This document shows positions 1 through 64,000 of a DNA stretch of 64,000 bases, one piece after another. Made by a program: the position numbers and the translations under genes. The stretch covers positions 636,872 to 700,871 of the forward strand of contig NZ_FXWZ01000003.1 of NCBI RefSeq assembly GCF_900184225.1. The letters are read 5' to 3'. This DNA is from Brevibacterium ihuae (GTDB lineage: Bacteria; Actinomycetota; Actinomycetes; Actinomycetales; Brevibacteriaceae). Each line of letters opens with the position of its first letter. Within the stretch, counting starts at the first letter, position 1. The notes beneath the pieces were generated by a model. That model saw only the letters and a list, made by a program, of their open reading frames with translations, had not been told where the DNA came from and did no database searches.

Positions 1-679
1 TGATCATGTAGGCGCCGAGGACGATCGGATCGATCGAGTTCTCCGGCTGGGAGCCGTGCGCCTGCTGTCCGTGGACGATGACCTCGAGGGAGTCCGCCAT
101 CGCCATCGCGGTGCCGGGAGTGATGTTCACCGTGCCCGCGACGCCGGGCCACACGTGCTGGCCGTAGATCGCCTCGGGCCGCGGGACCCGGTCCCAGAAC
201 CCGTCGTCGAGCATCGCGGCGGCGCCCGCGCTCGTCTCCTCACCGGGCTGGAAGATCATGATCGCGGTACCGTTCCACCGGTCGCGGTGCTCGGTGAGCA
301 GCTTCGCGGCGCCGAGCGCGGAGGTGATGTGGGTGTCGTGCCCGCAGCCGTGCATGACCGGGGTCGAGGTGCCGTCGGGCAGGGTCCCCGTGGCCTCGGA
401 GGAGTACGGCAGACCGGTCTGCTCCTCGATCGGCAGGCCGTCGGTGTCGGCGCGGAAGGCGACGACCGGGCCGTCGCCGTTCTCGATGACCGCGACGACC
501 CCGGTGCCGCCGCAGCGGAACGGCTCGAGACCGTACCCGCGCAGGCGCTCCTCGATGGTCTCCGCGGTCCGGTGCTCCTGCATCGAGAGCTCCGGGTGCC
601 GGTGGAAGTGCTCGTAGAGCTCGATGAGCGCCGGGAGCTCGGCGTCGAGCGCGGTGCGGAATGCGGGGTCGAGAGTCAT
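1..679 (-). CDS. M20D family amidohydrolase (hippurate/N-acyl-amino-acid hydrolase type), 3' end outside window
   Basis: Metal-dependent cytoplasmic amidohydrolase that splits N-acylated amino acids or similar amides. Only the first ~226 residues are inside the window; family members run to about 390-440. Reading from the ATG (complement 677-679) I see FHRHPELS near residue 25, FRADTDGLPI, the metal-site motif VMHGCGHDTH and QPGEE with the catalytic Glu, all in the order typical of M20D peptidases. An AGGAGA ribosome site lies 5 nt before the ATG. The next gene upstream on the same strand ends 48 bp away, so the two may be co-transcribed. The exact substrate cannot be told from sequence. Confidence 0.9.
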   Translation of the reverse strand, partial: MTLDPAFRTALDAELPALIELYEHFHRHPELSMQEHRTAETIEERLRGYGLEPFRCGGTGVVAVIENGDGPVVAFRADTDGLPIEEQTGLPYSSEATGTLPDGTSTPVMHGCGHDTHITSALGAAKLLTEHRDRWNGTAIMIFQPGEETSAGAAAMLDDGFWDRVPRPEAIYGQHVWPGVAGTVNITPGTAMAMADSLEVIVHGQQAHGSQPENSIDPIVLGAYMI

Positions 680-727
680 GAGGTCTCCTGTTCGTCGACG
701 GTCGGTTGCAGCGGCCCGGCGGCGGTC

Positions 728-1600
728 TCAGACGGTGATCGTGCCCTTGAGGCAGACGGTGCCCTCGGGGTTGACCGCGCCGACCTCGTACGTGCCCTCG
801 CCGGTCTCGCGACCGACGTAGGCGACCGGGGTGTTGTCGAAGATCGGGCTGCGCGCCTGGAATGCGAAGGTCCTGAGCTCGACGCCGGGATGGTTGCGCA
901 TGAAGGCGTCGACCATGAGCGTCGCCGACAGCGGGCCGTGGACGACGAGGCCCGGGTAGCCCTCCTCGTTGAGGCAGTAGTCGCGGTCGTAGTGGATCCG
1001 GTGGGCGTTGAAGGTCAGCGCGGAGTACCGGAAGAGCTGCGTCTCGGTGGGCCGGACGACGTAGGAGTAGTCCCAGTCCGAGGTGTCGGCGGGCTCGAGC
1101 GCGGCCCGCTCGGCGGCGGACTGCTCGGGGGCGCGCTGAGCCGGGGCTGCCGGGCGGTAGACGATCGACTGCACGTCGGTCACCGCGAGCGCGTCATCGG
1201 CGTAGACCTCGTGGTCGACGGTGAGGAAGACGAGATCACCGGAGCGGCCGGACTTGTGGACGACGTCCTTGATGGTCTGCACCTCGCGCAGCCGAGCGCC
1301 GACGGGGATCCGCTGGTGGAAGGTGACGTCGGAACCGGCCCACATGCGGCGCGGGAACGGCACCGGAGGGAGGAAGCCGCCCTTGTGCGGGTGGCCGTCG
1401 GCGGCGAGCTCGTGCTGCGGCGCATCCGGGGTGAAGTGGAGCCAAAACCCCACCGGGAGGAGCTTGCCGTCCCACGGATCCGAATCGTAGTCGAGGGTGG
1501 CGCGCAGCCCGGCGGTCTTGGCCGGGGTGGCCAAGTCCTCGACGGTCTGCGAGCGGCCGATCCACTCCTGCAGATGTGCGATATCGATGGTCTCGCTCAT
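728..1600 (-). CDS. MaoC-like/FAS1-type hydratase (mesaconyl-C4-CoA hydratase or HTD2-like)
   Basis: A 290-residue double-hotdog protein. The N-terminal half is the FAS1-like dehydratase domain and the C-terminal half holds the MaoC hydratase signature: FNAHRIHYDRDYC followed by EGYPGLVVHGPL (about residues 195-220), with the catalytic Asp/His pair present. Relatives hydrate mesaconyl-C4-CoA or dehydrate 3-hydroxyacyl thioesters in the cytosol. It starts at an ATG preceded by AAGGAG. It lies upstream of the M20D gene in the same orientation with a 48-bp gap. Whether it works in acyl-CoA catabolism or lipid synthesis is not decided by its neighbours. Confidence 0.85.
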   Translation of the reverse strand: MSETIDIAHLQEWIGRSQTVEDLATPAKTAGLRATLDYDSDPWDGKLLPVGFWLHFTPDAPQHELAADGHPHKGGFLPPVPFPRRMWAGSDVTFHQRIPVGARLREVQTIKDVVHKSGRSGDLVFLTVDHEVYADDALAVTDVQSIVYRPAAPAQRAPEQSAAERAALEPADTSDWDYSYVVRPTETQLFRYSALTFNAHRIHYDRDYCLNEEGYPGLVVHGPLSATLMVDAFMRNHPGVELRTFAFQARSPIFDNTPVAYVGRETGEGTYEVGAVNPEGTVCLKGTITV

Positions 1601-1801
1601 GGTGGGCTCCTTCGCGATGCGGGTGGCTGCCGACTGCGCCTTCCACCCTACTCAGCGACCCGGGCGCTGTGCAGACCCGTCCATCGGCGGAGACGGACGG
1701 CGCGACCGGAGCGATTCACAACCAATCTTGATGAAGCGTCCCTAGGGTGGATGGAGAGGAGTCGGCCATGAGGGTCGGTTCGCTGACGAAGGGAGTCGTA
1801 C

Positions 1802-1975
1802 ATGGGACTCGGTGACAAGATCTCCAACAAGGCCGACGAGATGGCAGGCAAGACCAAGGCCGGAGTCGGCGACGCTTCCAACGATCAGTCGCTCAAGAAC
1901 GAGGGCCACGCCCAGCAGTCGGGCGCGAACCTCAAGCAGGCCGGCGAGAAGGTCAAGGACGCCTTCAAGAAGTAA
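1802..1975 (+). CDS. CsbD-family small stress protein
   Basis: A 57-residue hydrophilic protein beginning MGLGDKISNKADEMAGK and rich in Lys, Gly, Ala and Asp. This is the composition and length of CsbD (PF05532) proteins, which are general-stress (often SigB-type) proteins of unknown mechanism. AGGGAG precedes the ATG by 6 nt. A TAGGGT -10-like box lies at 1743-1748, leaving a ~50-nt leader. A strong hairpin follows the stop codon within 20 bp, so the gene is probably monocistronic. Confidence 0.85.
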   Translation: MGLGDKISNKADEMAGKTKAGVGDASNDQSLKNEGHAQQSGANLKQAGEKVKDAFKK

Positions 1976-1991
1976 GGCCCGCTGAGCGGAT

Positions 1992-2027
1992 CGGGACCCC
2001 GCCACCTGTTGAGGTGGCGGGGTCCCG
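1992..2027 (+). terminator. Rho-independent-like hairpin after csbD-type gene
   Basis: A perfect 15-bp stem: 1992-2006 pairs with 2013-2027 around a 6-nt loop (TGTTGA). There is no U tract, as is common for actinobacterial terminators. It starts 16 bp after the CsbD stop codon. Confidence 0.8.
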
Positions 2028-2104
2028 TGCTGTCCGGGTGGACCCGGTAGGCTGATGGCCCCGCGGCGGCACCGGCCGGCGCATGACGAGGCGAGGGGTG
2101 GGGA

Positions 2105-2470
2105 GTGCGGGCATCCGGCGGGACGTGGTCCCTGCGCATCTGGTTCGCCGTCGCCTTCGTCGTCCATCTCATCGCGCTCTACTCCCCCGGCAGCGGGGAA
2201 CCGGGATCGATCCCCGGGATCGACAAGCTCGGGCACTTCGGGATGTTCGCCGCGCTCATCACCCCGCTCCTGCTCCTCGGCAGCCCGCCGGGGTGGACGC
2301 TGCTCCTCGCCGCGCTCTACGGCGGGGTGAGCGAGGCGATCCAAGCGTTCGCGATCCCCCACCGCACCGGTGAGTTCGGCGACTGGGTCGCCGACCTGCT
2401 CGGCGTCGCGCTCGCCTGGGCGATCTGGCGAGCCACCCCGGTCGAGGAGCCCGGCGACCGCCGGATGTGA
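2105..2470 (+). CDS. VanZ-family membrane protein
   Basis: A 121-residue integral membrane protein with about four hydrophobic segments. The family hallmarks are visible: the IDKLGHFGMFAAL helix near residues 39-51, and the C-terminal part EAIQAF..RTGEFGDWVADLLGVALA, where the conserved D-W-x-x-D-x-x-G motif sits. VanZ proteins are small membrane proteins first linked to teicoplanin resistance; most are of unknown function. The GTG start at 2105 has a GGGGTGGGGAG-type purine tract in front. A TAGGCT box at 2048-2053 is a possible promoter. The gene stands alone. Confidence 0.8.
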   Translation: MRASGGTWSLRIWFAVAFVVHLIALYSPGSGEPGSIPGIDKLGHFGMFAALITPLLLLGSPPGWTLLLAALYGGVSEAIQAFAIPHRTGEFGDWVADLLGVALAWAIWRATPVEEPGDRRM

Positions 2471-2631
2471 ACTCCGTGCGTATTCGCCGGTTCGTGAGAT
2501 CCCGGCGTCCCGACCGCGCTCCGCACTGTAGCGTGGTCCACATCGTCGCCTGAACGTACGTGGATCGGTGAGCACCACGCTTCTCCTCTGAATCCGGGCA
2601 GTCCCATGCACCGACGTCTCGAGGATCCGCC

Positions 2632-3786
2632 ATGAAACCGACCACGGTCAGCTCTGCGCTCCCCGCCGCGAGCGCCACGACCTCCGCCACCGCCGTCGAC
2701 ACCCCTGCGGCGGCATCACCGCGGCACCGCCCGCCCGGCACCCGCGCCCGCGCGGCGACGAGCGACTTCGCCGCTCTCAAGCGCCTCGTGCTCGACGCCG
2801 GTCTCATGGAGAAGACCCCCGTCTTCTACTGGGTCATGACGAGCGTGCTCCTCGCGGCTCTCGGCGGCTGCGTGGCCGGCTTCATGCTGCTCGGCGACTC
2901 GTGGTTCCAACTCCTCATCGCCGCCGCATTCGGCATCGTCTTCACGCAGCTGTCGTTCCTCGGACACGAAGCGGTGCACAAGCAGATCTTCACCTCGCAC
3001 CGGGTGAGCGACTGGTACGGCCTCATCACCGGCGATCTCATCGTCGGCCTGTCGATCGGCTGGTGGACGCAGAAGCACAACCGCCATCACGCGAACCCGA
3101 ACACCACGGGCAAGGACCCGGACATCTACGACCCCGTGGTCGCCTTCACCCCGGAGCAGGCGCAGGCCCGCACCGGACTCGCCCGCGAGTTCACCAAGCG
3201 CCAGGGCTACCTGTTCTTCCCGCTCCTGCTCCTCGAGGGCCTCAACCTCTACCGCGACGCGATCCTCACCGTCCTCACGCGCCGGAAGCTCAAGAACCGC
3301 ACCGCGGAGATCGTGCTCCTGAGCATCCGCCTCATCGCGGTGCCGGCGCTCGTGCTCTGGCACCTGCCGCTCGGCATGGCGTTCGCATTCCTCGGCGTGC
3401 AGGTCGCGGTCTGGGGCTTCTACATGGGCGCGTCCTTCGCCCCGAACCACAAGGGCATGCCGCAGCTCGAGAACCGCTCGACGCTCAACTTCCTGCTCCG
3501 TCAGGTGACGACCTCGCGCAACATCGTGGGGAACACCTTCAACACCTATCTCATGGGCGGGCTCAACTATCAGATCGAGCACCACCTGTTCCCGAGCATG
3601 CCGCGCCCACACCTGAAGAAGGCGCAGCGGATCGTCCGCGAGTTCTGCGCCGAGCGGGACATCCGCTACACCGAGGTCACCCTCGTCCAGTCCTACGGAG
3701 CCGTGGTGGACTACCTCAACCGGGTGGGCATCCGGGCCCGCGACCCGTTCGAGTGCCCGATGGCGGGCACCGGCCGCGCGGTCTGA
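2632..3786 (+). CDS. Membrane fatty acid desaturase (acyl-CoA/acyl-lipid type)
   Basis: A 384-residue di-iron membrane desaturase that introduces a double bond into acyl chains. The three histidine boxes are complete: H112-E-A-V-H near residue 112, HNRHH at 149-153, and QIEHH at 315-319. Hydrophobic segments lie between boxes as in the DesA3/linoleoyl-CoA desaturase group. The first ~55 residues are Ala/Thr/Pro/Arg-rich and probably disordered. A TAGCGT box at 2529-2534 may be the -10, leaving a ~90-nt leader. The Shine-Dalgarno is weak (GAGGATCCGCC-ATG). No electron-donor gene lies next to it. The 33-bp gap to the next, convergent gene holds no obvious hairpin. Confidence 0.9.
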   Translation: MKPTTVSSALPAASATTSATAVDTPAAASPRHRPPGTRARAATSDFAALKRLVLDAGLMEKTPVFYWVMTSVLLAALGGCVAGFMLLGDSWFQLLIAAAFGIVFTQLSFLGHEAVHKQIFTSHRVSDWYGLITGDLIVGLSIGWWTQKHNRHHANPNTTGKDPDIYDPVVAFTPEQAQARTGLAREFTKRQGYLFFPLLLLEGLNLYRDAILTVLTRRKLKNRTAEIVLLSIRLIAVPALVLWHLPLGMAFAFLGVQVAVWGFYMGASFAPNHKGMPQLENRSTLNFLLRQVTTSRNIVGNTFNTYLMGGLNYQIEHHLFPSMPRPHLKKAQRIVREFCAERDIRYTEVTLVQSYGAVVDYLNRVGIRARDPFECPMAGTGRAV

Positions 3787-3819
3787 GCGCGCACCGGGCC
3801 GCAGTCGACCGGGGTGGGC

Positions 3820-6222
<2,403 letters not shown>

Positions 6223-6236
6223 TCCGCGTCCCGCAT

Positions 6237-6280
6237 GCCCGAGGGGCGGCGCTCCGTGATCGGAGTGCCGCCCCTCGGGC
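6237..6280. terminator. Bidirectional terminator between convergent genes
   Basis: A 20-bp stem with one G-U pair (6237-6256 with 6261-6280) around the tetraloop TGAT. It starts 14 bp after the nitronate monooxygenase stop and can serve the convergent MBL gene too. Confidence 0.8.
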
Positions 6281-6345
6281 ATTCGTCGCCGCAGCTCCCG
6301 GGTCGGCCCCCTTCCGGAATACCGGACCGGGCGCCGGGGCCGCTC

Positions 6346-7419
6346 TCAGCCGCGGAGCTCGACCTCGGTCGGCGGCTCCGGTGCAGCGTCGGTGCCCACC
6401 GGCAGGCCGAGGTAGTACATGTGCGCGGCGGTCTCGGCGAGCGCGGCGAAGAGGTTGAAGTTCTGCAGGCCCTCGAAGCCTCGCGCCCAGTGGAGGCCCT
6501 GCGCGATCGAGTAGACGGAGTGGTCCTCGGTCTCCTCCCAGCGCACCCGGATCTCGGCGAGGCGCTCGTCGTGGTGGAGGGCGATCTCCTCCGCCCGGAT
6601 CTGCAGGCCGCGGAACCGGAAGCCGTGGGCGGGCAGCACGGTGACCGACTCCGCGAGCTGGGACATCCGACGCAGCGACTCGAGGTAGTCGGCGAGGCTG
6701 TGGGTGATCGACGGCGCGTCGAGCCCGATGTTCGGGGTGATCGTCGGCAGCACATGGTCGCCGGAGAAGAAGACGCCGGCCGCGTCGTCGTGGAACGCCG
6801 AATGACCGTAGGTGTGGCCCGGCGTCCACATCGACTGCACCGTCCGCCCGGAGATCGGCAGCATGTCATGGTCGCCGAGGACGATGATCTTCTGCGGCCA
6901 GTCGGGGACCTGGAACGCGTCCGCCCGGCGTCGTCCCTCGAGGTGGGAGATCTCCCCCCAGCGCTCCTCGGGCACCCCGTAGATCTCGGCGATCGAGGCG
7001 CGGCCGTGCGCGCCGGTCACCGCGCCCTTCTCGCGGCGGCGGAAGGTGTCGAGCGTGGCGATGTCGTGGGAGTGGAGCGCGAGCCACATGTCGGGGTTCT
7101 GCGCGAAGAGCGCGGGCACGAGCCCGAGGTGATCGCGGTGGTAGTGCGAGACCGCGATCCCCGTGATGTCGGTGACGGCGAACCCGGCACCGGCCAGCCC
7201 CTCGGTGAGTGCGGCGAGCTGCGCCTTCCCGTCCCACCCCGGGTCGATCAGGGCGACGCCGCTGTCCTCGGCGATCGCATAGCAGTAGGTATAGACGAGC
7301 GGGTTGTCCGGAATCGGCACCGGGATCGCCCAGACGCCCTCGGACACCTCCTGGACCGGCGGGAGCACGCGGTCCTGCCAGGCCTGTCGCTGCTCGGTGC
7401 TGAGGGATTCGATCTTCAT
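6346..7419 (-). CDS. MBL-fold metallo-hydrolase
   Basis: A 357-residue metallo-beta-lactamase-fold hydrolase. The zinc motif H-x-H-x-D-H reads H92-Y-H-R-D-H97. Further metal ligands appear in TPGHTYGHS and in the FFSGDHVLP segment. A ~100-residue C-terminal part after PAHGFRFRG is typical of the MBL proteins linked to thioester or lactone hydrolysis. Start ATG 7419 (MKIESLSTEQ) has GAAAGG 9 nt upstream. Upstream, 7450-7470 contains GAAC-AAAC-GTTC, a possible but weak TetR-like operator. No partner gene shares the operon, so the substrate is unknown. Confidence 0.85.
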   Translation of the reverse strand: MKIESLSTEQRQAWQDRVLPPVQEVSEGVWAIPVPIPDNPLVYTYCYAIAEDSGVALIDPGWDGKAQLAALTEGLAGAGFAVTDITGIAVSHYHRDHLGLVPALFAQNPDMWLALHSHDIATLDTFRRREKGAVTGAHGRASIAEIYGVPEERWGEISHLEGRRRADAFQVPDWPQKIIVLGDHDMLPISGRTVQSMWTPGHTYGHSAFHDDAAGVFFSGDHVLPTITPNIGLDAPSITHSLADYLESLRRMSQLAESVTVLPAHGFRFRGLQIRAEEIALHHDERLAEIRVRWEETEDHSVYSIAQGLHWARGFEGLQNFNLFAALAETAAHMYYLGLPVGTDAAPEPPTEVELRG

Positions 7420-7588
7420 CGATCGCGCCTTTCGTCTCGGCGGGCTTGAAACCCTTGAACAAACGTTCGTCAACACATCAAGGTAGCACTTCCCGCCGGC
7501 GATCCCGGTGCGCTCCCCCGCTCCCGGGGAATAGCGGCCTCTCAGAGACCGTTGCGAGAGTAACTGGTCTTTCGAAAGGAGCCCTGTC

Positions 7589-8206
7589 ATGAAGCGCACT
7601 CTCTCGCGCCCCGCACTCACCCTCGCGGCATCCACCCTCGGCCTGGGACTCGTCCTGTCCGGATGCGGGGCCGGCGGTGACACGCCCGAGGACGTCGAGG
7701 GCCAGACCGGCGATCCCAACGCCGACTCGGCCACGAGCGCGGCCGCCGACGACCGCCCGACCACGTCGACCGACCGCCCCACCGATGAGCAGAGCGCCGC
7801 CGGCGGCCAGGGCATCAGCAACATCGACGCCGTCGAGACCGCGATCGCCACCGCCGAGGGCGAGGGCGGCGTCGCCACGTCCATCGACTCCGACGACGAC
7901 GGCACCTGGGACGTCACCGCGATCGACGGCGAGACGAAGTTCGAGTACACGATCTCCGCCGACGGCTCCACCGTCGAGAAGACGGAGGAGGAGAAGGCCG
8001 ACGCCGACGACCAGGAGGAGGTCGGCGCGGCCGACATCTCCCTGCTCGAGGCGATCAACGCGGTGGGCGAATCGCACCAGGGTGAGCTCGACGACGCCGA
8101 GCTCGACAAGGATCGGGACACCGTGCGCTACGAGATCTCACTCCAGGGCGAGGACAAGGACTACCACGTCGATGCGGCCTCCGGCGAGGTCACCGAGGAG
8201 CAGTGA
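7589..8206 (+). CDS. PepSY-domain lipoprotein
   Basis: A 205-residue secreted lipoprotein. The signal peptide is followed by the lipobox L-S-G-C (Cys ~residue 30), so it should be lipidated and held on the outer face of the membrane. After a Thr/Asp/Ala-rich linker, two PepSY-like repeats follow, around residues 80-130 and 140-200; each has the I-x-A-I-x-x-A start and an acidic second half. PepSY domains are thought to inhibit proteases or sense the envelope. GAAAGGAG precedes the ATG. The protein is strongly acidic, so a role in cation binding is possible. A hairpin terminator follows at 8250-8288. Confidence 0.75.
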   Translation: MKRTLSRPALTLAASTLGLGLVLSGCGAGGDTPEDVEGQTGDPNADSATSAAADDRPTTSTDRPTDEQSAAGGQGISNIDAVETAIATAEGEGGVATSIDSDDDGTWDVTAIDGETKFEYTISADGSTVEKTEEEKADADDQEEVGAADISLLEAINAVGESHQGELDDAELDKDRDTVRYEISLQGEDKDYHVDAASGEVTEEQ

Positions 8207-8249
8207 CCCGCTGAACTGGTCGGGAAGTGACGCCCTGACGTCGGCAGAG

Positions 8250-8288
8250 CCCCTTCGACCTACAAGGACACTTGTCGGGTCGAGGGGG
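8250..8288 (+). terminator. Hairpin terminator after PepSY lipoprotein gene
   Basis: Outer stem 8250-8260 with 8278-8288 (11 pairs, one G-U), inner stem ACAAG/CTTGT (8262-8266 with 8271-8275), loop GACA. It ends GGGGGTTCTC, exactly like the next terminator at 8807-8847. Confidence 0.7.
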
Positions 8289-8369
8289 TTCTCCATGCGC
8301 CGCCGGAGGAGTACCGTCGAAGAGGACGGTCGGCGACAGCCGGCTCACAGCCGTTGAAAGGAGAGCCTC

Positions 8370-8777
8370 ATGTCCGATGTGACCACCATGCTCGAGACCC
8401 ACCCGAACGACTCCTCGGGAGTCGATCGCGCAGTTCTCGCCGAATGCATCGCGGCGTGCTTCGCGTGCGCCCAGACGTGCACCGCATGTGCCGACGCATG
8501 TCTCGCCGAGGACATGGTCGCCGACATGCGCGGCTGCATCACCACGGACCTGAACTGTGCCGACATCTGCCGGACCACCGGCGCCGTCCTCACCCGACGG
8601 ACCGCGGCCGATCCGGCCGTGACGCGGGCACTGCTCGAGGCCTGCCGCACCGCCTGCCGATCCTGCGCGGACGACTGTGAGCAGCACGCCGAGATGCACG
8701 AGCACTGCCGGGTCTGCGCAGAGGCCTGCCGCCGGTGCGAGAAGGCCTGCACCGCCCTCCTCGACGCCCTCGGCTGA
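8370..8777 (+). CDS. Cys-rich four-helix-bundle copper-binding protein (DUF326/Csp-like)
   Basis: A 135-residue protein with 18 cysteines spaced on helix faces (ECIAACFACAQTC, CRTACRSCADDC, HCRVCAEACRRC). This pattern is that of the four-helix-bundle copper storage proteins (Csp; DUF326), which line the bundle core with thiolates and bind many Cu(I) ions. There is no signal peptide, so it is cytosolic, as for Csp3. Such genes are often called ferredoxin, but no CxxCxxC..CP cluster motif is present. AAAGGAGAG precedes the ATG. Hairpins on both sides suggest it is transcribed alone. No copper exporter or CsoR lies nearby. Confidence 0.85.
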   Translation: MSDVTTMLETHPNDSSGVDRAVLAECIAACFACAQTCTACADACLAEDMVADMRGCITTDLNCADICRTTGAVLTRRTAADPAVTRALLEACRTACRSCADDCEQHAEMHEHCRVCAEACRRCEKACTALLDALG

Positions 8778-8806
8778 CACTCGGCACACCTGCCGACCCC
8801 GCTCCG

Positions 8807-8847
8807 AACCCTCTGACGCATACGCCTCTCCGGCGCGTCAGGGGGTT
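8807..8847 (+). terminator. Hairpin terminator after csp-like gene
   Basis: A stem of 8807-8819 with 8835-8847, ending GGGGGTT, around a 15-nt loop. It matches the preceding terminator in its 3' flank. Confidence 0.7.
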
Positions 8848-8875
8848 CTCTGTGCCGTCTCTCAACGCGGACGCC

Positions 8876-8881
8876 TAGGAT
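8876..8881 (+). promoter_or_regulatory. -10 box for the LCP gene
   Basis: TAGGAT just after the csp terminator. It puts the transcript start near 8888 and so rules out the only upstream in-frame ATG (8677), which lies inside csp. Confidence 0.45.
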
Positions 8882-8919
8882 TCAAGGACATTCGCCGCCG
8901 ACCGCGCCCAAGGAGACCC

Positions 8920-9984
8920 GCGACCGAACCGCGCAGCACCTCGGACTTCGACAGCATCTTCGCCGACGACGATGCCGACTTCCGGGAGCCCCGGGAGCCG
9001 CGACGGCCCCGGAGGAAGCGGACCGGGCGGAAGATCCTCGTCGGCGCGGTCGTCCTCGTCCTCCTCGCCGTGCTCGGGATCGGCGGGTACGCCTTCTACC
9101 TCGCGAACCAGTTCGACCGCGGCACCGAGGACGTGAGCGATGACGAGGCGTTCGGGGGCGAGCGCCCGGAGACCTCGGGCGCCGGCACGAACATCCTGCT
9201 CCTCGGCTCCGACTCCCGCGACGAGGAGGTCGACCTCGCCGATGCGCGCGGCAACCGGAGCGACACGATCATGGTCATGCACATCCCGGAGGACCGGTCC
9301 GGCGTGCAGCTCATGTCGATCCCCCGTGACATCTGGGTCGACATCGAAGGCCACGGCGAGGCGAAGATCAACGCGGCGATGTCGTTCGGCGGGCTGGCCC
9401 TCGCCACCTCGACGGTGAGCGACTTCATCGGCGCGCCGATCCACCACGTCGCGATCATCGACTTCGAGGGATTCCAGGCGCTCACCGATTCGCTCGGCGG
9501 GGTCGACGTCGTGTCCGAGCAGGCGTTCGAGCTCGACGGGCACGCGTTCCAGGAGGGCGTCAACCACCTCGACGGCGAGCAGGCCCTCGCCTTCGTCCGG
9601 GCGCGCAAGAACTTCGCCGACGGGGACCTCCAGCGCAATCGCAACCAGCAGGCGTTCCTCGCCGGAGTGATGGACGAGCTCATCAGCCGCGACACCCTGA
9701 GCAATCCGACCCGCATCGCGGGGATCGTCCGCGACTTCTCCCCGTACATGACCGTCGACTCCGGTCTCGACTCCCGCCGGATCGGATCGCTCGCCTACCA
9801 GCTGCGCGACGTCCGGCAGGACGACATCGTCTTCTTCTCCGCACCGATCGGCGGGCTCGGCACGTCCTCGGACGGACAGTCCTACCTGAGCGTGGACGAG
9901 GCGGAGCTCGAGGAGGTCCGGTCCGCCTTCGCCGACGACACCGTGGGCGCCTACGCCGCGCAGGCGGAGACCCAGCACCTCTGA
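8920..9984 (+). CDS. LytR-CpsA-Psr (LCP) family wall-polymer ligase; no canonical start codon
   Basis: LCP enzymes attach teichoic acid, arabinogalactan or other undecaprenyl-linked glycans to peptidoglycan outside the membrane. The protein has an Arg/Asp-rich cytosolic tail, one membrane helix (~residues 47-69) and the LCP domain with LLLGSDSRD, the basic/acidic core RSDTIMVMHI, SIPRDIWVDI and the FVRARK..DGDLQRNRNQQ signature. Oddity: in frame there is no ATG, GTG or TTG between 8677 and the membrane helix. AAGGAG (8910-8915) is followed by GCG at 8920, where MTEPRSTSDF-type starts would be expected; one T-to-C change from GTG would explain it. A leaderless ATT at 8890 is the alternative. 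The domain call is firm, the start is not. Confidence 0.8.
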   Translation, partial: ATEPRSTSDFDSIFADDDADFREPREPRRPRRKRTGRKILVGAVVLVLLAVLGIGGYAFYLANQFDRGTEDVSDDEAFGGERPETSGAGTNILLLGSDSRDEEVDLADARGNRSDTIMVMHIPEDRSGVQLMSIPRDIWVDIEGHGEAKINAAMSFGGLALATSTVSDFIGAPIHHVAIIDFEGFQALTDSLGGVDVVSEQAFELDGHAFQEGVNHLDGEQALAFVRARKNFADGDLQRNRNQQAFLAGVMDELISRDTLSNPTRIAGIVRDFSPYMTVDSGLDSRRIGSLAYQLRDVRQDDIVFFSAPIGGLGTSSDGQSYLSVDEAELEEVRSAFADDTVGAYAAQAETQHL

Positions 9985-10091
9985 CACGGCGCCGACAGAC
10001 GTGACCGAGGCCTCCCCTCCTCGCCCCGGTCCCCGACCGCGCGCGCACCTATACTCGGTGTCGTCCGGGTCCCCTGAAGGAGAGGTGGCGT

Positions 10092-11603
10092 GTGCCGTTC
10101 GCCGAGCAGGTCCTCGCGGTCGCCGAGCTCCGTCCCGTTCTGCCTGCGGTCGTCGGGCAGGGCGAGCGCCTGAGCTACTCCGAGCTCGTCGCCGACTCCG
10201 AGCGCCTGGCCGCCGCACTCGCCGGGCTCCGCGCCGCACAGACCGCCCCGCCGACCGCCGTGCCGGAGACCCGCGGTGTGCCGATCACCGCCGTCAGCCT
10301 GACGTCGGCCTTCCACACCGCGCGCATCGTCGCCGGCCTCGGGCTGCACCGTGCGGTCGCCGCGACCATCGACCCCCGCTGGCCGCTCGAGCACCGCGTC
10401 CGCGTCGTCGTCACCACCGGGATCGACGTCGTCATCAGCGATTCCGCGGAGCTCGCTCACGCACTCGACGCCGCCGGGTGGACGGGCACAGTCCTCACCC
10501 TCGCAGAGCTCCGGGAGCGCGAGGCCGCGGCCCGCCCGTCCGAGCGCGCGCAGGTGCGCGCCGGCGACGAGCCGTTCCTCCTCCTCTTCTCCTCGGGCAC
10601 GACGGACAACCCGAAGGCGTTCCTCAAGACCCGCCGCCAGTACCGCGACAACTTCGCGGTGTCGAGCGCGCACCTCGAACCCGCCCCCGGAGTCGCCACG
10701 CTCGCACCCGGCCCACTCTCCTACAGCCTCACGCTCTACGCTCTCATCGAATGCCTCGCCTCCGGGGGCAGCTGCCACGTCGCCGACCGCTTCGACCCGA
10801 TCGACGCCGGCCGGCGGATCGCGCACGAGGGCATCACCCGGGTCGTCGCGGTACCCGCCGTCGTGCAGGGCATCACCGACGCCGCCCGGCGCGATCCGGA
10901 GAGATTCGCCGGTCTCGAGCTCGTGGTCACCGGCGGGGCGAACCTCTCCGCCGCGATCCGCAACGGCTTCGCCGCCGCGCTCCCCCATGCTCGGCTCATC
11001 AGCTACTACGGTGCGGCCGAGATCGGCTTCATCGGCGACAGCAGGGCCGGCGACGGGACCCTCATCACCGTCTACGACGGCATCGAGGTGAGCATCCGCG
11101 ACGCCGCGGGCGCGGAGGCGCCTGACGGGGAGATCGGCACCGTGTGGGTGCGCGCAGCCGCCTGTTCGGACGGGTACGTCGGTGCGACGACCGACGCCCG
11201 GCTCGTCGGGCCCGACGGCTTCGCGACCGTGGCCGACCAGGGTCGGATGGTCGACGGGCGGCTGAGCCTGAGCGGGCGCGCCGGCGACATCGTCGCCACC
11301 GGCGGGCACAAGGTCTCCCTGCCCGAGGTCGAGCGCGCCTTCGAGACCCTGCCGGGTCTCGCGGAGGTGTGCGCGATCGGCATCCCGAGCCCGCAGCTCG
11401 GCACCGCCGTCGCGCTCGTCATCGAGGGCGCGGCGCCGCCCAAGGCGGAGCTCCTCGCCCACGCGCGCGAGCACCTCGCACCTCAGTTCGTCCCGCAGCG
11501 CTGGTACACGACCGAGGAGCTGCCGCGGACCGTCGGCGGCAAGATCCGCCGCGGCGAGACCGCCGAGCGCGTCCGGGCCGGAGCCGGGGTGACTCGCCTG
11601 TGA
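10092..11603 (+). CDS. AMP-dependent acyl-CoA/acyl-ACP synthetase (ligase)
   Basis: A 503-residue member of the adenylate-forming (ANL) superfamily, which activates an acid as acyl-AMP and transfers it to CoA or ACP. Motifs: A3 LLLFSSGTTDNPKAF (~residue 160; normal has PKG, here PKA), A5 YYGAAEIGF, A7 SGRAGDIVATGGHKVSLPEVE and A10 lysine region PRTVGGKIRR. The GTG start at 10092 has GGAGAGG 5 nt before. A TATACT box lies at 10050-10055. It is the first gene of an operon: its stop overlaps the GTG of the following ketoacyl synthase. This context suggests feeding a fatty or keto acid into a small lipid pathway. Confidence 0.85.
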   Translation: MPFAEQVLAVAELRPVLPAVVGQGERLSYSELVADSERLAAALAGLRAAQTAPPTAVPETRGVPITAVSLTSAFHTARIVAGLGLHRAVAATIDPRWPLEHRVRVVVTTGIDVVISDSAELAHALDAAGWTGTVLTLAELREREAAARPSERAQVRAGDEPFLLLFSSGTTDNPKAFLKTRRQYRDNFAVSSAHLEPAPGVATLAPGPLSYSLTLYALIECLASGGSCHVADRFDPIDAGRRIAHEGITRVVAVPAVVQGITDAARRDPERFAGLELVVTGGANLSAAIRNGFAAALPHARLISYYGAAEIGFIGDSRAGDGTLITVYDGIEVSIRDAAGAEAPDGEIGTVWVRAAACSDGYVGATTDARLVGPDGFATVADQGRMVDGRLSLSGRAGDIVATGGHKVSLPEVERAFETLPGLAEVCAIGIPSPQLGTAVALVIEGAAPPKAELLAHAREHLAPQFVPQRWYTTEELPRTVGGKIRRGETAERVRAGAGVTRL

Positions 11604-12853
11604 GCGCGCCGCGGACCGACCGTCGCGTCGTCGTCACCGGGATGGGGGCGATCACCCCGAGCGGTCTGAGCGCGCAGGACACCTGGGACACCGTGGTCGC
11701 CGGGCGCAGCGCCGTCGCCGTGCTCGACGGGGACGAGTTCGCGGATCTCCCGGTGCGGATCGGCGCGCAGGTGCGCGGGTTCGATCCCACGACCGTGATC
11801 CCGAAGTCCCTGGCCCGGCGGCTCAGCGCCGTCCAGACCTGGGCGATCGCGTCCGCCGACGAGGCGATGCGACAGGCGGGTCTGCTCGACGGCGGGATGG
11901 AGGCCCATCGGTTCGGCATCATCGCCGCCTCCGGCTCCGGACCCGTCGAGGCGATGCAGGAAGCCACCCGCGCACTCCTCGAGAACGGACCGCGCGGGGT
12001 GCCGCTCACCCTGGCGATCTACGGCGCCCCGGATGCCGCCGCCGCATTGCTGAGCCAGCGCTACGCCGCCACCGGCCCGGCGCTGGGCATCAATGCGACC
12101 TGCGCGAGCGGCGCCGTAGGACTCGGCGAGGCGCTGCGCCGGATCCGGCACGGCTACGCGGATGCGGTGCTCGTCGTCGGGATGGAGGACTGCCTCAACA
12201 CGGTCAACCTCGCCTCGAACATCAACATGCGCGCGCTCGCCGCCGGGTACGAGGACGACCCGACCGCGGCGAGCCGGCCCTTCGACGCCCGGCGGACGGG
12301 GTTCGTCATGGCTGCGGGCGCCTCGGCGATCCTCCTCGAATCGGCGGACGCCGCCCGCACCCGCGGCGCGGAGGTGCTCGCCGAGCTCGCCGGAGCGGGC
12401 GCGGCGAGCGACGCCCACCATCCCACGGCGCCGCATCCGCAGGGCCGGGGCGCGGCACAGGCGATGCGCGACTGCCTGGCCGACGCCGGCCTCGACCCCG
12501 AGGCGGTCGACCACATCAACGCGCACGGCACCGGCACCCCGCAGGGCGATGCGGCCGAGCTCGCGGCGATCGACGCCGTGTTCGGCGCGCGGGCCCGGCA
12601 GCTGCCGATCACCGCGACGAAGTCGAGCACCGGCCACCTCCTCGGCTGCGGCGGGGTGACCGAGGCGATCCTCGCCGTGAACACCCTGCTCACCGGACTC
12701 GTCCCGCCCACGCTCAACCTCGACAAGCCCGCGTTCCCCGACCACGACATCGTCGCCGGATCCGCCCGGGAGGTCGACGTGCGGACCGTCCTGTCGAACT
12801 CGTTCGGGTTCGGCGGGCACAACGCCGCCGTGCTGCTGCGGCGGGCGGGATGA
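11600..12853 (+). CDS. Beta-ketoacyl-ACP synthase II-type condensing enzyme (FabF-like)
   Basis: A 417-residue thiolase-fold condensing enzyme. The catalytic triad is complete: C168 in NATCASGAV, H309 in NAHGTGTPQGD and H346 in SSTGHLLG, with the structural K341. It should extend an acyl chain by Claisen condensation with malonyl-ACP. The GTG start overlaps the stop of the ligase gene by GTGA, which implies translational coupling. No ACP, ketoreductase or dehydratase is nearby, so it is an extra KAS II rather than part of the main FAS. Together with the ligase and dehydrogenase it probably makes or remodels a specific acyl group. Confidence 0.9.
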   Translation: MSAPRTDRRVVVTGMGAITPSGLSAQDTWDTVVAGRSAVAVLDGDEFADLPVRIGAQVRGFDPTTVIPKSLARRLSAVQTWAIASADEAMRQAGLLDGGMEAHRFGIIAASGSGPVEAMQEATRALLENGPRGVPLTLAIYGAPDAAAALLSQRYAATGPALGINATCASGAVGLGEALRRIRHGYADAVLVVGMEDCLNTVNLASNINMRALAAGYEDDPTAASRPFDARRTGFVMAAGASAILLESADAARTRGAEVLAELAGAGAASDAHHPTAPHPQGRGAAQAMRDCLADAGLDPEAVDHINAHGTGTPQGDAAELAAIDAVFGARARQLPITATKSSTGHLLGCGGVTEAILAVNTLLTGLVPPTLNLDKPAFPDHDIVAGSAREVDVRTVLSNSFGFGGHNAAVLLRRAG

Positions 12854-12955
12854 CCCCCGCACTCCCGGTGCGCCTGCCGCACCGGTCCCCCGAACTGCAC
12901 ACCGCCCACCTGCGACGCACCGCCTGCCGGCGCCGCTGATCGAGAAGGAGACCCC

Positions 12956-14125
12956 ATGACCGACCGTGAGACCCGCCACGCCGAGCTCGCCGACCGCTAC
13001 CTGCCCGCCGAGCTGCTCGAGCGGATCCGGGGGCGCGCAGCGCGCTACGACCGGGAGAACGCGTTCTTCGCCGAGGACCTCGAGGAGCTGCGGGCGGCCG
13101 GGTATCTCACGCTGTTCGCACCCGAGGAGTTCGGCGGACCGGGGCTGAGCGTCAACGAGGTCTCCCGCCTCCAGCAGCGGCTCGCGACCGCGGCCCCGGC
13201 GACCGCGCTCGGGATCAACATGCATCTCGTGTGCACCGGGACGGTCCGGGCGATGCACGAGCGCGGCGACCGCTCCCTCGACTTCGTGTTCGACGAGGTC
13301 ATGGCCGGGGAGGTGTTCGCGTTCGGGATCAGCGAGGCCGGCAACGACTGGGTGCTCCAGGGGTCGAACTCGCAGGCGGTGCCGGAGGACGACGGCGGGT
13401 ACCGGATCACCGGGAAGAAGATCTTCACCTCGCTCTCCCCGGTGTGGACGCGGTTGCTCGTCCACGGGCTCGACACCTCCGACCCGGAGGAGCCGACGCT
13501 GGTGTACGGATTCCTCGAGCGAAGCGCGGATGGGATCTCGGTGTCGGAGAACTGGGACGTCATGGGGATGCGGGCCACGCAGAGCCGCTCGACCACGCTG
13601 GAGGACGTGCGGATGGAACCGGAGAAGGTCGCCCGCCGGATCCCGGCCGGCCCGAACCCGGACCTCCTGACCTTCGGGATCACTGCGAACTTCCAGCTCC
13701 TCATCGCCTCGGTGTACGCGGGGCTCGCCGCCCGGGCGCTCGAGGTGGCGGCCGAGGCGCTGGGGAAGAAGAGGTCGGCGAAGTACGGCACGACCTTCGC
13801 CGAGATCCCGCAGTTCCGGGACCGCCTGGCCGACGCGGTGCTCGACCTCATGCCGGTGACCGCGCAGCTCGAAGCGTACACGCGGGACCTCGACGAGCTC
13901 GTCGACCACGGCGCAGGCTGGCCCCGGCGACTCGTGTCCGCCCGGATCACGGCCGGCGAGGCGGCCCGGCGCGCGGTCGAGTCCGCACTCCACTGCTCCG
14001 GCGGGGCCGGCTTCGACAACAGCCACGAACTCGGCCGGCTCTACCGGGACGCTCTGGCCGGCCTGTTCCACCCGGCGAGCCCGGATGCCGCTCGCCCGAT
14101 GTTCGCGGCCGCGCTGCTCGACTGA
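12956..14125 (+). CDS. Acyl-CoA dehydrogenase family protein
   Basis: A 389-residue FAD-dependent dehydrogenase of the acyl-CoA dehydrogenase superfamily. The N-terminal helical domain is followed by the FAD/substrate beta domain (FGISEAGNDW, YRITGKKIFTSLSP, WDVMGMRATQSRS) and a C-terminal helical domain ending HCSGGAGFDNSHELGRLYRDALAG. It oxidises an acyl thioester at C2-C3. AAGGAG precedes the ATG. It follows the KAS gene by 102 bp in the same direction and is taken to be the third gene of that operon. The 182 bp after it contain no gene and no clear hairpin. Confidence 0.85.
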   Translation: MTDRETRHAELADRYLPAELLERIRGRAARYDRENAFFAEDLEELRAAGYLTLFAPEEFGGPGLSVNEVSRLQQRLATAAPATALGINMHLVCTGTVRAMHERGDRSLDFVFDEVMAGEVFAFGISEAGNDWVLQGSNSQAVPEDDGGYRITGKKIFTSLSPVWTRLLVHGLDTSDPEEPTLVYGFLERSADGISVSENWDVMGMRATQSRSTTLEDVRMEPEKVARRIPAGPNPDLLTFGITANFQLLIASVYAGLAARALEVAAEALGKKRSAKYGTTFAEIPQFRDRLADAVLDLMPVTAQLEAYTRDLDELVDHGAGWPRRLVSARITAGEAARRAVESALHCSGGAGFDNSHELGRLYRDALAGLFHPASPDAARPMFAAALLD

Positions 14126-14307
14126 TCGACAGCCGCGCGGCGGCACGTGACGCCAGATGACGTTTCGCGACATCGGCGATTGACCGCTCCGGCGATTCTG
14201 CGGCCTACTGGAATGGCCCTCGACGCCGCCGGAGCACACGCGCGCAGCAGCTGCGTTCCCCGGTCCCGGCAGCGGGCTCCCCACCGACGACCGGGAAGTG
14301 ACCCCCG

Positions 14308-14982
14308 ATGAACCGTGCAGTCAGGCACCCCAGATTCACCGCGCACCCCGAGGACGCCCATTCCAAGACGCTCCGCGCCGCCGGGACCTGGACCGGGCGG
14401 CAGCAGACCCGCGTCGCGGTCCGGGACTTCGCGTTCACCGTCGACGAGCCGGAGCAGATCGGCGGACGGAACGAGGGGCCAACTCCCATGGAGTACCTTG
14501 CCGGTTCGGTGGGAGCCTGCATCACCGTCGTCATCGACCAGGCGGCCGCCCGGTGCGGCCTCGAGCTCACCGGCGTCTCCACCTACTCGCTCGCCCGGCA
14601 GGACCGGCGCGGGCTCGCCGGCACCGCCGACGTGCAACCGTACTTCCACACGTACCGCCTCCAGGTGTGCGTCGGCACCACGGAGACCGACGAGCAGACG
14701 CTGCGGGAGTTCGCGGCCGAGGTCGAGCACTCCTGCCCCGCGGTGAACCTGCTCCGCGACGCCCACGTCGACCTCACCGTGGCGTGGTCCTTCGCCGCGA
14801 ACACCGCGGAGGGCGACGCCGAGGCCGCCTGCAACGCCGCTCTCGGCTACGAGACCCGGCAGGAGTCCGTGGGCGCCCCGGTTCCGGTGCTGACGATCGA
14901 GAACGCGGACGCCCACGACCCCGAGGCGCCCGCCCGGGACCTCGGCGACCTCGCCGGCGCCTCGGCGGGAGGCCGCGCATGA
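14308..14982 (+). CDS. OsmC/Ohr-family protein
   Basis: A 224-residue OsmC-like protein. Both redox cysteines are present: one in EYLAGSVGACIT (~residue 71) and one in VEHSCPAVNLL (~146), so thiol peroxidase activity toward organic hydroperoxides is expected. A ~50-residue C-terminal tail rich in Ala, Asp and Gly is extra. The start is ATG 14308; the ribosome site is poor. Its stop codon overlaps the ATG of the following symporter gene (ATGA), so the two are translated together. Confidence 0.75.
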   Translation: MNRAVRHPRFTAHPEDAHSKTLRAAGTWTGRQQTRVAVRDFAFTVDEPEQIGGRNEGPTPMEYLAGSVGACITVVIDQAAARCGLELTGVSTYSLARQDRRGLAGTADVQPYFHTYRLQVCVGTTETDEQTLREFAAEVEHSCPAVNLLRDAHVDLTVAWSFAANTAEGDAEAACNAALGYETRQESVGAPVPVLTIENADAHDPEAPARDLGDLAGASAGGRA

Positions 14983-16148
14983 CCGCCGTCGGGCTGTGGA
15001 CCATCGCCCTCGCCTCGGCCTACACCCTGTGGCTCGTCGTCGGCGGCCGCATCGCACTCCGCCGCCGGGAGACCGGTCGCGGCGGCTTCTTCGTCGGCGG
15101 CCGCACGTTCAGCCCCTGGACCGTGGCCTTCTGCATCACCGGGCTGTTCTCCGGCTCGTCCTTCATCGCCATCGTCGAGCTGAGCTATCGGACCGGGATC
15201 TCTGCGGTCTGGTACGGCGTCGCGGAGACGGTGCAGGTCCTCCTCATCGCCCTCCTCCTCGTCAAGCCGCTGCGGGAGAAGCTCGTGGTGACGGTGACCG
15301 GCATCATCGGCGACCGGTTCGGACGGGCGGCGAAGGCGATCAGCTCGGTCATCACCGGGCTCACCTTCCCCATGTACTCCGTGGCGACGACCATCGCGTT
15401 CGCCTCGGCGCTCCACATGGTCACCGGGCTCACCCTGCCCATGTCGATCGCGGTCACCGCCGCGGTCCTCCTCGCGTTCCTCTCCTCCGGCGGCATGCAC
15501 TCGGTGGCCTTCAGCCAGACGATGAACGTCATCATGATCACGCTGATGTTCGCCGTCGGCGTGTGGGCGCTCGTCGGCCTCACGGTGGTCATGGTCGTCT
15601 TCGCCCTGCTCCGCTCCGAGCAGTCGGCGTGGTGGAACGTCATGGCATGGACCCTGCGCAACGGCGCGACCTTCGCTCCGGTGCTCGCCGCGTTCTTCTG
15701 GCCGCTCGCCACGCGCTCGGCGGCGCTCACCGCGCTGCTCGCCGGCTTCGGCTCCGGGCTCACCTGGTACACGCTCTCCGACTTCGATCCGGCGGCCTTC
15801 TTCCTGGGCGTCCACCCGGTGTGGGTCGGCATGATCGCGAACCTCGTCGGCCTCACTGCGGTCACCCTCGTCCAGCGCCGGTGGGTCACGGTCCCGGCCG
15901 GACGCCGCCGGCAGCGCGGGCAGCTGTTCCTCCTCCTCGCCGCCGCGGTGGCCGTCCTCTCCGTGTTCGCCTGGTCCTGGCTCGCCGGACACGGGCTCGT
16001 CGGCATGGCGCTGTTCATCGTCGTCGTGGCGCTGTTCGCCGCGACGGTCAGCCTCACCGTTCCGGCGGAGCGGGGAGCCGAGTCCCCGTCGGGCACCGCG
16101 AAGCTCGCGCCGTCGACGGCGGGCGAGGCGAACGAAGGCGGCCACTGA
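14979..16148 (+). CDS. Sodium:solute symporter family protein with a large internal deletion
   Basis: The N-terminal half matches the SSS (APC-fold) family: TM1 at residues 5-23, FSPWTVAFCITGLFSGSSF, and helices through MHSVAFSQTMNVIMITLMF (~residues 180-200). Then the text jumps at about residue 200 (nt ~15566-15580) to GLTVVMVVFALLRS, which in normal members comes some 130-160 residues later, just before the conserved NGATFAPVLAAFFWP helix. The missing part includes the helix that carries part of the Na+ site. At 389 residues it is well short of the usual 480-550. It is in frame, so a protein is made, but transport is doubtful. It overlaps the OsmC gene by 4 nt. Confidence 0.7.
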   Translation: MTAVGLWTIALASAYTLWLVVGGRIALRRRETGRGGFFVGGRTFSPWTVAFCITGLFSGSSFIAIVELSYRTGISAVWYGVAETVQVLLIALLLVKPLREKLVVTVTGIIGDRFGRAAKAISSVITGLTFPMYSVATTIAFASALHMVTGLTLPMSIAVTAAVLLAFLSSGGMHSVAFSQTMNVIMITLMFAVGVWALVGLTVVMVVFALLRSEQSAWWNVMAWTLRNGATFAPVLAAFFWPLATRSAALTALLAGFGSGLTWYTLSDFDPAAFFLGVHPVWVGMIANLVGLTAVTLVQRRWVTVPAGRRRQRGQLFLLLAAAVAVLSVFAWSWLAGHGLVGMALFIVVVALFAATVSLTVPAERGAESPSGTAKLAPSTAGEANEGGH

Positions 16149-16228
16149 CCAGCGGGCGCTGCGCTCCTCGCACCCGCCCGCCGCGGACGGATCTCACCGA
16201 CCGCTGAGACGGGCGCATCCCGCCTCAC

Positions 16229-17188
16229 TCACCCGGCGGCGCGGGTGAAGCGCTCGCCCCATTCCGCGATCCGTGCGCCGAGCTCCGGCGGCGACACGAT
16301 CTCGAAGTCCGCCTCGACCGCGCCGAGCGCCATGGCCGGCCAGTCGAGGGTGTCGGTCGTCATCCGCAGCCGGGACCGCTGCCCGTCGATGTCCTCGATG
16401 GCGCCCCACCCGTCGAGCGCAGCGCGCACGCGGGCGACGGGTGCATGGATGATGACGTCGACCGCGTAGCGGGAGCTCGCGCTCTCGATGCCCTCCCGGA
16501 CGAACGCGGCGGCGTCCTCCGCAGGCAACGGGCGGGGTCGGAACCGAGCGCCGGTGCCGCTGGGCGCACGGAGTCGATCGAGCCGGAAGCTGCGCCAGTC
16601 GTGGCGGCCGAGATCGTAGGCCACGAGGTACCAGCGACCACCCAGGGAGACCAGCCGGTGCGGCTCGACATGGCGCTGCGCCGTCCGGCCGTCAGCGGTC
16701 CGGTAGTCGAAGCGCAGCCGCTCGTCGTCGCGGCAGGCCTGGGCGATGGCGGTGAGGGTGTCGGCCTCGACCGCCGGACCCGCAGTGCGCGGTCCCCAGG
16801 TCGCGGGCACGGTCATGGCCCGCACCGCATCGACCCGCTGCCGCAGCCGCGGCGGCATGACCTGGACGACCTTGGTCAGGGCCTGGAGAGCGGACTGCTC
16901 GATCCCGGCCACCGAGCCCTGGGCCGCCGACTGCAGTCCGACGGCGATCGCGATGGCCTCGGCGTCGTCGAGCACGAGCGGCGGAAGTGCGGCACCGGCG
17001 GCGAGCCGGTATCCCCCGCCGATGCCGCGATCGGCGTCGACGGGGTACCCGAGGTCCCGCAGCCGCTCGATGTCGCGGCGGAGGGTCCGCGGAGTGACCT
17101 CCATCCGCTCGGCGAGCTCGGCGCCGGACCAGAACCGGCGGGTCTGGAGGAGGGAGAGGAGCTGAAGCATCCGTGTGCTCGTCGACAT
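16229..17188 (-). CDS. WYL-domain transcriptional regulator (YafY/DeoR-type HTH)
   Basis: A 319-residue regulator. The N-terminal winged HTH (residues 5-58, ending RTLRRDIERLRDLGYPV) binds DNA. The WYL ligand-sensing domain is around residues 140-220 with HRLVSLGGRWYLVAYD, followed by a WCX domain. It is divergent from the ABC exporter genes, with 102 bp between, and is the likely repressor or activator of that operon. A TAATCT box 6 nt before the ATG suggests a leaderless mRNA and fixes the start at 17188. The inverted repeat TTAGG..CCTAA that overlaps this promoter is the best operator candidate. Confidence 0.85.
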   Translation of the reverse strand: MSTSTRMLQLLSLLQTRRFWSGAELAERMEVTPRTLRRDIERLRDLGYPVDADRGIGGGYRLAAGAALPPLVLDDAEAIAIAVGLQSAAQGSVAGIEQSALQALTKVVQVMPPRLRQRVDAVRAMTVPATWGPRTAGPAVEADTLTAIAQACRDDERLRFDYRTADGRTAQRHVEPHRLVSLGGRWYLVAYDLGRHDWRSFRLDRLRAPSGTGARFRPRPLPAEDAAAFVREGIESASSRYAVDVIIHAPVARVRAALDGWGAIEDIDGQRSRLRMTTDTLDWPAMALGAVEADFEIVSPPELGARIAEWGERFTRAAG

Positions 17189-17194
17189 GGATCC

Positions 17195-17229
17195 AGATTA
17201 GGCACTATTGTGGACAGAAACTGACCTAA
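17195..17229. promoter_or_regulatory. WYL regulator promoter and putative operator
   Basis: TAATCT (minus strand, 17195-17200) lies 6 nt before the regulator ATG. TTAGG at 17198-17202 and CCTAA at 17225-17229 form an inverted repeat flanking GTGGACAGAAACTG, which itself resembles a regulator half-site pair. Confidence 0.4.
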
Positions 17230-17290
17230 AGACTCGAAAGCATGGTTCCACGCCGCCGAAGACGGCCCGCTCATCCCCTCAGGAGGAACC

Positions 17291-18295
17291 GTGATCCACG
17301 CCCGATCCCTCACCAAGACCTTCGCGACAGGCCGTGCGCAGTCGGTCCAGGCCGTCTGCGGCATCGACCTCGACATCGCGCCCGGAGAGCTCGTCGCGGT
17401 GCTCGGCCCCAACGGAGCCGGCAAGACGACGACCATGCGGATGCTCACGACCCTCATCCCTCCGACCTCCGGCACCGCCACCGTGGCCGGTTTCGACGTC
17501 GTCGGCGATTCGGCCGAGGTGCGCCGGCGGATCGGCTATGTCGGCCAGGGCAACGGCGGCGGCCACACCCAGCGCGCACGCGACGAGCTGTACACCCAGG
17601 CTCTCGTGTACGGTCTGTCCCGCCGCGAGGCCCGGCGCCGCACCGACGAGCTCCTCGAGGTCCTCGGGCTGCGCGAGCTCGCCGCGCGCAAGGTCTCCGA
17701 GCTGTCCGGCGGGCAGCGCCGGCGACTCGATGTGGCCATCGGTCTCGTCCACGCTCCCCGGCTGCTGTTCCTCGACGAGCCCTCCACCGGTCTCGACCCC
17801 CATAACCGCGCCAATCTGTGGCAGCACATCGCGACGATGCGCAGCTCCCACGACATGACGATCGTCCTCACCACGCATTACCTCGACGAAGCCGACGCCA
17901 TGGCCGAGCGCGTCATCGTCGTCGACCACGGCCGCGTCATCGCCGACGACACCCCTGATGCGCTCAAGTCCCACCTCGCCGGCGACCGCATCGGCCTCAC
18001 CGCTGCGGACGCCGCAGCGGCCGCGCGCACGGCCGAGCTGGTCTCCCACGGCGCCGGCGCCCGCCAGGTCGCCGTGCACGGCACCGTCGTGACGGCCCGG
18101 GTGACCGACGGCCCGCGTGCCCTGCCCGGGCTGCTCGCCGCGGCCCGGGAGTCGGACATCGACATCGCGGCGGCACACGTCGACCGTCCCACCCTCGACG
18201 ACGTCTTCCTCGCCCTCACCGGCCGCAGCCTCCGCGAGGAGACCGCACCGAAGCCCGCAGCCGAACTCGCCCCTCACCCCGGAAAGGACGCATGA
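17291..18295 (+). CDS. DrrA-type ABC transporter ATP-binding protein
   Basis: A 334-residue ABC ATPase of the daunorubicin-resistance type. Walker A GPNGAGKTTT (~residue 40), Q-loop ..GYVGQGNGG, signature LSGGQRRRLDVA (~140), Walker B LLFLDEPSTGLD and switch His in TTHYLDEA are intact. The last ~110 residues are the DrrA C-terminal regulatory region. It powers the permease encoded next, whose ATG overlaps its stop codon. An AGGAGG-type site precedes the GTG at 17291. The substrate is likely a drug or lipid-like compound. Confidence 0.92.
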   Translation: MIHARSLTKTFATGRAQSVQAVCGIDLDIAPGELVAVLGPNGAGKTTTMRMLTTLIPPTSGTATVAGFDVVGDSAEVRRRIGYVGQGNGGGHTQRARDELYTQALVYGLSRREARRRTDELLEVLGLRELAARKVSELSGGQRRRLDVAIGLVHAPRLLFLDEPSTGLDPHNRANLWQHIATMRSSHDMTIVLTTHYLDEADAMAERVIVVDHGRVIADDTPDALKSHLAGDRIGLTAADAAAAARTAELVSHGAGARQVAVHGTVVTARVTDGPRALPGLLAAARESDIDIAAAHVDRPTLDDVFLALTGRSLREETAPKPAAELAPHPGKDA

Positions 18296-19131
18296 TGACC
18301 ACCCCGACACCGCCCCAGGCCGCACTCCGGCCGGCACCTGCAGACCGTACCGCCCGCCGCGGCGCGAGCGCACCGCTGCGCGACACGTGGATCGTCATGA
18401 CCCGTGAACTGCGACCCGTGCTGCGCGATCCGTTCTCCCTCGTCTTCAGCCTCGTCCAGCCCCTCGTGTTCCTCGGCCTCTTCGGTCCCCTGCTCGCCGG
18501 CTCGCTCGGCGGGGAGCAGGGGCTCGGCGGGAACGTCTGGCAGTGGTTCGTCCCGGCGATCCTCGTCATGACGACCCTCTTCGGCACCGCCACCACCGGC
18601 TCGAACCTCCTCTACGAGTTCCAGACCGGAGCGCACGAGCGCATGCTCGTCACCCCGCTGTCCCGCCCCTCGCTGCTCGTCGGCCGCTCGCTCAAGGAAG
18701 TGCTGCCCCTCATCGGTCAGGCGCTCATCGTCATCGTCGTGATGATCCCCTTCGGGTTCCGGGCCGACGTCCTCGGTGCGGCACTCGGCCTGGCGCTCCT
18801 CGCCGTCCTCGGCGTCGGCCTGGGATCCCTGAGCTACGGCCTGGCGACCGCGGTCCGCAAGCAGGACTGGATGTTCTGGGTCGTCCACCAGACCCTGATC
18901 TTCCCGCTCATGATCCTCTCCGGGATGCTCCTGCCGCTGGATTCCGGACCCCGGTGGATGCAGATCGCCGCCACCGCCAACCCGCTGGCATACGTCGTCG
19001 AGGCCGAGCGGGCGCTGTTCGCCGGCGACTTCTCCTCCCCTGCCATCCTCTGGGGATGGGTCGCCGCGCTCGCGACGGCCGCCCTCGGCCTCGCACTCGG
19101 CGTCCGCCTGATGAACCGCAGCGCGGACTGA
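18292..19131 (+). CDS. ABC-2 type transporter permease (DrrB-like)
   Basis: A 279-residue permease with six hydrophobic segments (from ~residue 45) and an N-terminal Pro/Ala/Arg-rich cytosolic tail. The ABC-2 motif region FPLMILSGMLLPLDSGPRWMQ..ANPLAYVVEAERALF (~residues 205-245) is typical of DrrB/NodJ exporters. The ATGATGA overlap with the ATPase gene shows coupling. It should form the membrane channel of the exporter as a dimer. Confidence 0.9.
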   Translation: MMTTPTPPQAALRPAPADRTARRGASAPLRDTWIVMTRELRPVLRDPFSLVFSLVQPLVFLGLFGPLLAGSLGGEQGLGGNVWQWFVPAILVMTTLFGTATTGSNLLYEFQTGAHERMLVTPLSRPSLLVGRSLKEVLPLIGQALIVIVVMIPFGFRADVLGAALGLALLAVLGVGLGSLSYGLATAVRKQDWMFWVVHQTLIFPLMILSGMLLPLDSGPRWMQIAATANPLAYVVEAERALFAGDFSSPAILWGWVAALATAALGLALGVRLMNRSAD

Positions 19132-19163
19132 ACCTCACCCAACGAAACGAAACGGAGACCATC

Positions 19164-19985
19164 ATGACCATCCTCGTCACCGGAGCCACCGGAACCATCG
19201 GCAGCATCATCGTCGACCAGCTCCTCGCCGCCGGAGAACAGGTGCGCGCACTCACCCGCGATCCCGCCGCGGCGCACCTGCCCGCAGCCGCCGAGGTCGT
19301 CGCCTGCGACCTCACCGATCCCGACTCGCTCACCGCCGCCTTCGACGGCGTCTCCGCCGCCCACCTCATCACGTTCGGCGGAGACGAGGGAGAGGCCCTG
19401 ACGACCGGTCCCCGGATCGTCGACCTCGCCGCGCGGGCGGGAGTGCGCCGGATCTCCGTGCTCGGCGGCTGGGAGGAGACCTCGATCGAACCGGCGCTGC
19501 GGGAGTCCGCGCTGGACTGGACGGTGGTGGGGCCGGCGGAGTTCATGTCCGGCGCCCTGGAGTGGGCCGAGGGGATCCGTGCGGACGGGAGGCTGCGGAT
19601 GCTCGCCGACTGGCCGAGCGCCGTCGTCCACGATTCCGACATCGCCGCCGTCGCCGTCGCCGCACTCACCGAGGAGGGGCACGCCGGGCGCACCTATGTC
19701 GTCACCGGTCCGGAGGCGCTCACGCCGGCCGAGCGAGCGCACCTCATCGGAGAGGCCATCGGGGAGGACATCGTCTTCGAACAGCTCACCGTCGAGCAGG
19801 AGCGCGAGCGGCTGCGGTCGTACGGCTATCCCGAGGACTACGTCGCGTTCGGCATCGAGCTCGCGACGAATCCGCCTGCGGAGGCCGCCGAGGTGCACGA
19901 CACCGTCGCGCGGGTCACCGGGCGCCCGGCCCGCACCTTCGCCCAATGGGCGGAGAAGAACGCCGAGGCCTTCCGGAGGGAGTGA
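19164..19985 (+). CDS. NmrA/NAD(P)-binding atypical SDR oxidoreductase
   Basis: A 273-residue Rossmann protein. The N-terminal TILVTGATGTIGSIIVDQLL motif binds NAD(P). Downstream, ..VACDLTDPDSL.., SVLGGWEETSI and the VHDSDIAAVAVAAL segment match the NmrA/SDR-a group, which includes quinone reductase-like enzymes and redox-sensing regulators. There is no YxxxK catalytic pair. ACGGAG precedes the ATG 19164. It follows the exporter operon by 32 bp and may be its third gene. The open frame continues upstream, but that part overlaps the permease and is not this protein. Confidence 0.8.
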   Translation: MTILVTGATGTIGSIIVDQLLAAGEQVRALTRDPAAAHLPAAAEVVACDLTDPDSLTAAFDGVSAAHLITFGGDEGEALTTGPRIVDLAARAGVRRISVLGGWEETSIEPALRESALDWTVVGPAEFMSGALEWAEGIRADGRLRMLADWPSAVVHDSDIAAVAVAALTEEGHAGRTYVVTGPEALTPAERAHLIGEAIGEDIVFEQLTVEQERERLRSYGYPEDYVAFGIELATNPPAEAAEVHDTVARVTGRPARTFAQWAEKNAEAFRRE

Positions 19986-20003
19986 ACGCCGCGCCGCGGC
20001 TCA

Positions 20004-20061
20004 GCGGTGCCGCGGGGCAGCCGCGCTGCGGGGCAGCGGCGCTGCGGTGCCGCGGGGCAGC
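20004..20061. repeat. GC-rich short repeat between convergent genes
   Basis: GCGGTGCCGCGGGGCAGC occurs twice (20004-20021 and 20044-20061), with related GCTGCGGGGCAGC between. The units can fold on each other and may serve as a terminator for the two converging genes. Confidence 0.4.
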
Positions 20062-20067
20062 GGACCT

Positions 20068-20289
20068 TCAGCGCGATCGGTTGCGCGGGTGGTTCCGAGC
20101 CTGCCGTTCGTTGCCCCGGCGGTAATTGCCAGTGAGCCGTGCCATGAGCTCCTGCGGATCCCCGGACTCCACGTCGTCGAGGAAGTCCGCGGCGCGGCGG
20201 CCCCGCAGGGTGGTCGCGGGACGCCCGTGATGCGTGATGACGACCGCGTCGCCGCGTTCGCGGTACTCGAATCCGGTCGGTCGGGTCAT
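20068..20289 (-). CDS. Conserved small hypothetical protein
   Basis: A 73-residue basic protein: a short beta-like N-terminus (FEYRERGDAVVITHHGRPA), then the helical LRGRRAADFLDDVESGDPQ and a Lys/Arg/Asn-rich tail (YRRGNERQARNHPRNRSR). I recognise the general sequence type from other Micrococcales genomes, where it is also a stand-alone small gene without assigned function. The N-terminal half has a Phd/YefM-like feel, but no toxin partner is next to it. It lies between a GC-rich repeat and tRNA-Ser on the same strand. Confidence 0.6.
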   Translation of the reverse strand: MTRPTGFEYRERGDAVVITHHGRPATTLRGRRAADFLDDVESGDPQELMARLTGNYRRGNERQARNHPRNRSR

Positions 20290-20336
20290 GCTCGGAGTGT
20301 GGGGCGGATCCGGCCACCGAGCCGGGTGGCGCACGG

Positions 20337-20424
20337 CGGTGAGTCAGGGATTCGAACCCTGGGTAGGGGGTTGCCCTACAACGGTTTTCAAGACCGTCAC
20401 ATTCGGCCGCTCTGTCAACTCACC
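20337..20424 (-). tRNA. tRNA-Ser (anticodon UGA)
   Basis: An 88-nt class II tRNA on the minus strand. Acceptor GGTGAGT pairs with ACTCACC, the anticodon stem is ACGGT/ACCGT with loop CTTGAAA, giving anticodon TGA (complement 20388-20390). There is a long variable arm (GTAGGGCAACCCCCTAC), T arm CAGGG-TTCGAAT-CCCTG and discriminator G. CCA is not encoded. Confidence 0.95.
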
Positions 20425-20796
20425 TCGCACCGGGCGACCGGCCGGGAGACCCCGTCCTGCCTGGCGGTGCACCCCACATTCTGTCATATCCGCATACCCG
20501 GGCGAGGTGCCGCGACGTCCCTGCTGTGACGTCCCCGTTGTGACGCCGGAGCTCCGATTGCGCCGCCCGGGCCCGGCTGCTCTCCATCCGTGGCGTCCCC
20601 GCTGTGACGTCCGCCGTCCCGGGACCGCCCACCGGGACCGGATCGTCCCGTCGTCACCTGCCCGCGACCCGCGCCACAGTTCGGCAACAGTTCATCCGTC
20701 GCCGCGGACGCCGGTGAATCCGCGTCCGGACCACTCGGTAGGCTAGAGCAGGACCCACCGGTCCCGTGGAACCGAGCCAGTCAGGAGACTCCCTCG
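20425..20796. other. Gene-free stretch with 14-bp repeats and glgX leader
   Basis: A 372-bp gap. The 14-bp unit GACGTCCCCGCTGT (with C/T variants) occurs at 20514-20527, 20528-20541 and 20592-20605, each followed by GACG. A TAGGCT box at 20739-20744 could be the glgX -10. I see no gene. Confidence 0.45.
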
Positions 20797-23070
<2,274 letters not shown>

Positions 23071-23110
23071 GCCCGGCCCCGAATCCCCACCCATCCGAGC
23101 AGGAGTGAGA

Positions 23111-25996
23111 TTGAGCCAGCGTCCCGCACCCGTCCCCGCCTCCACCTACCGGTTCCAGCTCACAGCCGACTTCACCCTGTTCGATGCCGCCGAACAGGTC
23201 CCCTACCTCGCCGGCCTCGGCGTCGACTGGGTGTACCTGTCGCCGATCCTCGCCTCGGAGCCGGGGTCCGCGCACGGGTACGACATGGTCGACCCCACGT
23301 GGGTCGATGATGCCCGGGGAGGGCGAGCGGGTCTCGAGGCGCTCTCCCGCGCGGCACACTCCGCGGGCATGGGCGTGCTCGTCGACGTCGTCCCCAACCA
23401 CATGGGCGTCGCCACTCCGCGCCACAACCCCTACTGGTGGGATCTGCTGACCTTCGGCGAGGCCTCGCGCTTCGCCCACTGGTTCGACATCGACTGGGCC
23501 GCGGGTGCCGACGACACCGCCCCCTTCCGGCCGGACGACGGCTGGCACCGTCCGGCCACCGGCAAGCTCGTCCTCGCCGAACTCGGCTCGCCCGACGACC
23601 TCGAGAAGCTCGAGATCCGCGAGCACGAGGGCTCCCCGGTCCTCGCCTACTACGACGCCCTGTACCCCGTGGCACCGGGGAGCCTGCGCGAGGGCATGAC
23701 GCCGCAGGAGCTCCACGCGGTGCAGAACTACCGGCTCGTCCACTGGAAGCACGAGGACTGGGAGCTCAACTACCGCCGGTTCTTCTCGATCAAGACGCTC
23801 GCCGGCATCCGGGTCGACGATCCTGAGGTGTTCGCCGCCACCCACCGCGAGATCGCCTCGTGGTTCGTCGACGGGCTCGTCGACGGGCTGCGCATCGACC
23901 ACATCGACGGACTCGCCCGGCCGGCGGAGTACCTCGCCCGGCTCACCCACCTCACCGGGGCGTACATCGTCACGGAGAAGATCCTCGCGCTCGAGTCCCG
24001 CGGCGAGCGCGAGCTCCTGCCCGCGAGCTGGGAGGCCGCGGGCGCCCGGGGCACCACCGGCTACGAGCTCATCGCCTACATCGACGGCGCCCTGACGAAC
24101 CGTGCCGGATTCTTCCACCTCGAAGCCGCCCGCCAGCAGCTGAGCGCCGGCGGACCGCTGCCCGGCGAGGAGACCGAAGGGGATCCGGTCGACCTCGCCT
24201 CCGCGGCCCGCCACCTGCAGCGCCACCCGACCTCCGTGCACGGGCTGTTCACCCAGATCGAGCAGACCGCCAAGACGCACTTCGCGTTCGGCCCGCTGTC
24301 CGGGGAGATGCTCCGGCTGGCCCGCGAGCTCAAGGCGATCGGCTGGTTCCACTGCGACGCCCGCGCCCGCGCGATCATCGGCTCCGACCCTCTCGACATC
24401 GACATCGAGCAGCTCGCCGACGTGTTCGGGCTCCTCGCCGCTTCCCTCCCCGTCTACCGCGTCTATGCGCCGGCGCCCACCGACCGCCTGCACTTCCTCG
24501 CCCTCCTGTCCGACTCCGTCGACACGACGGACCTCCCGCCGCTGAGCCCGGACGGACAGATCATCCGACGGGCGCTTGCGGCGATCAGCTCCACCGCGCG
24601 GTCGGCCACCGCTTCGGACCGCCTGCTCTCCTACCTCGGCGTCGTCCTCACCACGGCGGATCATCCGACGTTCGTCCGCTTCGCCCAGACCACCGGGGCG
24701 ATCATGGCGAAGGGCGTCGAGGACACGACCTTCTACCGCTACGCCGCGCTCACCGCGCTCAACGAGGTGGGCGGCCGCCCCGAGGAGCCCCTCGCGCCGA
24801 CCGCGCTGTGGCAGGAGTTCGAGCGGCGCATGCGCACCACACCCTACGGCCTGAACTCGCTCACCACGCACGACACCAAGCGCAGCGAGGACACCCGGGC
24901 GCGGATCCTCGCACTCGCCGAGGTGCCCGAGGAGTTCCTCGCCTTCCTCGCCGCCGCGCGCCGGCACACCGCGGTGCGGTACCGGCCCGACGAATCCGAT
25001 CTCACGGTCGCCGCCGGCCAGCGGTACGGCATCAACGCGAGCATGAAGGAGAGCCGGGCGCCGCTGGCCGCGGACACCTCGTTCGACGTCCTGCTGTGGC
25101 AGGCGGTGCTCGGCGCCTGGCCGGCCTCGCCGGAGCGCCTCACCGAGTACGCCCTCAAGGCCGCCCGCGAACAGAGCCTCTACACGTGGTGGACGGACAA
25201 CCACGCCGAGTTCGAGGGCGAGCTGCGCGCCGCCATGGAAGCGACCGCGAACGACCCCGGACTCCGGGAGCTCATCGCGGACATGGACGAGCGGATCCGG
25301 GCGGCCGGCCGGTCGAACGGCCTCGTCGCCAAGGCCCTGCAGCTCCTCGCCCCCGGGGTGCCGGACGTGTACCAGGGCACCGAGCTGTGGGACCGCTCGC
25401 TCGTCGACCCGGACAACCGCCGCGCAGTCGACTACGACGCCCGCGGCGCGCTCCTGGGCGCCCTCGATCGACTCGATCCCGACAGCGAGGACGCCTGGGA
25501 CTCCGGCGGCGTCAAGCTGCTCCTCACCTCCCGGCTGCTCCATCTGCGCGCTCGCCTCCGCGACGTCTTCGTGCCCGACAGCCCGCTCCTCGCCGGCCCT
25601 CCGCTCCCTGTCGGTCGCGCGGGCGCCCAGTGGGAGCATGCCCTCGCCGCACTGTTCGGCAGCCGCGTGCTGTTCGTCGGCACCCGGCTGCCGATCGGTC
25701 TCGAGAAGGCCGGCGGCTGGGCGGACACCACGGTGACCGTCGCCGACGACGACCTCCGGCCCCTCGACGATGCGGCCTACCTCGAGCAGGTGCTCGCGGA
25801 GACCGACCCCGAGGCGACGGATGCCGGCACCGGATCCGCCGATGACGGGGCGCCCGGTGGGAACTCCGCATCCGGCGCACAGGACGATCCGCGCTGGCAG
25901 GACGTCATCACCGGAGCCGAGTACACCGGCACCCGATTCCGCGTCGCCGACCTCCTCGCACACATGCCCGTCGCCGTCCTCGAACGAGTGGAGTGA
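23111..25996 (+). CDS. treY: Malto-oligosyltrehalose synthase TreY
   Basis: A 961-residue GH13_26 enzyme that turns the reducing-end alpha-1,4 link of maltodextrin into alpha,alpha-1,1, giving maltooligosyl trehalose. Motifs: N-terminal PASTYRFQL, VDVVPNHMGVA, GLRIDHIDGLA with the Asp nucleophile, IVTEKIL with the acid Glu and TTHDTKRSEDTRAR. It is longer than most TreY (about 770-830), mainly through a mid-barrel insertion and an Ala/Gly/Asp linker near residue 905-930. The start is TTG 23111, 5 nt after AGGAG; an overlapping GTG at 23105 lies inside that site. The following thioesterase begins 5 bp after its stop. Confidence 0.93.
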   Translation: MSQRPAPVPASTYRFQLTADFTLFDAAEQVPYLAGLGVDWVYLSPILASEPGSAHGYDMVDPTWVDDARGGRAGLEALSRAAHSAGMGVLVDVVPNHMGVATPRHNPYWWDLLTFGEASRFAHWFDIDWAAGADDTAPFRPDDGWHRPATGKLVLAELGSPDDLEKLEIREHEGSPVLAYYDALYPVAPGSLREGMTPQELHAVQNYRLVHWKHEDWELNYRRFFSIKTLAGIRVDDPEVFAATHREIASWFVDGLVDGLRIDHIDGLARPAEYLARLTHLTGAYIVTEKILALESRGERELLPASWEAAGARGTTGYELIAYIDGALTNRAGFFHLEAARQQLSAGGPLPGEETEGDPVDLASAARHLQRHPTSVHGLFTQIEQTAKTHFAFGPLSGEMLRLARELKAIGWFHCDARARAIIGSDPLDIDIEQLADVFGLLAASLPVYRVYAPAPTDRLHFLALLSDSVDTTDLPPLSPDGQIIRRALAAISSTARSATASDRLLSYLGVVLTTADHPTFVRFAQTTGAIMAKGVEDTTFYRYAALTALNEVGGRPEEPLAPTALWQEFERRMRTTPYGLNSLTTHDTKRSEDTRARILALAEVPEEFLAFLAAARRHTAVRYRPDESDLTVAAGQRYGINASMKESRAPLAADTSFDVLLWQAVLGAWPASPERLTEYALKAAREQSLYTWWTDNHAEFEGELRAAMEATANDPGLRELIADMDERIRAAGRSNGLVAKALQLLAPGVPDVYQGTELWDRSLVDPDNRRAVDYDARGALLGALDRLDPDSEDAWDSGGVKLLLTSRLLHLRARLRDVFVPDSPLLAGPPLPVGRAGAQWEHALAALFGSRVLFVGTRLPIGLEKAGGWADTTVTVADDDLRPLDDAAYLEQVLAETDPEATDAGTGSADDGAPGGNSASGAQDDPRWQDVITGAEYTGTRFRVADLLAHMPVAVLERVE

Positions 25997-26001
25997 GAAC
26001 C

Positions 26002-26433
26002 ATGACCGACAGCACCCAGACCCCGCAAGCCTCCGGCGCCGAACACACCATCGGCGCCCCGGCCAATCCGCAGATCGTCGTCACCGAGCTCAGCCCCACC
26101 CGGGTCACCGGTCACGTCGATCTCGGGCCGGAGCACCACACCCCCTACGGCACCGTCCACGGGGGCGTGTACTGCACGATCGTCGAATCCCTCGGCAGCA
26201 TGGCCGGGGGCAATGCCGTCGCCGAGCGCGGCCAGTACTCGGTGGGAGTGCACAACGCCACCGACTTCATCCGCCCGTTCGACCGCGGTCGAGTCCTGGT
26301 GGCGGCCGAGGCGATCCAGCAGGGCCGTACCCAGCAGCTGTGGCTCATCTCGATCACCGCCGAGGAGTCCGGCAAGCTTCTGGCGCGCGGACATCTCCGC
26401 CTCCACAACGTCGACCTGCCGCAGACCTCGTGA
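26002..26433 (+). CDS. PaaI-type hotdog thioesterase
   Basis: A 143-residue single-hotdog protein of the PaaI/4HBT group that hydrolyses acyl- or aryl-CoA thioesters. The signature HHTPYGTVHGGVYCTIVESLGSMAG has the HGG..xE pattern with the catalytic acid in the central helix. GGAG at 25990-25993 places the ATG at 26002. Its end overlaps the GTG of treZ (GTGA), so it is translationally tied between treY and treZ. No thioester chemistry is known in the TreYZ route, so its role here is unexplained. Confidence 0.85.
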   Translation: MTDSTQTPQASGAEHTIGAPANPQIVVTELSPTRVTGHVDLGPEHHTPYGTVHGGVYCTIVESLGSMAGGNAVAERGQYSVGVHNATDFIRPFDRGRVLVAAEAIQQGRTQQLWLISITAEESGKLLARGHLRLHNVDLPQTS

Positions 26434-28532
26434 TCGTCGTCGACGCGAGCCGGCGCGGCGGCCCTGACACAACGCTCCGCTTCCCGGCCTACCCGTCCCT
26501 TGACCGCGGACTGCCCGAGTCTCGGGACCCGGCGGCCCCTGCGGTGTTCCGGGTCTGGGCGCCCGCAGCCGCAGCCGTGCGCCTCGCCTGGCGCACCGAT
26601 GCCGACCTCGACATGTCACCCGCCGCGGTCCGCGATCGCTACCGCGAGTCACCCCTGTCCGAACCCGAGCTCGATGCGCTCGGTTTCCGGATCGAGGCGA
26701 TGACGCACACCCCGGCGGGGTGGTGGGCCGTGACCGACCCCTCCGCCGAGTTGCGCGCCGCCGTCGCACGGACGGAGCAGACGGACACTGCGACGAATGC
26801 TCCGCTCATCGAGTACGGGTTCCTCCTCGACTCCCACCCCGACCTCCGGCCCGATCCGCGCTCGCGCCGGCAGCCGTACGGTCCTCACGGCCCGTCGGCG
26901 ACCGTGCCCGCTCTCACCGCCGACCCCGCGTCGGCCTGGACCGGGCGCGCCTGGGACGGCTCTCCCGTCTACGAGCTCCACATCGGCACCTTCACCCCCG
27001 GCGGCACCTTCGATTCCGCGATCGAGCGGCTCGACCACCTCGTCGCGCTCGGGATCGGCTGGGTCGAGCTCCTCCCGGTCAACACCTTCGCCGGCCTCCA
27101 CAACTGGGGCTACGACGGGGTCGCCTGGTACGCGGTGCAGGAGAGCTACGGTGGGCCGGAGGGGTACCGACGCTTCATCGACGCGGCCCACGCGCGCGGC
27201 CTCGGCGTCATCCAGGACGTCGTCCACAACCACCTGGGCCCGTCCGGGAACTACCTCGGACTCTTCGGTCCGTACCTCCACTCCGCGGCCGCGAACCCCT
27301 GGGGCGATTCGATCAACCTCGACGGCCCGGACTCCGACGAGGTGCGCGCGTTCATCCTCGATGACCTCGCGATGTTCGCCGTCGCCTACGGCGTCGACGC
27401 CTTCCGGCTCGACGCGGTCCACGCCCTAGTCGATTCCCGCGCGCTGCCGATCCTCGAGGACATGACGCTCCACCTGGAGGCGCTCGCCGGGGAGCTCGGA
27501 CGGTCCCATCCGATCCACCTCATCGCCGAATCCGACCTCAACGATCCCCGTCTCATCACCGCGCGCGCCCAGGGCGGGGACGGTCTCACGGGCCAGTGGA
27601 GCGACGACTTCCACCATGCGGTGCACGTCGCACTCACCGGGGAGACCGGCGGCTACTACGCCGACTTCGCCGATCCGCGCGCGCTGCCGAAGGTGCTCCG
27701 CTCCGGCTTCTTCCACGACGGGACCCGCTCCTCGTTCCGGGGTCGGGCGCACGGTCGCCCGATCGACGGCAAACGGGTGGACCCCGGGCAGCTCGTCGTG
27801 TGCACGCAGAACCACGACCAGGTGGGCAACCGTGCGGCCGGCGACCGGCTCTCGCATCTCGTGGGTCCCGATGCCCTGGCCGTCGGCGCGACGCTCCTGC
27901 TGCTCGGACCGAACACCCCGATGCTCTTCATGGGCGAGGAGTGGGCGGCCTCGACCCCGTGGCAGTTCTTCACCGACCACCGGGAGGAATGGCTGGGCGA
28001 GGCGGTGTCGAACGGACGCAAGAGCGAGTTCGCCCGGATGGGATGGGACGAGTCGACGGTGCCCGATCCCCAGGACCCGGAGACCTTCACCCGCTCCGTC
28101 CTCGACTGGTCGGAGTTCGCGGAGGAGAGCGGACCGGAGAACGCTTCCCGCCGAGCGATCTTCGAGCTGCACTGCGCACTCGGTCGGATCCGGGCCGCAC
28201 GCCCGGAGTTTCGCGGTCCCCGCTTCGCCGACATCCGCGTGGACGGTCCCGCAGCGTCTGAGGACGCTCGCGGCGACGAGCGCTGGGTCTCACTCACCAT
28301 CGGCGGTCTCGCACTCGTCGCCAACCTCGGGAGCGGGGAGCAGCGCGTCCGGCTCCCCCGGCCTGCGGCGGCGACGCTCCTCGACACCGCAGAGTTCCTC
28401 ACCGCGCGCGGGGTGGCCGTGCCCGGCGGGGCGACGGGCACCGGCGTCTCCGGCACCGCGACCGCGGTCATCGATGCCGAGGACGTCGTCCTCCCGCCGA
28501 TGACCGCAGTCGCGATCGAGCTCGCCGGCTGA
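26430..28532 (+). CDS. treZ: Malto-oligosyltrehalose trehalohydrolase TreZ
   Basis: A 700-residue GH13_10 enzyme that releases trehalose from maltooligosyl trehalose made by TreY. N-terminal CBM48-like domain (FRVWAPAAAAVRLAW), barrel motifs DVVHNHLGPSGNY, DAFRLDAVHAL, HLIAESDLNDP and CTQNHDQVGNRA. It is longer than the usual ~580 residues because of a ~90-residue insertion after the CBM48 domain and a longer C-terminus. The GTG start overlaps the stop of the thioesterase gene, replacing a ribosome site. An 8-bp hairpin covers its stop codon. Confidence 0.93.
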   Translation: MIVVDASRRGGPDTTLRFPAYPSLDRGLPESRDPAAPAVFRVWAPAAAAVRLAWRTDADLDMSPAAVRDRYRESPLSEPELDALGFRIEAMTHTPAGWWAVTDPSAELRAAVARTEQTDTATNAPLIEYGFLLDSHPDLRPDPRSRRQPYGPHGPSATVPALTADPASAWTGRAWDGSPVYELHIGTFTPGGTFDSAIERLDHLVALGIGWVELLPVNTFAGLHNWGYDGVAWYAVQESYGGPEGYRRFIDAAHARGLGVIQDVVHNHLGPSGNYLGLFGPYLHSAAANPWGDSINLDGPDSDEVRAFILDDLAMFAVAYGVDAFRLDAVHALVDSRALPILEDMTLHLEALAGELGRSHPIHLIAESDLNDPRLITARAQGGDGLTGQWSDDFHHAVHVALTGETGGYYADFADPRALPKVLRSGFFHDGTRSSFRGRAHGRPIDGKRVDPGQLVVCTQNHDQVGNRAAGDRLSHLVGPDALAVGATLLLLGPNTPMLFMGEEWAASTPWQFFTDHREEWLGEAVSNGRKSEFARMGWDESTVPDPQDPETFTRSVLDWSEFAEESGPENASRRAIFELHCALGRIRAARPEFRGPRFADIRVDGPAASEDARGDERWVSLTIGGLALVANLGSGEQRVRLPRPAAATLLDTAEFLTARGVAVPGGATGTGVSGTATAVIDAEDVVLPPMTAVAIELAG

Positions 28533-28559
28533 GCCGGGCGGACACCCGTTGCCGGCTCA
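28530..28559 (+). terminator. Hairpin at the end of the glgX-treZ cluster
   Basis: TGAGCCGG (28530-28537) pairs with CCGGCTCA (28552-28559), loop 14 nt. The left arm includes the treZ stop codon. Confidence 0.45.
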
Positions 28560-28595
28560 ACCGTGCGGTGGTCGGCAGCCCCCGTGCTCGCGGAC

Positions 28596-29240
28596 TCAGG
28601 TGAGCCGGCTCGCGAGCACGGCCACGCCGTCTCCGGTCAGCTGGCCGAGGTGGCTGCTGCGACCCGCCATGACCATGACGAGAGCGAGCGTCGGCCCCGC
28701 GACCTCGGGTCCGGACCCTGCCTTGAAGGGGCCGTCGGTGGCCCGCAGCCGCACTCCGGCGGCGGTCGTCCTGCTCTCCACCGTGAAGTCCCGGCGCGCA
28801 TAGAACTCCGCCACGGCGGTCGCGGATTCCACGACATCGGGACCGGCGATCCCGAGCGGGTGACGGATGTCCTCGCCGTGGACGACGACCTCGCCGAGAT
28901 ATGCGGCGAGGTCCGAGGTCGGCGCCACGGTCGCGGACACCACCGCCCGGAAGCGGTCGAGGGTGTCCTGCGTTGTGGGACCGAGGTGCTCTCGCAGTCG
29001 CCGCTCGTTGTGGACAGCCGGGCGGAACCCGGCCAGCACGATGCTGCGGACCCATGCGAGAGTACCGGTCGATGCCGCTGCCGTGAGATGTGCGACGACA
29101 TGCTCGACATCCCACGCCCCGCACAGGGTCGGCCGGCGCCAATCCTCCTCACCGAGTCCCGAGAGATCGTCGACGAGGTCCTGCCGCGCGCGGTGCGTGG
29201 CCTCCCACAGGTCATGCACCGCACCGCGCCCTGTGCTCAC
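28596..29240 (-). CDS. DinB/maleylpyruvate isomerase-type (mycothiol-dependent family) protein
   Basis: A 214-residue four-helix DinB-fold protein of the group named after mycothiol-dependent maleylpyruvate isomerase. The first helix VHDLWEATHRARQDLVDDL, the metal-site segment WDVEHVVAHLTAAA (HxxxH) and GEVVVHGEDIRHPLG with the third His are present. Family members act as metal-dependent thiol transferases, many with unknown substrates. Its GTG start overlaps the stop of the PhnB-like gene, so it is the third gene of a coupled operon. Confidence 0.75.
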   Translation of the reverse strand: MSTGRGAVHDLWEATHRARQDLVDDLSGLGEEDWRRPTLCGAWDVEHVVAHLTAAASTGTLAWVRSIVLAGFRPAVHNERRLREHLGPTTQDTLDRFRAVVSATVAPTSDLAAYLGEVVVHGEDIRHPLGIAGPDVVESATAVAEFYARRDFTVESRTTAAGVRLRATDGPFKAGSGPEVAGPTLALVMVMAGRSSHLGQLTGDGVAVLASRLT

Positions 29241-29719
29241 CGGTCCTGCACCGCTTCGAGATCGGCGATGACGATCTTCTTCATCCCGAGCAGCGCCTGC
29301 ATGGCCGCCGGGGTTCCGACGAGCGCGTCCATCCCGGCGGGCATGACCTGCCACGACACCCCGAACCGGTCCTTGCACCACCCGCACTGCTCCGCTTCGG
29401 GCACGTGGGAGAGCTTCTCCCAGTAGTGGTCGATCTCGGCCTGGTCCTCACACGTGATCGCGAACGACACCGCCTCGCTGAGGGTGAAGTACGGCCCGCC
29501 GTCGAGGCAGCCGAAGCGGCGGCCGGCGAGGGTGAACCACGCGGCGTTGATCTTCCCGGTCATCCCCCGGAACTGCTCGCCCATGTCCTCGAGCTCCTCC
29601 GTGTACCGCATGACCTCACCGATCGAGGAGTCGGGGAACACCGACACGTAGTACTCCATCGCCTCTTCGGCGCAGTCGTCGAACCAGAGGAATGGCGTGA
29701 TCGTGTCCACGGACGGCAT
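29237..29719 (-). CDS. VOC-superfamily PhnB-like protein
   Basis: A 160-residue vicinal-oxygen-chelate protein of the PhnB/3-demethylubiquinone-methyltransferase-like type. It opens TITPFLWFDDCAEEAMEYYVSVFP and has the typical DHYWEKLSH..EQCGWCKDRFGVSWQVMP segment. Members are metal-binding dimers of mostly unknown function; none of the residues proves a glyoxalase. Its start and the stop of the upstream two-domain VOC gene share one base (TGATG). Confidence 0.8.
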   Translation of the reverse strand: MPSVDTITPFLWFDDCAEEAMEYYVSVFPDSSIGEVMRYTEELEDMGEQFRGMTGKINAAWFTLAGRRFGCLDGGPYFTLSEAVSFAITCEDQAEIDHYWEKLSHVPEAEQCGWCKDRFGVSWQVMPAGMDALVGTPAAMQALLGMKKIVIADLEAVQDR

Positions 29720-30531
29720 CACACGCCGCCGGGGGCCGAATCGCCGAGCGGCTGGTTGACCTGGAACGTCACGCCCTTCGGATCCTCCACGGTTGCGACC
29801 CGGCCGAACGGCGAGTCGGTCGGCCCGTCGAGGAGCTTCCCACCGGCCTCCTGGATCGCGGCGACCGTCGCATCGGCGTCCGTGACGCAGAAGTACGCCC
29901 GCCAGAACGACGGGGTGCCCTCCGGGAACCACGACTTCGCCTCGCAGATGCCGGCGCTCGCCCGCTCCTCCGGCGCGTTCGTCGCGTACCGCAGGTCGGG
30001 CTGCGGGTCGTCCTCATCGCTCTCCATGAGGGTGACGTCGAAGTCGAACACCGCGGTGTAGAACTCCGTCGAGGCCTCGAAGTCCATGCTCATGAGCTCG
30101 AACCACACCGGGGTCCCCGGAGCGGCGCTGAAGGTGTACCCGTCGAATCCCTTCTCCTCCCACATGCCCACATAGGCGCCCGTGGGGTCGAGGATCCCGG
30201 CGAACCGTCCCCGTGCGGCGACCTCGGTCGGTTCGAGGACCACGCGTCCGCCGTGGGCCTTCACCTTCTCCAGCCGGGCGTCGAGGTCGTCGACCGCGAG
30301 GTAGATGTCCCACGACGGGTCGATCTCACCGCCCTCGGGGCAGGTCATCCCCGCGGTGTCCATGAAGCCCGCCTGAGCGTTCCCGGCGGCGATGACCATC
30401 TGGTAGCCGTTCATCTCCGGACCCTGGTCGACGAACTCCCAGCCGAAGATCCGCCGGTAGAAATCGATGCTGTCCGCGATGCCGTTGGCGCTGTACTCGA
30501 GCCAGGTCGGCTCTCCGGTCGGTCGTGCCAT
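29719..30531 (-). CDS. Two-domain VOC (glyoxalase-like) protein
   Basis: A 270-residue protein with two glyoxalase/bleomycin-resistance-type domains (residues ~5-125 and ~135-260). Each has an FY..IFGWEF or FYTAVFDFDV helix, a G..GRF..ILDP or G..VATVEDPKG strand, and its own potential metal ligands. The arrangement resembles hydroxylase-linked or antibiotic-binding VOC proteins, but no substrate can be assigned. It heads an operon with the PhnB-like and DinB-like genes; AAGGGA lies in front of the ATG. The AraC gene upstream on the same strand is a candidate regulator. Confidence 0.8.
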   Translation of the reverse strand: MARPTGEPTWLEYSANGIADSIDFYRRIFGWEFVDQGPEMNGYQMVIAAGNAQAGFMDTAGMTCPEGGEIDPSWDIYLAVDDLDARLEKVKAHGGRVVLEPTEVAARGRFAGILDPTGAYVGMWEEKGFDGYTFSAAPGTPVWFELMSMDFEASTEFYTAVFDFDVTLMESDEDDPQPDLRYATNAPEERASAGICEAKSWFPEGTPSFWRAYFCVTDADATVAAIQEAGGKLLDGPTDSPFGRVATVEDPKGVTFQVNQPLGDSAPGGV

Positions 30532-30656
30532 GATCGTGTCCCTTCTCGTGGTCGCCCTCGGCTCCGAGGGCGGCGACTGCGGTGTACTCGGGCGACGCCG
30601 GTGCGGCGACGCTGCGCCCGATTGATCTCACCGTATTCCGCCGGACGCGGCCGTGA

Positions 30657-31403
30657 TTATCCGTTCCTGCGCTTCTGTTCCCACAGCACCGGAAGCGCCG
30701 ACAGCAGGGGGACCGAGGTGACCGGTGCCGGGCCGAGGTCGAGGGCGACGCTCCGGCCCGGGGGAACCGGCGGCAGGATCGGTTCCGGGTGCACCGCCAC
30801 GACCGGCTGACCGAGCGCGAAGTGATCCCCTACCTCGGCCGCGGGCGGGACCGCGAAGGCGAGCAGCCACGGCGCCCCGGGGCACATCGGGAGGTCGACC
30901 ACCGCATGGTCCCGGACGAGCACGCCGGCGAGCGGCAGTCCGATCGGAGCCGGCTGCCGGTACCAGCCGAGCCAGGTGTCCGCCCCGGACCAGCCGTCGA
31001 CGGGATGGGTGATGTGCACCCGGATCCGGTCGTGCCGGGCGTCGGTTTGCTCGAACGGCCGAGGCGGCTGCTCGCCGACGCTTTCGGCGACCCTCCGCAG
31101 CGCCGCCGGGGTCGTTCCCACGGCCCGCGCGAACCGGCGGGTGAAGGTCGGGAGGGAGTCGAAGCCGACGGCGGCGCACACCTCGGCGACGGCGAAGTCC
31201 TCGGCGAGCAGCAGGCGCTTGGCCGCGTCGAAGCGGATCGCCGAGAGGTACTGTCCGGGGCCCAGCCGGGCGACCCGGGCGAATGACCGCGCGAAGTGCG
31301 CGGGGCTGTAGCCCACGTGGTCGGCGATGTCGTCGACCACGATGCGCTCCGCGTACCGCTCCCGCATGAATCCGATCGCGGCGAGCGCCGTCGTGTGATC
31401 CAT
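30657..31403 (-). CDS. AraC-family regulator (N-terminal HTH)
   Basis: A 248-residue AraC/XylS regulator with the double HTH at the N-terminus (residues 1-100: VDDIADHVGYSPAHFARSFARVARLGPGQYL and VAEVCAAVGFDSLPTFTRRF) and a C-terminal domain of ~140 residues that resembles GyrI-like effector-binding domains. The start MDHTTAL is chosen because TACAGT ends 6 nt upstream and no ribosome site exists. It is divergent from the ggt gene and lies 126 bp upstream of the VOC operon, so it may control either one. Confidence 0.85.
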   Translation of the reverse strand: MDHTTALAAIGFMRERYAERIVVDDIADHVGYSPAHFARSFARVARLGPGQYLSAIRFDAAKRLLLAEDFAVAEVCAAVGFDSLPTFTRRFARAVGTTPAALRRVAESVGEQPPRPFEQTDARHDRIRVHITHPVDGWSGADTWLGWYRQPAPIGLPLAGVLVRDHAVVDLPMCPGAPWLLAFAVPPAAEVGDHFALGQPVVAVHPEPILPPVPPGRSVALDLGPAPVTSVPLLSALPVLWEQKRRNG

Positions 31404-31408
31404 GTCAC

Positions 31409-31441
31409 CACTGTAGACGCGAGCCCGGCCTCGATACAGTG
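31409..31441. promoter_or_regulatory. Back-to-back leaderless promoters of araC-type gene and ggt
   Basis: CACTGTA (31409-31415) and TACAGTG (31435-31441) form an inverted repeat 19 bp apart. Each supplies a TACAGT -10 box exactly 6 nt before the ATG of one divergent gene, and each -10 lies where the other promoter's -35 would be. Confidence 0.6.
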
Positions 31442-31446
31442 AATGC

Positions 31447-33060
31447 ATGACGAAGACCTTCCGCGCGATCTCGACCCCGCACCACCTGGCGACCGAGGCC
31501 GGCCGTCAGATGTTCGAGGCGGGCGGCAGCGCCGTCGACGCCGCGATCGCCGCCGATGCGGTGCTCGCCGTCGTCTACCCGCACAACACCGCGATCGGCG
31601 GAGACCTCATCGCGCTCGTGTCGACCCCCGGTGCCCCGGAGCCCGCTCTCGTCGATGCGTTCGGCTATGCCCCGCGCGACGTCCGACCCGAGCAGTGGGG
31701 CACGAGCGGGCGCGTTCCCGCCTTCGGACCGCCGTCCATCACCGTGCCCGGCACCCTGCGCGGCTGGCGGCATCTCCATGACGCCTACGGCAGGCTGCCC
31801 TGGGACACGCTCCTCGAGCCCGCGATCACTGCGGCCCGCGACGGCTACCCGATCAGCCGGTCGCTCCGCGGCGCCATCGACCGGACCGCGGCGTCCGGGG
31901 CCGAGGGGCGAGACTTCGTCGAGGCGTTCTTCGGACCGGAATGGGAGACCGCGAACACCGCCTCGAACCCCGCGCTCGCACGGACGCTCACCCGTCTCGC
32001 CGCGGCCGGGCCGGACGACTTCTACACCGGTGAGGTCGCTGCCGCCGTCCTCGCCTACCTGCGATCGGTGCGGCCGGAGTTCACCGCCGCCGACCTCGCG
32101 GACTACGCGGTGCGGACCACCGAGCCGCTGAGCACCACGTTCGGCGGGTACACCGTCCACACCGGCGGGGCGCCGTGCCAGGGCTTCGCGCTCCTCCGGT
32201 ACCTCGACGAGCTCGCCGAGGCGGTGGCCGCCGGGGCTCGGTCCGACGAGGCAGTGACCGGCGGCGGCGCGGCCCCAGCGAGCGAGGTGCGTCCCGAGCT
32301 GCTCGCCGACACCGCGCTCGCCCGGATCTGGGCGGATTCCTTCGCCCACTCGGATGCCCTGCGCGATTCGATCCTCACCGAGGACACCGACCCGGCGGCG
32401 CTGCTCGACCGGTCACTGGCCGGCGCGGCTGCGGGAGAGCGCGCGGGCGCCTCGGATGCGGGTGGGGCCGGTGCCTCGGCCCCGGCCGACGGCGACACCG
32501 TGGGCATCGCCGCCCACGACGGCGAACTGAGCATCTCGCTCATCCAAAGCCTGTACTCGGCGTTCGGCTCACGGTGCTTCGATCCGCGCACCGGGATCGT
32601 GTTCCAGAACCGCGGGTCGATGTTCTCCCTCGATCCGGAGTCCCCGCAGTTCGTCCGCGGTCGGGCACGCCCGCCCCACACGCTCATGCCGGTCATCGTC
32701 ACCGACGCCGAAGGCCGGCCCGCGATCGTCCAGGCGACGATGGGCGGCAAGGCGCAGGCGCAGATCCACGCGCGGCTCTTCACCCACCTCGTGCGCGGCG
32801 GCACCGCCGAACAGGCGGTCGCTCTCCCCCGCTGGGTCACGGGAATCCGCCATCCCGGTGACACCCCGCACACCGTCCACATCGAGGCGGACGTCCCCGC
32901 CGCGGTCGTCGAGGTGCTCGAGGACTCGACCCCGGAGCCACTGCAGCGGACCGCCGCGCTCACCGATTGGATGGGCCACGCGAACGTCATCGATCTGCGC
33001 GGCCCCGCACCGGCCGCGGCCTCAGACCCGCGCGCCGACGGCTCCGCCTGGGTGGGCTGA
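31447..33060 (+). CDS. Gamma-glutamyltransferase family protein
   Basis: A 537-residue Ntn-hydrolase precursor related to gamma-glutamyltranspeptidase. The large-subunit part begins with HLATEAGRQMFEAGGSAVDAAIAADAVLAVVYPHNTAIGGD. The predicted cleavage site precedes T351 in GDTVGIAAHDGE, and the small subunit has QNRGSMFSLD and PPHTLMPVIV, all family marks. No signal peptide is seen, so it probably acts in the cytosol; actinomycetes with mycothiol still carry such enzymes for gamma-glutamyl or acyl amides. Its mRNA is probably leaderless. The last bases and the following 30 bp are repeated downstream of the DUF559 unit. Confidence 0.85.
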   Translation: MTKTFRAISTPHHLATEAGRQMFEAGGSAVDAAIAADAVLAVVYPHNTAIGGDLIALVSTPGAPEPALVDAFGYAPRDVRPEQWGTSGRVPAFGPPSITVPGTLRGWRHLHDAYGRLPWDTLLEPAITAARDGYPISRSLRGAIDRTAASGAEGRDFVEAFFGPEWETANTASNPALARTLTRLAAAGPDDFYTGEVAAAVLAYLRSVRPEFTAADLADYAVRTTEPLSTTFGGYTVHTGGAPCQGFALLRYLDELAEAVAAGARSDEAVTGGGAAPASEVRPELLADTALARIWADSFAHSDALRDSILTEDTDPAALLDRSLAGAAAGERAGASDAGGAGASAPADGDTVGIAAHDGELSISLIQSLYSAFGSRCFDPRTGIVFQNRGSMFSLDPESPQFVRGRARPPHTLMPVIVTDAEGRPAIVQATMGGKAQAQIHARLFTHLVRGGTAEQAVALPRWVTGIRHPGDTPHTVHIEADVPAAVVEVLEDSTPEPLQRTAALTDWMGHANVIDLRGPAPAAASDPRADGSAWVG

Positions 33061-33092
33061 CCAGCACCGCCCGGGTACCTGAGCCCTCGTTC
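33053..33092 (+). repeat. Left imperfect direct repeat
   Basis: Begins inside the ggt stop region: TGGGCTGACCAGCACCG, then CCGGGT and CTGAG.CCTCGTTC. It matches 34727-34769 at about 36 of 40 bases with one 3-nt gap. Confidence 0.65.
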
Positions 33093-33131
33093 GCGCTGGC
33101 TGCGACTTCGGCTAGTGGACTACTTCCGTCC

Positions 33132-33193
33132 AACTGCGCGGGATCTCTCGATCTGCGCGCAATTGCGCGCAGATCGAGAGATCTCGCGCAGTT
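33132..33193. repeat. 62-bp near-perfect palindrome (left)
   Basis: Centred on AATT at 33161-33164. All 31 base pairs match but one (a G-T at 33141/33184). Each arm carries CTGCGCG twice, at a 19-bp pitch (33134 and 33153). It may also terminate ggt. Confidence 0.9.
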
Positions 33194-33380
33194 CGGTGAT
33201 GGCACGGCACGAGGCAGCGCGGCCTACGTTGGCACGAGAGTACGGCTTGAGGTGACGTGTGTGTGAGCGGCCCGAGGAGAGCGGACCCTCGCCGGTGCAT
33301 CGGACCTGTGGAGGGCGGGCGGTTTTCCACACTCCCCCGGTTGCGCCGCGCAAGGACTGCCGTTCGGCCCATGATCGAGC

Positions 33381-34547
33381 ATGGTTGCCGTATTCACCTA
33401 CTCCGACGTCGCCCATCTCCCCTCGGTCGAGCAGCGGCTGCGAGCCGGCTTGAATTGCTGCCTCGAGAGGATCTCCTCAGGGGTCTACGAGGTCGTCTCG
33501 CTGTGCGCGGTGTCAGAGCACCGGCCATTCGGGTACTTCGTCGACGATCCCAGCACCCTGCGTCCTCCGGTAACGGGGATCGCATCCGGGCGCAATCACG
33601 ATCCGCTGTGGCGCAGGTATGTTCGCGATCGGCACCTCGCCTGGATCCGCGCACACGGGTCCATACGTGCCGAGGACGTCGTCAGTCATCGGTCGGCTGC
33701 CCTGGTGCACGGAGTGCCGTACATCGGACCCGAACCCGGCCGGATCGAGCTGGTGAACCCGGTCGCGAGCCGCTCCGGCCGTTCCATCCACCGGCGCCAG
33801 CGCACCATTCCCGAAGCCCACACGATGCGCCTCGTCGACATCCCGGGGCCGAGTTCCGCAAGCGTGATCCCAGCGACGTCTTCCTCCGTCCCGCTTCATC
33901 TGCAGCACAAGTCCATCACCCTCGACGCCCCGGTGTCCGCAGCGGATGGTCTTCGCATCACCACCCCGGCACGCACTGCGGTCGACCTGGCCAAGGACTG
34001 CGGGATTCAATCCGGGGTCGCCGCTCTCGACTCCTACCTCGCACACGGTGAGCTGGCCGGTGGCCCGAAGAACCGCTTCACCGCGTTCCCTCCTGCAGAG
34101 GATGTCGTCGCTGTGCGACGGGAAACGCTCTCCTCGATCATCGAGATCGCCGGACGCGGTCCCGGACGGCGGCGACTTCTCACTGCTGTCGACTGGGCAA
34201 CCGGACTGGCCGAATCCCCTGCGGAGAGCCTGGCGACGGTGGGGTTCCGTCATCTCGGCATCACCGATGTGCAGCAGCAGGCATGGATCCACGATGCGGC
34301 AGGCACTCGAGTGGGTCGAGTCGATTTCCTCATCGAGCGAGCGCGGGTGGTGATCGAGATCGACGGCATGGAGAAGTACGCCTCGGGCTTCGACCCGAAT
34401 CTCATGCAGCGCGACGTCCTCATGGCCGAGAAGGAGCGCGAACACCGGATCCGCCGGTGCGGATACACCGTTCTCCGACTCACGTGGGCCGATGTCATCG
34501 ACCTGCAGCGGTTCCGCCGCGCCCTCCAGCGCGTGGGCCTCGTCTGA
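33381..34547 (+). CDS. AbiEi-like N-terminus plus DUF559 (VSR-like) nuclease protein
   Basis: A 388-residue protein. The first ~150 residues look like the winged-helix/AbiEi-type region seen in actinobacterial DUF559 proteins (ISSGVYEVVSL.., HRSAALVHGVPYI). Residues ~275-388 form the DUF559 PD-(D/E)xK fold: ESPAESLATVGFRHLG, GRVDFLIERARVVIEIDG with the D...ExD acids, then QRDVLMAEKEREHRIRRCGYTVLRLTW. The active-site acids are intact, so DNA cleavage is plausible; VSR relatives nick mismatches. GC and codon use are less extreme than neighbours, which suggests transfer. A CATGAT box 5 nt before the ATG may give a leaderless mRNA. No toxin partner is present. Confidence 0.75.
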   Translation: MVAVFTYSDVAHLPSVEQRLRAGLNCCLERISSGVYEVVSLCAVSEHRPFGYFVDDPSTLRPPVTGIASGRNHDPLWRRYVRDRHLAWIRAHGSIRAEDVVSHRSAALVHGVPYIGPEPGRIELVNPVASRSGRSIHRRQRTIPEAHTMRLVDIPGPSSASVIPATSSSVPLHLQHKSITLDAPVSAADGLRITTPARTAVDLAKDCGIQSGVAALDSYLAHGELAGGPKNRFTAFPPAEDVVAVRRETLSSIIEIAGRGPGRRRLLTAVDWATGLAESPAESLATVGFRHLGITDVQQQAWIHDAAGTRVGRVDFLIERARVVIEIDGMEKYASGFDPNLMQRDVLMAEKEREHRIRRCGYTVLRLTWADVIDLQRFRRALQRVGLV

Positions 34548-34590
34548 GTCAGCCTCACTCCGGACCAGGTTCGCAGGACGACGCCATCGA

Positions 34591-34650
34591 ACTGCGCAGT
34601 ATCCCGCCATCTGCGCGCAATTGCGCGCAGATCAGCAGATACCCCGCAGT
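34591..34650. repeat. 60-bp palindrome (right), same design as left
   Basis: Centred on AATT at 34619-34622. It shares the 24-bp core (half-site ATCTGCGCGCAA, 34609-34620, plus its complement) with the left copy. The outer arms pair with 5-nt and 2-nt internal loops. CTGCGC again recurs at a 19-bp pitch (34592 and 34611). Confidence 0.85.
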
Positions 34651-34726
34651 ACGGGGCAGAAGCACGACCGAGCGGACCGTGCGATCACTGGATGACCACA
34701 CCCCGTCCAGACAGCGCACCGACCGT

Positions 34727-34769
34727 TGGGCCGACCAGCACCGACCGGGTGGGCCCTGAGTCCTCGTTC
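34727..34769 (+). repeat. Right imperfect direct repeat
   Basis: TGGGCCGACCAGCACCG, ACCGGGT, GGGC, CCTGAGTCCTCGTTC; it pairs with 33053-33092 and closes the candidate unit. Confidence 0.65.
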
Positions 34770-34806
34770 AGCCCCGCACCGATCGACGCGCCGCAGCGCC
34801 GCGGGC

Positions 34807-37224
34807 TCAGCGCGCCGGGGTGAAGTACAGCGCGCCGAGCGCCGGCACCGTCACCGCCGCCGAGGCATCGAAGCCGTTGAATCCCTCGGACTCGCCGTCG
34901 ATCCACCCCATGTTCCCGACGTCGGACCCGCCGTACGTCTCCGCATCGGTGTTGAGCCTCTCCGTCCACACCCCTCCGAACGGCAGCGGGATCCGGTAGT
35001 CGCTCAGCGTCTGTCCGGAGAAGTTCACCACGCACACGAGCGGCTGCCCGGAGGCCGACCAGCGGACGAACGACAGGACCGAGTTCCCGGAGTCAGCGCC
35101 GTTGAGCCACTGGAACCCGGCCTGGACCCCGTCCTGCTCCCACAGCGCCGGCGACTCCTGGTAGAGCTGGTTGAGGTCGCGCACGAGACGCTGCACCCCG
35201 CGGTGCCCGGGGATGTCGGTGAGCCACCAGTCGAGTCCGTGCTGCTCGGACCATTCGGCCTCCTGGCCGAACTCCGAGCCCATGAAGACGAGCTTCTTGC
35301 CCGGGTGCGCCCACTGGTAGGCGAAGAACGATCGCATCCCGGCGAGCTGCTTCCACCGGTCGCCGGGGAACCGGGCGAGGAGCGAGCCCTTGCCGTGGAC
35401 GACCTCGTCGTGCGAGATCGGCAGCACGTACTGCTCGGAGAACGCGTAGACGAGCGAGAACGTGATGTCGTTGTGGTGCCAGCTCCGGTACATCGGATCG
35501 CGTCCGACGTAGCCGAGGGAGTCGTGCATCCATCCCATGTTCCACTTGAGGTCGAAGCCGAGTCCGCCGCCCGAGGTCGGGGCGGTGACGCCGGGGAACG
35601 CGGTCGACTCCTCGGCGATGATCGCCACCCCGGGGTGGGTCTTGCCGACGGTCGCCGTGACCTCCTGGATGAACCGGATCGCGTCGAGGTTCTCGCGCCC
35701 GCCGTGCTCGTTGGGCACCCACTGGCCGTCCTCGCGCGAGTAGTCGAGATAGAGCATCGAGGCGACGGCGTCGACGCGCAGGCCGTCGATGTGGAACTCC
35801 TCGATCCAGTAGAGCGCGTTGGCGACGAGGAAGTTCCGCACCTCGGGCCGGCCGTAGTCGAAGATCAGCGTGCCCCAGTCGGGGTGCTCACCGCGCCGCG
35901 GGTCCGGGTGCTCGTAGAGCGGTTCGCCGTCGAACCGGGCGAGCGCGAAGGAGTCCTTGGGGAAGTGGGCGGGGACCCAGTCGAGGATGACCCCGATCCC
36001 TGCCTCGTGCAGGCTGTCGACGAGGAACCGGAACTCGTCCGGGGACCCGAAGCGCGAGGCCGGGGCGTAGTACGAGGTGACCTGGTAGCCCCAGGAGCCG
36101 CCGAAGGGGTGTTCGGCGACGGGCATGAGCTCGACGTGGGTGAATCCGAGCTCGGACACGTAGTCGACGAGCTCGCGCGCGAGCTCGCGGTAGCCGAGCC
36201 CGAGGCGCCACGACCCCAGGTGGATCTCGTAGGTGGACATCGGGCGGTCGGCTGGCACCTCCGCGTCGCGGGCCGCGATCCAGCCGGAGTCGCGGAAGGA
36301 GTAGGCGGAGTCGGCGATGACCGAGGCGGTGCCGGGCGGCACCTCGGCGCTGCGGGCGAGCGGGTCGGCCTTGTCGATCCACCGGCCGTCGCGGGTGAGG
36401 ATGCGGTACTTGTAGGTCTCGCCCGCCCCGAGCTCGGGGACGAAGATCTCCCACACGCCGGTGGAGCCGAGCGAGCGCATCGCGTGACCGCGCCCGTCCC
36501 AGCCGTTGAAATTGCCGACCACCTGGACGGCCCGGGCGTTGGGGGCCCACACCGCGAAGCCGGTCCCGGTGAGCGGATCGCCGCCGGGCACATCGTACGA
36601 GCGCACCTGGGAGCCGAGGACCGCCCAGAGCTTCTCGTGGCGTCCCTCGGAGATGAGGTGGAGGTCGAGCTCGCCCACGGTGGGCAGATACCGGTACGGA
36701 TCGTCGACGACGACCGGCCCCGCGCCCCAGTCGACCTCGAGGCGGTAGTCGGGGATCTCGGTGAGTGGCAGCCGGGCCTCCCACACCCCGCTCCCGACGT
36801 GCTCGGCCGGGGTGCGCTCCCCGTCGACGAGCACGGAGACGGCGTGGGCCATGTGCTTGACGGTGCGGACGAGGATTTCGGAGCGGGTCGCCGAGGCGTG
36901 CGGGGACGATGTGGGACCCACGGTCGGTCGGGTCGACGGGACCGGCGGAGCCTGGGCGCCCGACGCGACGCCCGGTGCGGCGGAGTCGCGCTCAGCGCCT
37001 CCGGACGGAGCCGGGATCGGGGAACCGGCCGCGGCGGGTGAAGCAGGAGCCACCGGAGCCGCGGCCGAGGCGGGTGCCTCGGGGGCGGGCGGCGCCGTAG
37101 GAGCGGTCGGGCCGGTCCCGGCGTCCTCCGCGGCGTCGACGAGGTGCGCGCCGAGCAGACCGTGCGGGTCGAAGTGTGCACCGGCGGCGATCGTCTCGAG
37201 CAGGTCGGGGGTGAGTTCGCTCAT
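34807..37224 (-). CDS. glgB: 1,4-alpha-glucan branching enzyme GlgB
   Basis: An 805-residue GH13_9 enzyme that cuts an alpha-1,4 chain and reattaches it through alpha-1,6. After a short N-terminus (HFDPHGLLGAHLV) there is an unusual ~80-residue Pro/Ala/Ser linker (residues ~32-115), then the CBM48 domain, the barrel (DGLRVDAVASMLYLDYSR, AIIAEESTAF, LPISHDEVVHGKGSL) and the C-terminal beta domain. It is last in the order glgE-maltokinase-glgB and adds branches to the linear glucan made by GlgE. The ATG has an AGGAGGATGAC-type site in front. Confidence 0.95.
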   Translation of the reverse strand: MSELTPDLLETIAAGAHFDPHGLLGAHLVDAAEDAGTGPTAPTAPPAPEAPASAAAPVAPASPAAAGSPIPAPSGGAERDSAAPGVASGAQAPPVPSTRPTVGPTSSPHASATRSEILVRTVKHMAHAVSVLVDGERTPAEHVGSGVWEARLPLTEIPDYRLEVDWGAGPVVVDDPYRYLPTVGELDLHLISEGRHEKLWAVLGSQVRSYDVPGGDPLTGTGFAVWAPNARAVQVVGNFNGWDGRGHAMRSLGSTGVWEIFVPELGAGETYKYRILTRDGRWIDKADPLARSAEVPPGTASVIADSAYSFRDSGWIAARDAEVPADRPMSTYEIHLGSWRLGLGYRELARELVDYVSELGFTHVELMPVAEHPFGGSWGYQVTSYYAPASRFGSPDEFRFLVDSLHEAGIGVILDWVPAHFPKDSFALARFDGEPLYEHPDPRRGEHPDWGTLIFDYGRPEVRNFLVANALYWIEEFHIDGLRVDAVASMLYLDYSREDGQWVPNEHGGRENLDAIRFIQEVTATVGKTHPGVAIIAEESTAFPGVTAPTSGGGLGFDLKWNMGWMHDSLGYVGRDPMYRSWHHNDITFSLVYAFSEQYVLPISHDEVVHGKGSLLARFPGDRWKQLAGMRSFFAYQWAHPGKKLVFMGSEFGQEAEWSEQHGLDWWLTDIPGHRGVQRLVRDLNQLYQESPALWEQDGVQAGFQWLNGADSGNSVLSFVRWSASGQPLVCVVNFSGQTLSDYRIPLPFGGVWTERLNTDAETYGGSDVGNMGWIDGESEGFNGFDASAAVTVPALGALYFTPAR

Positions 37225-37272
37225 GGTTGCGTCATCCTCCTGGGCGCAGGCCCGCGGCTGGGTCGGGGTGCG

Positions 37273-39936
37273 TCAGCGGTCGGTGCCGAAGCGCGGGGGC
37301 GCAGCCGGCCGGGCCGGCAGCGGGGGCGTGGGATCGACGGGCCGATCCCCGGACGCGGAATCCGTCGGCTGTCCGTCCGCCGGATCGGAGGGCGCGGACT
37401 GCGGATCCTCGACCTCGACGTCGTATTCGTCGAGCGGATCATCCGGATCGTCGGCCATGCCGCCGAACACGTCCGCGAACTCGTGATTCGAGGCGTCGTC
37501 CTCCTCCGCGGCGGCGTCGCGGGATTCCGATACTTCTGCAGCGGAGCCGCCGGGCTCGGGCTCCCCTACGACGGCTGCGGACGGAGCCGCGTCGGCAGGC
37601 TCCCCCGCATCGGCATCAGCGGGCGCACTGGTGTCGGCGTCCTCGGAACCGGGCAACGGATCGTCAGTCTCAGCGGCGGCGGCATCGATGTCGACCGCCG
37701 TCTCCTCATCGGAACCGATGAACTCGGAACCGACGGACTCGGACGCGACGTCGGCATCCGCGAGTGCACTCCCGGAATCGTCGGAAGAGCCGGCGGCCAC
37801 GACATCGGGAGCATCGGCAACGTCGCCGCGCGAGGTTTCCGCGTCACTGGGCTCGGTGTCGGAGTCACCGACCGGGGTCACCGCGTCTGCGTCACCGGGC
37901 TCGCTGTCGGAGCCGAACGCACCGTCGGAGCCGGCCGCAGTCGTCGAATCCGCGCTCCCCGCACCGGCAACGGAGCGGTCACCGACGGCTTCGGCACGAT
38001 CACTGTCGTCACCGGCAGCCGCCTCGGCTCCCGCGATCGCGGCACCGGGAGCCGCAGCTCCTGCGGTGCCACGGGCGGTGTCCGTCCCGGAGGTGTCCGC
38101 AGCGCCGGAGCCGCTTGCGGCGGCTCCCCGTGCCCTGGACTCCGCGGCGGGGATGACCGGCCCGCGGTCGGCCGAGGCCTGGCTGAACTCCTCGGCGCTC
38201 ACCTCGGAGGATTCGGGGGCGACCCATGCGCGGGCGGCACCGTCCTCGTCGTCGGAGGGCACGTCGTGCTCGAGGCGGCCGCCGAGCAGCAGGGTGAGGG
38301 TGGCGAGCGGCACGATGAGCCAGGTGGGGCGGTTGCGCAGCTCGGTGACGACCTCGACGAGGAGGCGGTCGATGAGCACGGCCCGGAGCACCGGGTCGTG
38401 GAGGCCCACCGAGGCATTCACCGCGTGCGAGTAGCCGGTGAGGAGCGAGTTCTGCGCCTGCGAAGACCACAGGTACTCCGGCGAGTCGACGACCTCCTGC
38501 ATCGACTCCCCCGACTCCTCGAGCCCGGAGAAGCCGAGCACCACCGGCTGCGCATCGAGATCGAGCGCGCCGGTGCGGCGCAGCCGGGCGTACCCGGCGG
38601 CGTAGTCGATGCTCCGCAGCAGCGCCACGAGGTCGATCGCGGCGGGCTTGGGGAACTCCTGGGTCTCCTCGGAGAAGTTGACGACGCGGAATCCGGCGCC
38701 GGGGCTCGATACCACCTGGTTGAGCGTGAGCTCCCCGTGGATGCGCTGCAGTCCGCCCAGGCTCTCGAGCTCGCGCAGGCCGTCGCGGTGCGCCCGCAGC
38801 CGGCTGCCGAGCGCGCCGAGCGCCAGCGGAGCGCGGGCGAGCGCCCAATCGACCCGGTCCTGCCACTTCTTCACCCATTCGGCGGTGGGCTCTCCCATGC
38901 TCCGCACCACGCCGAACTCCGCAGCCAGGTCGAGGTGGAGCTCCCCCACCCGGGTGCCGAGCGCCATCGCCCGCTTGTTGTACGAACCGATCGAGCCAGA
39001 GTCCACCGCGCACGCGATGTCGACCGCCTCGCGCCACGCGGGCTGCGAGTCGCGCTCGGTGCGGCTGAGGATCGCGAGCGGGGCGCTCTGGGTGTCGAGG
39101 TCGGCGGCATCGAACCAGCGTCCGGCCGACCAGCCGATGACCTCGGGCACGGCACCGGATTCGGCCTCGGTGAGGGCGACGGGGATCCGCACCGCAGAGC
39201 TCAAACCGGGCCGGATGACGCGGAAGAAGGTGAGCACGCAGGGGTCGGCCGGGTCGTCGATGACGACGCTCGACTCGTTCGTGCGGCTCTCGAGGAGCCC
39301 GAGGCGGATGACGTCGGCGTGTGCGAGCAGGGTGCCGGGGTCGTCGAGCGCAGCGAAGGGGTGTCCGTGCTCGCCCACCCGGTCGGCCTGGACCTGGCCG
39401 CCCTCGAAGCGGCGGCCCGCGGCCATCGCCTGGGCGGAGGCGAGGACGAAGATCGGATCCGCGCATCCGTCGTAGACGTAGCAGCGGCCGAGGGTGATGT
39501 CGTCGACGGTGCCGATGAGGTGCGGACGGAGGGCGTAGTCCTCCTCGGTCCGATAGGACAGCGGGATGTTGAGGCGCCGCAGGGTCCGGCCGTCGCCCAC
39601 GGAGATGATCGCCTGGTGCCCCTGGACGGTGCCGATGTTGCGCACCGTGCCGACCTCGCGTTCCGGCTCCGCATCAGCGGCGGGCTCCGCCTTCGCCCGG
39701 TTGTCGACGATGCGGTAGTGCTCCGTGGTGGTGGGCGCGGCGGGCTCCGCGGCCGGGGCGGGCCGGGATTCCGCGGCCTCGGCGGCGGCCCGTGCGGTAT
39801 CGAACTCGAACAGCCGGGTGATCGACATCGGGGTGATGTCCGGGTCGGCCCCGAGCTCGGTCTCGAGCTTGGGGAACCAGCCCTGGCGCGGCAGCCACGC
39901 GGAGAGCAGCTGCTCCAGATCACTGCTGATGGCCAC
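37273..39936 (-). CDS. Maltokinase-like protein with degenerate active site and long acidic tail
   Basis: Residues ~1-560 match maltokinase (Mak/Pep2), which makes maltose-1-phosphate for GlgE: N-terminal cap LSAWLPRQGWFPK, SYNKRAMALGTRVGELHL, and a kinase core. The catalytic loop normally reads HGD(L/Y)HLGQ and the metal loop DFEGEP; here they are HGELTLNQ and NFSEET, so both key aspartates are replaced. Residues ~560-887 are a low-complexity Ala/Asp/Glu/Ser/Gly tail not seen in normal 450-residue maltokinases. GTG start at 39936 after AAGGGGG. It sits between glgE and glgB, while treS, its usual partner, is absent. It may be a pseudokinase or scaffold. Confidence 0.75.
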   Translation of the reverse strand: MAISSDLEQLLSAWLPRQGWFPKLETELGADPDITPMSITRLFEFDTARAAAEAAESRPAPAAEPAAPTTTEHYRIVDNRAKAEPAADAEPEREVGTVRNIGTVQGHQAIISVGDGRTLRRLNIPLSYRTEEDYALRPHLIGTVDDITLGRCYVYDGCADPIFVLASAQAMAAGRRFEGGQVQADRVGEHGHPFAALDDPGTLLAHADVIRLGLLESRTNESSVVIDDPADPCVLTFFRVIRPGLSSAVRIPVALTEAESGAVPEVIGWSAGRWFDAADLDTQSAPLAILSRTERDSQPAWREAVDIACAVDSGSIGSYNKRAMALGTRVGELHLDLAAEFGVVRSMGEPTAEWVKKWQDRVDWALARAPLALGALGSRLRAHRDGLRELESLGGLQRIHGELTLNQVVSSPGAGFRVVNFSEETQEFPKPAAIDLVALLRSIDYAAGYARLRRTGALDLDAQPVVLGFSGLEESGESMQEVVDSPEYLWSSQAQNSLLTGYSHAVNASVGLHDPVLRAVLIDRLLVEVVTELRNRPTWLIVPLATLTLLLGGRLEHDVPSDDEDGAARAWVAPESSEVSAEEFSQASADRGPVIPAAESRARGAAASGSGAADTSGTDTARGTAGAAAPGAAIAGAEAAAGDDSDRAEAVGDRSVAGAGSADSTTAAGSDGAFGSDSEPGDADAVTPVGDSDTEPSDAETSRGDVADAPDVVAAGSSDDSGSALADADVASESVGSEFIGSDEETAVDIDAAAAETDDPLPGSEDADTSAPADADAGEPADAAPSAAVVGEPEPGGSAAEVSESRDAAAEEDDASNHEFADVFGGMADDPDDPLDEYDVEVEDPQSAPSDPADGQPTDSASGDRPVDPTPPLPARPAAPPRFGTDR

Positions 39937-39998
39937 CGGTGTCCCCCTTGCGTCGAATGCGTGTCTCCACTCTAGCGAATCGACGCCCGCGAACGCGG

Positions 39999-42113
39999 TC
40001 AGTCCTCGGGCCAGCGCACCTCGATGATGTGGGCGGGCTCGTCGCGGGGGTCGAGGCGCACGTAGTTGTCCGCGCCCCAGGTCCAGGTCTGCCCGCTGAC
40101 GAGGTCGTGGGCCTCGAACGCGGTTGCGGTGCGCGAGGCGGGCAGCCGGACCGGCGGGTGGTACTCGACCTTGCCCTCGGGGTGTTCGACGTCGTCGGGC
40201 GCGATGGTCGTGTGACCGGGGGGCGCCTCGCTGAACGGGGAGAACGGGCGCAGCGCGTCGAGGTCGAGGTGCACCGTGGTCTCCCGGACGGAGTGCGGGT
40301 CGACGTTGAGCACGACGACGAGGACGTCCTCGTCGGTGCGCTTGGAGAAGACGAGGACCGCGTCGTCGTCCGAGCGGTGGATCGTGATGTTGCGCAGCTC
40401 GCCGAGCGCCGGGTGGGCGCGACGGATCGCGTTGAGGCGGGTGACGTAGGGCGCGAGCGAGCGCCCCTCGGCCAGCGCGCCGGCGAAGTCGCGCTCCTTG
40501 TACTCGTACTTCTCGTTGTCGATGTACTCCTCGGCGCCGGGCCGGGCGACGTGCTCGTAGAGCTCGAACCCGGCGTACATGCCCCACAGCGGGGACGAGG
40601 TCGCGGCGAGGGTCGCGCGGATCCGGAAGGCCGCGGGTCCTCCGTACTGGAGGTACTCGGTGAGGATGTCCGGGGTGTTGACGAAGAAGTTCGGGCGGAG
40701 GAACGCACCGGTCTCGTCGCGCAGCTCGGTGAGGTACTCCTCGATCTCCTCCTTGGTGTTGCGCCAGGTGAAGTACGAGTACGACTGCTGGAAGCCGGCG
40801 GCGGCGAGCGCCTGCATCATCGCCGGCCGGGTGAAGGCCTCGGCGAGGAACACGATGTTCGGGTGCGCCGCGTTGACCTTCGCGATGAGCCACTCCCAGA
40901 ACCGCAGCGGCTTGGTGTGCGGGTTGTCGACGCGGAAGATCGTCACCCCGCGGGCGATCCACAGCTCGACGATCCGCAGCACCTCGGCCCGCAGGCCCGC
41001 GTAGTCGTTGTCGAAGTTGAGCGGGTAGATGTCCTGGTACTTCTTGGGCGGGTTCTCCGCATAGGCAATGCTGCCGTCGAGCTGGGTGGTGAAGTACTCG
41101 GGGTGCTCGGTCGCCCACGGGTGGTCCGGGGCTGCCTGGAGCGCGAGGTCGAGCGCGACCTCGAGCCCGAGGGAGTGCGCGCGGTCGACGAAGTGGGCGA
41201 AGTCGGAGACGGTCCCGAGGTCGGGGTGGATCGCGTCGTGGCCGCCGGCCTTCGAACCGACCGCCCACGGCGATCCCGGGTCGGCGGGTCCGGCGGTGAG
41301 CGTGTTGTTCGGGCCCTTGCGGTTGACCTCGCCGATCGGGTGGATGGGCGGCAGGTAGATGACGTCGAAGCCCATGTCCGCGACGCGCGGGAGGCTGTCG
41401 GCCGCCGTGCGGAGGGTGCCCGAGGTCCACGTGTGCGTCTCGGGATCGAAGCGGGCGCCCTCGGAGCGGGGGAAGAACTCGTACCAGGCGGCATTGCCGG
41501 CCAGCGGGCGGGACACGCGCAGCGGCAGCGGCCGGGAGCGGGACACGAGCGACCGGATGGGACGGCGCGTCATGAGCTCGATGAGCGCCGGGCTCAGCGC
41601 CCGATGCAGCCGGGACAGCGGTTCGCCGTGGGAGGACTCGAGGTGCCCGAGCGCCTCCTTGAGGATGTCGCGGTCGCGGGCCACCCGGCCGGGCGCCTGC
41701 CGGTAGTCGTCGAGGAGCTCGACGCCCTCGGCGAGCATGAGCTCGATGTCGGTCCCGGCGGCGATCTTGACCTCGGCCCGGTGGCGCCAGGTCGCGAAGT
41801 CGTCGCCCCAGCCCTCGATGACGATGTGGTGGAGGCCGGTCGCGCGGGGCGAGACGAACCCCGAGTACCGATCGACCTCCTCGAGGGTGTTGAAGAGGAG
41901 GGACCGGTGGACCTCGCGGCCGGCCTCGTCGACGAGCACGGCGTTGACGCCGATGATGTCGTGGCCCTCGCGGAACACCGTCGCGGACACGGGCACCATC
42001 TCGCCGACGATCGCCTTCGCCGGGAACGCGCCGCCCTCGACGAGCGGCTGCGGGTCGGTGATCGGGATGCGGGAGTAGTGGGTGCTCACGGTGTCGAGGC
42101 TAGGGCTGCTCAT
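39999..42113 (-). CDS. glgE: Alpha-1,4-glucan:maltose-1-phosphate maltosyltransferase GlgE
   Basis: A 704-residue GH13_3 enzyme that extends linear alpha-1,4-glucan with maltose from maltose-1-phosphate. N-terminal domain with the family start RIPITDPQPLVEGG, a helical insert (~residues 100-150), and barrel motifs YEFFPRSEG, IYLPPIHPIGEVNRKGPNN, FRVDNPHTKPLRFWEWL with the Asp nucleophile and FLAEAFTRP with the acid Glu. The start MSSPSLD (42113) is chosen because TAGGGT ends 7 nt upstream and no ribosome site is seen. It leads the order glgE-mak-glgB; the donor sugar must come from a distant TreS/kinase or from GlgC/GlgM. Confidence 0.93.
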   Translation of the reverse strand: MSSPSLDTVSTHYSRIPITDPQPLVEGGAFPAKAIVGEMVPVSATVFREGHDIIGVNAVLVDEAGREVHRSLLFNTLEEVDRYSGFVSPRATGLHHIVIEGWGDDFATWRHRAEVKIAAGTDIELMLAEGVELLDDYRQAPGRVARDRDILKEALGHLESSHGEPLSRLHRALSPALIELMTRRPIRSLVSRSRPLPLRVSRPLAGNAAWYEFFPRSEGARFDPETHTWTSGTLRTAADSLPRVADMGFDVIYLPPIHPIGEVNRKGPNNTLTAGPADPGSPWAVGSKAGGHDAIHPDLGTVSDFAHFVDRAHSLGLEVALDLALQAAPDHPWATEHPEYFTTQLDGSIAYAENPPKKYQDIYPLNFDNDYAGLRAEVLRIVELWIARGVTIFRVDNPHTKPLRFWEWLIAKVNAAHPNIVFLAEAFTRPAMMQALAAAGFQQSYSYFTWRNTKEEIEEYLTELRDETGAFLRPNFFVNTPDILTEYLQYGGPAAFRIRATLAATSSPLWGMYAGFELYEHVARPGAEEYIDNEKYEYKERDFAGALAEGRSLAPYVTRLNAIRRAHPALGELRNITIHRSDDDAVLVFSKRTDEDVLVVVLNVDPHSVRETTVHLDLDALRPFSPFSEAPPGHTTIAPDDVEHPEGKVEYHPPVRLPASRTATAFEAHDLVSGQTWTWGADNYVRLDPRDEPAHIIEVRWPED

Positions 42114-42120
42114 GGTCATC

Positions 42121-42126
42121 ACCCTA
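42121..42126 (-). promoter_or_regulatory. -10 box of leaderless glgE mRNA
   Basis: TAGGGT on the minus strand, 7 nt before the ATG at 42113. Confidence 0.5.
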
Positions 42127-42159
42127 GCGGGGCGGTGAACGCGGCGTGAATGCCCGTCC

Positions 42160-43299
42160 TCAGGTGTGCCGGGTGGGCACGACGAGGACCGGGCACACCG
42201 CGCGGGTGAGGACGGCCCGGCTCACCGAGCCCAGCAGCAGCCCGGTGAATCCGCCGCGGCCGCGGCTGCCGACGACGACGATCGAAGCGGTGCGGGTGGC
42301 TTCGCCGATGACCTCCGCCGGGATGCCGTCGTAGAAGCGCCACTCGACGTCGAGACCGGGGTGGGACTCGGCGAGCGCGGCGGTGATCTCCTTGAGCCTG
42401 CCGATCGCGGCCCCGTGCACCCGCGGCGCGTCGAGGAGCGGGCGCTGGATCCGGTTGGACACCCAGGACTCCGATTCGACCCCGAGCGCGAGCGCGCTGA
42501 TGAGGACGAGGGGCCGTCCGACGGCGACCGCCCAGTCCGCGGCGAGCGGGGCGATGCGACCGCTCGAGTTGCCGGGGTCGACGGCGAGGACGACGGCTCC
42601 GCCGACGTCGAGGGCGGGCGCCCCCTCCCCGGGGTCCGCGGGCGACTCGGCACCCTCGGAATCCTCGGTCGGGGACTCCTCGGCCTCCGGGTCGTCGGCG
42701 CGGACGGGGATCTCCGTGGTGCGCGAGACGATCCGCAGCTCCGCGGTCACCGGCTCCCGGTCTGCGGCGCCCTCGACCGGCGGCGCGTTGACCACGGTGC
42801 CCGGATCGCCCTCCCACGCCTCGGGAACGACGAGGACGGGGCAGCGCGAGTGGGACACGAACGAGTTCGACACGCTCCCCATGAAGCGGCCGCCGAACGG
42901 GGTGCGTCCGCGCTTGCCCACGACGCCGATCTCCGCGTCCGCGCTCGCGCGCATGAGCGCGCCGGCGGCATCCCCCTCGCAGATCTCGAGGCGGGCCGGG
43001 ATCCCGGCCTCCTCCGCGCGGGCGAGCAGCGGGGCGGCCGCCTGGCGGATGCGCTCCTCGACCTCGCCGAGGTACGTGGCGCGCTCGTCGGCGACGGCCG
43101 GATCGTAGGGGTCGAGATAGGCGAAGGGGTAGGTGAACGCTCCGACGAGCAGGATCTCGAGATGACGGATCCCGGCGATTATGAGTGCGGAGTCGAAGGC
43201 GCGGGTCGCGTTGCGCGAGCCGTCCACGCCGACGAGGATCGTGCGCCGGGTGCGGCGCTGGGCAGGTGGTGCTCCTGTTTCCGTGCAGTCCGGTGCCAT
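42160..43299 (-). CDS. Tandem-domain universal stress protein
   Basis: A 379-residue protein with two USP domains (residues ~20-165 and ~250-375), joined by a Glu/Pro/Ala-rich linker. Both have the ATP-binding motif: VVGKRGRTPFGGRFMGSVSN and VVGSRGRGGFTGLLLGSVS, so each can bind ATP. USPs help in survival of stress and energy limitation. GAGGAGAG precedes the ATG at 43299. It converges on nothing and stands divergent to ilvA. Confidence 0.9.
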   Translation of the reverse strand: MAPDCTETGAPPAQRRTRRTILVGVDGSRNATRAFDSALIIAGIRHLEILLVGAFTYPFAYLDPYDPAVADERATYLGEVEERIRQAAAPLLARAEEAGIPARLEICEGDAAGALMRASADAEIGVVGKRGRTPFGGRFMGSVSNSFVSHSRCPVLVVPEAWEGDPGTVVNAPPVEGAADREPVTAELRIVSRTTEIPVRADDPEAEESPTEDSEGAESPADPGEGAPALDVGGAVVLAVDPGNSSGRIAPLAADWAVAVGRPLVLISALALGVESESWVSNRIQRPLLDAPRVHGAAIGRLKEITAALAESHPGLDVEWRFYDGIPAEVIGEATRTASIVVVGSRGRGGFTGLLLGSVSRAVLTRAVCPVLVVPTRHT

Positions 43300-43504
43300 G
43301 GCTCTCCTCCTCGGCAGGCGTCGACGGCGACGCCCTGCGTCCAATCTACGCGGCGGCACCGGGCCGGTGTCACCCCCGTCCATCGTGGGACCCTCGGTTT
43401 CTCAGCACCCGGACCGACCGGCGCCCGGCCCTCGGACCCTCCGCTGTCGGTCCGAATGGCGGACGCCCTCTGTCCGTCCACTGGAACTCGCGGCGGAGGC
43501 GGCG

Positions 43505-43510
43505 CACAAT
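43505..43510 (+). promoter_or_regulatory. -10-like box of ilvA
   Basis: CACAAT, 6 nt before the GTG at 43517. The intervening GGGGAG is too close to act as a ribosome site. The box lacks the first T of the consensus, so support is weaker than for others. Confidence 0.35.
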
Positions 43511-43516
43511 GGGGAG

Positions 43517-44803
43517 GTGCTTATCGACGACACGACGACCAGGGGACTCATCACCGCGACCGAGGTGGAGGCCGCCGCCGCGCGGATCGCCGACTCGGTG
43601 ATCACCACCCCGCTCCACATCTCGGAGCGCCTGTCGGAGAGCACCGGGGCGACCGTCTACCTCAAGCGCGAGGATCTCCAGGCGGTGCGCTCGTACAAGA
43701 TCCGCGGCGCCTTCAACTTCATGCTCCAGCTCACCGCGGCCGAGCGCGCCCGCGGGGTCGTGTGCGCCTCGGCCGGCAACCACGCGCAGGGATTCGCCCG
43801 CGCGTGCAACGAGCTCGACATCACCGGCACGATCTTCGTCCCCAAGACCACCCCGCGGCAGAAGATCGACCGGATCCGGCACTTCGGCGGTGAGGACGTC
43901 GAGGTCGTCATCGACGGCTCGACCTACGACGAGGCCTCGGACCTCGCGAAGGCGTGGTCCGCCCGCACCGGCGCACTCATCGTGTCCGCCTTCGACGACC
44001 CCCGCACGATCGCCGGCCAGGGCACGATCGCCGCGGAGATCCACGCCCAGCTGCCCGTCGACCCCGACGTCATCGTCGTGCCCGTGGGCGGCGGCGGGGT
44101 GCTCGCCGGCATCTCCGCCTACGCCGCCGAGCACATGCCGGGCACCACGGTGATCGGTGCGGAGCCGGAGGGCGCGGCCTCGATGATCGCCGCCCTCGCC
44201 TCGGGCCGCCCGGTCACGCTCGGGGACATCGACTCCTTCGCCGACGGCGCGGCGGTCCGCCGGGCCGGCGATCTCACGTTCGAGATCATCCAGCACCACG
44301 GCGTCCCGATCGAGGCGGTGCCCGAGGGCCGGACCGCCTCGGAGATGCTCGACCTCTACCAGGTCGACGGCATCATCGCGGAGCCCGCCGGCGCGCTCGC
44401 CTCGGCCGCGATCGGCCCGGAGGGCTCGGACGCCCCGATCACCGTGGCCCCCGGCGCCACCGTCGTGTGCCTGGTGAGCGGCGGGAACAACGACATCTCC
44501 CGGTACTCCGAGGTGCTCGAGCGCTCCCTCGTCCACGAGGGCCTCAAGCACTACTTCATCGTCAACTTCCCGCAGGAGCCGGGAGCGCTGCGCCGCTTCC
44601 TCGACGAGGTGCTCGGCCCCGACGACGACATCGCGCTCTTCGAGTACGTCAAGCGCTCCGACCGGGAGACCGGCCCGGCGTTCGTCGGCATCACCCTCGG
44701 CGGTCCGCGCGACCTCGCCGGCCTGCTCGAGCGGATGGACGCCTCCCCGCTGCAGATCGAGAAGGTCAACCAGGACTCCCCGCTGTTCCGCATGTTCGTC
44801 TGA
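43517..44803 (+). CDS. ilvA: Threonine ammonia-lyase (threonine deaminase)
   Basis: A 428-residue fold-type II PLP enzyme that converts threonine to 2-oxobutanoate. The lysine motif KREDLQAVRSYKIRGAFNF, the SAGNHAQGFA loop, the PLP-phosphate loop VPVGGGGVLAG and the C-terminal serine-region are as in biosynthetic or short-form enzymes. After the catalytic domain comes one ~80-residue ACT-like regulatory domain (HYFIVNFPQEPGALRRFL), fewer than the two in E. coli IlvA, so feedback by isoleucine is possible but of the short type. GTG 43517 is the chosen start. Confidence 0.9.
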   Translation: MLIDDTTTRGLITATEVEAAAARIADSVITTPLHISERLSESTGATVYLKREDLQAVRSYKIRGAFNFMLQLTAAERARGVVCASAGNHAQGFARACNELDITGTIFVPKTTPRQKIDRIRHFGGEDVEVVIDGSTYDEASDLAKAWSARTGALIVSAFDDPRTIAGQGTIAAEIHAQLPVDPDVIVVPVGGGGVLAGISAYAAEHMPGTTVIGAEPEGAASMIAALASGRPVTLGDIDSFADGAAVRRAGDLTFEIIQHHGVPIEAVPEGRTASEMLDLYQVDGIIAEPAGALASAAIGPEGSDAPITVAPGATVVCLVSGGNNDISRYSEVLERSLVHEGLKHYFIVNFPQEPGALRRFLDEVLGPDDDIALFEYVKRSDRETGPAFVGITLGGPRDLAGLLERMDASPLQIEKVNQDSPLFRMFV

Positions 44804-44898
44804 CCCCCGAACAGCAATTTCCGAAGGTTCCTGAGAGCTTTTCCGCAGTTTTTCGCAATCTCAACCGCCGCACTCGCCCCAGGTGCCCGGCCTCTCGC

Positions 44899-44904
44899 TA
44901 GGGT
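44899..44904 (+). promoter_or_regulatory. -10 box of leaderless quinone oxidoreductase mRNA
   Basis: TAGGGT, 6 nt before the ATG at 44911. The gap behind ilvA (44804-44898) is unusually AT-rich for this window and holds no hairpin I can see. Confidence 0.5.
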
Positions 44905-44910
44905 GGAACC

Positions 44911-46005
44911 ATGCGTGCGATCACCATCCCGAATCCCGGCGGTCCCGAGGCCCTCGTCCTCGACGAGGCGCCCGCCCCCGAATGCCCGCCCGGCTCCGTG
45001 CTCGTCCGGGTGCACACCGCCGGCGTCAACCGCGCCGATGTGCTCCAGCGGCAGGGCCACTACGATCCGCCGGAGGGCGCGACCCGCATCCCCGGGCTCG
45101 AGGTATCCGGCACCATCGTCGAGCTCGGCGCCGAGGTCTCCGGCTGGGAGGTCGGCCAGGAGGTCGCCGCGCTCCTCACCGGAGGAGGCTACGCCGAGGT
45201 CGTCGACGTCCCGGCCGGCCAGCTCCTTCCGGTCCCGGAGAACCTCTCCCTCCAGGAGGCCGCCGCCCTGCCCGAGGTGCTCAGCACCGTCCACTCCAAT
45301 GTCTTCGCCGCCGCCGGCCTGCTGCCGGGCGAGTGGCTGCTCGCCCACGGCGGCGGCTCCGGCATCGGCACCGCAGCGATCCAGCTCGCGAAGGCGTTCG
45401 GCGCCAAGGTCGCCGTCACCGTCGGCTCCCAGCGCAAGGCGGACTTCTGCACCGAGCTCGGCGCGGACGCGGTGATCAACTACCGCGAGGAGGACTTCGT
45501 CGAGCGGATCCGGGAGATCACCGCTGCGGACGCAGAGGCCGCGGGCACCCGCCCGGGCGCGAACGTCATCCTCGACCTCATCGGCGCGAAGTACCTCGAG
45601 CGCAACGTCAAGGCCCTCGCCGATGACGGCCGGCTGATGATCATCGGCCTCCAGGGCGGGGTCAAGGCCGAGCTCAACCTCAACGCCCTCATGCGCGCCC
45701 GGAAGTCCGTCATGGGCACCACGCTGCGCGCCCGCGCCCGCGCCGAACGCGAACGGGACCGAGGACGAGGACTCCGAGGTGGCGATCTCCGAACCCGGCA
45801 AGGTCATGCGGATCGGCACGATGGCCAAGCAGCTCCTCGAGGAGGTCCGCGGGATGGAGCTCGACGAGGCCGGACGCGTCCGCCTCGCCGAGATCTACCG
45901 CCGCACGGTCGACGAGCTCGCCGAAGGCATGTCCTCCGAGCTCGTCGACGAGCTCAAGCGCCTCAACCTGCCCTTCGACGGCGAGAGCGCGCCGAGCGCC
46001 GGTGA
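44911..46005 (+). CDS. NAD(P)H-quinone oxidoreductase (QOR/zeta-crystallin type), C-terminus replaced
   Basis: Residues 1-~275 are a clear medium-chain dehydrogenase of the quinone oxidoreductase type (PIG3-like): VLVRVHTAGVNRADVLQRQGHY, LAHGGGSGIGTAAIQLAK, VILDLIGAKYLERN and SVMGTTLRAR. The expected last ~50 residues (after LRAR) are missing. At nt ~45726-45745 the frame runs into a second gene, bpa, read out of frame, and the remaining ~90 residues are Arg-rich noise. This looks like a deletion that fused qor to bpa through the repeated GCGCCCGCGCC tract. The true functional state is doubtful. Confidence 0.7.
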   Translation: MRAITIPNPGGPEALVLDEAPAPECPPGSVLVRVHTAGVNRADVLQRQGHYDPPEGATRIPGLEVSGTIVELGAEVSGWEVGQEVAALLTGGGYAEVVDVPAGQLLPVPENLSLQEAAALPEVLSTVHSNVFAAAGLLPGEWLLAHGGGSGIGTAAIQLAKAFGAKVAVTVGSQRKADFCTELGADAVINYREEDFVERIREITAADAEAAGTRPGANVILDLIGAKYLERNVKALADDGRLMIIGLQGGVKAELNLNALMRARKSVMGTTLRARARAERERDRGRGLRGGDLRTRQGHADRHDGQAAPRGGPRDGARRGRTRPPRRDLPPHGRRARRRHVLRARRRAQAPQPALRRRERAERR

Positions 46006-46222
46006 GCTCCGGATCGCCCAGGCCCAGCTCGTGGGCTGGCTCGAGGGCCTGTTCCACGGCATCCAGACCGCGATCATGGCGCAGCAGGCGATCGCCCAGC
46101 AGAAGGGCGCCCGGCCCCAGGGCCAGCTGCCGCCCGGCATGGTCGTCGTCCAGGACGGCGCGAACGACGCTGCGGGCACCCCGAAGGACGACGGTCATTC
46201 GGGAACCGGCAACTACCTCTGA
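45779..46222 (+). CDS. bpa: Bacterial proteasome activator Bpa (PafE), N-terminus lost
   Basis: A ring-forming, ATP-independent activator of the 20S proteasome. The core KVMRIGTMAKQLLEEVR, then LRIAQAQLVGWLEGLFHGIQTAIMAQQ is diagnostic. The chain ends GNYL, matching the C-terminal G-x-Y-L tail that docks on the proteasome. In the same frame, upstream of GTG 45779, reads NGTEDEDSEVAIS, the acidic lead typical of this family, running back into the qor fusion point. So about 30 residues and the true start are gone; GTG 45779 is only a possible restart. The protein implies that this organism has a 20S proteasome. Confidence 0.8.
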   Translation: MAISEPGKVMRIGTMAKQLLEEVRGMELDEAGRVRLAEIYRRTVDELAEGMSSELVDELKRLNLPFDGESAPSAGELRIAQAQLVGWLEGLFHGIQTAIMAQQAIAQQKGARPQGQLPPGMVVVQDGANDAAGTPKDDGHSGTGNYL

Positions 46223-46242
46223 GCACCGGAGGCACTGAGGTC

Positions 46243-46914
46243 ATGGGGGTGTGGGGACGGCTCGTCGAGTCGCTGCGCCCGGCGCCGGCCCGGGGCGGGG
46301 ACGCGTCGAACGCGAAGTCGACTGCGCCGCACAACGCCACGGGCGAACGGGGCATCCGGCGCTCCGCCCGCGGGGGCACCCGTGCCGAGGACCGGCGGTT
46401 CGGCACCGGCCTGTGGCGGCAGCACCACGACCGATTCCTCCGCGCCGTCGACCGCTTCTACACCACGGCGGTCGACCTCCGCGCCGAGGCCGAACGGACC
46501 TCCCCGACTCCCGCGGCCACGAGCCCGGACGCCGCATCGGGTGCTTCCGCGGCACCGGCCGACTCCCCTCGTGCCACCGCTCCCGCTGACGCCGCCGAGG
46601 TCGTCGCCCGGCAGACGCTCGTCCTCAACGATCTCGCGGATCGCTTCGACCGGCTCACCGAGACCTGCCACGCCCGGTACCCGCTCGACGACCTCGTCGT
46701 CCCCGCGGAGGTCCGCACGGAGGTCGGCATGCTGCCCACCCTGATGTCGAAGGCGGCGGCGAAGACCGCCGAGGCCTGTCAGGCCGCGGCGATGGCCCGG
46801 GTCGCGGTGCGCACCGGCACCGACCCCGGCCAGGCCGCCCGCGCCGCCGAGCGCTACGTCGGGGACTCCTCCGCCCTCGTCGCCCGGTGCGAGGAGGCGC
46901 TCCGGGATGACTGA
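46243..46914 (+). CDS. Hypothetical helical protein next to bpa
   Basis: A 223-residue protein of no family I recognise. The first ~65 residues are Arg/Ala/Gly-rich, then WRQHHDRFLRAVDRFYTTAVDLRAEAER and DLADRFDRLTETCHARYPLDDLVVPAEVR suggest a long helical bundle, interrupted by an Ala/Pro/Thr linker (~residues 85-120). There is no signal peptide or membrane segment. It starts 20 bp after bpa and overlaps the following HAD gene by 8 bp, so it belongs to the same transcript. Confidence 0.65.
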   Translation: MGVWGRLVESLRPAPARGGDASNAKSTAPHNATGERGIRRSARGGTRAEDRRFGTGLWRQHHDRFLRAVDRFYTTAVDLRAEAERTSPTPAATSPDAASGASAAPADSPRATAPADAAEVVARQTLVLNDLADRFDRLTETCHARYPLDDLVVPAEVRTEVGMLPTLMSKAAAKTAEACQAAAMARVAVRTGTDPGQAARAAERYVGDSSALVARCEEALRDD

Positions 46915-47755
46915 CGACTCCTGCGGAAGGCCGCAGCCGGAGGCGCGAACCGCAGTGCCGACCGGGATCCGACTCGTCGCGAGCGATGTCGACGGCACCC
47001 TGCTCCACGACTGGCAACCGATCCCCGCGCCCACGGTGGAGGCGATCCGCAGCTGCCTGGCCGCCGGGGTCCACTTCGTCCCGGTCACCGGCAGGCCCAT
47101 CCGCTGGCTCGCGCCGATCCGCGCGAGCGTGCCCGAGCTCGGCCCGGTGATCTGCGCCAACGGCTCGATCGTCTACGACCTCGCCGGCGGGCGGGTGGTC
47201 TCCGCGCACACCGTCGACGCCGCGACCCTCGCGGAGTTCGTCGCCCGCGTGCGACGGCACATGCCCGAGGCGGTGCTCGGTTTCGAGACCCTCGACGGCC
47301 TGCTCCTCGAACCGGACTTCCTCACCCGCTTCCCCGCCGATGCCACGTGGATCGATCCGACCGACAGCCCGCACGTCCCCGGGGTCGTCAAGGTCCTGCT
47401 CCGCACGGGGTCGCGGGATTCCGACGCGATGCTCGCCGCGGTCCGCGCGGTCATCGGCGACACCCTCCACGCGACCCATTCGAATCCGCGCAACGGCCTC
47501 GTCGAGCTGGCCGCCCCCGGTGTCACCAAGGCCGGGACGCTCGCCGCCTGGTGCTCCGCGGTGGGGATCGGACCGCACGAGGTCGCGGCGTTCGGCGACA
47601 TGCCCAACGACATCGAGATGCTCGCGTGGGCGGGCTCCGGCTACGCCATGGCGAACGGCCACCCGGATGCGATCGCCGCCGCCGGTGGGATCGTGCCGGC
47701 GGTGCTCGACGGCGGCATCACCGCGGTGCTCCAGGCGATCGCCGCACAGGCCTGA
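46907..47755 (+). CDS. Cof-type HAD-IIB phosphatase
   Basis: A 282-residue cytosolic HAD phosphatase. Motif I LVASDVDGTLLHD (~residue 25), motif II VTGRP, cap domain of the IIB type and motifs III/IV VTKAGTL (Lys) and AFGDMPNDIEML (Asp pair) are all present, so sugar-phosphate or nucleotide hydrolysis is expected. It overlaps the hypothetical gene before it by 8 bp. A second HAD-IIB gene lies convergent at 47873. Confidence 0.9.
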   Translation: MTDDSCGRPQPEARTAVPTGIRLVASDVDGTLLHDWQPIPAPTVEAIRSCLAAGVHFVPVTGRPIRWLAPIRASVPELGPVICANGSIVYDLAGGRVVSAHTVDAATLAEFVARVRRHMPEAVLGFETLDGLLLEPDFLTRFPADATWIDPTDSPHVPGVVKVLLRTGSRDSDAMLAAVRAVIGDTLHATHSNPRNGLVELAAPGVTKAGTLAAWCSAVGIGPHEVAAFGDMPNDIEMLAWAGSGYAMANGHPDAIAAAGGIVPAVLDGGITAVLQAIAAQA

Positions 47756-47770
47756 GTCCGCGCGAGCCGC

Positions 47771-47787
47771 CGGGCACCATGTGCCCG
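47771..47787. terminator. Short hairpin between convergent HAD genes
   Basis: CGGGCAC (47771-47777), loop CAT, GTGCCCG (47781-47787): a 7-bp stem 16 bp after the first HAD stop codon. Confidence 0.5.
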
Positions 47788-47872
47788 AACCGGGGCGCAT
47801 CGCACGCGACCGAACCGGCCAGTGCCGCAGACGGTCGACACAGCGCCGGACGCACAGCCCGGGCGCGGGCGC

Positions 47873-48676
47873 TCAGACGTCGAAGTACTCCTCGAGCGCC
47901 AGCGCGAGCCCGTCGTCGACGATCGACGCGGTGACGACGTCCGCGACCTCCTTGAGCGCGTTGCCCGCCTGCCCCATGGCGATCGCATGACCGACCCACT
48001 CGAGCATCTCCATGTCGTTGGAGCCGTCGCCGGCGCCCACGGTGTGCTCCCGGTCGACGCCGAGCTGTTCGGCGACGATCTTGAGCCCGCTCGCCTTCGA
48101 CACGCCCTCCGGCGCGATGTCGAGCCAGTTGCTCCAGCCCACGGCGTAGGTCACGCCGTGGAGACCGATCTTCTCCACCGCCTCGGCGAACTCCTCGTCC
48201 GTGCCCTCGAGCTCGCGCATGACGATGCGGGTCGCGGTCTTCTGCGTGAGCTCCTCGAAGGACACCGTGCGCAGGTTGGTGATCGAGGCGAGCTCGCCCT
48301 CCGGGAAGTCGCCGGACGCCCAGCGGACGAGCTCGGTGTCCTCCACCATGTAGAGCGCGGCCGGCAGGACCTCCGCCATGCGGCGCAGCGCCGGTTCGGG
48401 ATCGAAGCTCTCGACGTGGAAGATCTCCCACCCCTCGTCGAGGTCCTGGCTCAACCGCGTGATGACCGAGCCGTTGGAGCTCACGACGAACCCCTCGACG
48501 AGCCCGAGGCGGTTGGCGACCTCGTGCGAGCCGCTCACCGCGCGTCCGGTCGAGATCACGATGTGGTGCCCGGCGGCGGCGACCTTGGTGATCGTATCGC
48601 GCACTCGATCGGTCATCATGTCGTCGTAGTCGACGACGGTGCCGTCGACGTCGAGTGCCACGATGTGGGGTTTCAT
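47873..48676 (-). CDS. HAD-IIB family hydrolase
   Basis: A 267-residue HAD phosphatase: motif I IVALDVDGTVVDYDD, motif II ISTGRA, Lys in GVSKASGLK, and AGDGSNDMEMLEWVG as motif IV. GGAGGAAG precedes the ATG. It lies 55 bp downstream of serS on the same strand, and this serS-HAD order is common in actinobacteria. The substrate is unknown. Confidence 0.9.
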   Translation of the reverse strand: MKPHIVALDVDGTVVDYDDMMTDRVRDTITKVAAAGHHIVISTGRAVSGSHEVANRLGLVEGFVVSSNGSVITRLSQDLDEGWEIFHVESFDPEPALRRMAEVLPAALYMVEDTELVRWASGDFPEGELASITNLRTVSFEELTQKTATRIVMRELEGTDEEFAEAVEKIGLHGVTYAVGWSNWLDIAPEGVSKASGLKIVAEQLGVDREHTVGAGDGSNDMEMLEWVGHAIAMGQAGNALKEVADVVTASIVDDGLALALEEYFDV

Positions 48677-48731
48677 TCTTCCTCCGGTTCTCGGGCGCGA
48701 ACGGGTGCGGCCCGTGGGGAACGAGCGCGGC

Positions 48732-50018
48732 TCAGGCGCGGACCGGACCGTCGGGTCCGTAGGCCGTCATCCCGCCGAGGTACGGCTGGAGCGCGGCGGG
48801 GATCCGCACGGTGCCGTCCGCCTGCTGGTGGTTCTCCAGCAGCGGGACGAGCCAGCGGGTGTTGGCCATCGTGCCGTTGAGCGTGGCGACCGGCCGGGTG
48901 CCGTCGGCCCCGCGCTCGCGGATCTTGAGGCGACGCGCCTGGAAGGTCGTGCAGTTCGACGTCGAGGTGAGCTCCCGGTAGGTGTCCTGGGTGGGCACCC
49001 AGGCCTCGCAGTCGTACTTGCGGGCCGCGGAGTCGCCGAGGTCGCCGGCGGCGATGTCGATGACCCGATAGGGCAGTTCGCACCGGGCGAGCATGTCCTC
49101 CTGGAGTGCGAGCATCCGCTGGTGCTCGTCCTCCGCCTGCTCGACGGGGACGTAGGAGAACATCTCCACCTTCTGGAACTGGTGGACGCGGATGATGCCG
49201 CGGGTGTCCCTGCCGTAGGAGCCGGCCTCGCGGCGGTAGCACGAGGACCAGCCGCCGAACCGGATCGGGCCGTCGGTCAGGTCGATGATCTCGTCCTTGT
49301 AGTACCCGGCGAGCGCGACCTCGGAGGTGCCGACGAGGAAGAGGTCGTCGGCCTCGAGGCGGTAGACCTCGTCGGCGTGCTCCCCGAGGAACCCGGTCCC
49401 GGCCATGATCTCCGGCTTGACGAGGGTGGGGGTGATGACGGGGATGAAGCCGGCGGCCTCCGCGGTGTCCATCGCCATGGTCAGCAGCGCGAGCTCGAGG
49501 CGCGCGCCGAACCCGGTGAGGTAGTGGAAGCGGGCGCCTGATACCTTGGCCCCGCGCTGGGTGTCGATCGCCCGGAGGCTCTCGCCGAGCGCCAGATGGT
49601 CCTGCGGCTCGAAGCCCTCCGCGGAGAAGTCGCGGGGAGTCCCCTCGCGCCGGAGCTCGACGGAGTCCTCCTCACCCCCGGGCGGGACGCCGTCGATGAT
49701 GAGATTGGGCAGCTTGGCGACGAGCGCTTCGAACGCGAAGTCGGCCTCGTCGGATTCGGCCTGGAGCGCCTTGACGGAGTCGGAGAGCGTCTTCGCCTGC
49801 GCGACGAGCGCGGCTTTCGCCTCCGTGTCCTTCTCCTGGGCGACCTTCTTGCCGAACGCCTTCTGTTCGGCGCGGGCCTCCTCGAACGCGGTGAGGGCAC
49901 TGCGCCGGGCGGAGTCTGCGGCGAGGATCTCGTCGACGAGGGATTCGTCCCCGCCGCGGGCCCGCTGGGAGGCCTTGAACGCCTCGGGATGGTCTCTGAG
50001 CTGCTGGATGTCGATCAC
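48732..50018 (-). CDS. serS: Seryl-tRNA synthetase
   Basis: A 428-residue class II aminoacyl-tRNA synthetase that charges tRNA-Ser. The N-terminal coiled-coil arm (~residues 25-105) precedes the catalytic core: motif 2 region [23 protein letters not shown], and motif 3-like [26 protein letters not shown]. Start GTG 50018 ([10 protein letters not shown]) has TAGGCT 6 nt upstream and no ribosome site, so it is likely leaderless. Confidence 0.95.
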
Positions 50019-50024
50019 GATTCC

Positions 50025-50030
50025 AGCCTA
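50025..50030 (-). promoter_or_regulatory. -10 box of leaderless serS mRNA
   Basis: TAGGCT on the minus strand, 6 nt before the GTG at 50018. Confidence 0.5.
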
Positions 50031-50193
50031 CATTCCGGCGCGGACACGGGATGACCCGCGCCGGGCGCGCCGGTGGCGCGGCGGTGGCCGGGCCATGAAG
50101 TCAGCGGGCGGCGGAGCGGGCCGCCCGCCTGACCGTGACATCAAGGCCCCCTGCATCCGGACCGACCTGCATCCGGCACGCAGGCCCAGCGGC

Positions 50194-50199
50194 TAGATT
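50194..50199 (+). promoter_or_regulatory. -10 box of leaderless lipid-kinase mRNA
   Basis: TAGATT, 6 nt before the ATG at 50206. With serS it forms a divergent pair whose start codons are 187 bp apart. Confidence 0.55.
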
Positions 50200-50205
50200 G
50201 GCCAT

Positions 50206-51378
50206 ATGGACACCGGAACCGATCTGCTCATCGGCATCATCATCGCCGTCGTCATGCTGCTCGTCGGTCTGGGGGTCGGCCTCGCGGTCGGCCGCCGCTC
50301 CTCGGCCTCCCGCGGCGGGGACAGCAAGGGGCGCGACCGCAGGGTCGACCTCGCCGGCGGTGCCCAGGACCTCACGCCGATGACGAGCGCGGACGAGGAT
50401 TCCGGTCAGGAGACCGTCGTCCCGCCCAAGCCGCGCGTCGCGATCATCGTCAATCCCTCGAAGCCCGATGCCGCCGGCCTCGAAGCAACCGCCGGGGCCG
50501 TGTGCCGGCAGGAGGGCTGGGACGCCCCGATCATGCTCGAGACCGAGGTCGAGGACCCCGGCTGCACGATGGCCCGACAGGCGCTCGAGCAGCAGGTCGA
50601 CCTCGTCGTCGCCGCCGGCGGCGACGGCACCGTGCGCGCCGTGGCCGAAGTGCTCGCCGGGACCGGCGTCCCCATGGGCGTCGTGCCGATGGGCACCGGC
50701 AACCTGCTGGCCCGGAACCTCGACATCGTGCTCGGCCGGCCCGAGTGGGCGCTGCGGATCGCGCTGTGGGGCGAGGATACCGCCGTCGACGTCGCGCACG
50801 CGCAGATCGAGCCCGGCGGCAAGGACCACGCGTTTATGGTCATGGCCGGCCTGGGCTTCGACGCCGCGGTCATGGCCGACACCGATTCCGAGCTCAAGTC
50901 GAAGGTCGGCTGGCTCGCCTACCTCGAGGCCGGCAGCCGCAAGCTCGCGGGCACGCGGACGAAGGTCCGGGTGACGGTCGACGGCGGAGAGCCGTTCACC
51001 GAGAAGATCCGCTCGATCGTCGCCGGCAACTGCGGGAAGCTCCAGGGCGGCATCATGCTCCTGCCCGAGGCGGAGCTCGACGACGGCATCCTCGACGTCA
51101 TCGTCATCGCCCCCCGGAACGTCGCGGAATGGATCGGGGTGGCGGCGTCGATCATCGGACGCCACAAGCGCAAGGGCATCCACACCGAGATCCACCGCTG
51201 CAGGGAGATCGTCATCGAGTCCGAGGAGGAGATCGAGGTGCAGCTCGACGGGGATGCGGTGGGATCGTCGAAGTACCTTGCGATGCAGATCGAGCACCGT
51301 GCGCTGACGATGCGCACCGCGACCCGGGAGCAGACCCGCACCATCCGCGCGGAGGGCTGGCCGATCCCGATCCGCTGA
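50206..51378 (+). CDS. Diacylglycerol kinase family lipid kinase
   Basis: A 390-residue kinase of the DAGK catalytic (DgkB/YegS) family. An N-terminal membrane helix (residues ~6-26) is followed by an Arg/Ser linker and the catalytic domain: VAIIVNPSKPD, AAGGDGTVRAVAEVL (nucleotide site) and VPMGTGNLLARNL, then a beta-rich C-terminal domain. It phosphorylates diacylglycerol or a related lipid at the membrane, recycling lipid or making phosphatidate. The membrane anchor is an addition to the soluble DgkB form. Confidence 0.88.
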   Translation: MDTGTDLLIGIIIAVVMLLVGLGVGLAVGRRSSASRGGDSKGRDRRVDLAGGAQDLTPMTSADEDSGQETVVPPKPRVAIIVNPSKPDAAGLEATAGAVCRQEGWDAPIMLETEVEDPGCTMARQALEQQVDLVVAAGGDGTVRAVAEVLAGTGVPMGVVPMGTGNLLARNLDIVLGRPEWALRIALWGEDTAVDVAHAQIEPGGKDHAFMVMAGLGFDAAVMADTDSELKSKVGWLAYLEAGSRKLAGTRTKVRVTVDGGEPFTEKIRSIVAGNCGKLQGGIMLLPEAELDDGILDVIVIAPRNVAEWIGVAASIIGRHKRKGIHTEIHRCREIVIESEEEIEVQLDGDAVGSSKYLAMQIEHRALTMRTATREQTRTIRAEGWPIPIR

Positions 51379-51612
51379 GGCCGGCACGACCTCCGACCCG
51401 GGACGCACCGAGACGGGCGCATTCTTCAGGGCGCACCGGTCGGCACGCGACGCTCCCGACGCCGGTCTCCGCCGTCACGCCCGGCAATTCACTTGGCGTT
51501 CATGTTCAGTTGTGCACGTATTGACTCAGGCCGAGCGCTGAAGGCTTGAATGGGAACCTGATCGCCATAGTTGTCGGACAATGCAGTCGCCCCTTCCCAT
51601 CGAGAGGTCCTC

Positions 51613-52263
51613 ATGAGGAAGTCACTCGTCATCGCCCCCGCCGTCGCCGCAGCGCTCACCGGGCTCGGCGCACCCCTCGCCTTCGCCCAGACCCCGGCAC
51701 CCTCCGAGGCGCCCGCCTCCACCGAGGAGAACGCCTCGGAGGCCGAGGCGCCGGCACCCGAGGAGAGCAGCTCGAAGGAGGAGGAGAAGGAGGAAGCGCC
51801 CGAATCGGAGTCGCCCGCGAAGGCGCCGGCCGAGGACGCCTCGGAGTCGAGCAGCAAGGAGAAGGCCGCCCCGGCCGAGGAGCCCCGTGAGGCCGACGCG
51901 CTCTCCACCGGGGCGATCAACGGACCGGCCACCATCACCGCCGACGAGGTCGCAGCCGGGTTCCCGATCTCCGTGACGAACGAATCGACGACCTCGAACA
52001 TGCGGATCTCGTTCGAGAACACCTTCGGTAACTCGCCCGGCTACCGGTACGTCGACATGGGACAGTCCGCGAGCTTCACCATCACCGACCTCAAACACCT
52101 CGCCGACAAGTTCCGCGCCGAGGGCGGCACGATCACGGTCCGCGGCACCTGGCTCGCCGACGACGGCGACCCGTCCATCACCCACACGATCACCGTGCTT
52201 CCTGATGCGGCTGCCACGCCGACCGATTCGCCCTCGCCCACCCCCACCGAAACACGACGATGA
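51613..52263 (+). CDS. LPRTG wall protein, N-terminal fragment before a frameshift
   Basis: A 216-residue fragment. Signal peptide MRKSLVIAPAVAAALTGLGAPLAFA, then a ~70-residue Glu/Ala/Ser/Pro spacer and a globular beta domain (residues ~100-195), ending in an S-P-T-P-T-E linker. The reading frame stops at 52261-52263, but the next frame continues at once with HDDDD and the same protein's repeats. One extra A in the AAA run at 52250-52252 accounts for the break. GAGAGG lies 5 nt before the ATG. Neighbouring 53378 encodes an intact paralogue of this protein. Confidence 0.7.
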   Translation: MRKSLVIAPAVAAALTGLGAPLAFAQTPAPSEAPASTEENASEAEAPAPEESSSKEEEKEEAPESESPAKAPAEDASESSSKEKAAPAEEPREADALSTGAINGPATITADEVAAGFPISVTNESTTSNMRISFENTFGNSPGYRYVDMGQSASFTITDLKHLADKFRAEGGTITVRGTWLADDGDPSITHTITVLPDAAATPTDSPSPTPTETRR

Positions 52264-53164
52264 CGATCGCCGCTCGATCTCGATCGCGCCGGAGCGCATC
52301 AGCCCGGAGGACTTCGTCAAGGATCAGGCCGTCACCATCGCCGTGACCGGATGCGAACCCGGCGCCGATGCGACGGTCCGGGTCACCCCGGACGGATTCG
52401 ACGACGTGACGGGCCACACCGAGACGCGGACCGTCGGCGACGACGGCACCGTGAGGTTCGGCGTGCGCGGTGAGGACTCGTCGAACCCGGACGGCTACGA
52501 GGGCACGTACAACGTGGTCGTCGAATGTGCGGGCGGCGATGCCCTGCGCGGTCAGTTCACCGTCGGCGACCCCGCTCCGCCGAGCGACGACGATGACGAC
52601 GACGATTCGCGCCCCGGCGAGGACGACTCGCGTCCGGGCGACGACCGTGACGATCGCGATGACCGCGGAGACGACTCCGACGAGGCGCCGGCTCGGGCGC
52701 TCGCGATCACCCCGGAGCGGATCAGCCCGGCCGACTTCGTCAAGGAGGAGGCGGTGTCGATCACCGCTTCCGGCTGCACCCCGGGAACCGACGCGGTGCT
52801 CACCGTGACCCCGGCGGGCTCCTCGGGAGTCACCGGTCACACCGACACCCAGACGGTCGGCGAGGACGGCACGGTGACGTTCGGCGTCCGCGGCATCAAT
52901 GCCGACGCGCCGCACGTCTACGCCGGCACCTACGAGGTGCGCGTGGCCTGCGAGGGCGGCGAGGACCTCACCGGCGAGTTCGTCGTCGGCGATCCCGGCC
53001 ACGGCGGATCCGACGACTCCGGCCACGACGACGGACGCACCCTGCCGCGCACCGGCGGCGAGCTCAGCGGTCTCGGAGTCGGCGCTGCCCTGCTCGTCAT
53101 CGGTGGGGCGACCCTGCTGGTCACCCGCCGGCGCGGCACCGGAGCATCCCCGACCGACGTCTGA
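52253..53164 (+). CDS. LPRTG wall protein, C-terminal part after the frameshift
   Basis: Continues the preceding protein in the +1 frame for 303 residues. Two related ~95-residue domains (ISIAPERISPEDFVKDQAV.. and LAITPERISPADFVKEEAV..), each with two Cys, are separated by an Asp/Arg-rich linker. Then comes the sorting signal LPRTG at 53040s, a hydrophobic helix and RRRG, so sortase would link it to peptidoglycan. Alone it lacks a signal peptide. A strong terminator follows. Confidence 0.7.
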   Translation, partial: HDDDDRRSISIAPERISPEDFVKDQAVTIAVTGCEPGADATVRVTPDGFDDVTGHTETRTVGDDGTVRFGVRGEDSSNPDGYEGTYNVVVECAGGDALRGQFTVGDPAPPSDDDDDDDSRPGEDDSRPGDDRDDRDDRGDDSDEAPARALAITPERISPADFVKEEAVSITASGCTPGTDAVLTVTPAGSSGVTGHTDTQTVGEDGTVTFGVRGINADAPHVYAGTYEVRVACEGGEDLTGEFVVGDPGHGGSDDSGHDDGRTLPRTGGELSGLGVGAALLVIGGATLLVTRRRGTGASPTDV

Positions 53165-53178
53165 TCCACCCGCTCACG

Positions 53179-53212
53179 CTGCGGCCCCCGACCACCCGGT
53201 CGGGGGCCGCAG
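53179..53212 (+). terminator. Hairpin after the first LPRTG gene
   Basis: A perfect 15-bp stem (53179-53193 with 53198-53212), loop ACCC, starting 14 bp after the stop codon. Confidence 0.85.
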
Positions 53213-53377
53213 TGCGTTCATGAGCCCACGCTGCGGAGGCCCCGCGCCGGCCGGTGGAGAGGGGCGCACCAGAATTCGAGCTCTCAGGTTGTGATCACAA
53301 TGACCACAAGTTCACGCCCTCGGATCGGACGGCTAGGTTGAGACCAATCGTTCACCAATACCTGTGAAAGGCACACC

Positions 53378-54469
53378 ATGAAGAAGAGCCTCGTCCTCGC
53401 CCCGGCCGTCGCCATCGCGCTCACCGGGTTCGGCGCCACCGCGGCGTCCGCAGCCACGACCCCGTCGGAGACCACGACCGAGCCGGCTCCGACCCCGTCG
53501 GAGACCACGGATGCACCCGAGACCGCGTCGCCGACGTCGACCGACGAGGTTGCAGCCGAGGCCGTCATGGTCGTCGATTCCGAGGTCGTCGAGGCCGAGG
53601 TGGCCGCCGACGAGAATGGCGGTGCCACCATCTCGCTCACCGGCCTCGAGCCCGGCAGCTCCGTCACCAACACTCTCACCGACGAGGTCGTTACCGCCGA
53701 CGCCGATAGCAACGCCGCGTTCTCCGTGTACTACACCGGCCCGGCATCCGACCTCACCCCCGGTCAGGTCGTCGATTTCACCGTGGACGTCACCAATGCC
53801 GCGGGCGAGGCACAGACCCTCGAAGGCTCCTTCACCATCGCCGATGACGAGGACGATGACGATCAGCCGACGGCGACTCCGACCGACGAGGAGACCGCCT
53901 CGCCGTCGCCGTCGCCCACCGCGACCGATGACGACGACGCCGATGACGACTGGACCTGGAACGGTGCCGAGCTCAAGGAAGGACTCAACCTCGAGTCCGA
54001 TCGGGTCACCCCGGAGAAGTTCGTCGACGAGGGCGTCGCCTTCGCCGTCCGCGGCTGCGAGCCCGGCCAGGACGTGACCTTCGAGGTCCGCGCCGGCCGC
54101 GACGACGTCCGCCCCTACACCGAGACCGTCGCCGCCGACGAGAACGGCATCGCCGTCCACGGCGTCAAGGGCCTCGACGCCGACCAGGCCGAGGCCTACA
54201 TCGGCGAGTACACCGTGACCGCAACCTGCGGCGAGAACACCTGGACCGACGCGTTCACCGTGGGCTATGGCGACGATGACGCCAACCCCGGTGACGACGA
54301 CTCGAACGATGACAACGGCTCCGACGACAACGCCGGCGGCAACGAGCTGCCGCGCACCGGTACCGAGCTCACCGGCCTCGCCGCCGGCGCCGGACTCCTG
54401 GTCCTCGGTGCCGCCACCGTGCTGCTCACCCGCCGCCGCGGCGCGAAGACCGGCCCGGCCGACATCTGA
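53378..54469 (+). CDS. LPRTG cell-wall-anchored protein
   Basis: A 363-residue secreted wall protein. Signal peptide MKKSLVLAPAVAIALTGFGATAASA, Thr/Ser/Pro-rich spacer, a beta domain (residues ~65-165), an Asp-rich linker, one Cys-pair domain (LNLESDRVTPEKFVDEGVAFAVRGCEPGQD..) that is homologous to the repeats of the neighbouring protein, and NELPRTGTELTG, a membrane helix and RRRG as sorting signal. A class of surface adhesin or structural protein; no enzyme motif is seen. GAAAGG precedes the ATG by 6 nt. A perfect TTGTGATCACAA palindrome lies at 53289-53300, upstream of a TAGGTT box at 53332-53337. Confidence 0.85.
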   Translation: MKKSLVLAPAVAIALTGFGATAASAATTPSETTTEPAPTPSETTDAPETASPTSTDEVAAEAVMVVDSEVVEAEVAADENGGATISLTGLEPGSSVTNTLTDEVVTADADSNAAFSVYYTGPASDLTPGQVVDFTVDVTNAAGEAQTLEGSFTIADDEDDDDQPTATPTDEETASPSPSPTATDDDDADDDWTWNGAELKEGLNLESDRVTPEKFVDEGVAFAVRGCEPGQDVTFEVRAGRDDVRPYTETVAADENGIAVHGVKGLDADQAEAYIGEYTVTATCGENTWTDAFTVGYGDDDANPGDDDSNDDNGSDDNAGGNELPRTGTELTGLAAGAGLLVLGAATVLLTRRRGAKTGPADI

Positions 54470-54498
54470 GCCGACCCGCGCTGAGCACCACGCGCACC

Positions 54499-54538
54499 CG
54501 GAAGGGCCCGCGAACCTCACGGTTCCCGGGCCCTTCCG
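54499..54538 (+). terminator. Hairpin after the second LPRTG gene
   Basis: An 18-bp stem with one mismatch (54499-54516 with 54521-54538), loop TCAC. Confidence 0.85.
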
Positions 54539-54675
54539 CATCCCCCGCCCGGATGCGCTTGCCAGGAAGTTCACAAGCTGGCACCTTGATCTTCTCAGCC
54601 GGACCTGATTGGCTGAAACAGCAAGGGTCCTTGCACTGGATCCACCTCACCGATTCCCCAAGGAAGGTCTGATCG

Positions 54676-55647
54676 ATGACCGAGAACTACAGCTCCGCGG
54701 ATTCGGGCGGCGCAGTCACCCCCGACGCCAACGCCCCGTACCCGGGCACCGACGTGCCGCAGCAGCCCGTGCATTCCGCATCCCAGGGCGCCGCTCTCAG
54801 CGGGGACCAGCCCGCATCGTACGGCCGTCACGGAGTCGTGAGCGACACCTCGACCGACAGCGCGAGCACCTCCGATGTCGCGAAGGACGAGGGACGCCGC
54901 CTCCAGGGCGAGGCCAGCGCCTCGGCCCAGCAGGTGAGCTCGACCGCCAAGCAGGAGGCCGGCAAGGTCGCCGACGAGGCGAAGCACCAGGCATCGAACC
55001 TGTGGCAGCAGTTCCAGCGCGACGCCGGCGACCAGGCCTCGCATCAGCAGGGCCGCGCGGCGAAGTCCGTGCGCGAGGTGTCCGACGATCTCGCCGGCAT
55101 CCGCCGCGGCGAGGAGCCCAAGGGCGCCGTCACCCGCGATCTCCTGAGCATGGCCGACGAGCGCGTTTCCGCGATCGCCGACCGCCTCGAGAACTCGAAC
55201 CCGCAGGATCTCATCCAGGACGTGCGCCGGTTCGCCGCGCGCCGCCCGTTCACCTTCCTCGCGATCGCCGCCGGCGTCGGACTCGTCGCGGGCCGCGTCA
55301 CCCGCGGTCTCACCGACTCGGGCGACGACTCCGATTCGCAGGGCTACTCCGGCACCGGCACCGCCGACTACGGCTACCCGGTCCAGGGCGGCTACCCGAC
55401 CACCGGCTACGCGGGCCAGGAGCACTCGGCCCAGGCCTACCAGGGTCAGGGATACCCCACCGGAGGCCAGTACTCGGCCGGCCAGTACAGCGACACCCAC
55501 TACGGACAGCAGCAGTACGGCCAGCAGCAGGCCTACGGCACCGGGTACGACCGGTCCGCCGGAGGCTACGCCGCCGGTGAGTACGGCGCGGGCCAGGGCT
55601 ACGAGGCCGGCCAGCAGTACCCGGGCACCGGGGAGTACAACCGATGA
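54676..55647 (+). CDS. Membrane protein with Gly/Tyr/Gln-rich low-complexity tail
   Basis: A 323-residue protein I cannot assign to a function. Residues ~75-185 are helical and Ala/Gln/Asp-rich (resembling DUF883/apolipoprotein-type stress helices), then one membrane segment PFTFLAIAAGVGLVAGRV (~190-207). The last ~105 residues are nearly all Gly, Tyr, Gln, Ser and Ala (YGQQQYGQQQAYGTGY), a prion-like composition. AAGGAAGG precedes the ATG. It overlaps the holin-family gene by 4 nt and begins a three-gene operon of small membrane proteins. GC-rich hairpins bound the unit. Confidence 0.65.
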   Translation: MTENYSSADSGGAVTPDANAPYPGTDVPQQPVHSASQGAALSGDQPASYGRHGVVSDTSTDSASTSDVAKDEGRRLQGEASASAQQVSSTAKQEAGKVADEAKHQASNLWQQFQRDAGDQASHQQGRAAKSVREVSDDLAGIRRGEEPKGAVTRDLLSMADERVSAIADRLENSNPQDLIQDVRRFAARRPFTFLAIAAGVGLVAGRVTRGLTDSGDDSDSQGYSGTGTADYGYPVQGGYPTTGYAGQEHSAQAYQGQGYPTGGQYSAGQYSDTHYGQQQYGQQQAYGTGYDRSAGGYAAGEYGAGQGYEAGQQYPGTGEYNR

Positions 55648-56300
55648 GCTACGACCCCAACCAGGGAGCGCAGCCGGGGCAGCACCCCGGTCAGCACCCG
55701 GGCGGCGGATATCCGGGGCAGTACGCCCCGCAGACCGGCCAGCCGGGGTACCCCGGCCAGCCCGGCGTCGCCCCGCCCGGACCCAATCCGCAGAACACCT
55801 ATGTGGCGCAGGAGCCGCCGCAGCCCGGTGAGCAGTACCCCGCCAACGCCGCCGGCCACGGCTGGGACCGCGGGTACGACCGCGCCGCCTACGCCGAGGC
55901 CCAGGCCGAGGTGCGGGCGGAGAACCAGTCGATCGGCGAGATGTTCTCCTCGCTGAGCCGCAACACCACGCAGCTCATCCAGCAGGAGATCGCCCTCGCG
56001 AAGGCGGAGGCCACGCAGTCGGCCAAGCGCGCCGGCGTCGGAGCCGGCATGCTCGCCGGAGCCGCGATCGCCGCGCTGTTCTTTCTCCTGTTCCTGTCCA
56101 ACGCGCTGTGGATGGCGCTCGGCCACCTCATCGGACTCGGCTGGTCGGCGCTCGTCGTCGGCGTCATCTGGGCGATCATCGCCACCGTGCTCGGCCTCCT
56201 CGGCAAGAGCAAGCTCCAGCAGGTCAAGGGCATCCCGAAGACCGTGGACACCGCCAAGGACATCCCGCCCACCATGAATCCCGCAAAGGAAACGCCATGA
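55644..56300 (+). CDS. Phage-holin-family (Actinobacterial Holin-X) membrane protein
   Basis: A 218-residue protein. A Gly/Pro/Gln-rich N-terminal ~85 residues precede a helix (NTTQLIQQEIALAKAEATQSAKRAG) and two membrane segments (~residues 130-155 and 163-186). This is the PF07332 Holin-X layout. These chromosomal proteins are not tied to phage lysis and have no proven role; they often sit beside DUF3618 genes, as here. Start and stop overlap the genes on both sides by 4 nt. Confidence 0.8.
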   Translation: MSYDPNQGAQPGQHPGQHPGGGYPGQYAPQTGQPGYPGQPGVAPPGPNPQNTYVAQEPPQPGEQYPANAAGHGWDRGYDRAAYAEAQAEVRAENQSIGEMFSSLSRNTTQLIQQEIALAKAEATQSAKRAGVGAGMLAGAAIAALFFLLFLSNALWMALGHLIGLGWSALVVGVIWAIIATVLGLLGKSKLQQVKGIPKTVDTAKDIPPTMNPAKETP

Positions 56301-57037
56301 CGTACCCCAATGATCACGGCTACCAGGCCGACCCCAACCGTCCCGTCGCGCACCAGGGCAACGCCGGCTTCGGCACCGCCGACTACCCGACCGACAACGC
56401 GAACAAGACCCCGGAGCAGATCCGCGCGGAGATCGAGCAGACCCGTCGCAACCTCGGCTACGACGTCGACGCGATGGCGGAGAAGGTGTCCCCCGGCAAG
56501 GCCGTGGCGCGCCAGAAGAACAAGCTCACCGACACCCTCGGTCGCTGGAAGGACTCGATCATGGGTTCGGCCGACGACGCCGGCACCCAGCTGAGCTATC
56601 AGCGTCAGCAGCTCGCCGACAGCGCCCACGGCGCCGCCGACGGTGCGCGCGACGCGGCCTACCAGGCCCGCGACGCCGCTGCCCAGGTGCCCGGCCGCAT
56701 CAAGCAGGGCACCCGCGGCAACCCGCTCGCCGCCGGAGTCATCGCGCTCGGCGCCGGCTGGCTCATCGGCTCGCTCATCCCGGCCTCGCGCCAGGAGCAG
56801 CAGCTCGCCGTGCAGGCCAAGGACGCCGCGCAGCCGCTCATGCAGGAGGCCCAGCAGGTCGCCAAGGACATGGGGCAGAACATGCAGGAGCCCGCGAAGC
56901 AGGCGGCCGAGAGCGTCAAGGCGCAGGCGCAGTCGGGCACCGAGACGGTGAAGTCGGACGCACAGTCCGAGGCCGACCACCTCAAGTCCGAGGCGCAGTC
57001 CTCGGGAGAGTCGGTCAAGCAGACCCGCGAGCAGTGA
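56297..57037 (+). CDS. DUF3618 membrane protein
   Basis: A 246-residue DUF3618 protein. The signature TPEQIRAEIEQTRRNLGYDVDAMAEKVSP is at residues ~36-64, then long helices, a membrane segment (NPLAAGVIALGAGWLIGSLI, ~144-163) and a second helical Ala/Gln/Lys repeat region. DUF3618 proteins are found with Holin-X and are thought to be envelope-stress factors; no activity is known. Starts at the ATG that overlaps the preceding stop. Confidence 0.8.
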   Translation: MTYPNDHGYQADPNRPVAHQGNAGFGTADYPTDNANKTPEQIRAEIEQTRRNLGYDVDAMAEKVSPGKAVARQKNKLTDTLGRWKDSIMGSADDAGTQLSYQRQQLADSAHGAADGARDAAYQARDAAAQVPGRIKQGTRGNPLAAGVIALGAGWLIGSLIPASRQEQQLAVQAKDAAQPLMQEAQQVAKDMGQNMQEPAKQAAESVKAQAQSGTETVKSDAQSEADHLKSEAQSSGESVKQTREQ

Positions 57038-57052
57038 TCGCCTGAGCACGCA

Positions 57053-57083
57053 GCGCCCGCCCCGGTACGTCTGGGGCGGGCGC
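57053..57083 (+). terminator. Terminator of the DUF3618 operon
   Basis: GCGCCCGCCCC (57053-57063) pairs perfectly with 57073-57083, loop 9 nt. Confidence 0.8.
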
Positions 57084-57127
57084 TCCGTCATTCACCGCGC
57101 GGGCCCTCCGCGCACGGCCCGGAGAAC

Positions 57128-57133
57128 TAGAGT
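57128..57133 (+). promoter_or_regulatory. -10 box of leaderless isomerase-family mRNA
   Basis: TAGAGT, 7 nt before the ATG at 57141. The in-frame GTG at 57132 falls inside this box, which argues against it as a start. Confidence 0.5.
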
Positions 57134-57140
57134 GAGAGAC

Positions 57141-57923
57141 ATGGACATCGACACGAACGCCCTCGAACGCGACCTCGGCTTCCGCCTCCTCGGGGAGACC
57201 TTCTACCTCCAGGCGCTCGACCAGCTGTCGGTCAACGGCCTCGACCAGCCGTCCGTCGTGCCGGACTGGACCCGCAAGCACGTCGCCCTCCACGTCACGT
57301 ACAACGCCGAGGGGTTCCTCCGCCTCCTCGAATGGGCGCGGACCGGCGAGGAGAACCCGATGTACCCGTCCCGCGCCTGGCGCGACGAGCAGATCGCCGA
57401 GGGCGTCGCCCACACCTCGGGCGCGGATGCGATCACGCTCGCCCACGAGGTCGCCGACGACCTCACCGAGGAGTTCGACGGCATGCCCGACGAGGCCTGG
57501 GCCGCCGAGGTCGTGTCCGGGCGCGGCGACCCGATCCGGGCCGCGGACATCCCGTGGCTGCGCGCCCGCGAGGTGTGGATGCACAGCCTCGACCTCGGTA
57601 TCGGGATGACGGCGCGGGACTTCCCGGCCGAGGTCGTCGACCGGCTGCTCGACGACGTCGATGCGGTCTGGGCCGGATGGGACGAGCCCGTCCACTACCG
57701 GATCCACCTCACCGACCGGCCGGATGGCCCGGACCGGGTGATCCGCCACGGTGCGGAGGGCTCCGCCCCGGAGGCCCCGGTCGAGGTCACGGGCGAAGCG
57801 GCCGAGGTGCTGTCCTATCTCACCGGTCGCGGATGGCCCGCCTCGGTGTCCGACGACTCCGACAAGGGCGGCCGCGGCGATTCCACCCCCGAGGACCTGC
57901 CTGCACCGCCCCCGTGGCTCTGA
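57141..57923 (+). CDS. Maleylpyruvate isomerase family mycothiol-dependent protein
   Basis: A 260-residue two-domain protein: N-terminal DinB-fold helical domain (RKHVALHVTYNAEGFLRLLEWARTG and AREVWMHSLDLG give His/Glu/His zinc ligands) and a C-terminal MDMPI domain (EPVHYRIHLTDRPDGPDR..PVEVTGEAAEVLSYLTGR). This is the architecture of mycothiol-dependent maleylpyruvate isomerase, which isomerises maleylpyruvate to fumarylpyruvate in gentisate breakdown. No gentisate genes lie nearby, so the substrate is uncertain. The gene converges on the hspR operon. Confidence 0.85.
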   Translation: MDIDTNALERDLGFRLLGETFYLQALDQLSVNGLDQPSVVPDWTRKHVALHVTYNAEGFLRLLEWARTGEENPMYPSRAWRDEQIAEGVAHTSGADAITLAHEVADDLTEEFDGMPDEAWAAEVVSGRGDPIRAADIPWLRAREVWMHSLDLGIGMTARDFPAEVVDRLLDDVDAVWAGWDEPVHYRIHLTDRPDGPDRVIRHGAEGSAPEAPVEVTGEAAEVLSYLTGRGWPASVSDDSDKGGRGDSTPEDLPAPPPWL

Positions 57924-57944
57924 GCCCGGGCGTGCAGGTCCGAT

Positions 57945-58418
57945 TCAGGCCCGCCGGCGGCGATAGAGCATGAGCTCGCCTGCGCGCGGCGCATCGGTCC
58001 GCGCGGACCGGCCCGGGGCGAGCGCCCCCGCGATCCGGAGGTCCGGGCGGGTGCCGTGCACGATCGACACGACATCCCCGGCGGCACCGGCGGCGAACAC
58101 CCTGCCGCCCCCGCCGGCGAGTGCGGCGTCGAGGCGTTCGGCGAGTGACCGAGCGTGCGCGCCGAGCGATTCGACCTCGCGCTGCAGCTCGAGGATCCGC
58201 TTGATCCCGGCGAGGTTGATCCCCTCGTCCTGGGACAGGCGCTGGATGAGCTGGAGGCGGTCGATGTCCGCCGCGGAGTAGCGCCGACCCCGGCCCGAGG
58301 CGCGCTCGGGCACGACGAGCCCCAGCCGGTCGTACTGCCGCAGAGTCTGCGGGTGCATCCCGGCGAGCTCGGCGGCCACCGAGATCACGTAGACCGCTGC
58401 GGTGCGTCCGATCGCCAT
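57945..58418 (-). CDS. hspR: Heat-shock repressor HspR (MerR family)
   Basis: A 157-residue MerR-type regulator. The wHTH YVISVAAELAGMHPQTLRQYDRLGLVVPERASGRGRRYS is at residues ~10-48, then a helix and an Ala/Gly-rich C-terminus. HspR with DnaK as co-repressor binds HAIR sites and shuts the operon off at normal temperature. AGGAGG lies before the ATG. It is last in dnaK-grpE-dnaJ-hspR and is therefore autoregulated through the HAIR site at 62446. Confidence 0.92.
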   Translation of the reverse strand: MAIGRTAAVYVISVAAELAGMHPQTLRQYDRLGLVVPERASGRGRRYSAADIDRLQLIQRLSQDEGINLAGIKRILELQREVESLGAHARSLAERLDAALAGGGGRVFAAGAAGDVVSIVHGTRPDLRIAGALAPGRSARTDAPRAGELMLYRRRRA

Positions 58419-58483
58419 GGTGCGCCACCTCCTCCGTTCATCGGGTCATCGTCCGCCGGGGCTCTTCTGCCTCGCGGATCGGT

Positions 58484-59509
58484 TCAGCTCGACTTCGCCT
58501 GCGAGTACAGGCCTGCGCGCGGGTCCTCGTCCGCGGTCGCCTTCTTGAATGCCTCGACGGCCTCCTTCGCCTCGGCGCTGAGCGTCCGGGGCACGGCGAC
58601 CTCGATGGTGACGAGCAGGTCGCCGGTGCGCGACTTGCCCTCGATGCCCTTGCCGCGGATCCGCAGCACCCGGCCCGACGGGGTGCCGGCCGGGACCTTC
58701 ATCCGCACCGGCATGCCCGAGAGCGTGGGGACCTCGACCTCGGCGCCGAGCGCCGCCTCGTCGAAGGTCACCGGCAGCTCCATCCGGAGGTTGTCGCCGT
58801 CGCGGCTGAAGACCGGGTGGGCGTCTACGTTGACGGTGAGGACGACGTCGCCGTGCTCTCCGCCGTTCGGGCTCGGCTTGCCCTTGCCCTTGACGCGGAT
58901 CTTCTGGCCGTCCTTGACCCCTACGGGAGTGCGGACGCTCAGCGGCTTGCCCGACGGCATCCGGAGCTTGACCGTGGCGCCCTTGGCGGCCTCGGTGAAG
59001 GACAGCCGGGTCGTCGCCTTGATGTCCCCGCCCTTCTGGGGGCCGGTCGAGAACCCGCCGCCGTAGGGCGACTGACCGCCGAATCCGCCGAACAGGTCGC
59101 CGAGGTCCGGGGGCACGTCGCCGTAGGGCGATTGGCCGCCGTCCCGCGTGGTGTACCGGGGGTACTGGCGGCCATTGCCGCCGGTGTTGAACAGACCGGA
59201 GAAGATGTCCTCGAACCCGCCGGCCTGACCCCCGCCGCCGGAGCCCGCGGAGAAGCGGGCGCCGCGGCCCATCGCGCGGACCTGGTCGTACTGCTCGCGG
59301 GTCTCCTTGTCGGAGAGCACCTGGTTGGCCTGGCTGATCTCCTTGAACCGCGCCTCGGCCGCGGCGTCGCCCGGGTTGGTGTCCGGGTGGTACTTGCGGG
59401 CCAGCTTGCGGTAGGCCTTCTTGATCTCCGCGTCCGTGGCGTCCTTGGAGACGCCGAGGGTCGCGTAGTAGTCCTTGTCGAACCATTCGTTCTGAGGTCC
59501 CGTGTTCAC
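58484..59509 (-). CDS. dnaJ: DnaJ-type co-chaperone (type II, no zinc finger)
   Basis: A 341-residue Hsp40. The J domain (residues ~12-77) keeps the HPD tripeptide in ARKYHPDTN that triggers DnaK ATP hydrolysis. A Gly/Phe-rich linker follows (~80-160), then two substrate-binding beta domains. There are no CxxCxGxG repeats, so it is a CbpA/type II form. The GTG start at 59509 has AGGAGG ahead. The gap from grpE is 202 bp and folded, unlike the tight dnaK-grpE join. Confidence 0.9.
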
Positions 59510-59633
59510 CTGGCACCTCCTTCCTGTGAGCTCACGCTCGCGTCGATCCGGTCATGGTGGTCTGGCATGGGTGTCGTTCTCTTCCTCACGTGCCGAGCGG
59601 CAGGCGGCGGAGCCTCCTGCCGCCGGGCCCGTG

Positions 59634-59705
59634 CCCGAGGTGCGCCGCTGGTCCGCGCGCCCCGCTCCGCTCGGGGCGGGGGCTGCGGTCGGCGGGCACC
59701 TCGGG
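59634..59705 (-). other. Structured spacer between grpE and dnaJ
   Basis: A 10-bp stem, CCCGAGGTGC (59634-59643) with 59696-59705, encloses a CGCCCCG/CGGGGCG hairpin (59658-59664 with 59672-59678). It starts 7 bp after grpE and may attenuate or stabilise the dnaJ part of the transcript. Confidence 0.5.
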
Positions 59706-59711
59706 AGCGGA

Positions 59712-60440
59712 TCATTCGGCAGGTGCCTGGACGCCCACCCGGGCGGCCCGGATCACGCGATCGCCGATCCGGTAGCCCGGCTGCATGACGAGGAACACCG
59801 TGGCGGTGTCGACCTCGTCGGAGGGCTGCTGCATGAGCGCCTCGTGGATGTTCGGGTCGAACTCCTCGCCCGGCTCGCCGAACTGGACGACGCCGATCTT
59901 CTCGAGCGACGCGACGAGCTTCGTCGCATGCGTCTCGAACGGACCGGACACGTCACCGTTCTCCTGAGCCAGCTTGAGCTCGTCGAGCACCGGGAACAGC
60001 GCTTCGACGACGGCCTGCACGCCGGTCTCCCGGGCGCGGTCCTGCTCGCGCTTGGCACGCATCCTAAAGGCGGCGTACTCGGCGTTGATCCGCTGCAGGT
60101 CCTCGAGCCGCTCGGCTGCGAGGCGCGCATCGGCGGACTGCTCGTCCTCGACCGCTCCCTCCACCGGGGCCTCGGTGTCGTCGATCCCGGAGATGTCGTC
60201 GGGGACGTCGACTCCGGGCTCCGCCGCGGCACCGGTGCCCGCCTGCGCAACGGCCTGCGGGTCGGTCTCCGGGGCGGGGGCCCCGCCGGTGGCCACGTCG
60301 GGCTCGGCGGGTGCCTCGGACTCGGGAGCGGGACCGCCGGAGGGGTTCCGGACCTCGCCGGTCTCCGGGTCGATGCGGCGCTTGTCGCTGAACGAGAAGC
60401 CCTGCTCGGCTGCGCCGTTCTCGGGATTCTCGGCAGTCAT
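59712..60440 (-). CDS. grpE: GrpE nucleotide-exchange factor
   Basis: A 242-residue co-chaperone that releases ADP from DnaK. The first ~100 residues are acidic and disordered (Pro/Ala/Glu-rich), then the long dimer helix RLEDLQRINAEYAAFRMRAKREQ and the beta domain with GEEFDPNIHEALMQQPS and the YRIGDRVIRAARVGV signature. TAATG overlap with dnaK couples the two. Confidence 0.93.
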   Translation of the reverse strand: MTAENPENGAAEQGFSFSDKRRIDPETGEVRNPSGGPAPESEAPAEPDVATGGAPAPETDPQAVAQAGTGAAAEPGVDVPDDISGIDDTEAPVEGAVEDEQSADARLAAERLEDLQRINAEYAAFRMRAKREQDRARETGVQAVVEALFPVLDELKLAQENGDVSGPFETHATKLVASLEKIGVVQFGEPGEEFDPNIHEALMQQPSDEVDTATVFLVMQPGYRIGDRVIRAARVGVQAPAE

Positions 60441-62302
60441 TACTTCTTCTCCTCGTCCTCGTCCACGACCTCGGCGTCGACGACCTCGTCATCGGAGTCC
60501 GAGGACCCGGCCGCGGCGTCGCCCTCGCCGGCGGCACCGGCGTCCTGCGCGTTCTGCGCGTAGAGCGCCTCGCCGATCTTGGTCTGGCTCTGCGAGAGCT
60601 TCTCCACGGCGGACTTCACGGCGTCGTCGTCATCGCCCTTGAGCGCTTCCTTGACGGCCTCGACGTCCGCGCTGACCTCGGTCTTGACGTCCTCGGGCAG
60701 CTTGTCGTCGTTGTCCGCGATGAGCTTCTCGGTCGAGTAGGCGAGGTTCTCCGCGAGGTTCCGGTTGTCGGCGGCCTCACGGCGCTTCTTGTCCTCGTCG
60801 GCGTGCTCCTCGGCCTCGCGCACCATGCGATCGATGTCCTCCTGCGGGATCGCGGATCCGCCGGAGATCGTCATCGACTGCTCCTGGCCGGTGCCCTTGT
60901 CCTTCGCGGACACGTGCACGATGCCGTTGGCGTCGATGTCGAAGGACACCTCGATCTGGGGCATGCCGCGCGGGGCGGGTGCGATGCCGGTGAGCTCGAA
61001 GGTCCCGAGCGCCTTGTTGTCGCGGGTGAACTGGCGCTCGCCCTGGAAGACCTGGATCGACACGCTGGGCTGGTTGTCCTCAGCGGTGGTGAAGGTCTCC
61101 GACTTCTTGGTCGGGATCGGGGTGTTGCGCTCGATGAGCTTGGTCATCACACCGCCCTTGGTCTCGAGGCCGAGGGACAGCGGGGTGACGTCGATGAGCA
61201 GCACGTCCTTGCGCTCACCCTTGAGGACGCCGGCCTGGACGGCGGCGCCGATCGCGACGACCTCGTCCGGGTTGACGCCCTTGTTGGGCTCCTTGCCGCC
61301 GGTGAGCTCCTTGACGACCTCGGACACCGCGGGCATGCGGGTCGAGCCGCCCACGAGCACCACGTGGTCGATGTCGGCGAGCTTGATGCCGGCGTCGGCG
61401 ATGACGGCCTCGAAGGGCTTCTTCGTCCGCTCGAGGAGGTCCTTGGTGAGGTCCTCGAACTTCGCGCGGGTGAGGGTCTCGTCGAGGTGGATCGGGCCGT
61501 TCTCGCTCATCGAGAGGTACTGCAGCGAGATGTTCGTGCTCGTCGCGCTCGACAGCTCCTTCTTCGCCTGCTCCGCGGCCTCCTTGAGGCGCTGCATCGC
61601 AGTGGTGTCCTTGGACAGGTCCACGCCGTAGCCGTTCTTGACCTCGGACACGAGCCAGTCGACGATCCGCTGGTCCCAGTCGTCGCCGCCGAGCTTGTTG
61701 TCGCCCGAGGTGGCGCGCACCTGGATGGTGGAGAAGTCGTCGTCGTCCTTGCCGACCTCGAGGAGCGAGACGTCGAAGGTGCCGCCGCCGAGGTCGAAGA
61801 CGAGGATGAGCTCATCCTCCTTGCCGCGCTCGAGGCCGTAGGCCAGAGCGGCGGCGGTGGGCTCGTTGATGATGCGCAGGACGTTGAGCCCGGCGATCTG
61901 TCCGGCATCCTTGGTGGCCTGACGCTGCGCGTCGTTGTAGTAGGCCGGGACGGTGATGACGGCGTCGGTGACGTCCTCCTGCAGGTACTCCTCGGCGTCG
62001 TGCTTGAGCTTCTGGAGGATGCGGGCGGAGATCTCCGGCGCGGTGAGGGTCTTGCCGCCGATCTCGGTGCTCCAGTCGGTGCCCATGTGGCGCTTGACGG
62101 AGGCGACGGTGTTCTTGACGTTGGTGACGGCCTGACGCTTGGCGATCTCGCCGACGAGCGAGTCGCCGTTCTTGTTGACCGCGACGACGGACGGCGTGGT
62201 GCGCCCGCCCTCGGCGTTCGCGATGACCTTGGGCTCTCCGCCCTCGAGGACGGCGACGACCGAGTTGGTGGTGCCGAGGTCGATGCCTACTGCACGTGCC
62301 AT
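60440..62302 (-). CDS. dnaK: Chaperone DnaK (Hsp70)
   Basis: A 620-residue Hsp70. ATPase domain motifs [32 protein letters not shown] and [12 protein letters not shown], then the substrate-binding domain ([21 protein letters not shown]) and a lid ending in an acidic tail EEKK. It folds and protects proteins in the cytosol and co-represses with HspR. The ATG has AAGGAG 8 nt upstream and a ~150-nt leader with the HAIR operator. Confidence 0.97.
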
Positions 62303-62696
62303 GGGGTAACTCCTTTTCGTGGATGGACGAGTCGGCGGTTCGATGTGCCCGGGCGGGCGGCTCCGCGACGGCCGCGTCCGAATCGGACCCCGCCTGCTGC
62401 GGGGCCCGCCCCGGGAGACGGTCGCGGAGCCACTCGCCCGAACACATTGAGTGCCATCGACTCAAGCTTTGAACGATGCCGTCCGGGTGTCAAATCCGTC
62501 CGGCGAAAGTTGCGTACACCTGACTCAACTCTAGGACGGAAGGGTTTATTCCGGGGTCCGCGCAGAAGTCTCGCCCCGTCCATCGGCAGCCCGAGTGCGG
62601 GGGCGGTAGGCCCGCTCGCCTGGGCCGGCGTCCCTTCGGTCGGGCCCCTCATCCATCTGCCCCAGCGCGGAGAGGTCCTCGAGGTCGACCTCGCGG
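62303..62696. other. Leader and control region of dnaK, gap to YwaF-like gene
   Basis: A 394-bp gene-free stretch. It contains the HAIR site, a TTGACA -35-like box on the minus strand (62488-62493), a second half-site TTGAGT (complement 62523-62528) and, near the right end, the palindrome GAGGTCGACCTC (62681-62692). Confidence 0.5.
62446..62466. promoter_or_regulatory. HAIR element (HspR operator)
   Basis: ATTGAGT-GCCATCG-ACTCAAG: matches the HspR operator CTTGAGT-N7-ACTCAAG in all but the first base. It lies ~145-165 bp before the dnaK start, just downstream of the TTGACA box. Confidence 0.85.
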
Positions 62697-63521
62697 TCAA
62701 CCGTCCCGTCTGAGCGTTCGCCTGGCCGTCGACCGCTCCCGTGCGGGCAGCGTGCGGGCCGAGAGCGGCGGAGTGCCGTCCCAGCGGCGTACCAGCCGCC
62801 AGCGGTCGACCACCGGCGCGTGCATGAGGCGCTCCGGCTCCGACCAGGGCCAGGTCATGAGCATCCAGACGACCGCGACGACGGCGATCTCGACGCCGAT
62901 GTACCACGGCCATCCGCCCAGCAGGTCGAGCACGGAGAACCCCGCCGGCGGCCGGGAGAGGTACCCGTAGTTCGCCCCGGTGGCCGCGTTCACCGTCATC
63001 GCGACGACGGCCCAGCCGAGCGCCGCACCGTAGGCGACCCCGAAGCCGCGCCAGGTCGGGCGATAGCCGAGACCCCAGACGAGGACGATCGGCGCCCACA
63101 GGACGAGCGCGTGGAGGAACCAGTACACGGTGAACTCGAGCACGGGGTACTGCTCGTAGTTGAGATCCGGGGTGAGCACCGACTGGAGATTGAGCGTGAG
63201 GCCCCAGTAGTAGGTGATCGCGATCGCCCACCCGGCCCGGGTGATGAGGGCGACGGCGGTGACGATGCGGAGGACGTCGGAGTAGTGGAACGGCAGCGAC
63301 TGCTCGATGGTCCAGTGCGCGGGAATCATCCCCCACAGCAGCCAGCCGACCGCGACGACGAGGAGCACCCATCCGGCGGCGCAGGTGACCCGGCATTCGG
63401 CACGGGTGCCGCGGACCCGGCGGGCGATGAGCACGAGCAGGATCGCGCCCACGGCGATGCACGCGAGCGCCGTGGCGTGCTCGGACCCGAACAGCGTCAT
63501 CCGCGCACTCGACCCGTCCAT
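62697..63521 (-). CDS. YwaF/TIGR02206-type membrane protein
   Basis: A 274-residue membrane protein with about six to seven helices. The family marks are LPFHYSDVLRIVTAVALI, AIAITYYWGLTLNLQSVLTPDL and FTVYWFLHALVLWAPIVLVWG. YwaF-like proteins are of unknown function. It begins MDGSSARMTLFGSEH, and a Gly-rich purine stretch lies in front. The open frame extends further upstream but that segment is Arg/Gly-rich and unlikely to be coding. An Arg-rich tail follows the last helix. Confidence 0.8.
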   Translation of the reverse strand: MDGSSARMTLFGSEHATALACIAVGAILLVLIARRVRGTRAECRVTCAAGWVLLVVAVGWLLWGMIPAHWTIEQSLPFHYSDVLRIVTAVALITRAGWAIAITYYWGLTLNLQSVLTPDLNYEQYPVLEFTVYWFLHALVLWAPIVLVWGLGYRPTWRGFGVAYGAALGWAVVAMTVNAATGANYGYLSRPPAGFSVLDLLGGWPWYIGVEIAVVAVVWMLMTWPWSEPERLMHAPVVDRWRLVRRWDGTPPLSARTLPARERSTARRTLRRDG

Positions 63522-63708
63522 TCCGCCGACACCCCCTGCCCGTCCGCTCACGCGGGGTGGTGAGCACGCCGCGTGAGCGATCTGTCGCTGTTCCCCGATT
63601 CTAGGCCCGCACCGCGCCGACCGCCCCGGGTGTCCGGTGCTTGCACTCTCCGCCACCGTGCACGAGAGTCCGAGGGAGGACAGATCTCGACCGACGACGG
63701 GACCGCGC

Positions 63709-64000
63709 ATGACCGACCGAGCACCGCTCCCCCCTCCGCCGCCGCCCGGCGACCGGGGACAGGGTCCGCACTCCGTCCCGCCGCGCGCGCCCGCGCCGCA
63801 CCTCGCGGGGCCGGCGCGGCACCCCGCAGGGCCCGTGCCGCATGCCGCCGGGCCCGCGCAGGCACCTCGGCGGGGGCCCTTCATCGGTCTCGGCGTCACG
63901 CTCCTCGTCCTCGGGGTGCTCGGCATCGGCGCGTCCGTGCTGATCTTCATCCTGCCGTTCGGCCTCTTCCTCCTGGGCGGGGGCGGGAACACCGAGGCCT
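63709..64000 (+). CDS. Proline-rich membrane protein, 3' end outside window
   Basis: Starts MTDRAPLPPPPPPGDRG; the first ~58 visible residues are Pro/Ala/His/Gly-rich. A membrane segment follows (FIGLGVTLLVLGVLGIGASVLIFILPFG, ~62-90), and the reading frame leaves the window. AGGGAGGA lies some 30 nt before the ATG. Function unknown; many actinobacterial proteins have this Pro-rich tail plus membrane helix layout. Confidence 0.55.
   Translation, partial: MTDRAPLPPPPPPGDRGQGPHSVPPRAPAPHLAGPARHPAGPVPHAAGPAQAPRRGPFIGLGVTLLVLGVLGIGASVLIFILPFGLFLLGGGGNTEA

Follow-up and report, generated by a model that had tools for sequence, protein, structure and literature searches.

Integron attC and pdif cassettes are genes bracketed by recombination-site repeats. 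In the REPIN/RAYT systems, according to the account in PMC3116915, palindromic repeats flank an enzyme gene, tens of further copies lie in extragenic DNA, and the repeat sequence is matched to the enzyme; the CGTC-tagged REPs, abundant stem-loops tagged at one end, figure in the account of PMC3733652 without a dedicated transposase. The locus studied here lies in a 64-kb stretch of the Brevibacterium ihuae genome (the window; genome labelled G000, with Brevibacterium sp. CS2 as its sister). It resembles REP/RAYT in having both a flanked enzyme gene and dispersed extragenic palindromes cognate to that gene, but differs in that an AbiEi/Vsr-like nuclease stands where the Y1/HUH transposase would be, that the repeats are about 50–80 bp long, and that most sites compared stay put while their sequence shifts. 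A literature search, covering few subscription journals, returned no paper tying DUF559, AbiEi or Vsr-like genes to dispersed palindromes.

The gene is an intact ORF for a 388-aa DUF559 protein (33381–34547, + strand) and is located between the convergent ggt (gamma-glutamyltranspeptidase, 31447–33060, + strand) and glgB (glycogen branching enzyme, 34807–37224, − strand). The left 60-bp palindrome (33132–33193) pairs at 30/31 positions without a loop and is the strongest of the window, scoring 28.5 versus a maximum of 14.5 in 15 Markov resamples; the right one (34591–34650) is weaker, with 23/30 pairs, but alike in centre and layout. Both carry exactly the same 24-bp core, ATCTGCGCGCAATTGCGCGCAGAT, at 33151–33174 and 34609–34632, and no third site was found in the window at ≤3 mismatches (0 in 100 shuffles). 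The two palindromes, their common layout and the identical core had been claimed in an earlier note on this DNA and were all reproduced, as was its description of an intact nuclease gene of lower G+C with no transposase: the unit has 66.0% G+C versus 71.6–71.7% in the 5 kb on each side, its protein is not a transposase, and no Y1 (HUH) enzyme lies between the palindromes. Another palindrome of the window, at 6232–6285, looks ordinary.

Outside the palindromes a direct repeat had also been noticed (33053–33092 and 34727–34769, both + strand), its left copy comprising the ggt 3′-end plus the bases after it and its right copy lying beyond the right palindrome. The repeat was confirmed (an ungapped 24 nt at 92%, local score 32) but is a duplicated ggt 3′-end, found beyond the right palindrome in CS2 too, and falls outside the general anatomy. 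Compared with a null of 1832 mismatched left/right flank pairs, its score lies between the 99.9th percentile (29) and the maximum (36): uncommon, yet within the range that the null reaches. A general target duplication was rejected, the window alone exceeding the 99.9th percentile among 45 flanked loci.

The protein comprises an AbiEi-like N-terminal part (residues ~1–275) and a Vsr/DUF559-like nuclease domain (~277–388). A phmmer search of it against the PDB gave no credible match; in its predicted model, compared structurally by VIA-align, a part likened to AbiEi is joined to an I-Bth0305I/Vsr-like nuclease, and the model assigns the latter a Vsr-like PD-(D/E)xK fold. Eight residues (E278, E282, Q300, R313, D315, G329, K332 and Y333) are invariant in an alignment of 32 family sequences, all of them within the nuclease domain, and the gene is under purifying selection. 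E278, E282, D315 and K332 are the candidate residues for a catalytic motif; the likeness to EDxHD homing endonucleases such as I-Bth0305I is one of predicted fold. Unlike those enzymes, this one would have numerous candidate sites in a genome, of which two flank its gene, and the AbiEi-like part replaces the known DNA-binding arms. From the type IV toxin-antitoxin AbiEi the protein differs by its fused nuclease domain and, at the window locus, where the neighbours are ggt and glgB, by the absence of an adjoining AbiEii (DUF1814) toxin gene. We know of no role for the AbiEi/DUF559-type genes of Brevibacterium, which gave up to 19 matches per genome among the matches listed, gene parts being counted apart.

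Matched palindrome pairs were identified around 45/91 DUF559-related genes versus 0/237 shifted intervals, among the matches listed. They were likewise present around 32/60 such genes versus 0/263 other genes among the matches listed, the latter control relying on a home-made gene caller that failed to call the DUF559 gene of the window. The loci sampled were the first 60 not-yet-included places among the matches listed, with hits on two parts of one gene merged. On these counts chance flanking of DUF559 genes is excluded, and the Markov resamples and core shuffles, together with the shifted-interval and other-gene controls, rule out chance palindromes. Each DUF559 subfamily has a palindrome sequence of its own: the second detected DUF559 gene of this genome has its own, different pair, an allele 84% identical has its own variant, and the tie recurs at the level of single alleles across several genera of the phylum (an uncontrolled count of 29 loci). 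Neither the type-1 consensus nor the left palindrome of the L002 type contains the GTAG or CGTC string that tags one end of REPs; the family 2 consensus contains both GACG/CGTC and CTAC/GTAG strings, a likeness to the CGTC-tagged REPs. The enzyme might instead police such structures, cutting extruded cruciforms or hairpins and restraining palindromes spread by something else; its Vsr-like fold and the near-perfect palindromes, which could extrude, fit this, but a purely structure-specific enzyme would not require a subfamily-specific sequence that tracks the allele, and we regard this reading as very improbable.

The core search that the earlier note suggested yielded 14 copies in this genome, 12 of them distant from the gene. 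That note had named two patterns that would count against its idea: palindromes mainly without a DUF559 link, and a gene fixed in a sister genome with no copies elsewhere. Neither was borne out as stated. Most copies indeed lie away from the gene, yet their distribution tracks it: at least 20 copies were present in 13/15 genomes with one DUF559 subfamily versus 1/42 without, and palindrome families are largely confined to genomes carrying the cognate gene. The gene is indeed fixed at the same locus in CS2, but about 17–23 further copies lie elsewhere in that genome.

All type-1 copies examined (34/34) are intergenic, and convergent gene pairs surround 19/33 copies versus 69/299 in the background, divergent ones 2/33 versus 76/299, as counted with the same home-made gene caller on copies from two species that are not independent. 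This placement would suit an RNA-only role, in which the palindromes act genome-wide as bidirectional terminators or 3′-end stabilisers and the DUF559 genes are mere passengers, as would the changes, described below, that preserve the hairpin in G000 and in family 2. Such a role leaves the non-random flanking and the appearance and loss of palindromes with the cognate gene unaccounted for, and the spacer arms of CS2 are not kept paired. We give this reading very little credence: an RNA-level role is unlikely as the sole cause, and possible as an added role of the dispersed copies. The same positions, at gene ends and not at promoters, speak against a regulon or nucleoid-site role, by which an AbiEi-like DNA-binding regulator would have 15–60 operator-like sites that track its specificity by ordinary selection, the nuclease domain being secondary; the restriction of all eight invariant residues to that domain argues likewise. 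The AbiEi-like part, and sites mostly common to both species with sequences changing with the allele, are in its favour, and we consider it unlikely.

The comparison with CS2 revealed that 13/15 anchored copies of this genome occupy shared sites, the mapping leaving 5/20 copies of this genome and 7/26 of CS2 unplaced; when CS2 copies were mapped onto G000, two pairs of them each fell on a single G000 copy. At the shared sites the spacer has changed population-wide (14/20 copies in this genome versus 0/26 in CS2). Among 34 copies picked by the palindrome finder, a selection that favours pairing, 104 two-sided cells were counted versus 50.6; among 46 copies picked by their ends only, with spacer pairs alone, 116 versus 56.6 (0/500 shuffles). 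Pairs showing change on both sides were no more numerous than in shuffles (128/500 for the 34 copies, 373/500 for the 46). Compensation of the spacer arms is strong in G000 and absent in CS2, and the best explanation, given below, is held slightly less firmly because the CS2 arms are uncompensated. At three shared sites of family 2, changes keep the hairpin, with compensated two-sided, one-sided and unpaired two-sided cells of 5/24/4, 21/24/13 and 58/64/5, a count that dropped three copies not fitting the pattern used.

The palindromes also frame genes other than DUF559, which corrects the idea of an exclusive link. A GNAT gene lies between palindromes in genome G038 where G021 and G013 have a lone palindrome, and two palindrome-bracketed CS2 genes correspond to single palindromes in G000; such cases are few and were picked where a difference had already been seen. 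The stretch of G020 compared for the GNAT site showed no homology. Between G000 and CS2, two sites were G000-only, both in poorly aligned DNA, and four were CS2-only, and no clean lone insertion into an empty site was found among the occupancy differences inspected. Three size differences between G021 and G038 were discarded as cassettes, representing an IS110-type transposase gene, an rve-type transposase gene and palindrome-free genes instead. The palindromes may nevertheless be targets of nuclease-driven gene capture, with core recombination during repair inserting whole genes as cassettes, a reading that we hold tentatively and think rather unlikely. The cargo would comprise DUF559 itself, acetyltransferases, a glyoxalase-family gene, a DUF3592 gene and a peptidase, and the outer palindrome arms would derive from the old site and the inner arms from the cassette. 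The contrast between a bracketed gene and, in a sister, one lone site recalls attC and pdif cassettes, but here the palindromes are long and near-perfect, most copies are alone, and no integrase was seen in the palindrome units examined. If true, this would be an integron-like actinobacterial system with a Vsr-like homing-type nuclease replacing the integrase. Alternatively, host RecA-type recombination or an unlinked transposase or IS could move and homogenise palindromes that the nuclease only uses. Direct-repeat recombination can create or remove bracketed genes, and in G038 an IS110-type transposase gene adjoins one palindrome and an rve-type one lies inside another; the palindromes, however, track a single gene family, down to its alleles, in several genera, which makes this quite improbable.

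The gene-matched flanking and the scattered copies, whose sequence follows that of the enzyme, suggest that actinobacteria have an enzyme-plus-repeat system not described before. The explanation we favour, with somewhat better than even confidence, is that a palindrome-binding, sequence-specific nuclease and its recognition palindromes form a co-evolving selfish or domesticated system, REP/RAYT-like but with an unrelated enzyme. The DUF559 gene would encode this nuclease, whose recognition sites would be the 60-bp palindromes, both those flanking the gene and those elsewhere in the genome. The AbiEi-like part would recognise the inverted repeat, with one subunit of a probable dimer on each arm, and the C-terminal Vsr/I-Bth0305I-like domain would cut or nick at the palindrome. 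Repair of the break from another copy would homogenise the population (concerted evolution), and may occasionally seed a palindrome, or palindrome-ended DNA, at a site that is new or at one that is occupied already. We infer this binding, cleavage and repair-driven spread; gene, flanking palindromes and dispersed copies would then be a single co-evolving system. The design put forward in the earlier note, a REP/RAYT-like unit with a Vsr-like nuclease replacing the transposase, withstood most tests (the 14 copies, the 45/91 versus 0/237 flanking and the co-distribution).

About half of the AbiEi/DUF559-type genes examined thereby gain a candidate DNA substrate that can be read off for each allele in its genome, which makes binding and cutting directly testable. 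Where sites are shared, the population-wide palindrome change offers a natural experiment on how a DNA-binding protein shifts its specificity together with every one of its sites. If the favoured explanation is true, the REP/RAYT life style, one enzyme with a population of extragenic palindromes, would have arisen independently with an unrelated nuclease, which hints at where the partners of transposase-less REP families may be sought.

A 388-aa DUF559-type gene, with an AbiEi-like part and a predicted Vsr-like nuclease domain, lies at 33381-34547 between the convergent ggt and glgB, inside a pair of palindromes (33132-33193, 30/31 pairs; 34591-34650, 23/30 pairs) whose 24-bp cores are identical, verifying the framing described in the earlier note. 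The left palindrome scored highest in the window, 28.5 versus a maximum of 14.5 over 15 Markov resamples. The direct repeats claimed outside the palindromes are present, also in the sister species Brevibacterium sp. CS2, but represent a duplicated 3′ end of ggt and are not a general feature of other flanked loci, i.e. those with like palindromes on both sides of one gene (a matched pair). The second strongest palindrome of the window (6232-6285), terminator-like with 25-bp arms and a 4-nt loop, had no close relative among the compared stretches of CS2 and the window's own genome (G000).

Searching the G000 genome for this core, as the earlier note had proposed, yielded 14 copies at ≤3 mismatches, two at the DUF559 gene and 12 elsewhere, versus none for the reversed core. 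These type-1 palindromes are built of ACTGCGCGGTATC arms, a ∼10-nt spacer and a GCGCAATTGCGC centre. All 34 copies checked for context in G000 and CS2 were intergenic, and based on a home-made gene caller, which missed the DUF559 gene itself, 19 of the 33 copies with two neighbours were located in convergent gene gaps, which make up 69 of 299 gaps in the background (p 9e-5); divergent gaps, 76 of the 299, contained two. With one mismatch allowed, the type-1 16-mer matched 15 and 19 times in the two genus genomes having a close gene, at least two of the 15 being outside any above-threshold palindrome, and 0-2 times in 55 others; among named GTDB genomes, the full-end form was found in CS2 only, by a search possibly lacking the window's own genome.

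A second DUF559-type gene detected in G000 has its own palindrome pair, unrelated to the window's. In a sample of 91 related genes (31 from initial matches plus 60 taken in listing order), 45 had a matched pair versus 0 of 237 shifted intervals, and with real gene boundaries as the control, 32 of 60 DUF559-type genes versus 0 of 263 other genes did so. Clustering the 91 genes at 60% protein identity gave 41 groups, and a flanked member was present in 20. Each DUF559 subfamily has its own palindrome sequence: counting a type as shared at a score ≥20, and with gene pairs mutually non-independent, the same type occurred in 59/59 flanked-gene pairs at ≥80% identity, 6/15 at 60-80%, 13/184 at 40-60% and 0/732 below 40%. 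Among genomes from the whole phylum, 119 of 296 had a match, and eight of 29 loci tested had a matched pair (an uncontrolled count; one of the eight already among the 91 genes). One of these genomes, G244 from another family of the phylum, carries its cognate palindrome five times, twice at the gene, and none was found in nine other genomes tried. Short DUF559-type reading frames (L065, L075 and L082; 148-243 aa) look truncated or decayed, and that of L065 still has its matched pair. The tie between palindromes and the DUF559 gene family is general.

Family 2, another palindrome family tied to another DUF559 subfamily, is codistributed with its gene: among 15 genomes with the gene at ≥84% identity, 13 had 29-59 copies, while the 42 genomes without it had 0-8 except G008 with 22 (Fisher p 6e-10). 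The palindromes are altered in the two low-copy carriers, namely G050 (84% allele), which has its own variant in 16 copies, found once each in two genomes and in none of the other 54, and G044, whose palindromes at the gene start CCGACGG and so fall outside the search pattern. Purifying selection acts on the DUF559-type gene, with dN/dS values of 0.05-0.28 for 12 gene pairs and 0.31 for the window versus CS2 allele (dS ∼1).

A gene fixed at this locus with no palindrome copies elsewhere had been named as evidence against the proposal; CS2 does have its gene at the same locus, likewise between palindromes, but holds some 17-23 more copies at other places. The window and CS2 DUF559 genes (54-59% identity in protein, 68-72% in DNA) have diverged more than the neighbouring ggt (76-82% in DNA) and glgB (88%). 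Within the G000 stretches compared, 20 copies were found by their ends; a CS2 anchor could be placed for 15, and 13 of those sites, including the two at the gene, were occupied in both species. Conversely, 19 of the 26 CS2 copies could be anchored in G000, and 15 of the 19 sites were shared. Half of the G000 spacer type occurred in 14/20 G000 versus 0/26 CS2 copies. At eight of the 13 shared sites G000 has its own spacer type and CS2 a different one, and at five G000 has a CS2-like spacer, four of them in DNA ≥93.8% identical on both sides. Stretches of ∼94-99% identity (L163, L172 and L157 versus CS2 L144, L153 and L137), in two genomes whose compared stretches mostly share 80-92% identity, suggest recent exchange; palindromes within them retain the CS2-like spacer. 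The spacer arms covary in G000 (82% of cells paired versus 61.2% in shuffles; 36 two-sided cells versus 12.2; both 0/500) but not in CS2 (58.5% versus 61.6%), where only ends and centre are conserved, resembling a palindrome population of greater age or lower activity. In family 2, many species show compensated changes at the sites they share.

Genes of other kinds are bracketed by palindromes too. G038 has an acetyltransferase gene between two family-2 palindromes; at this place G021 (flanks 92-94% identical) and G013 (83-89%) both carry a single palindrome without a gene, which makes a gain the simplest reading of the bracketed state. Another, distinct acetyltransferase gene of G038 is bracketed as well. 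CS2 has a bracketed DUF3592 gene and, immediately after its DUF559 unit, a bracketed glyoxalase-family gene (L140:10273-11274 = C1:436273-437273) missing there in G000, which has a single palindrome at each of the two sites. In G000 a C39-like peptidase gene, not of DUF559 type, is bracketed by a third family with CGAGTGGTCRTGTTCGG arms (L156:130-189 and 1601-1660; C3:213629 and 215100), a related copy lying 1.25 Mb away (L168:463-524). A further dispersed G000 family, with GCAATTTCC...GGAAATTGC type arms and a loop of ∼7-11 nt, has no known partner gene (L174:4322, L157:9959, L158:7012, L161:12385 and L167:15195; CS2 L138:8492). Also in G038 (L286:10226-11710 and L251:7238-8949), an IS110-type transposase gene lies right beside one family-2 palindrome and an rve-type one within another; the palindrome of the sister genome G021 is uninterrupted. 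At three brackets in G038, outer arms equal those of lone copies, and five of the six inner arms deviate from them. Recombination within the core of a palindrome would produce such a pattern, and so could plain recombination between direct repeats.

The most economical model is that the DUF559-type protein would be a palindrome-specific nuclease and that breaks at palindromes would be mended from other copies, with binding, cutting and gene-dependent spread all putative. This nuclease-repair model accounts for the cognate flanking, the shared sites with population-wide sequence change, the compensated arms where found and the occasional insertions. The REP/RAYT-like design suggested earlier holds for the mode of working, but the Y1 transposase that defines REP/RAYT is absent. 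Grouped by life style alone, the DUF559-palindrome system could be placed with the REP/RAYT kind; we regard it as categorically new, since it matches none of the known families in every defining feature.
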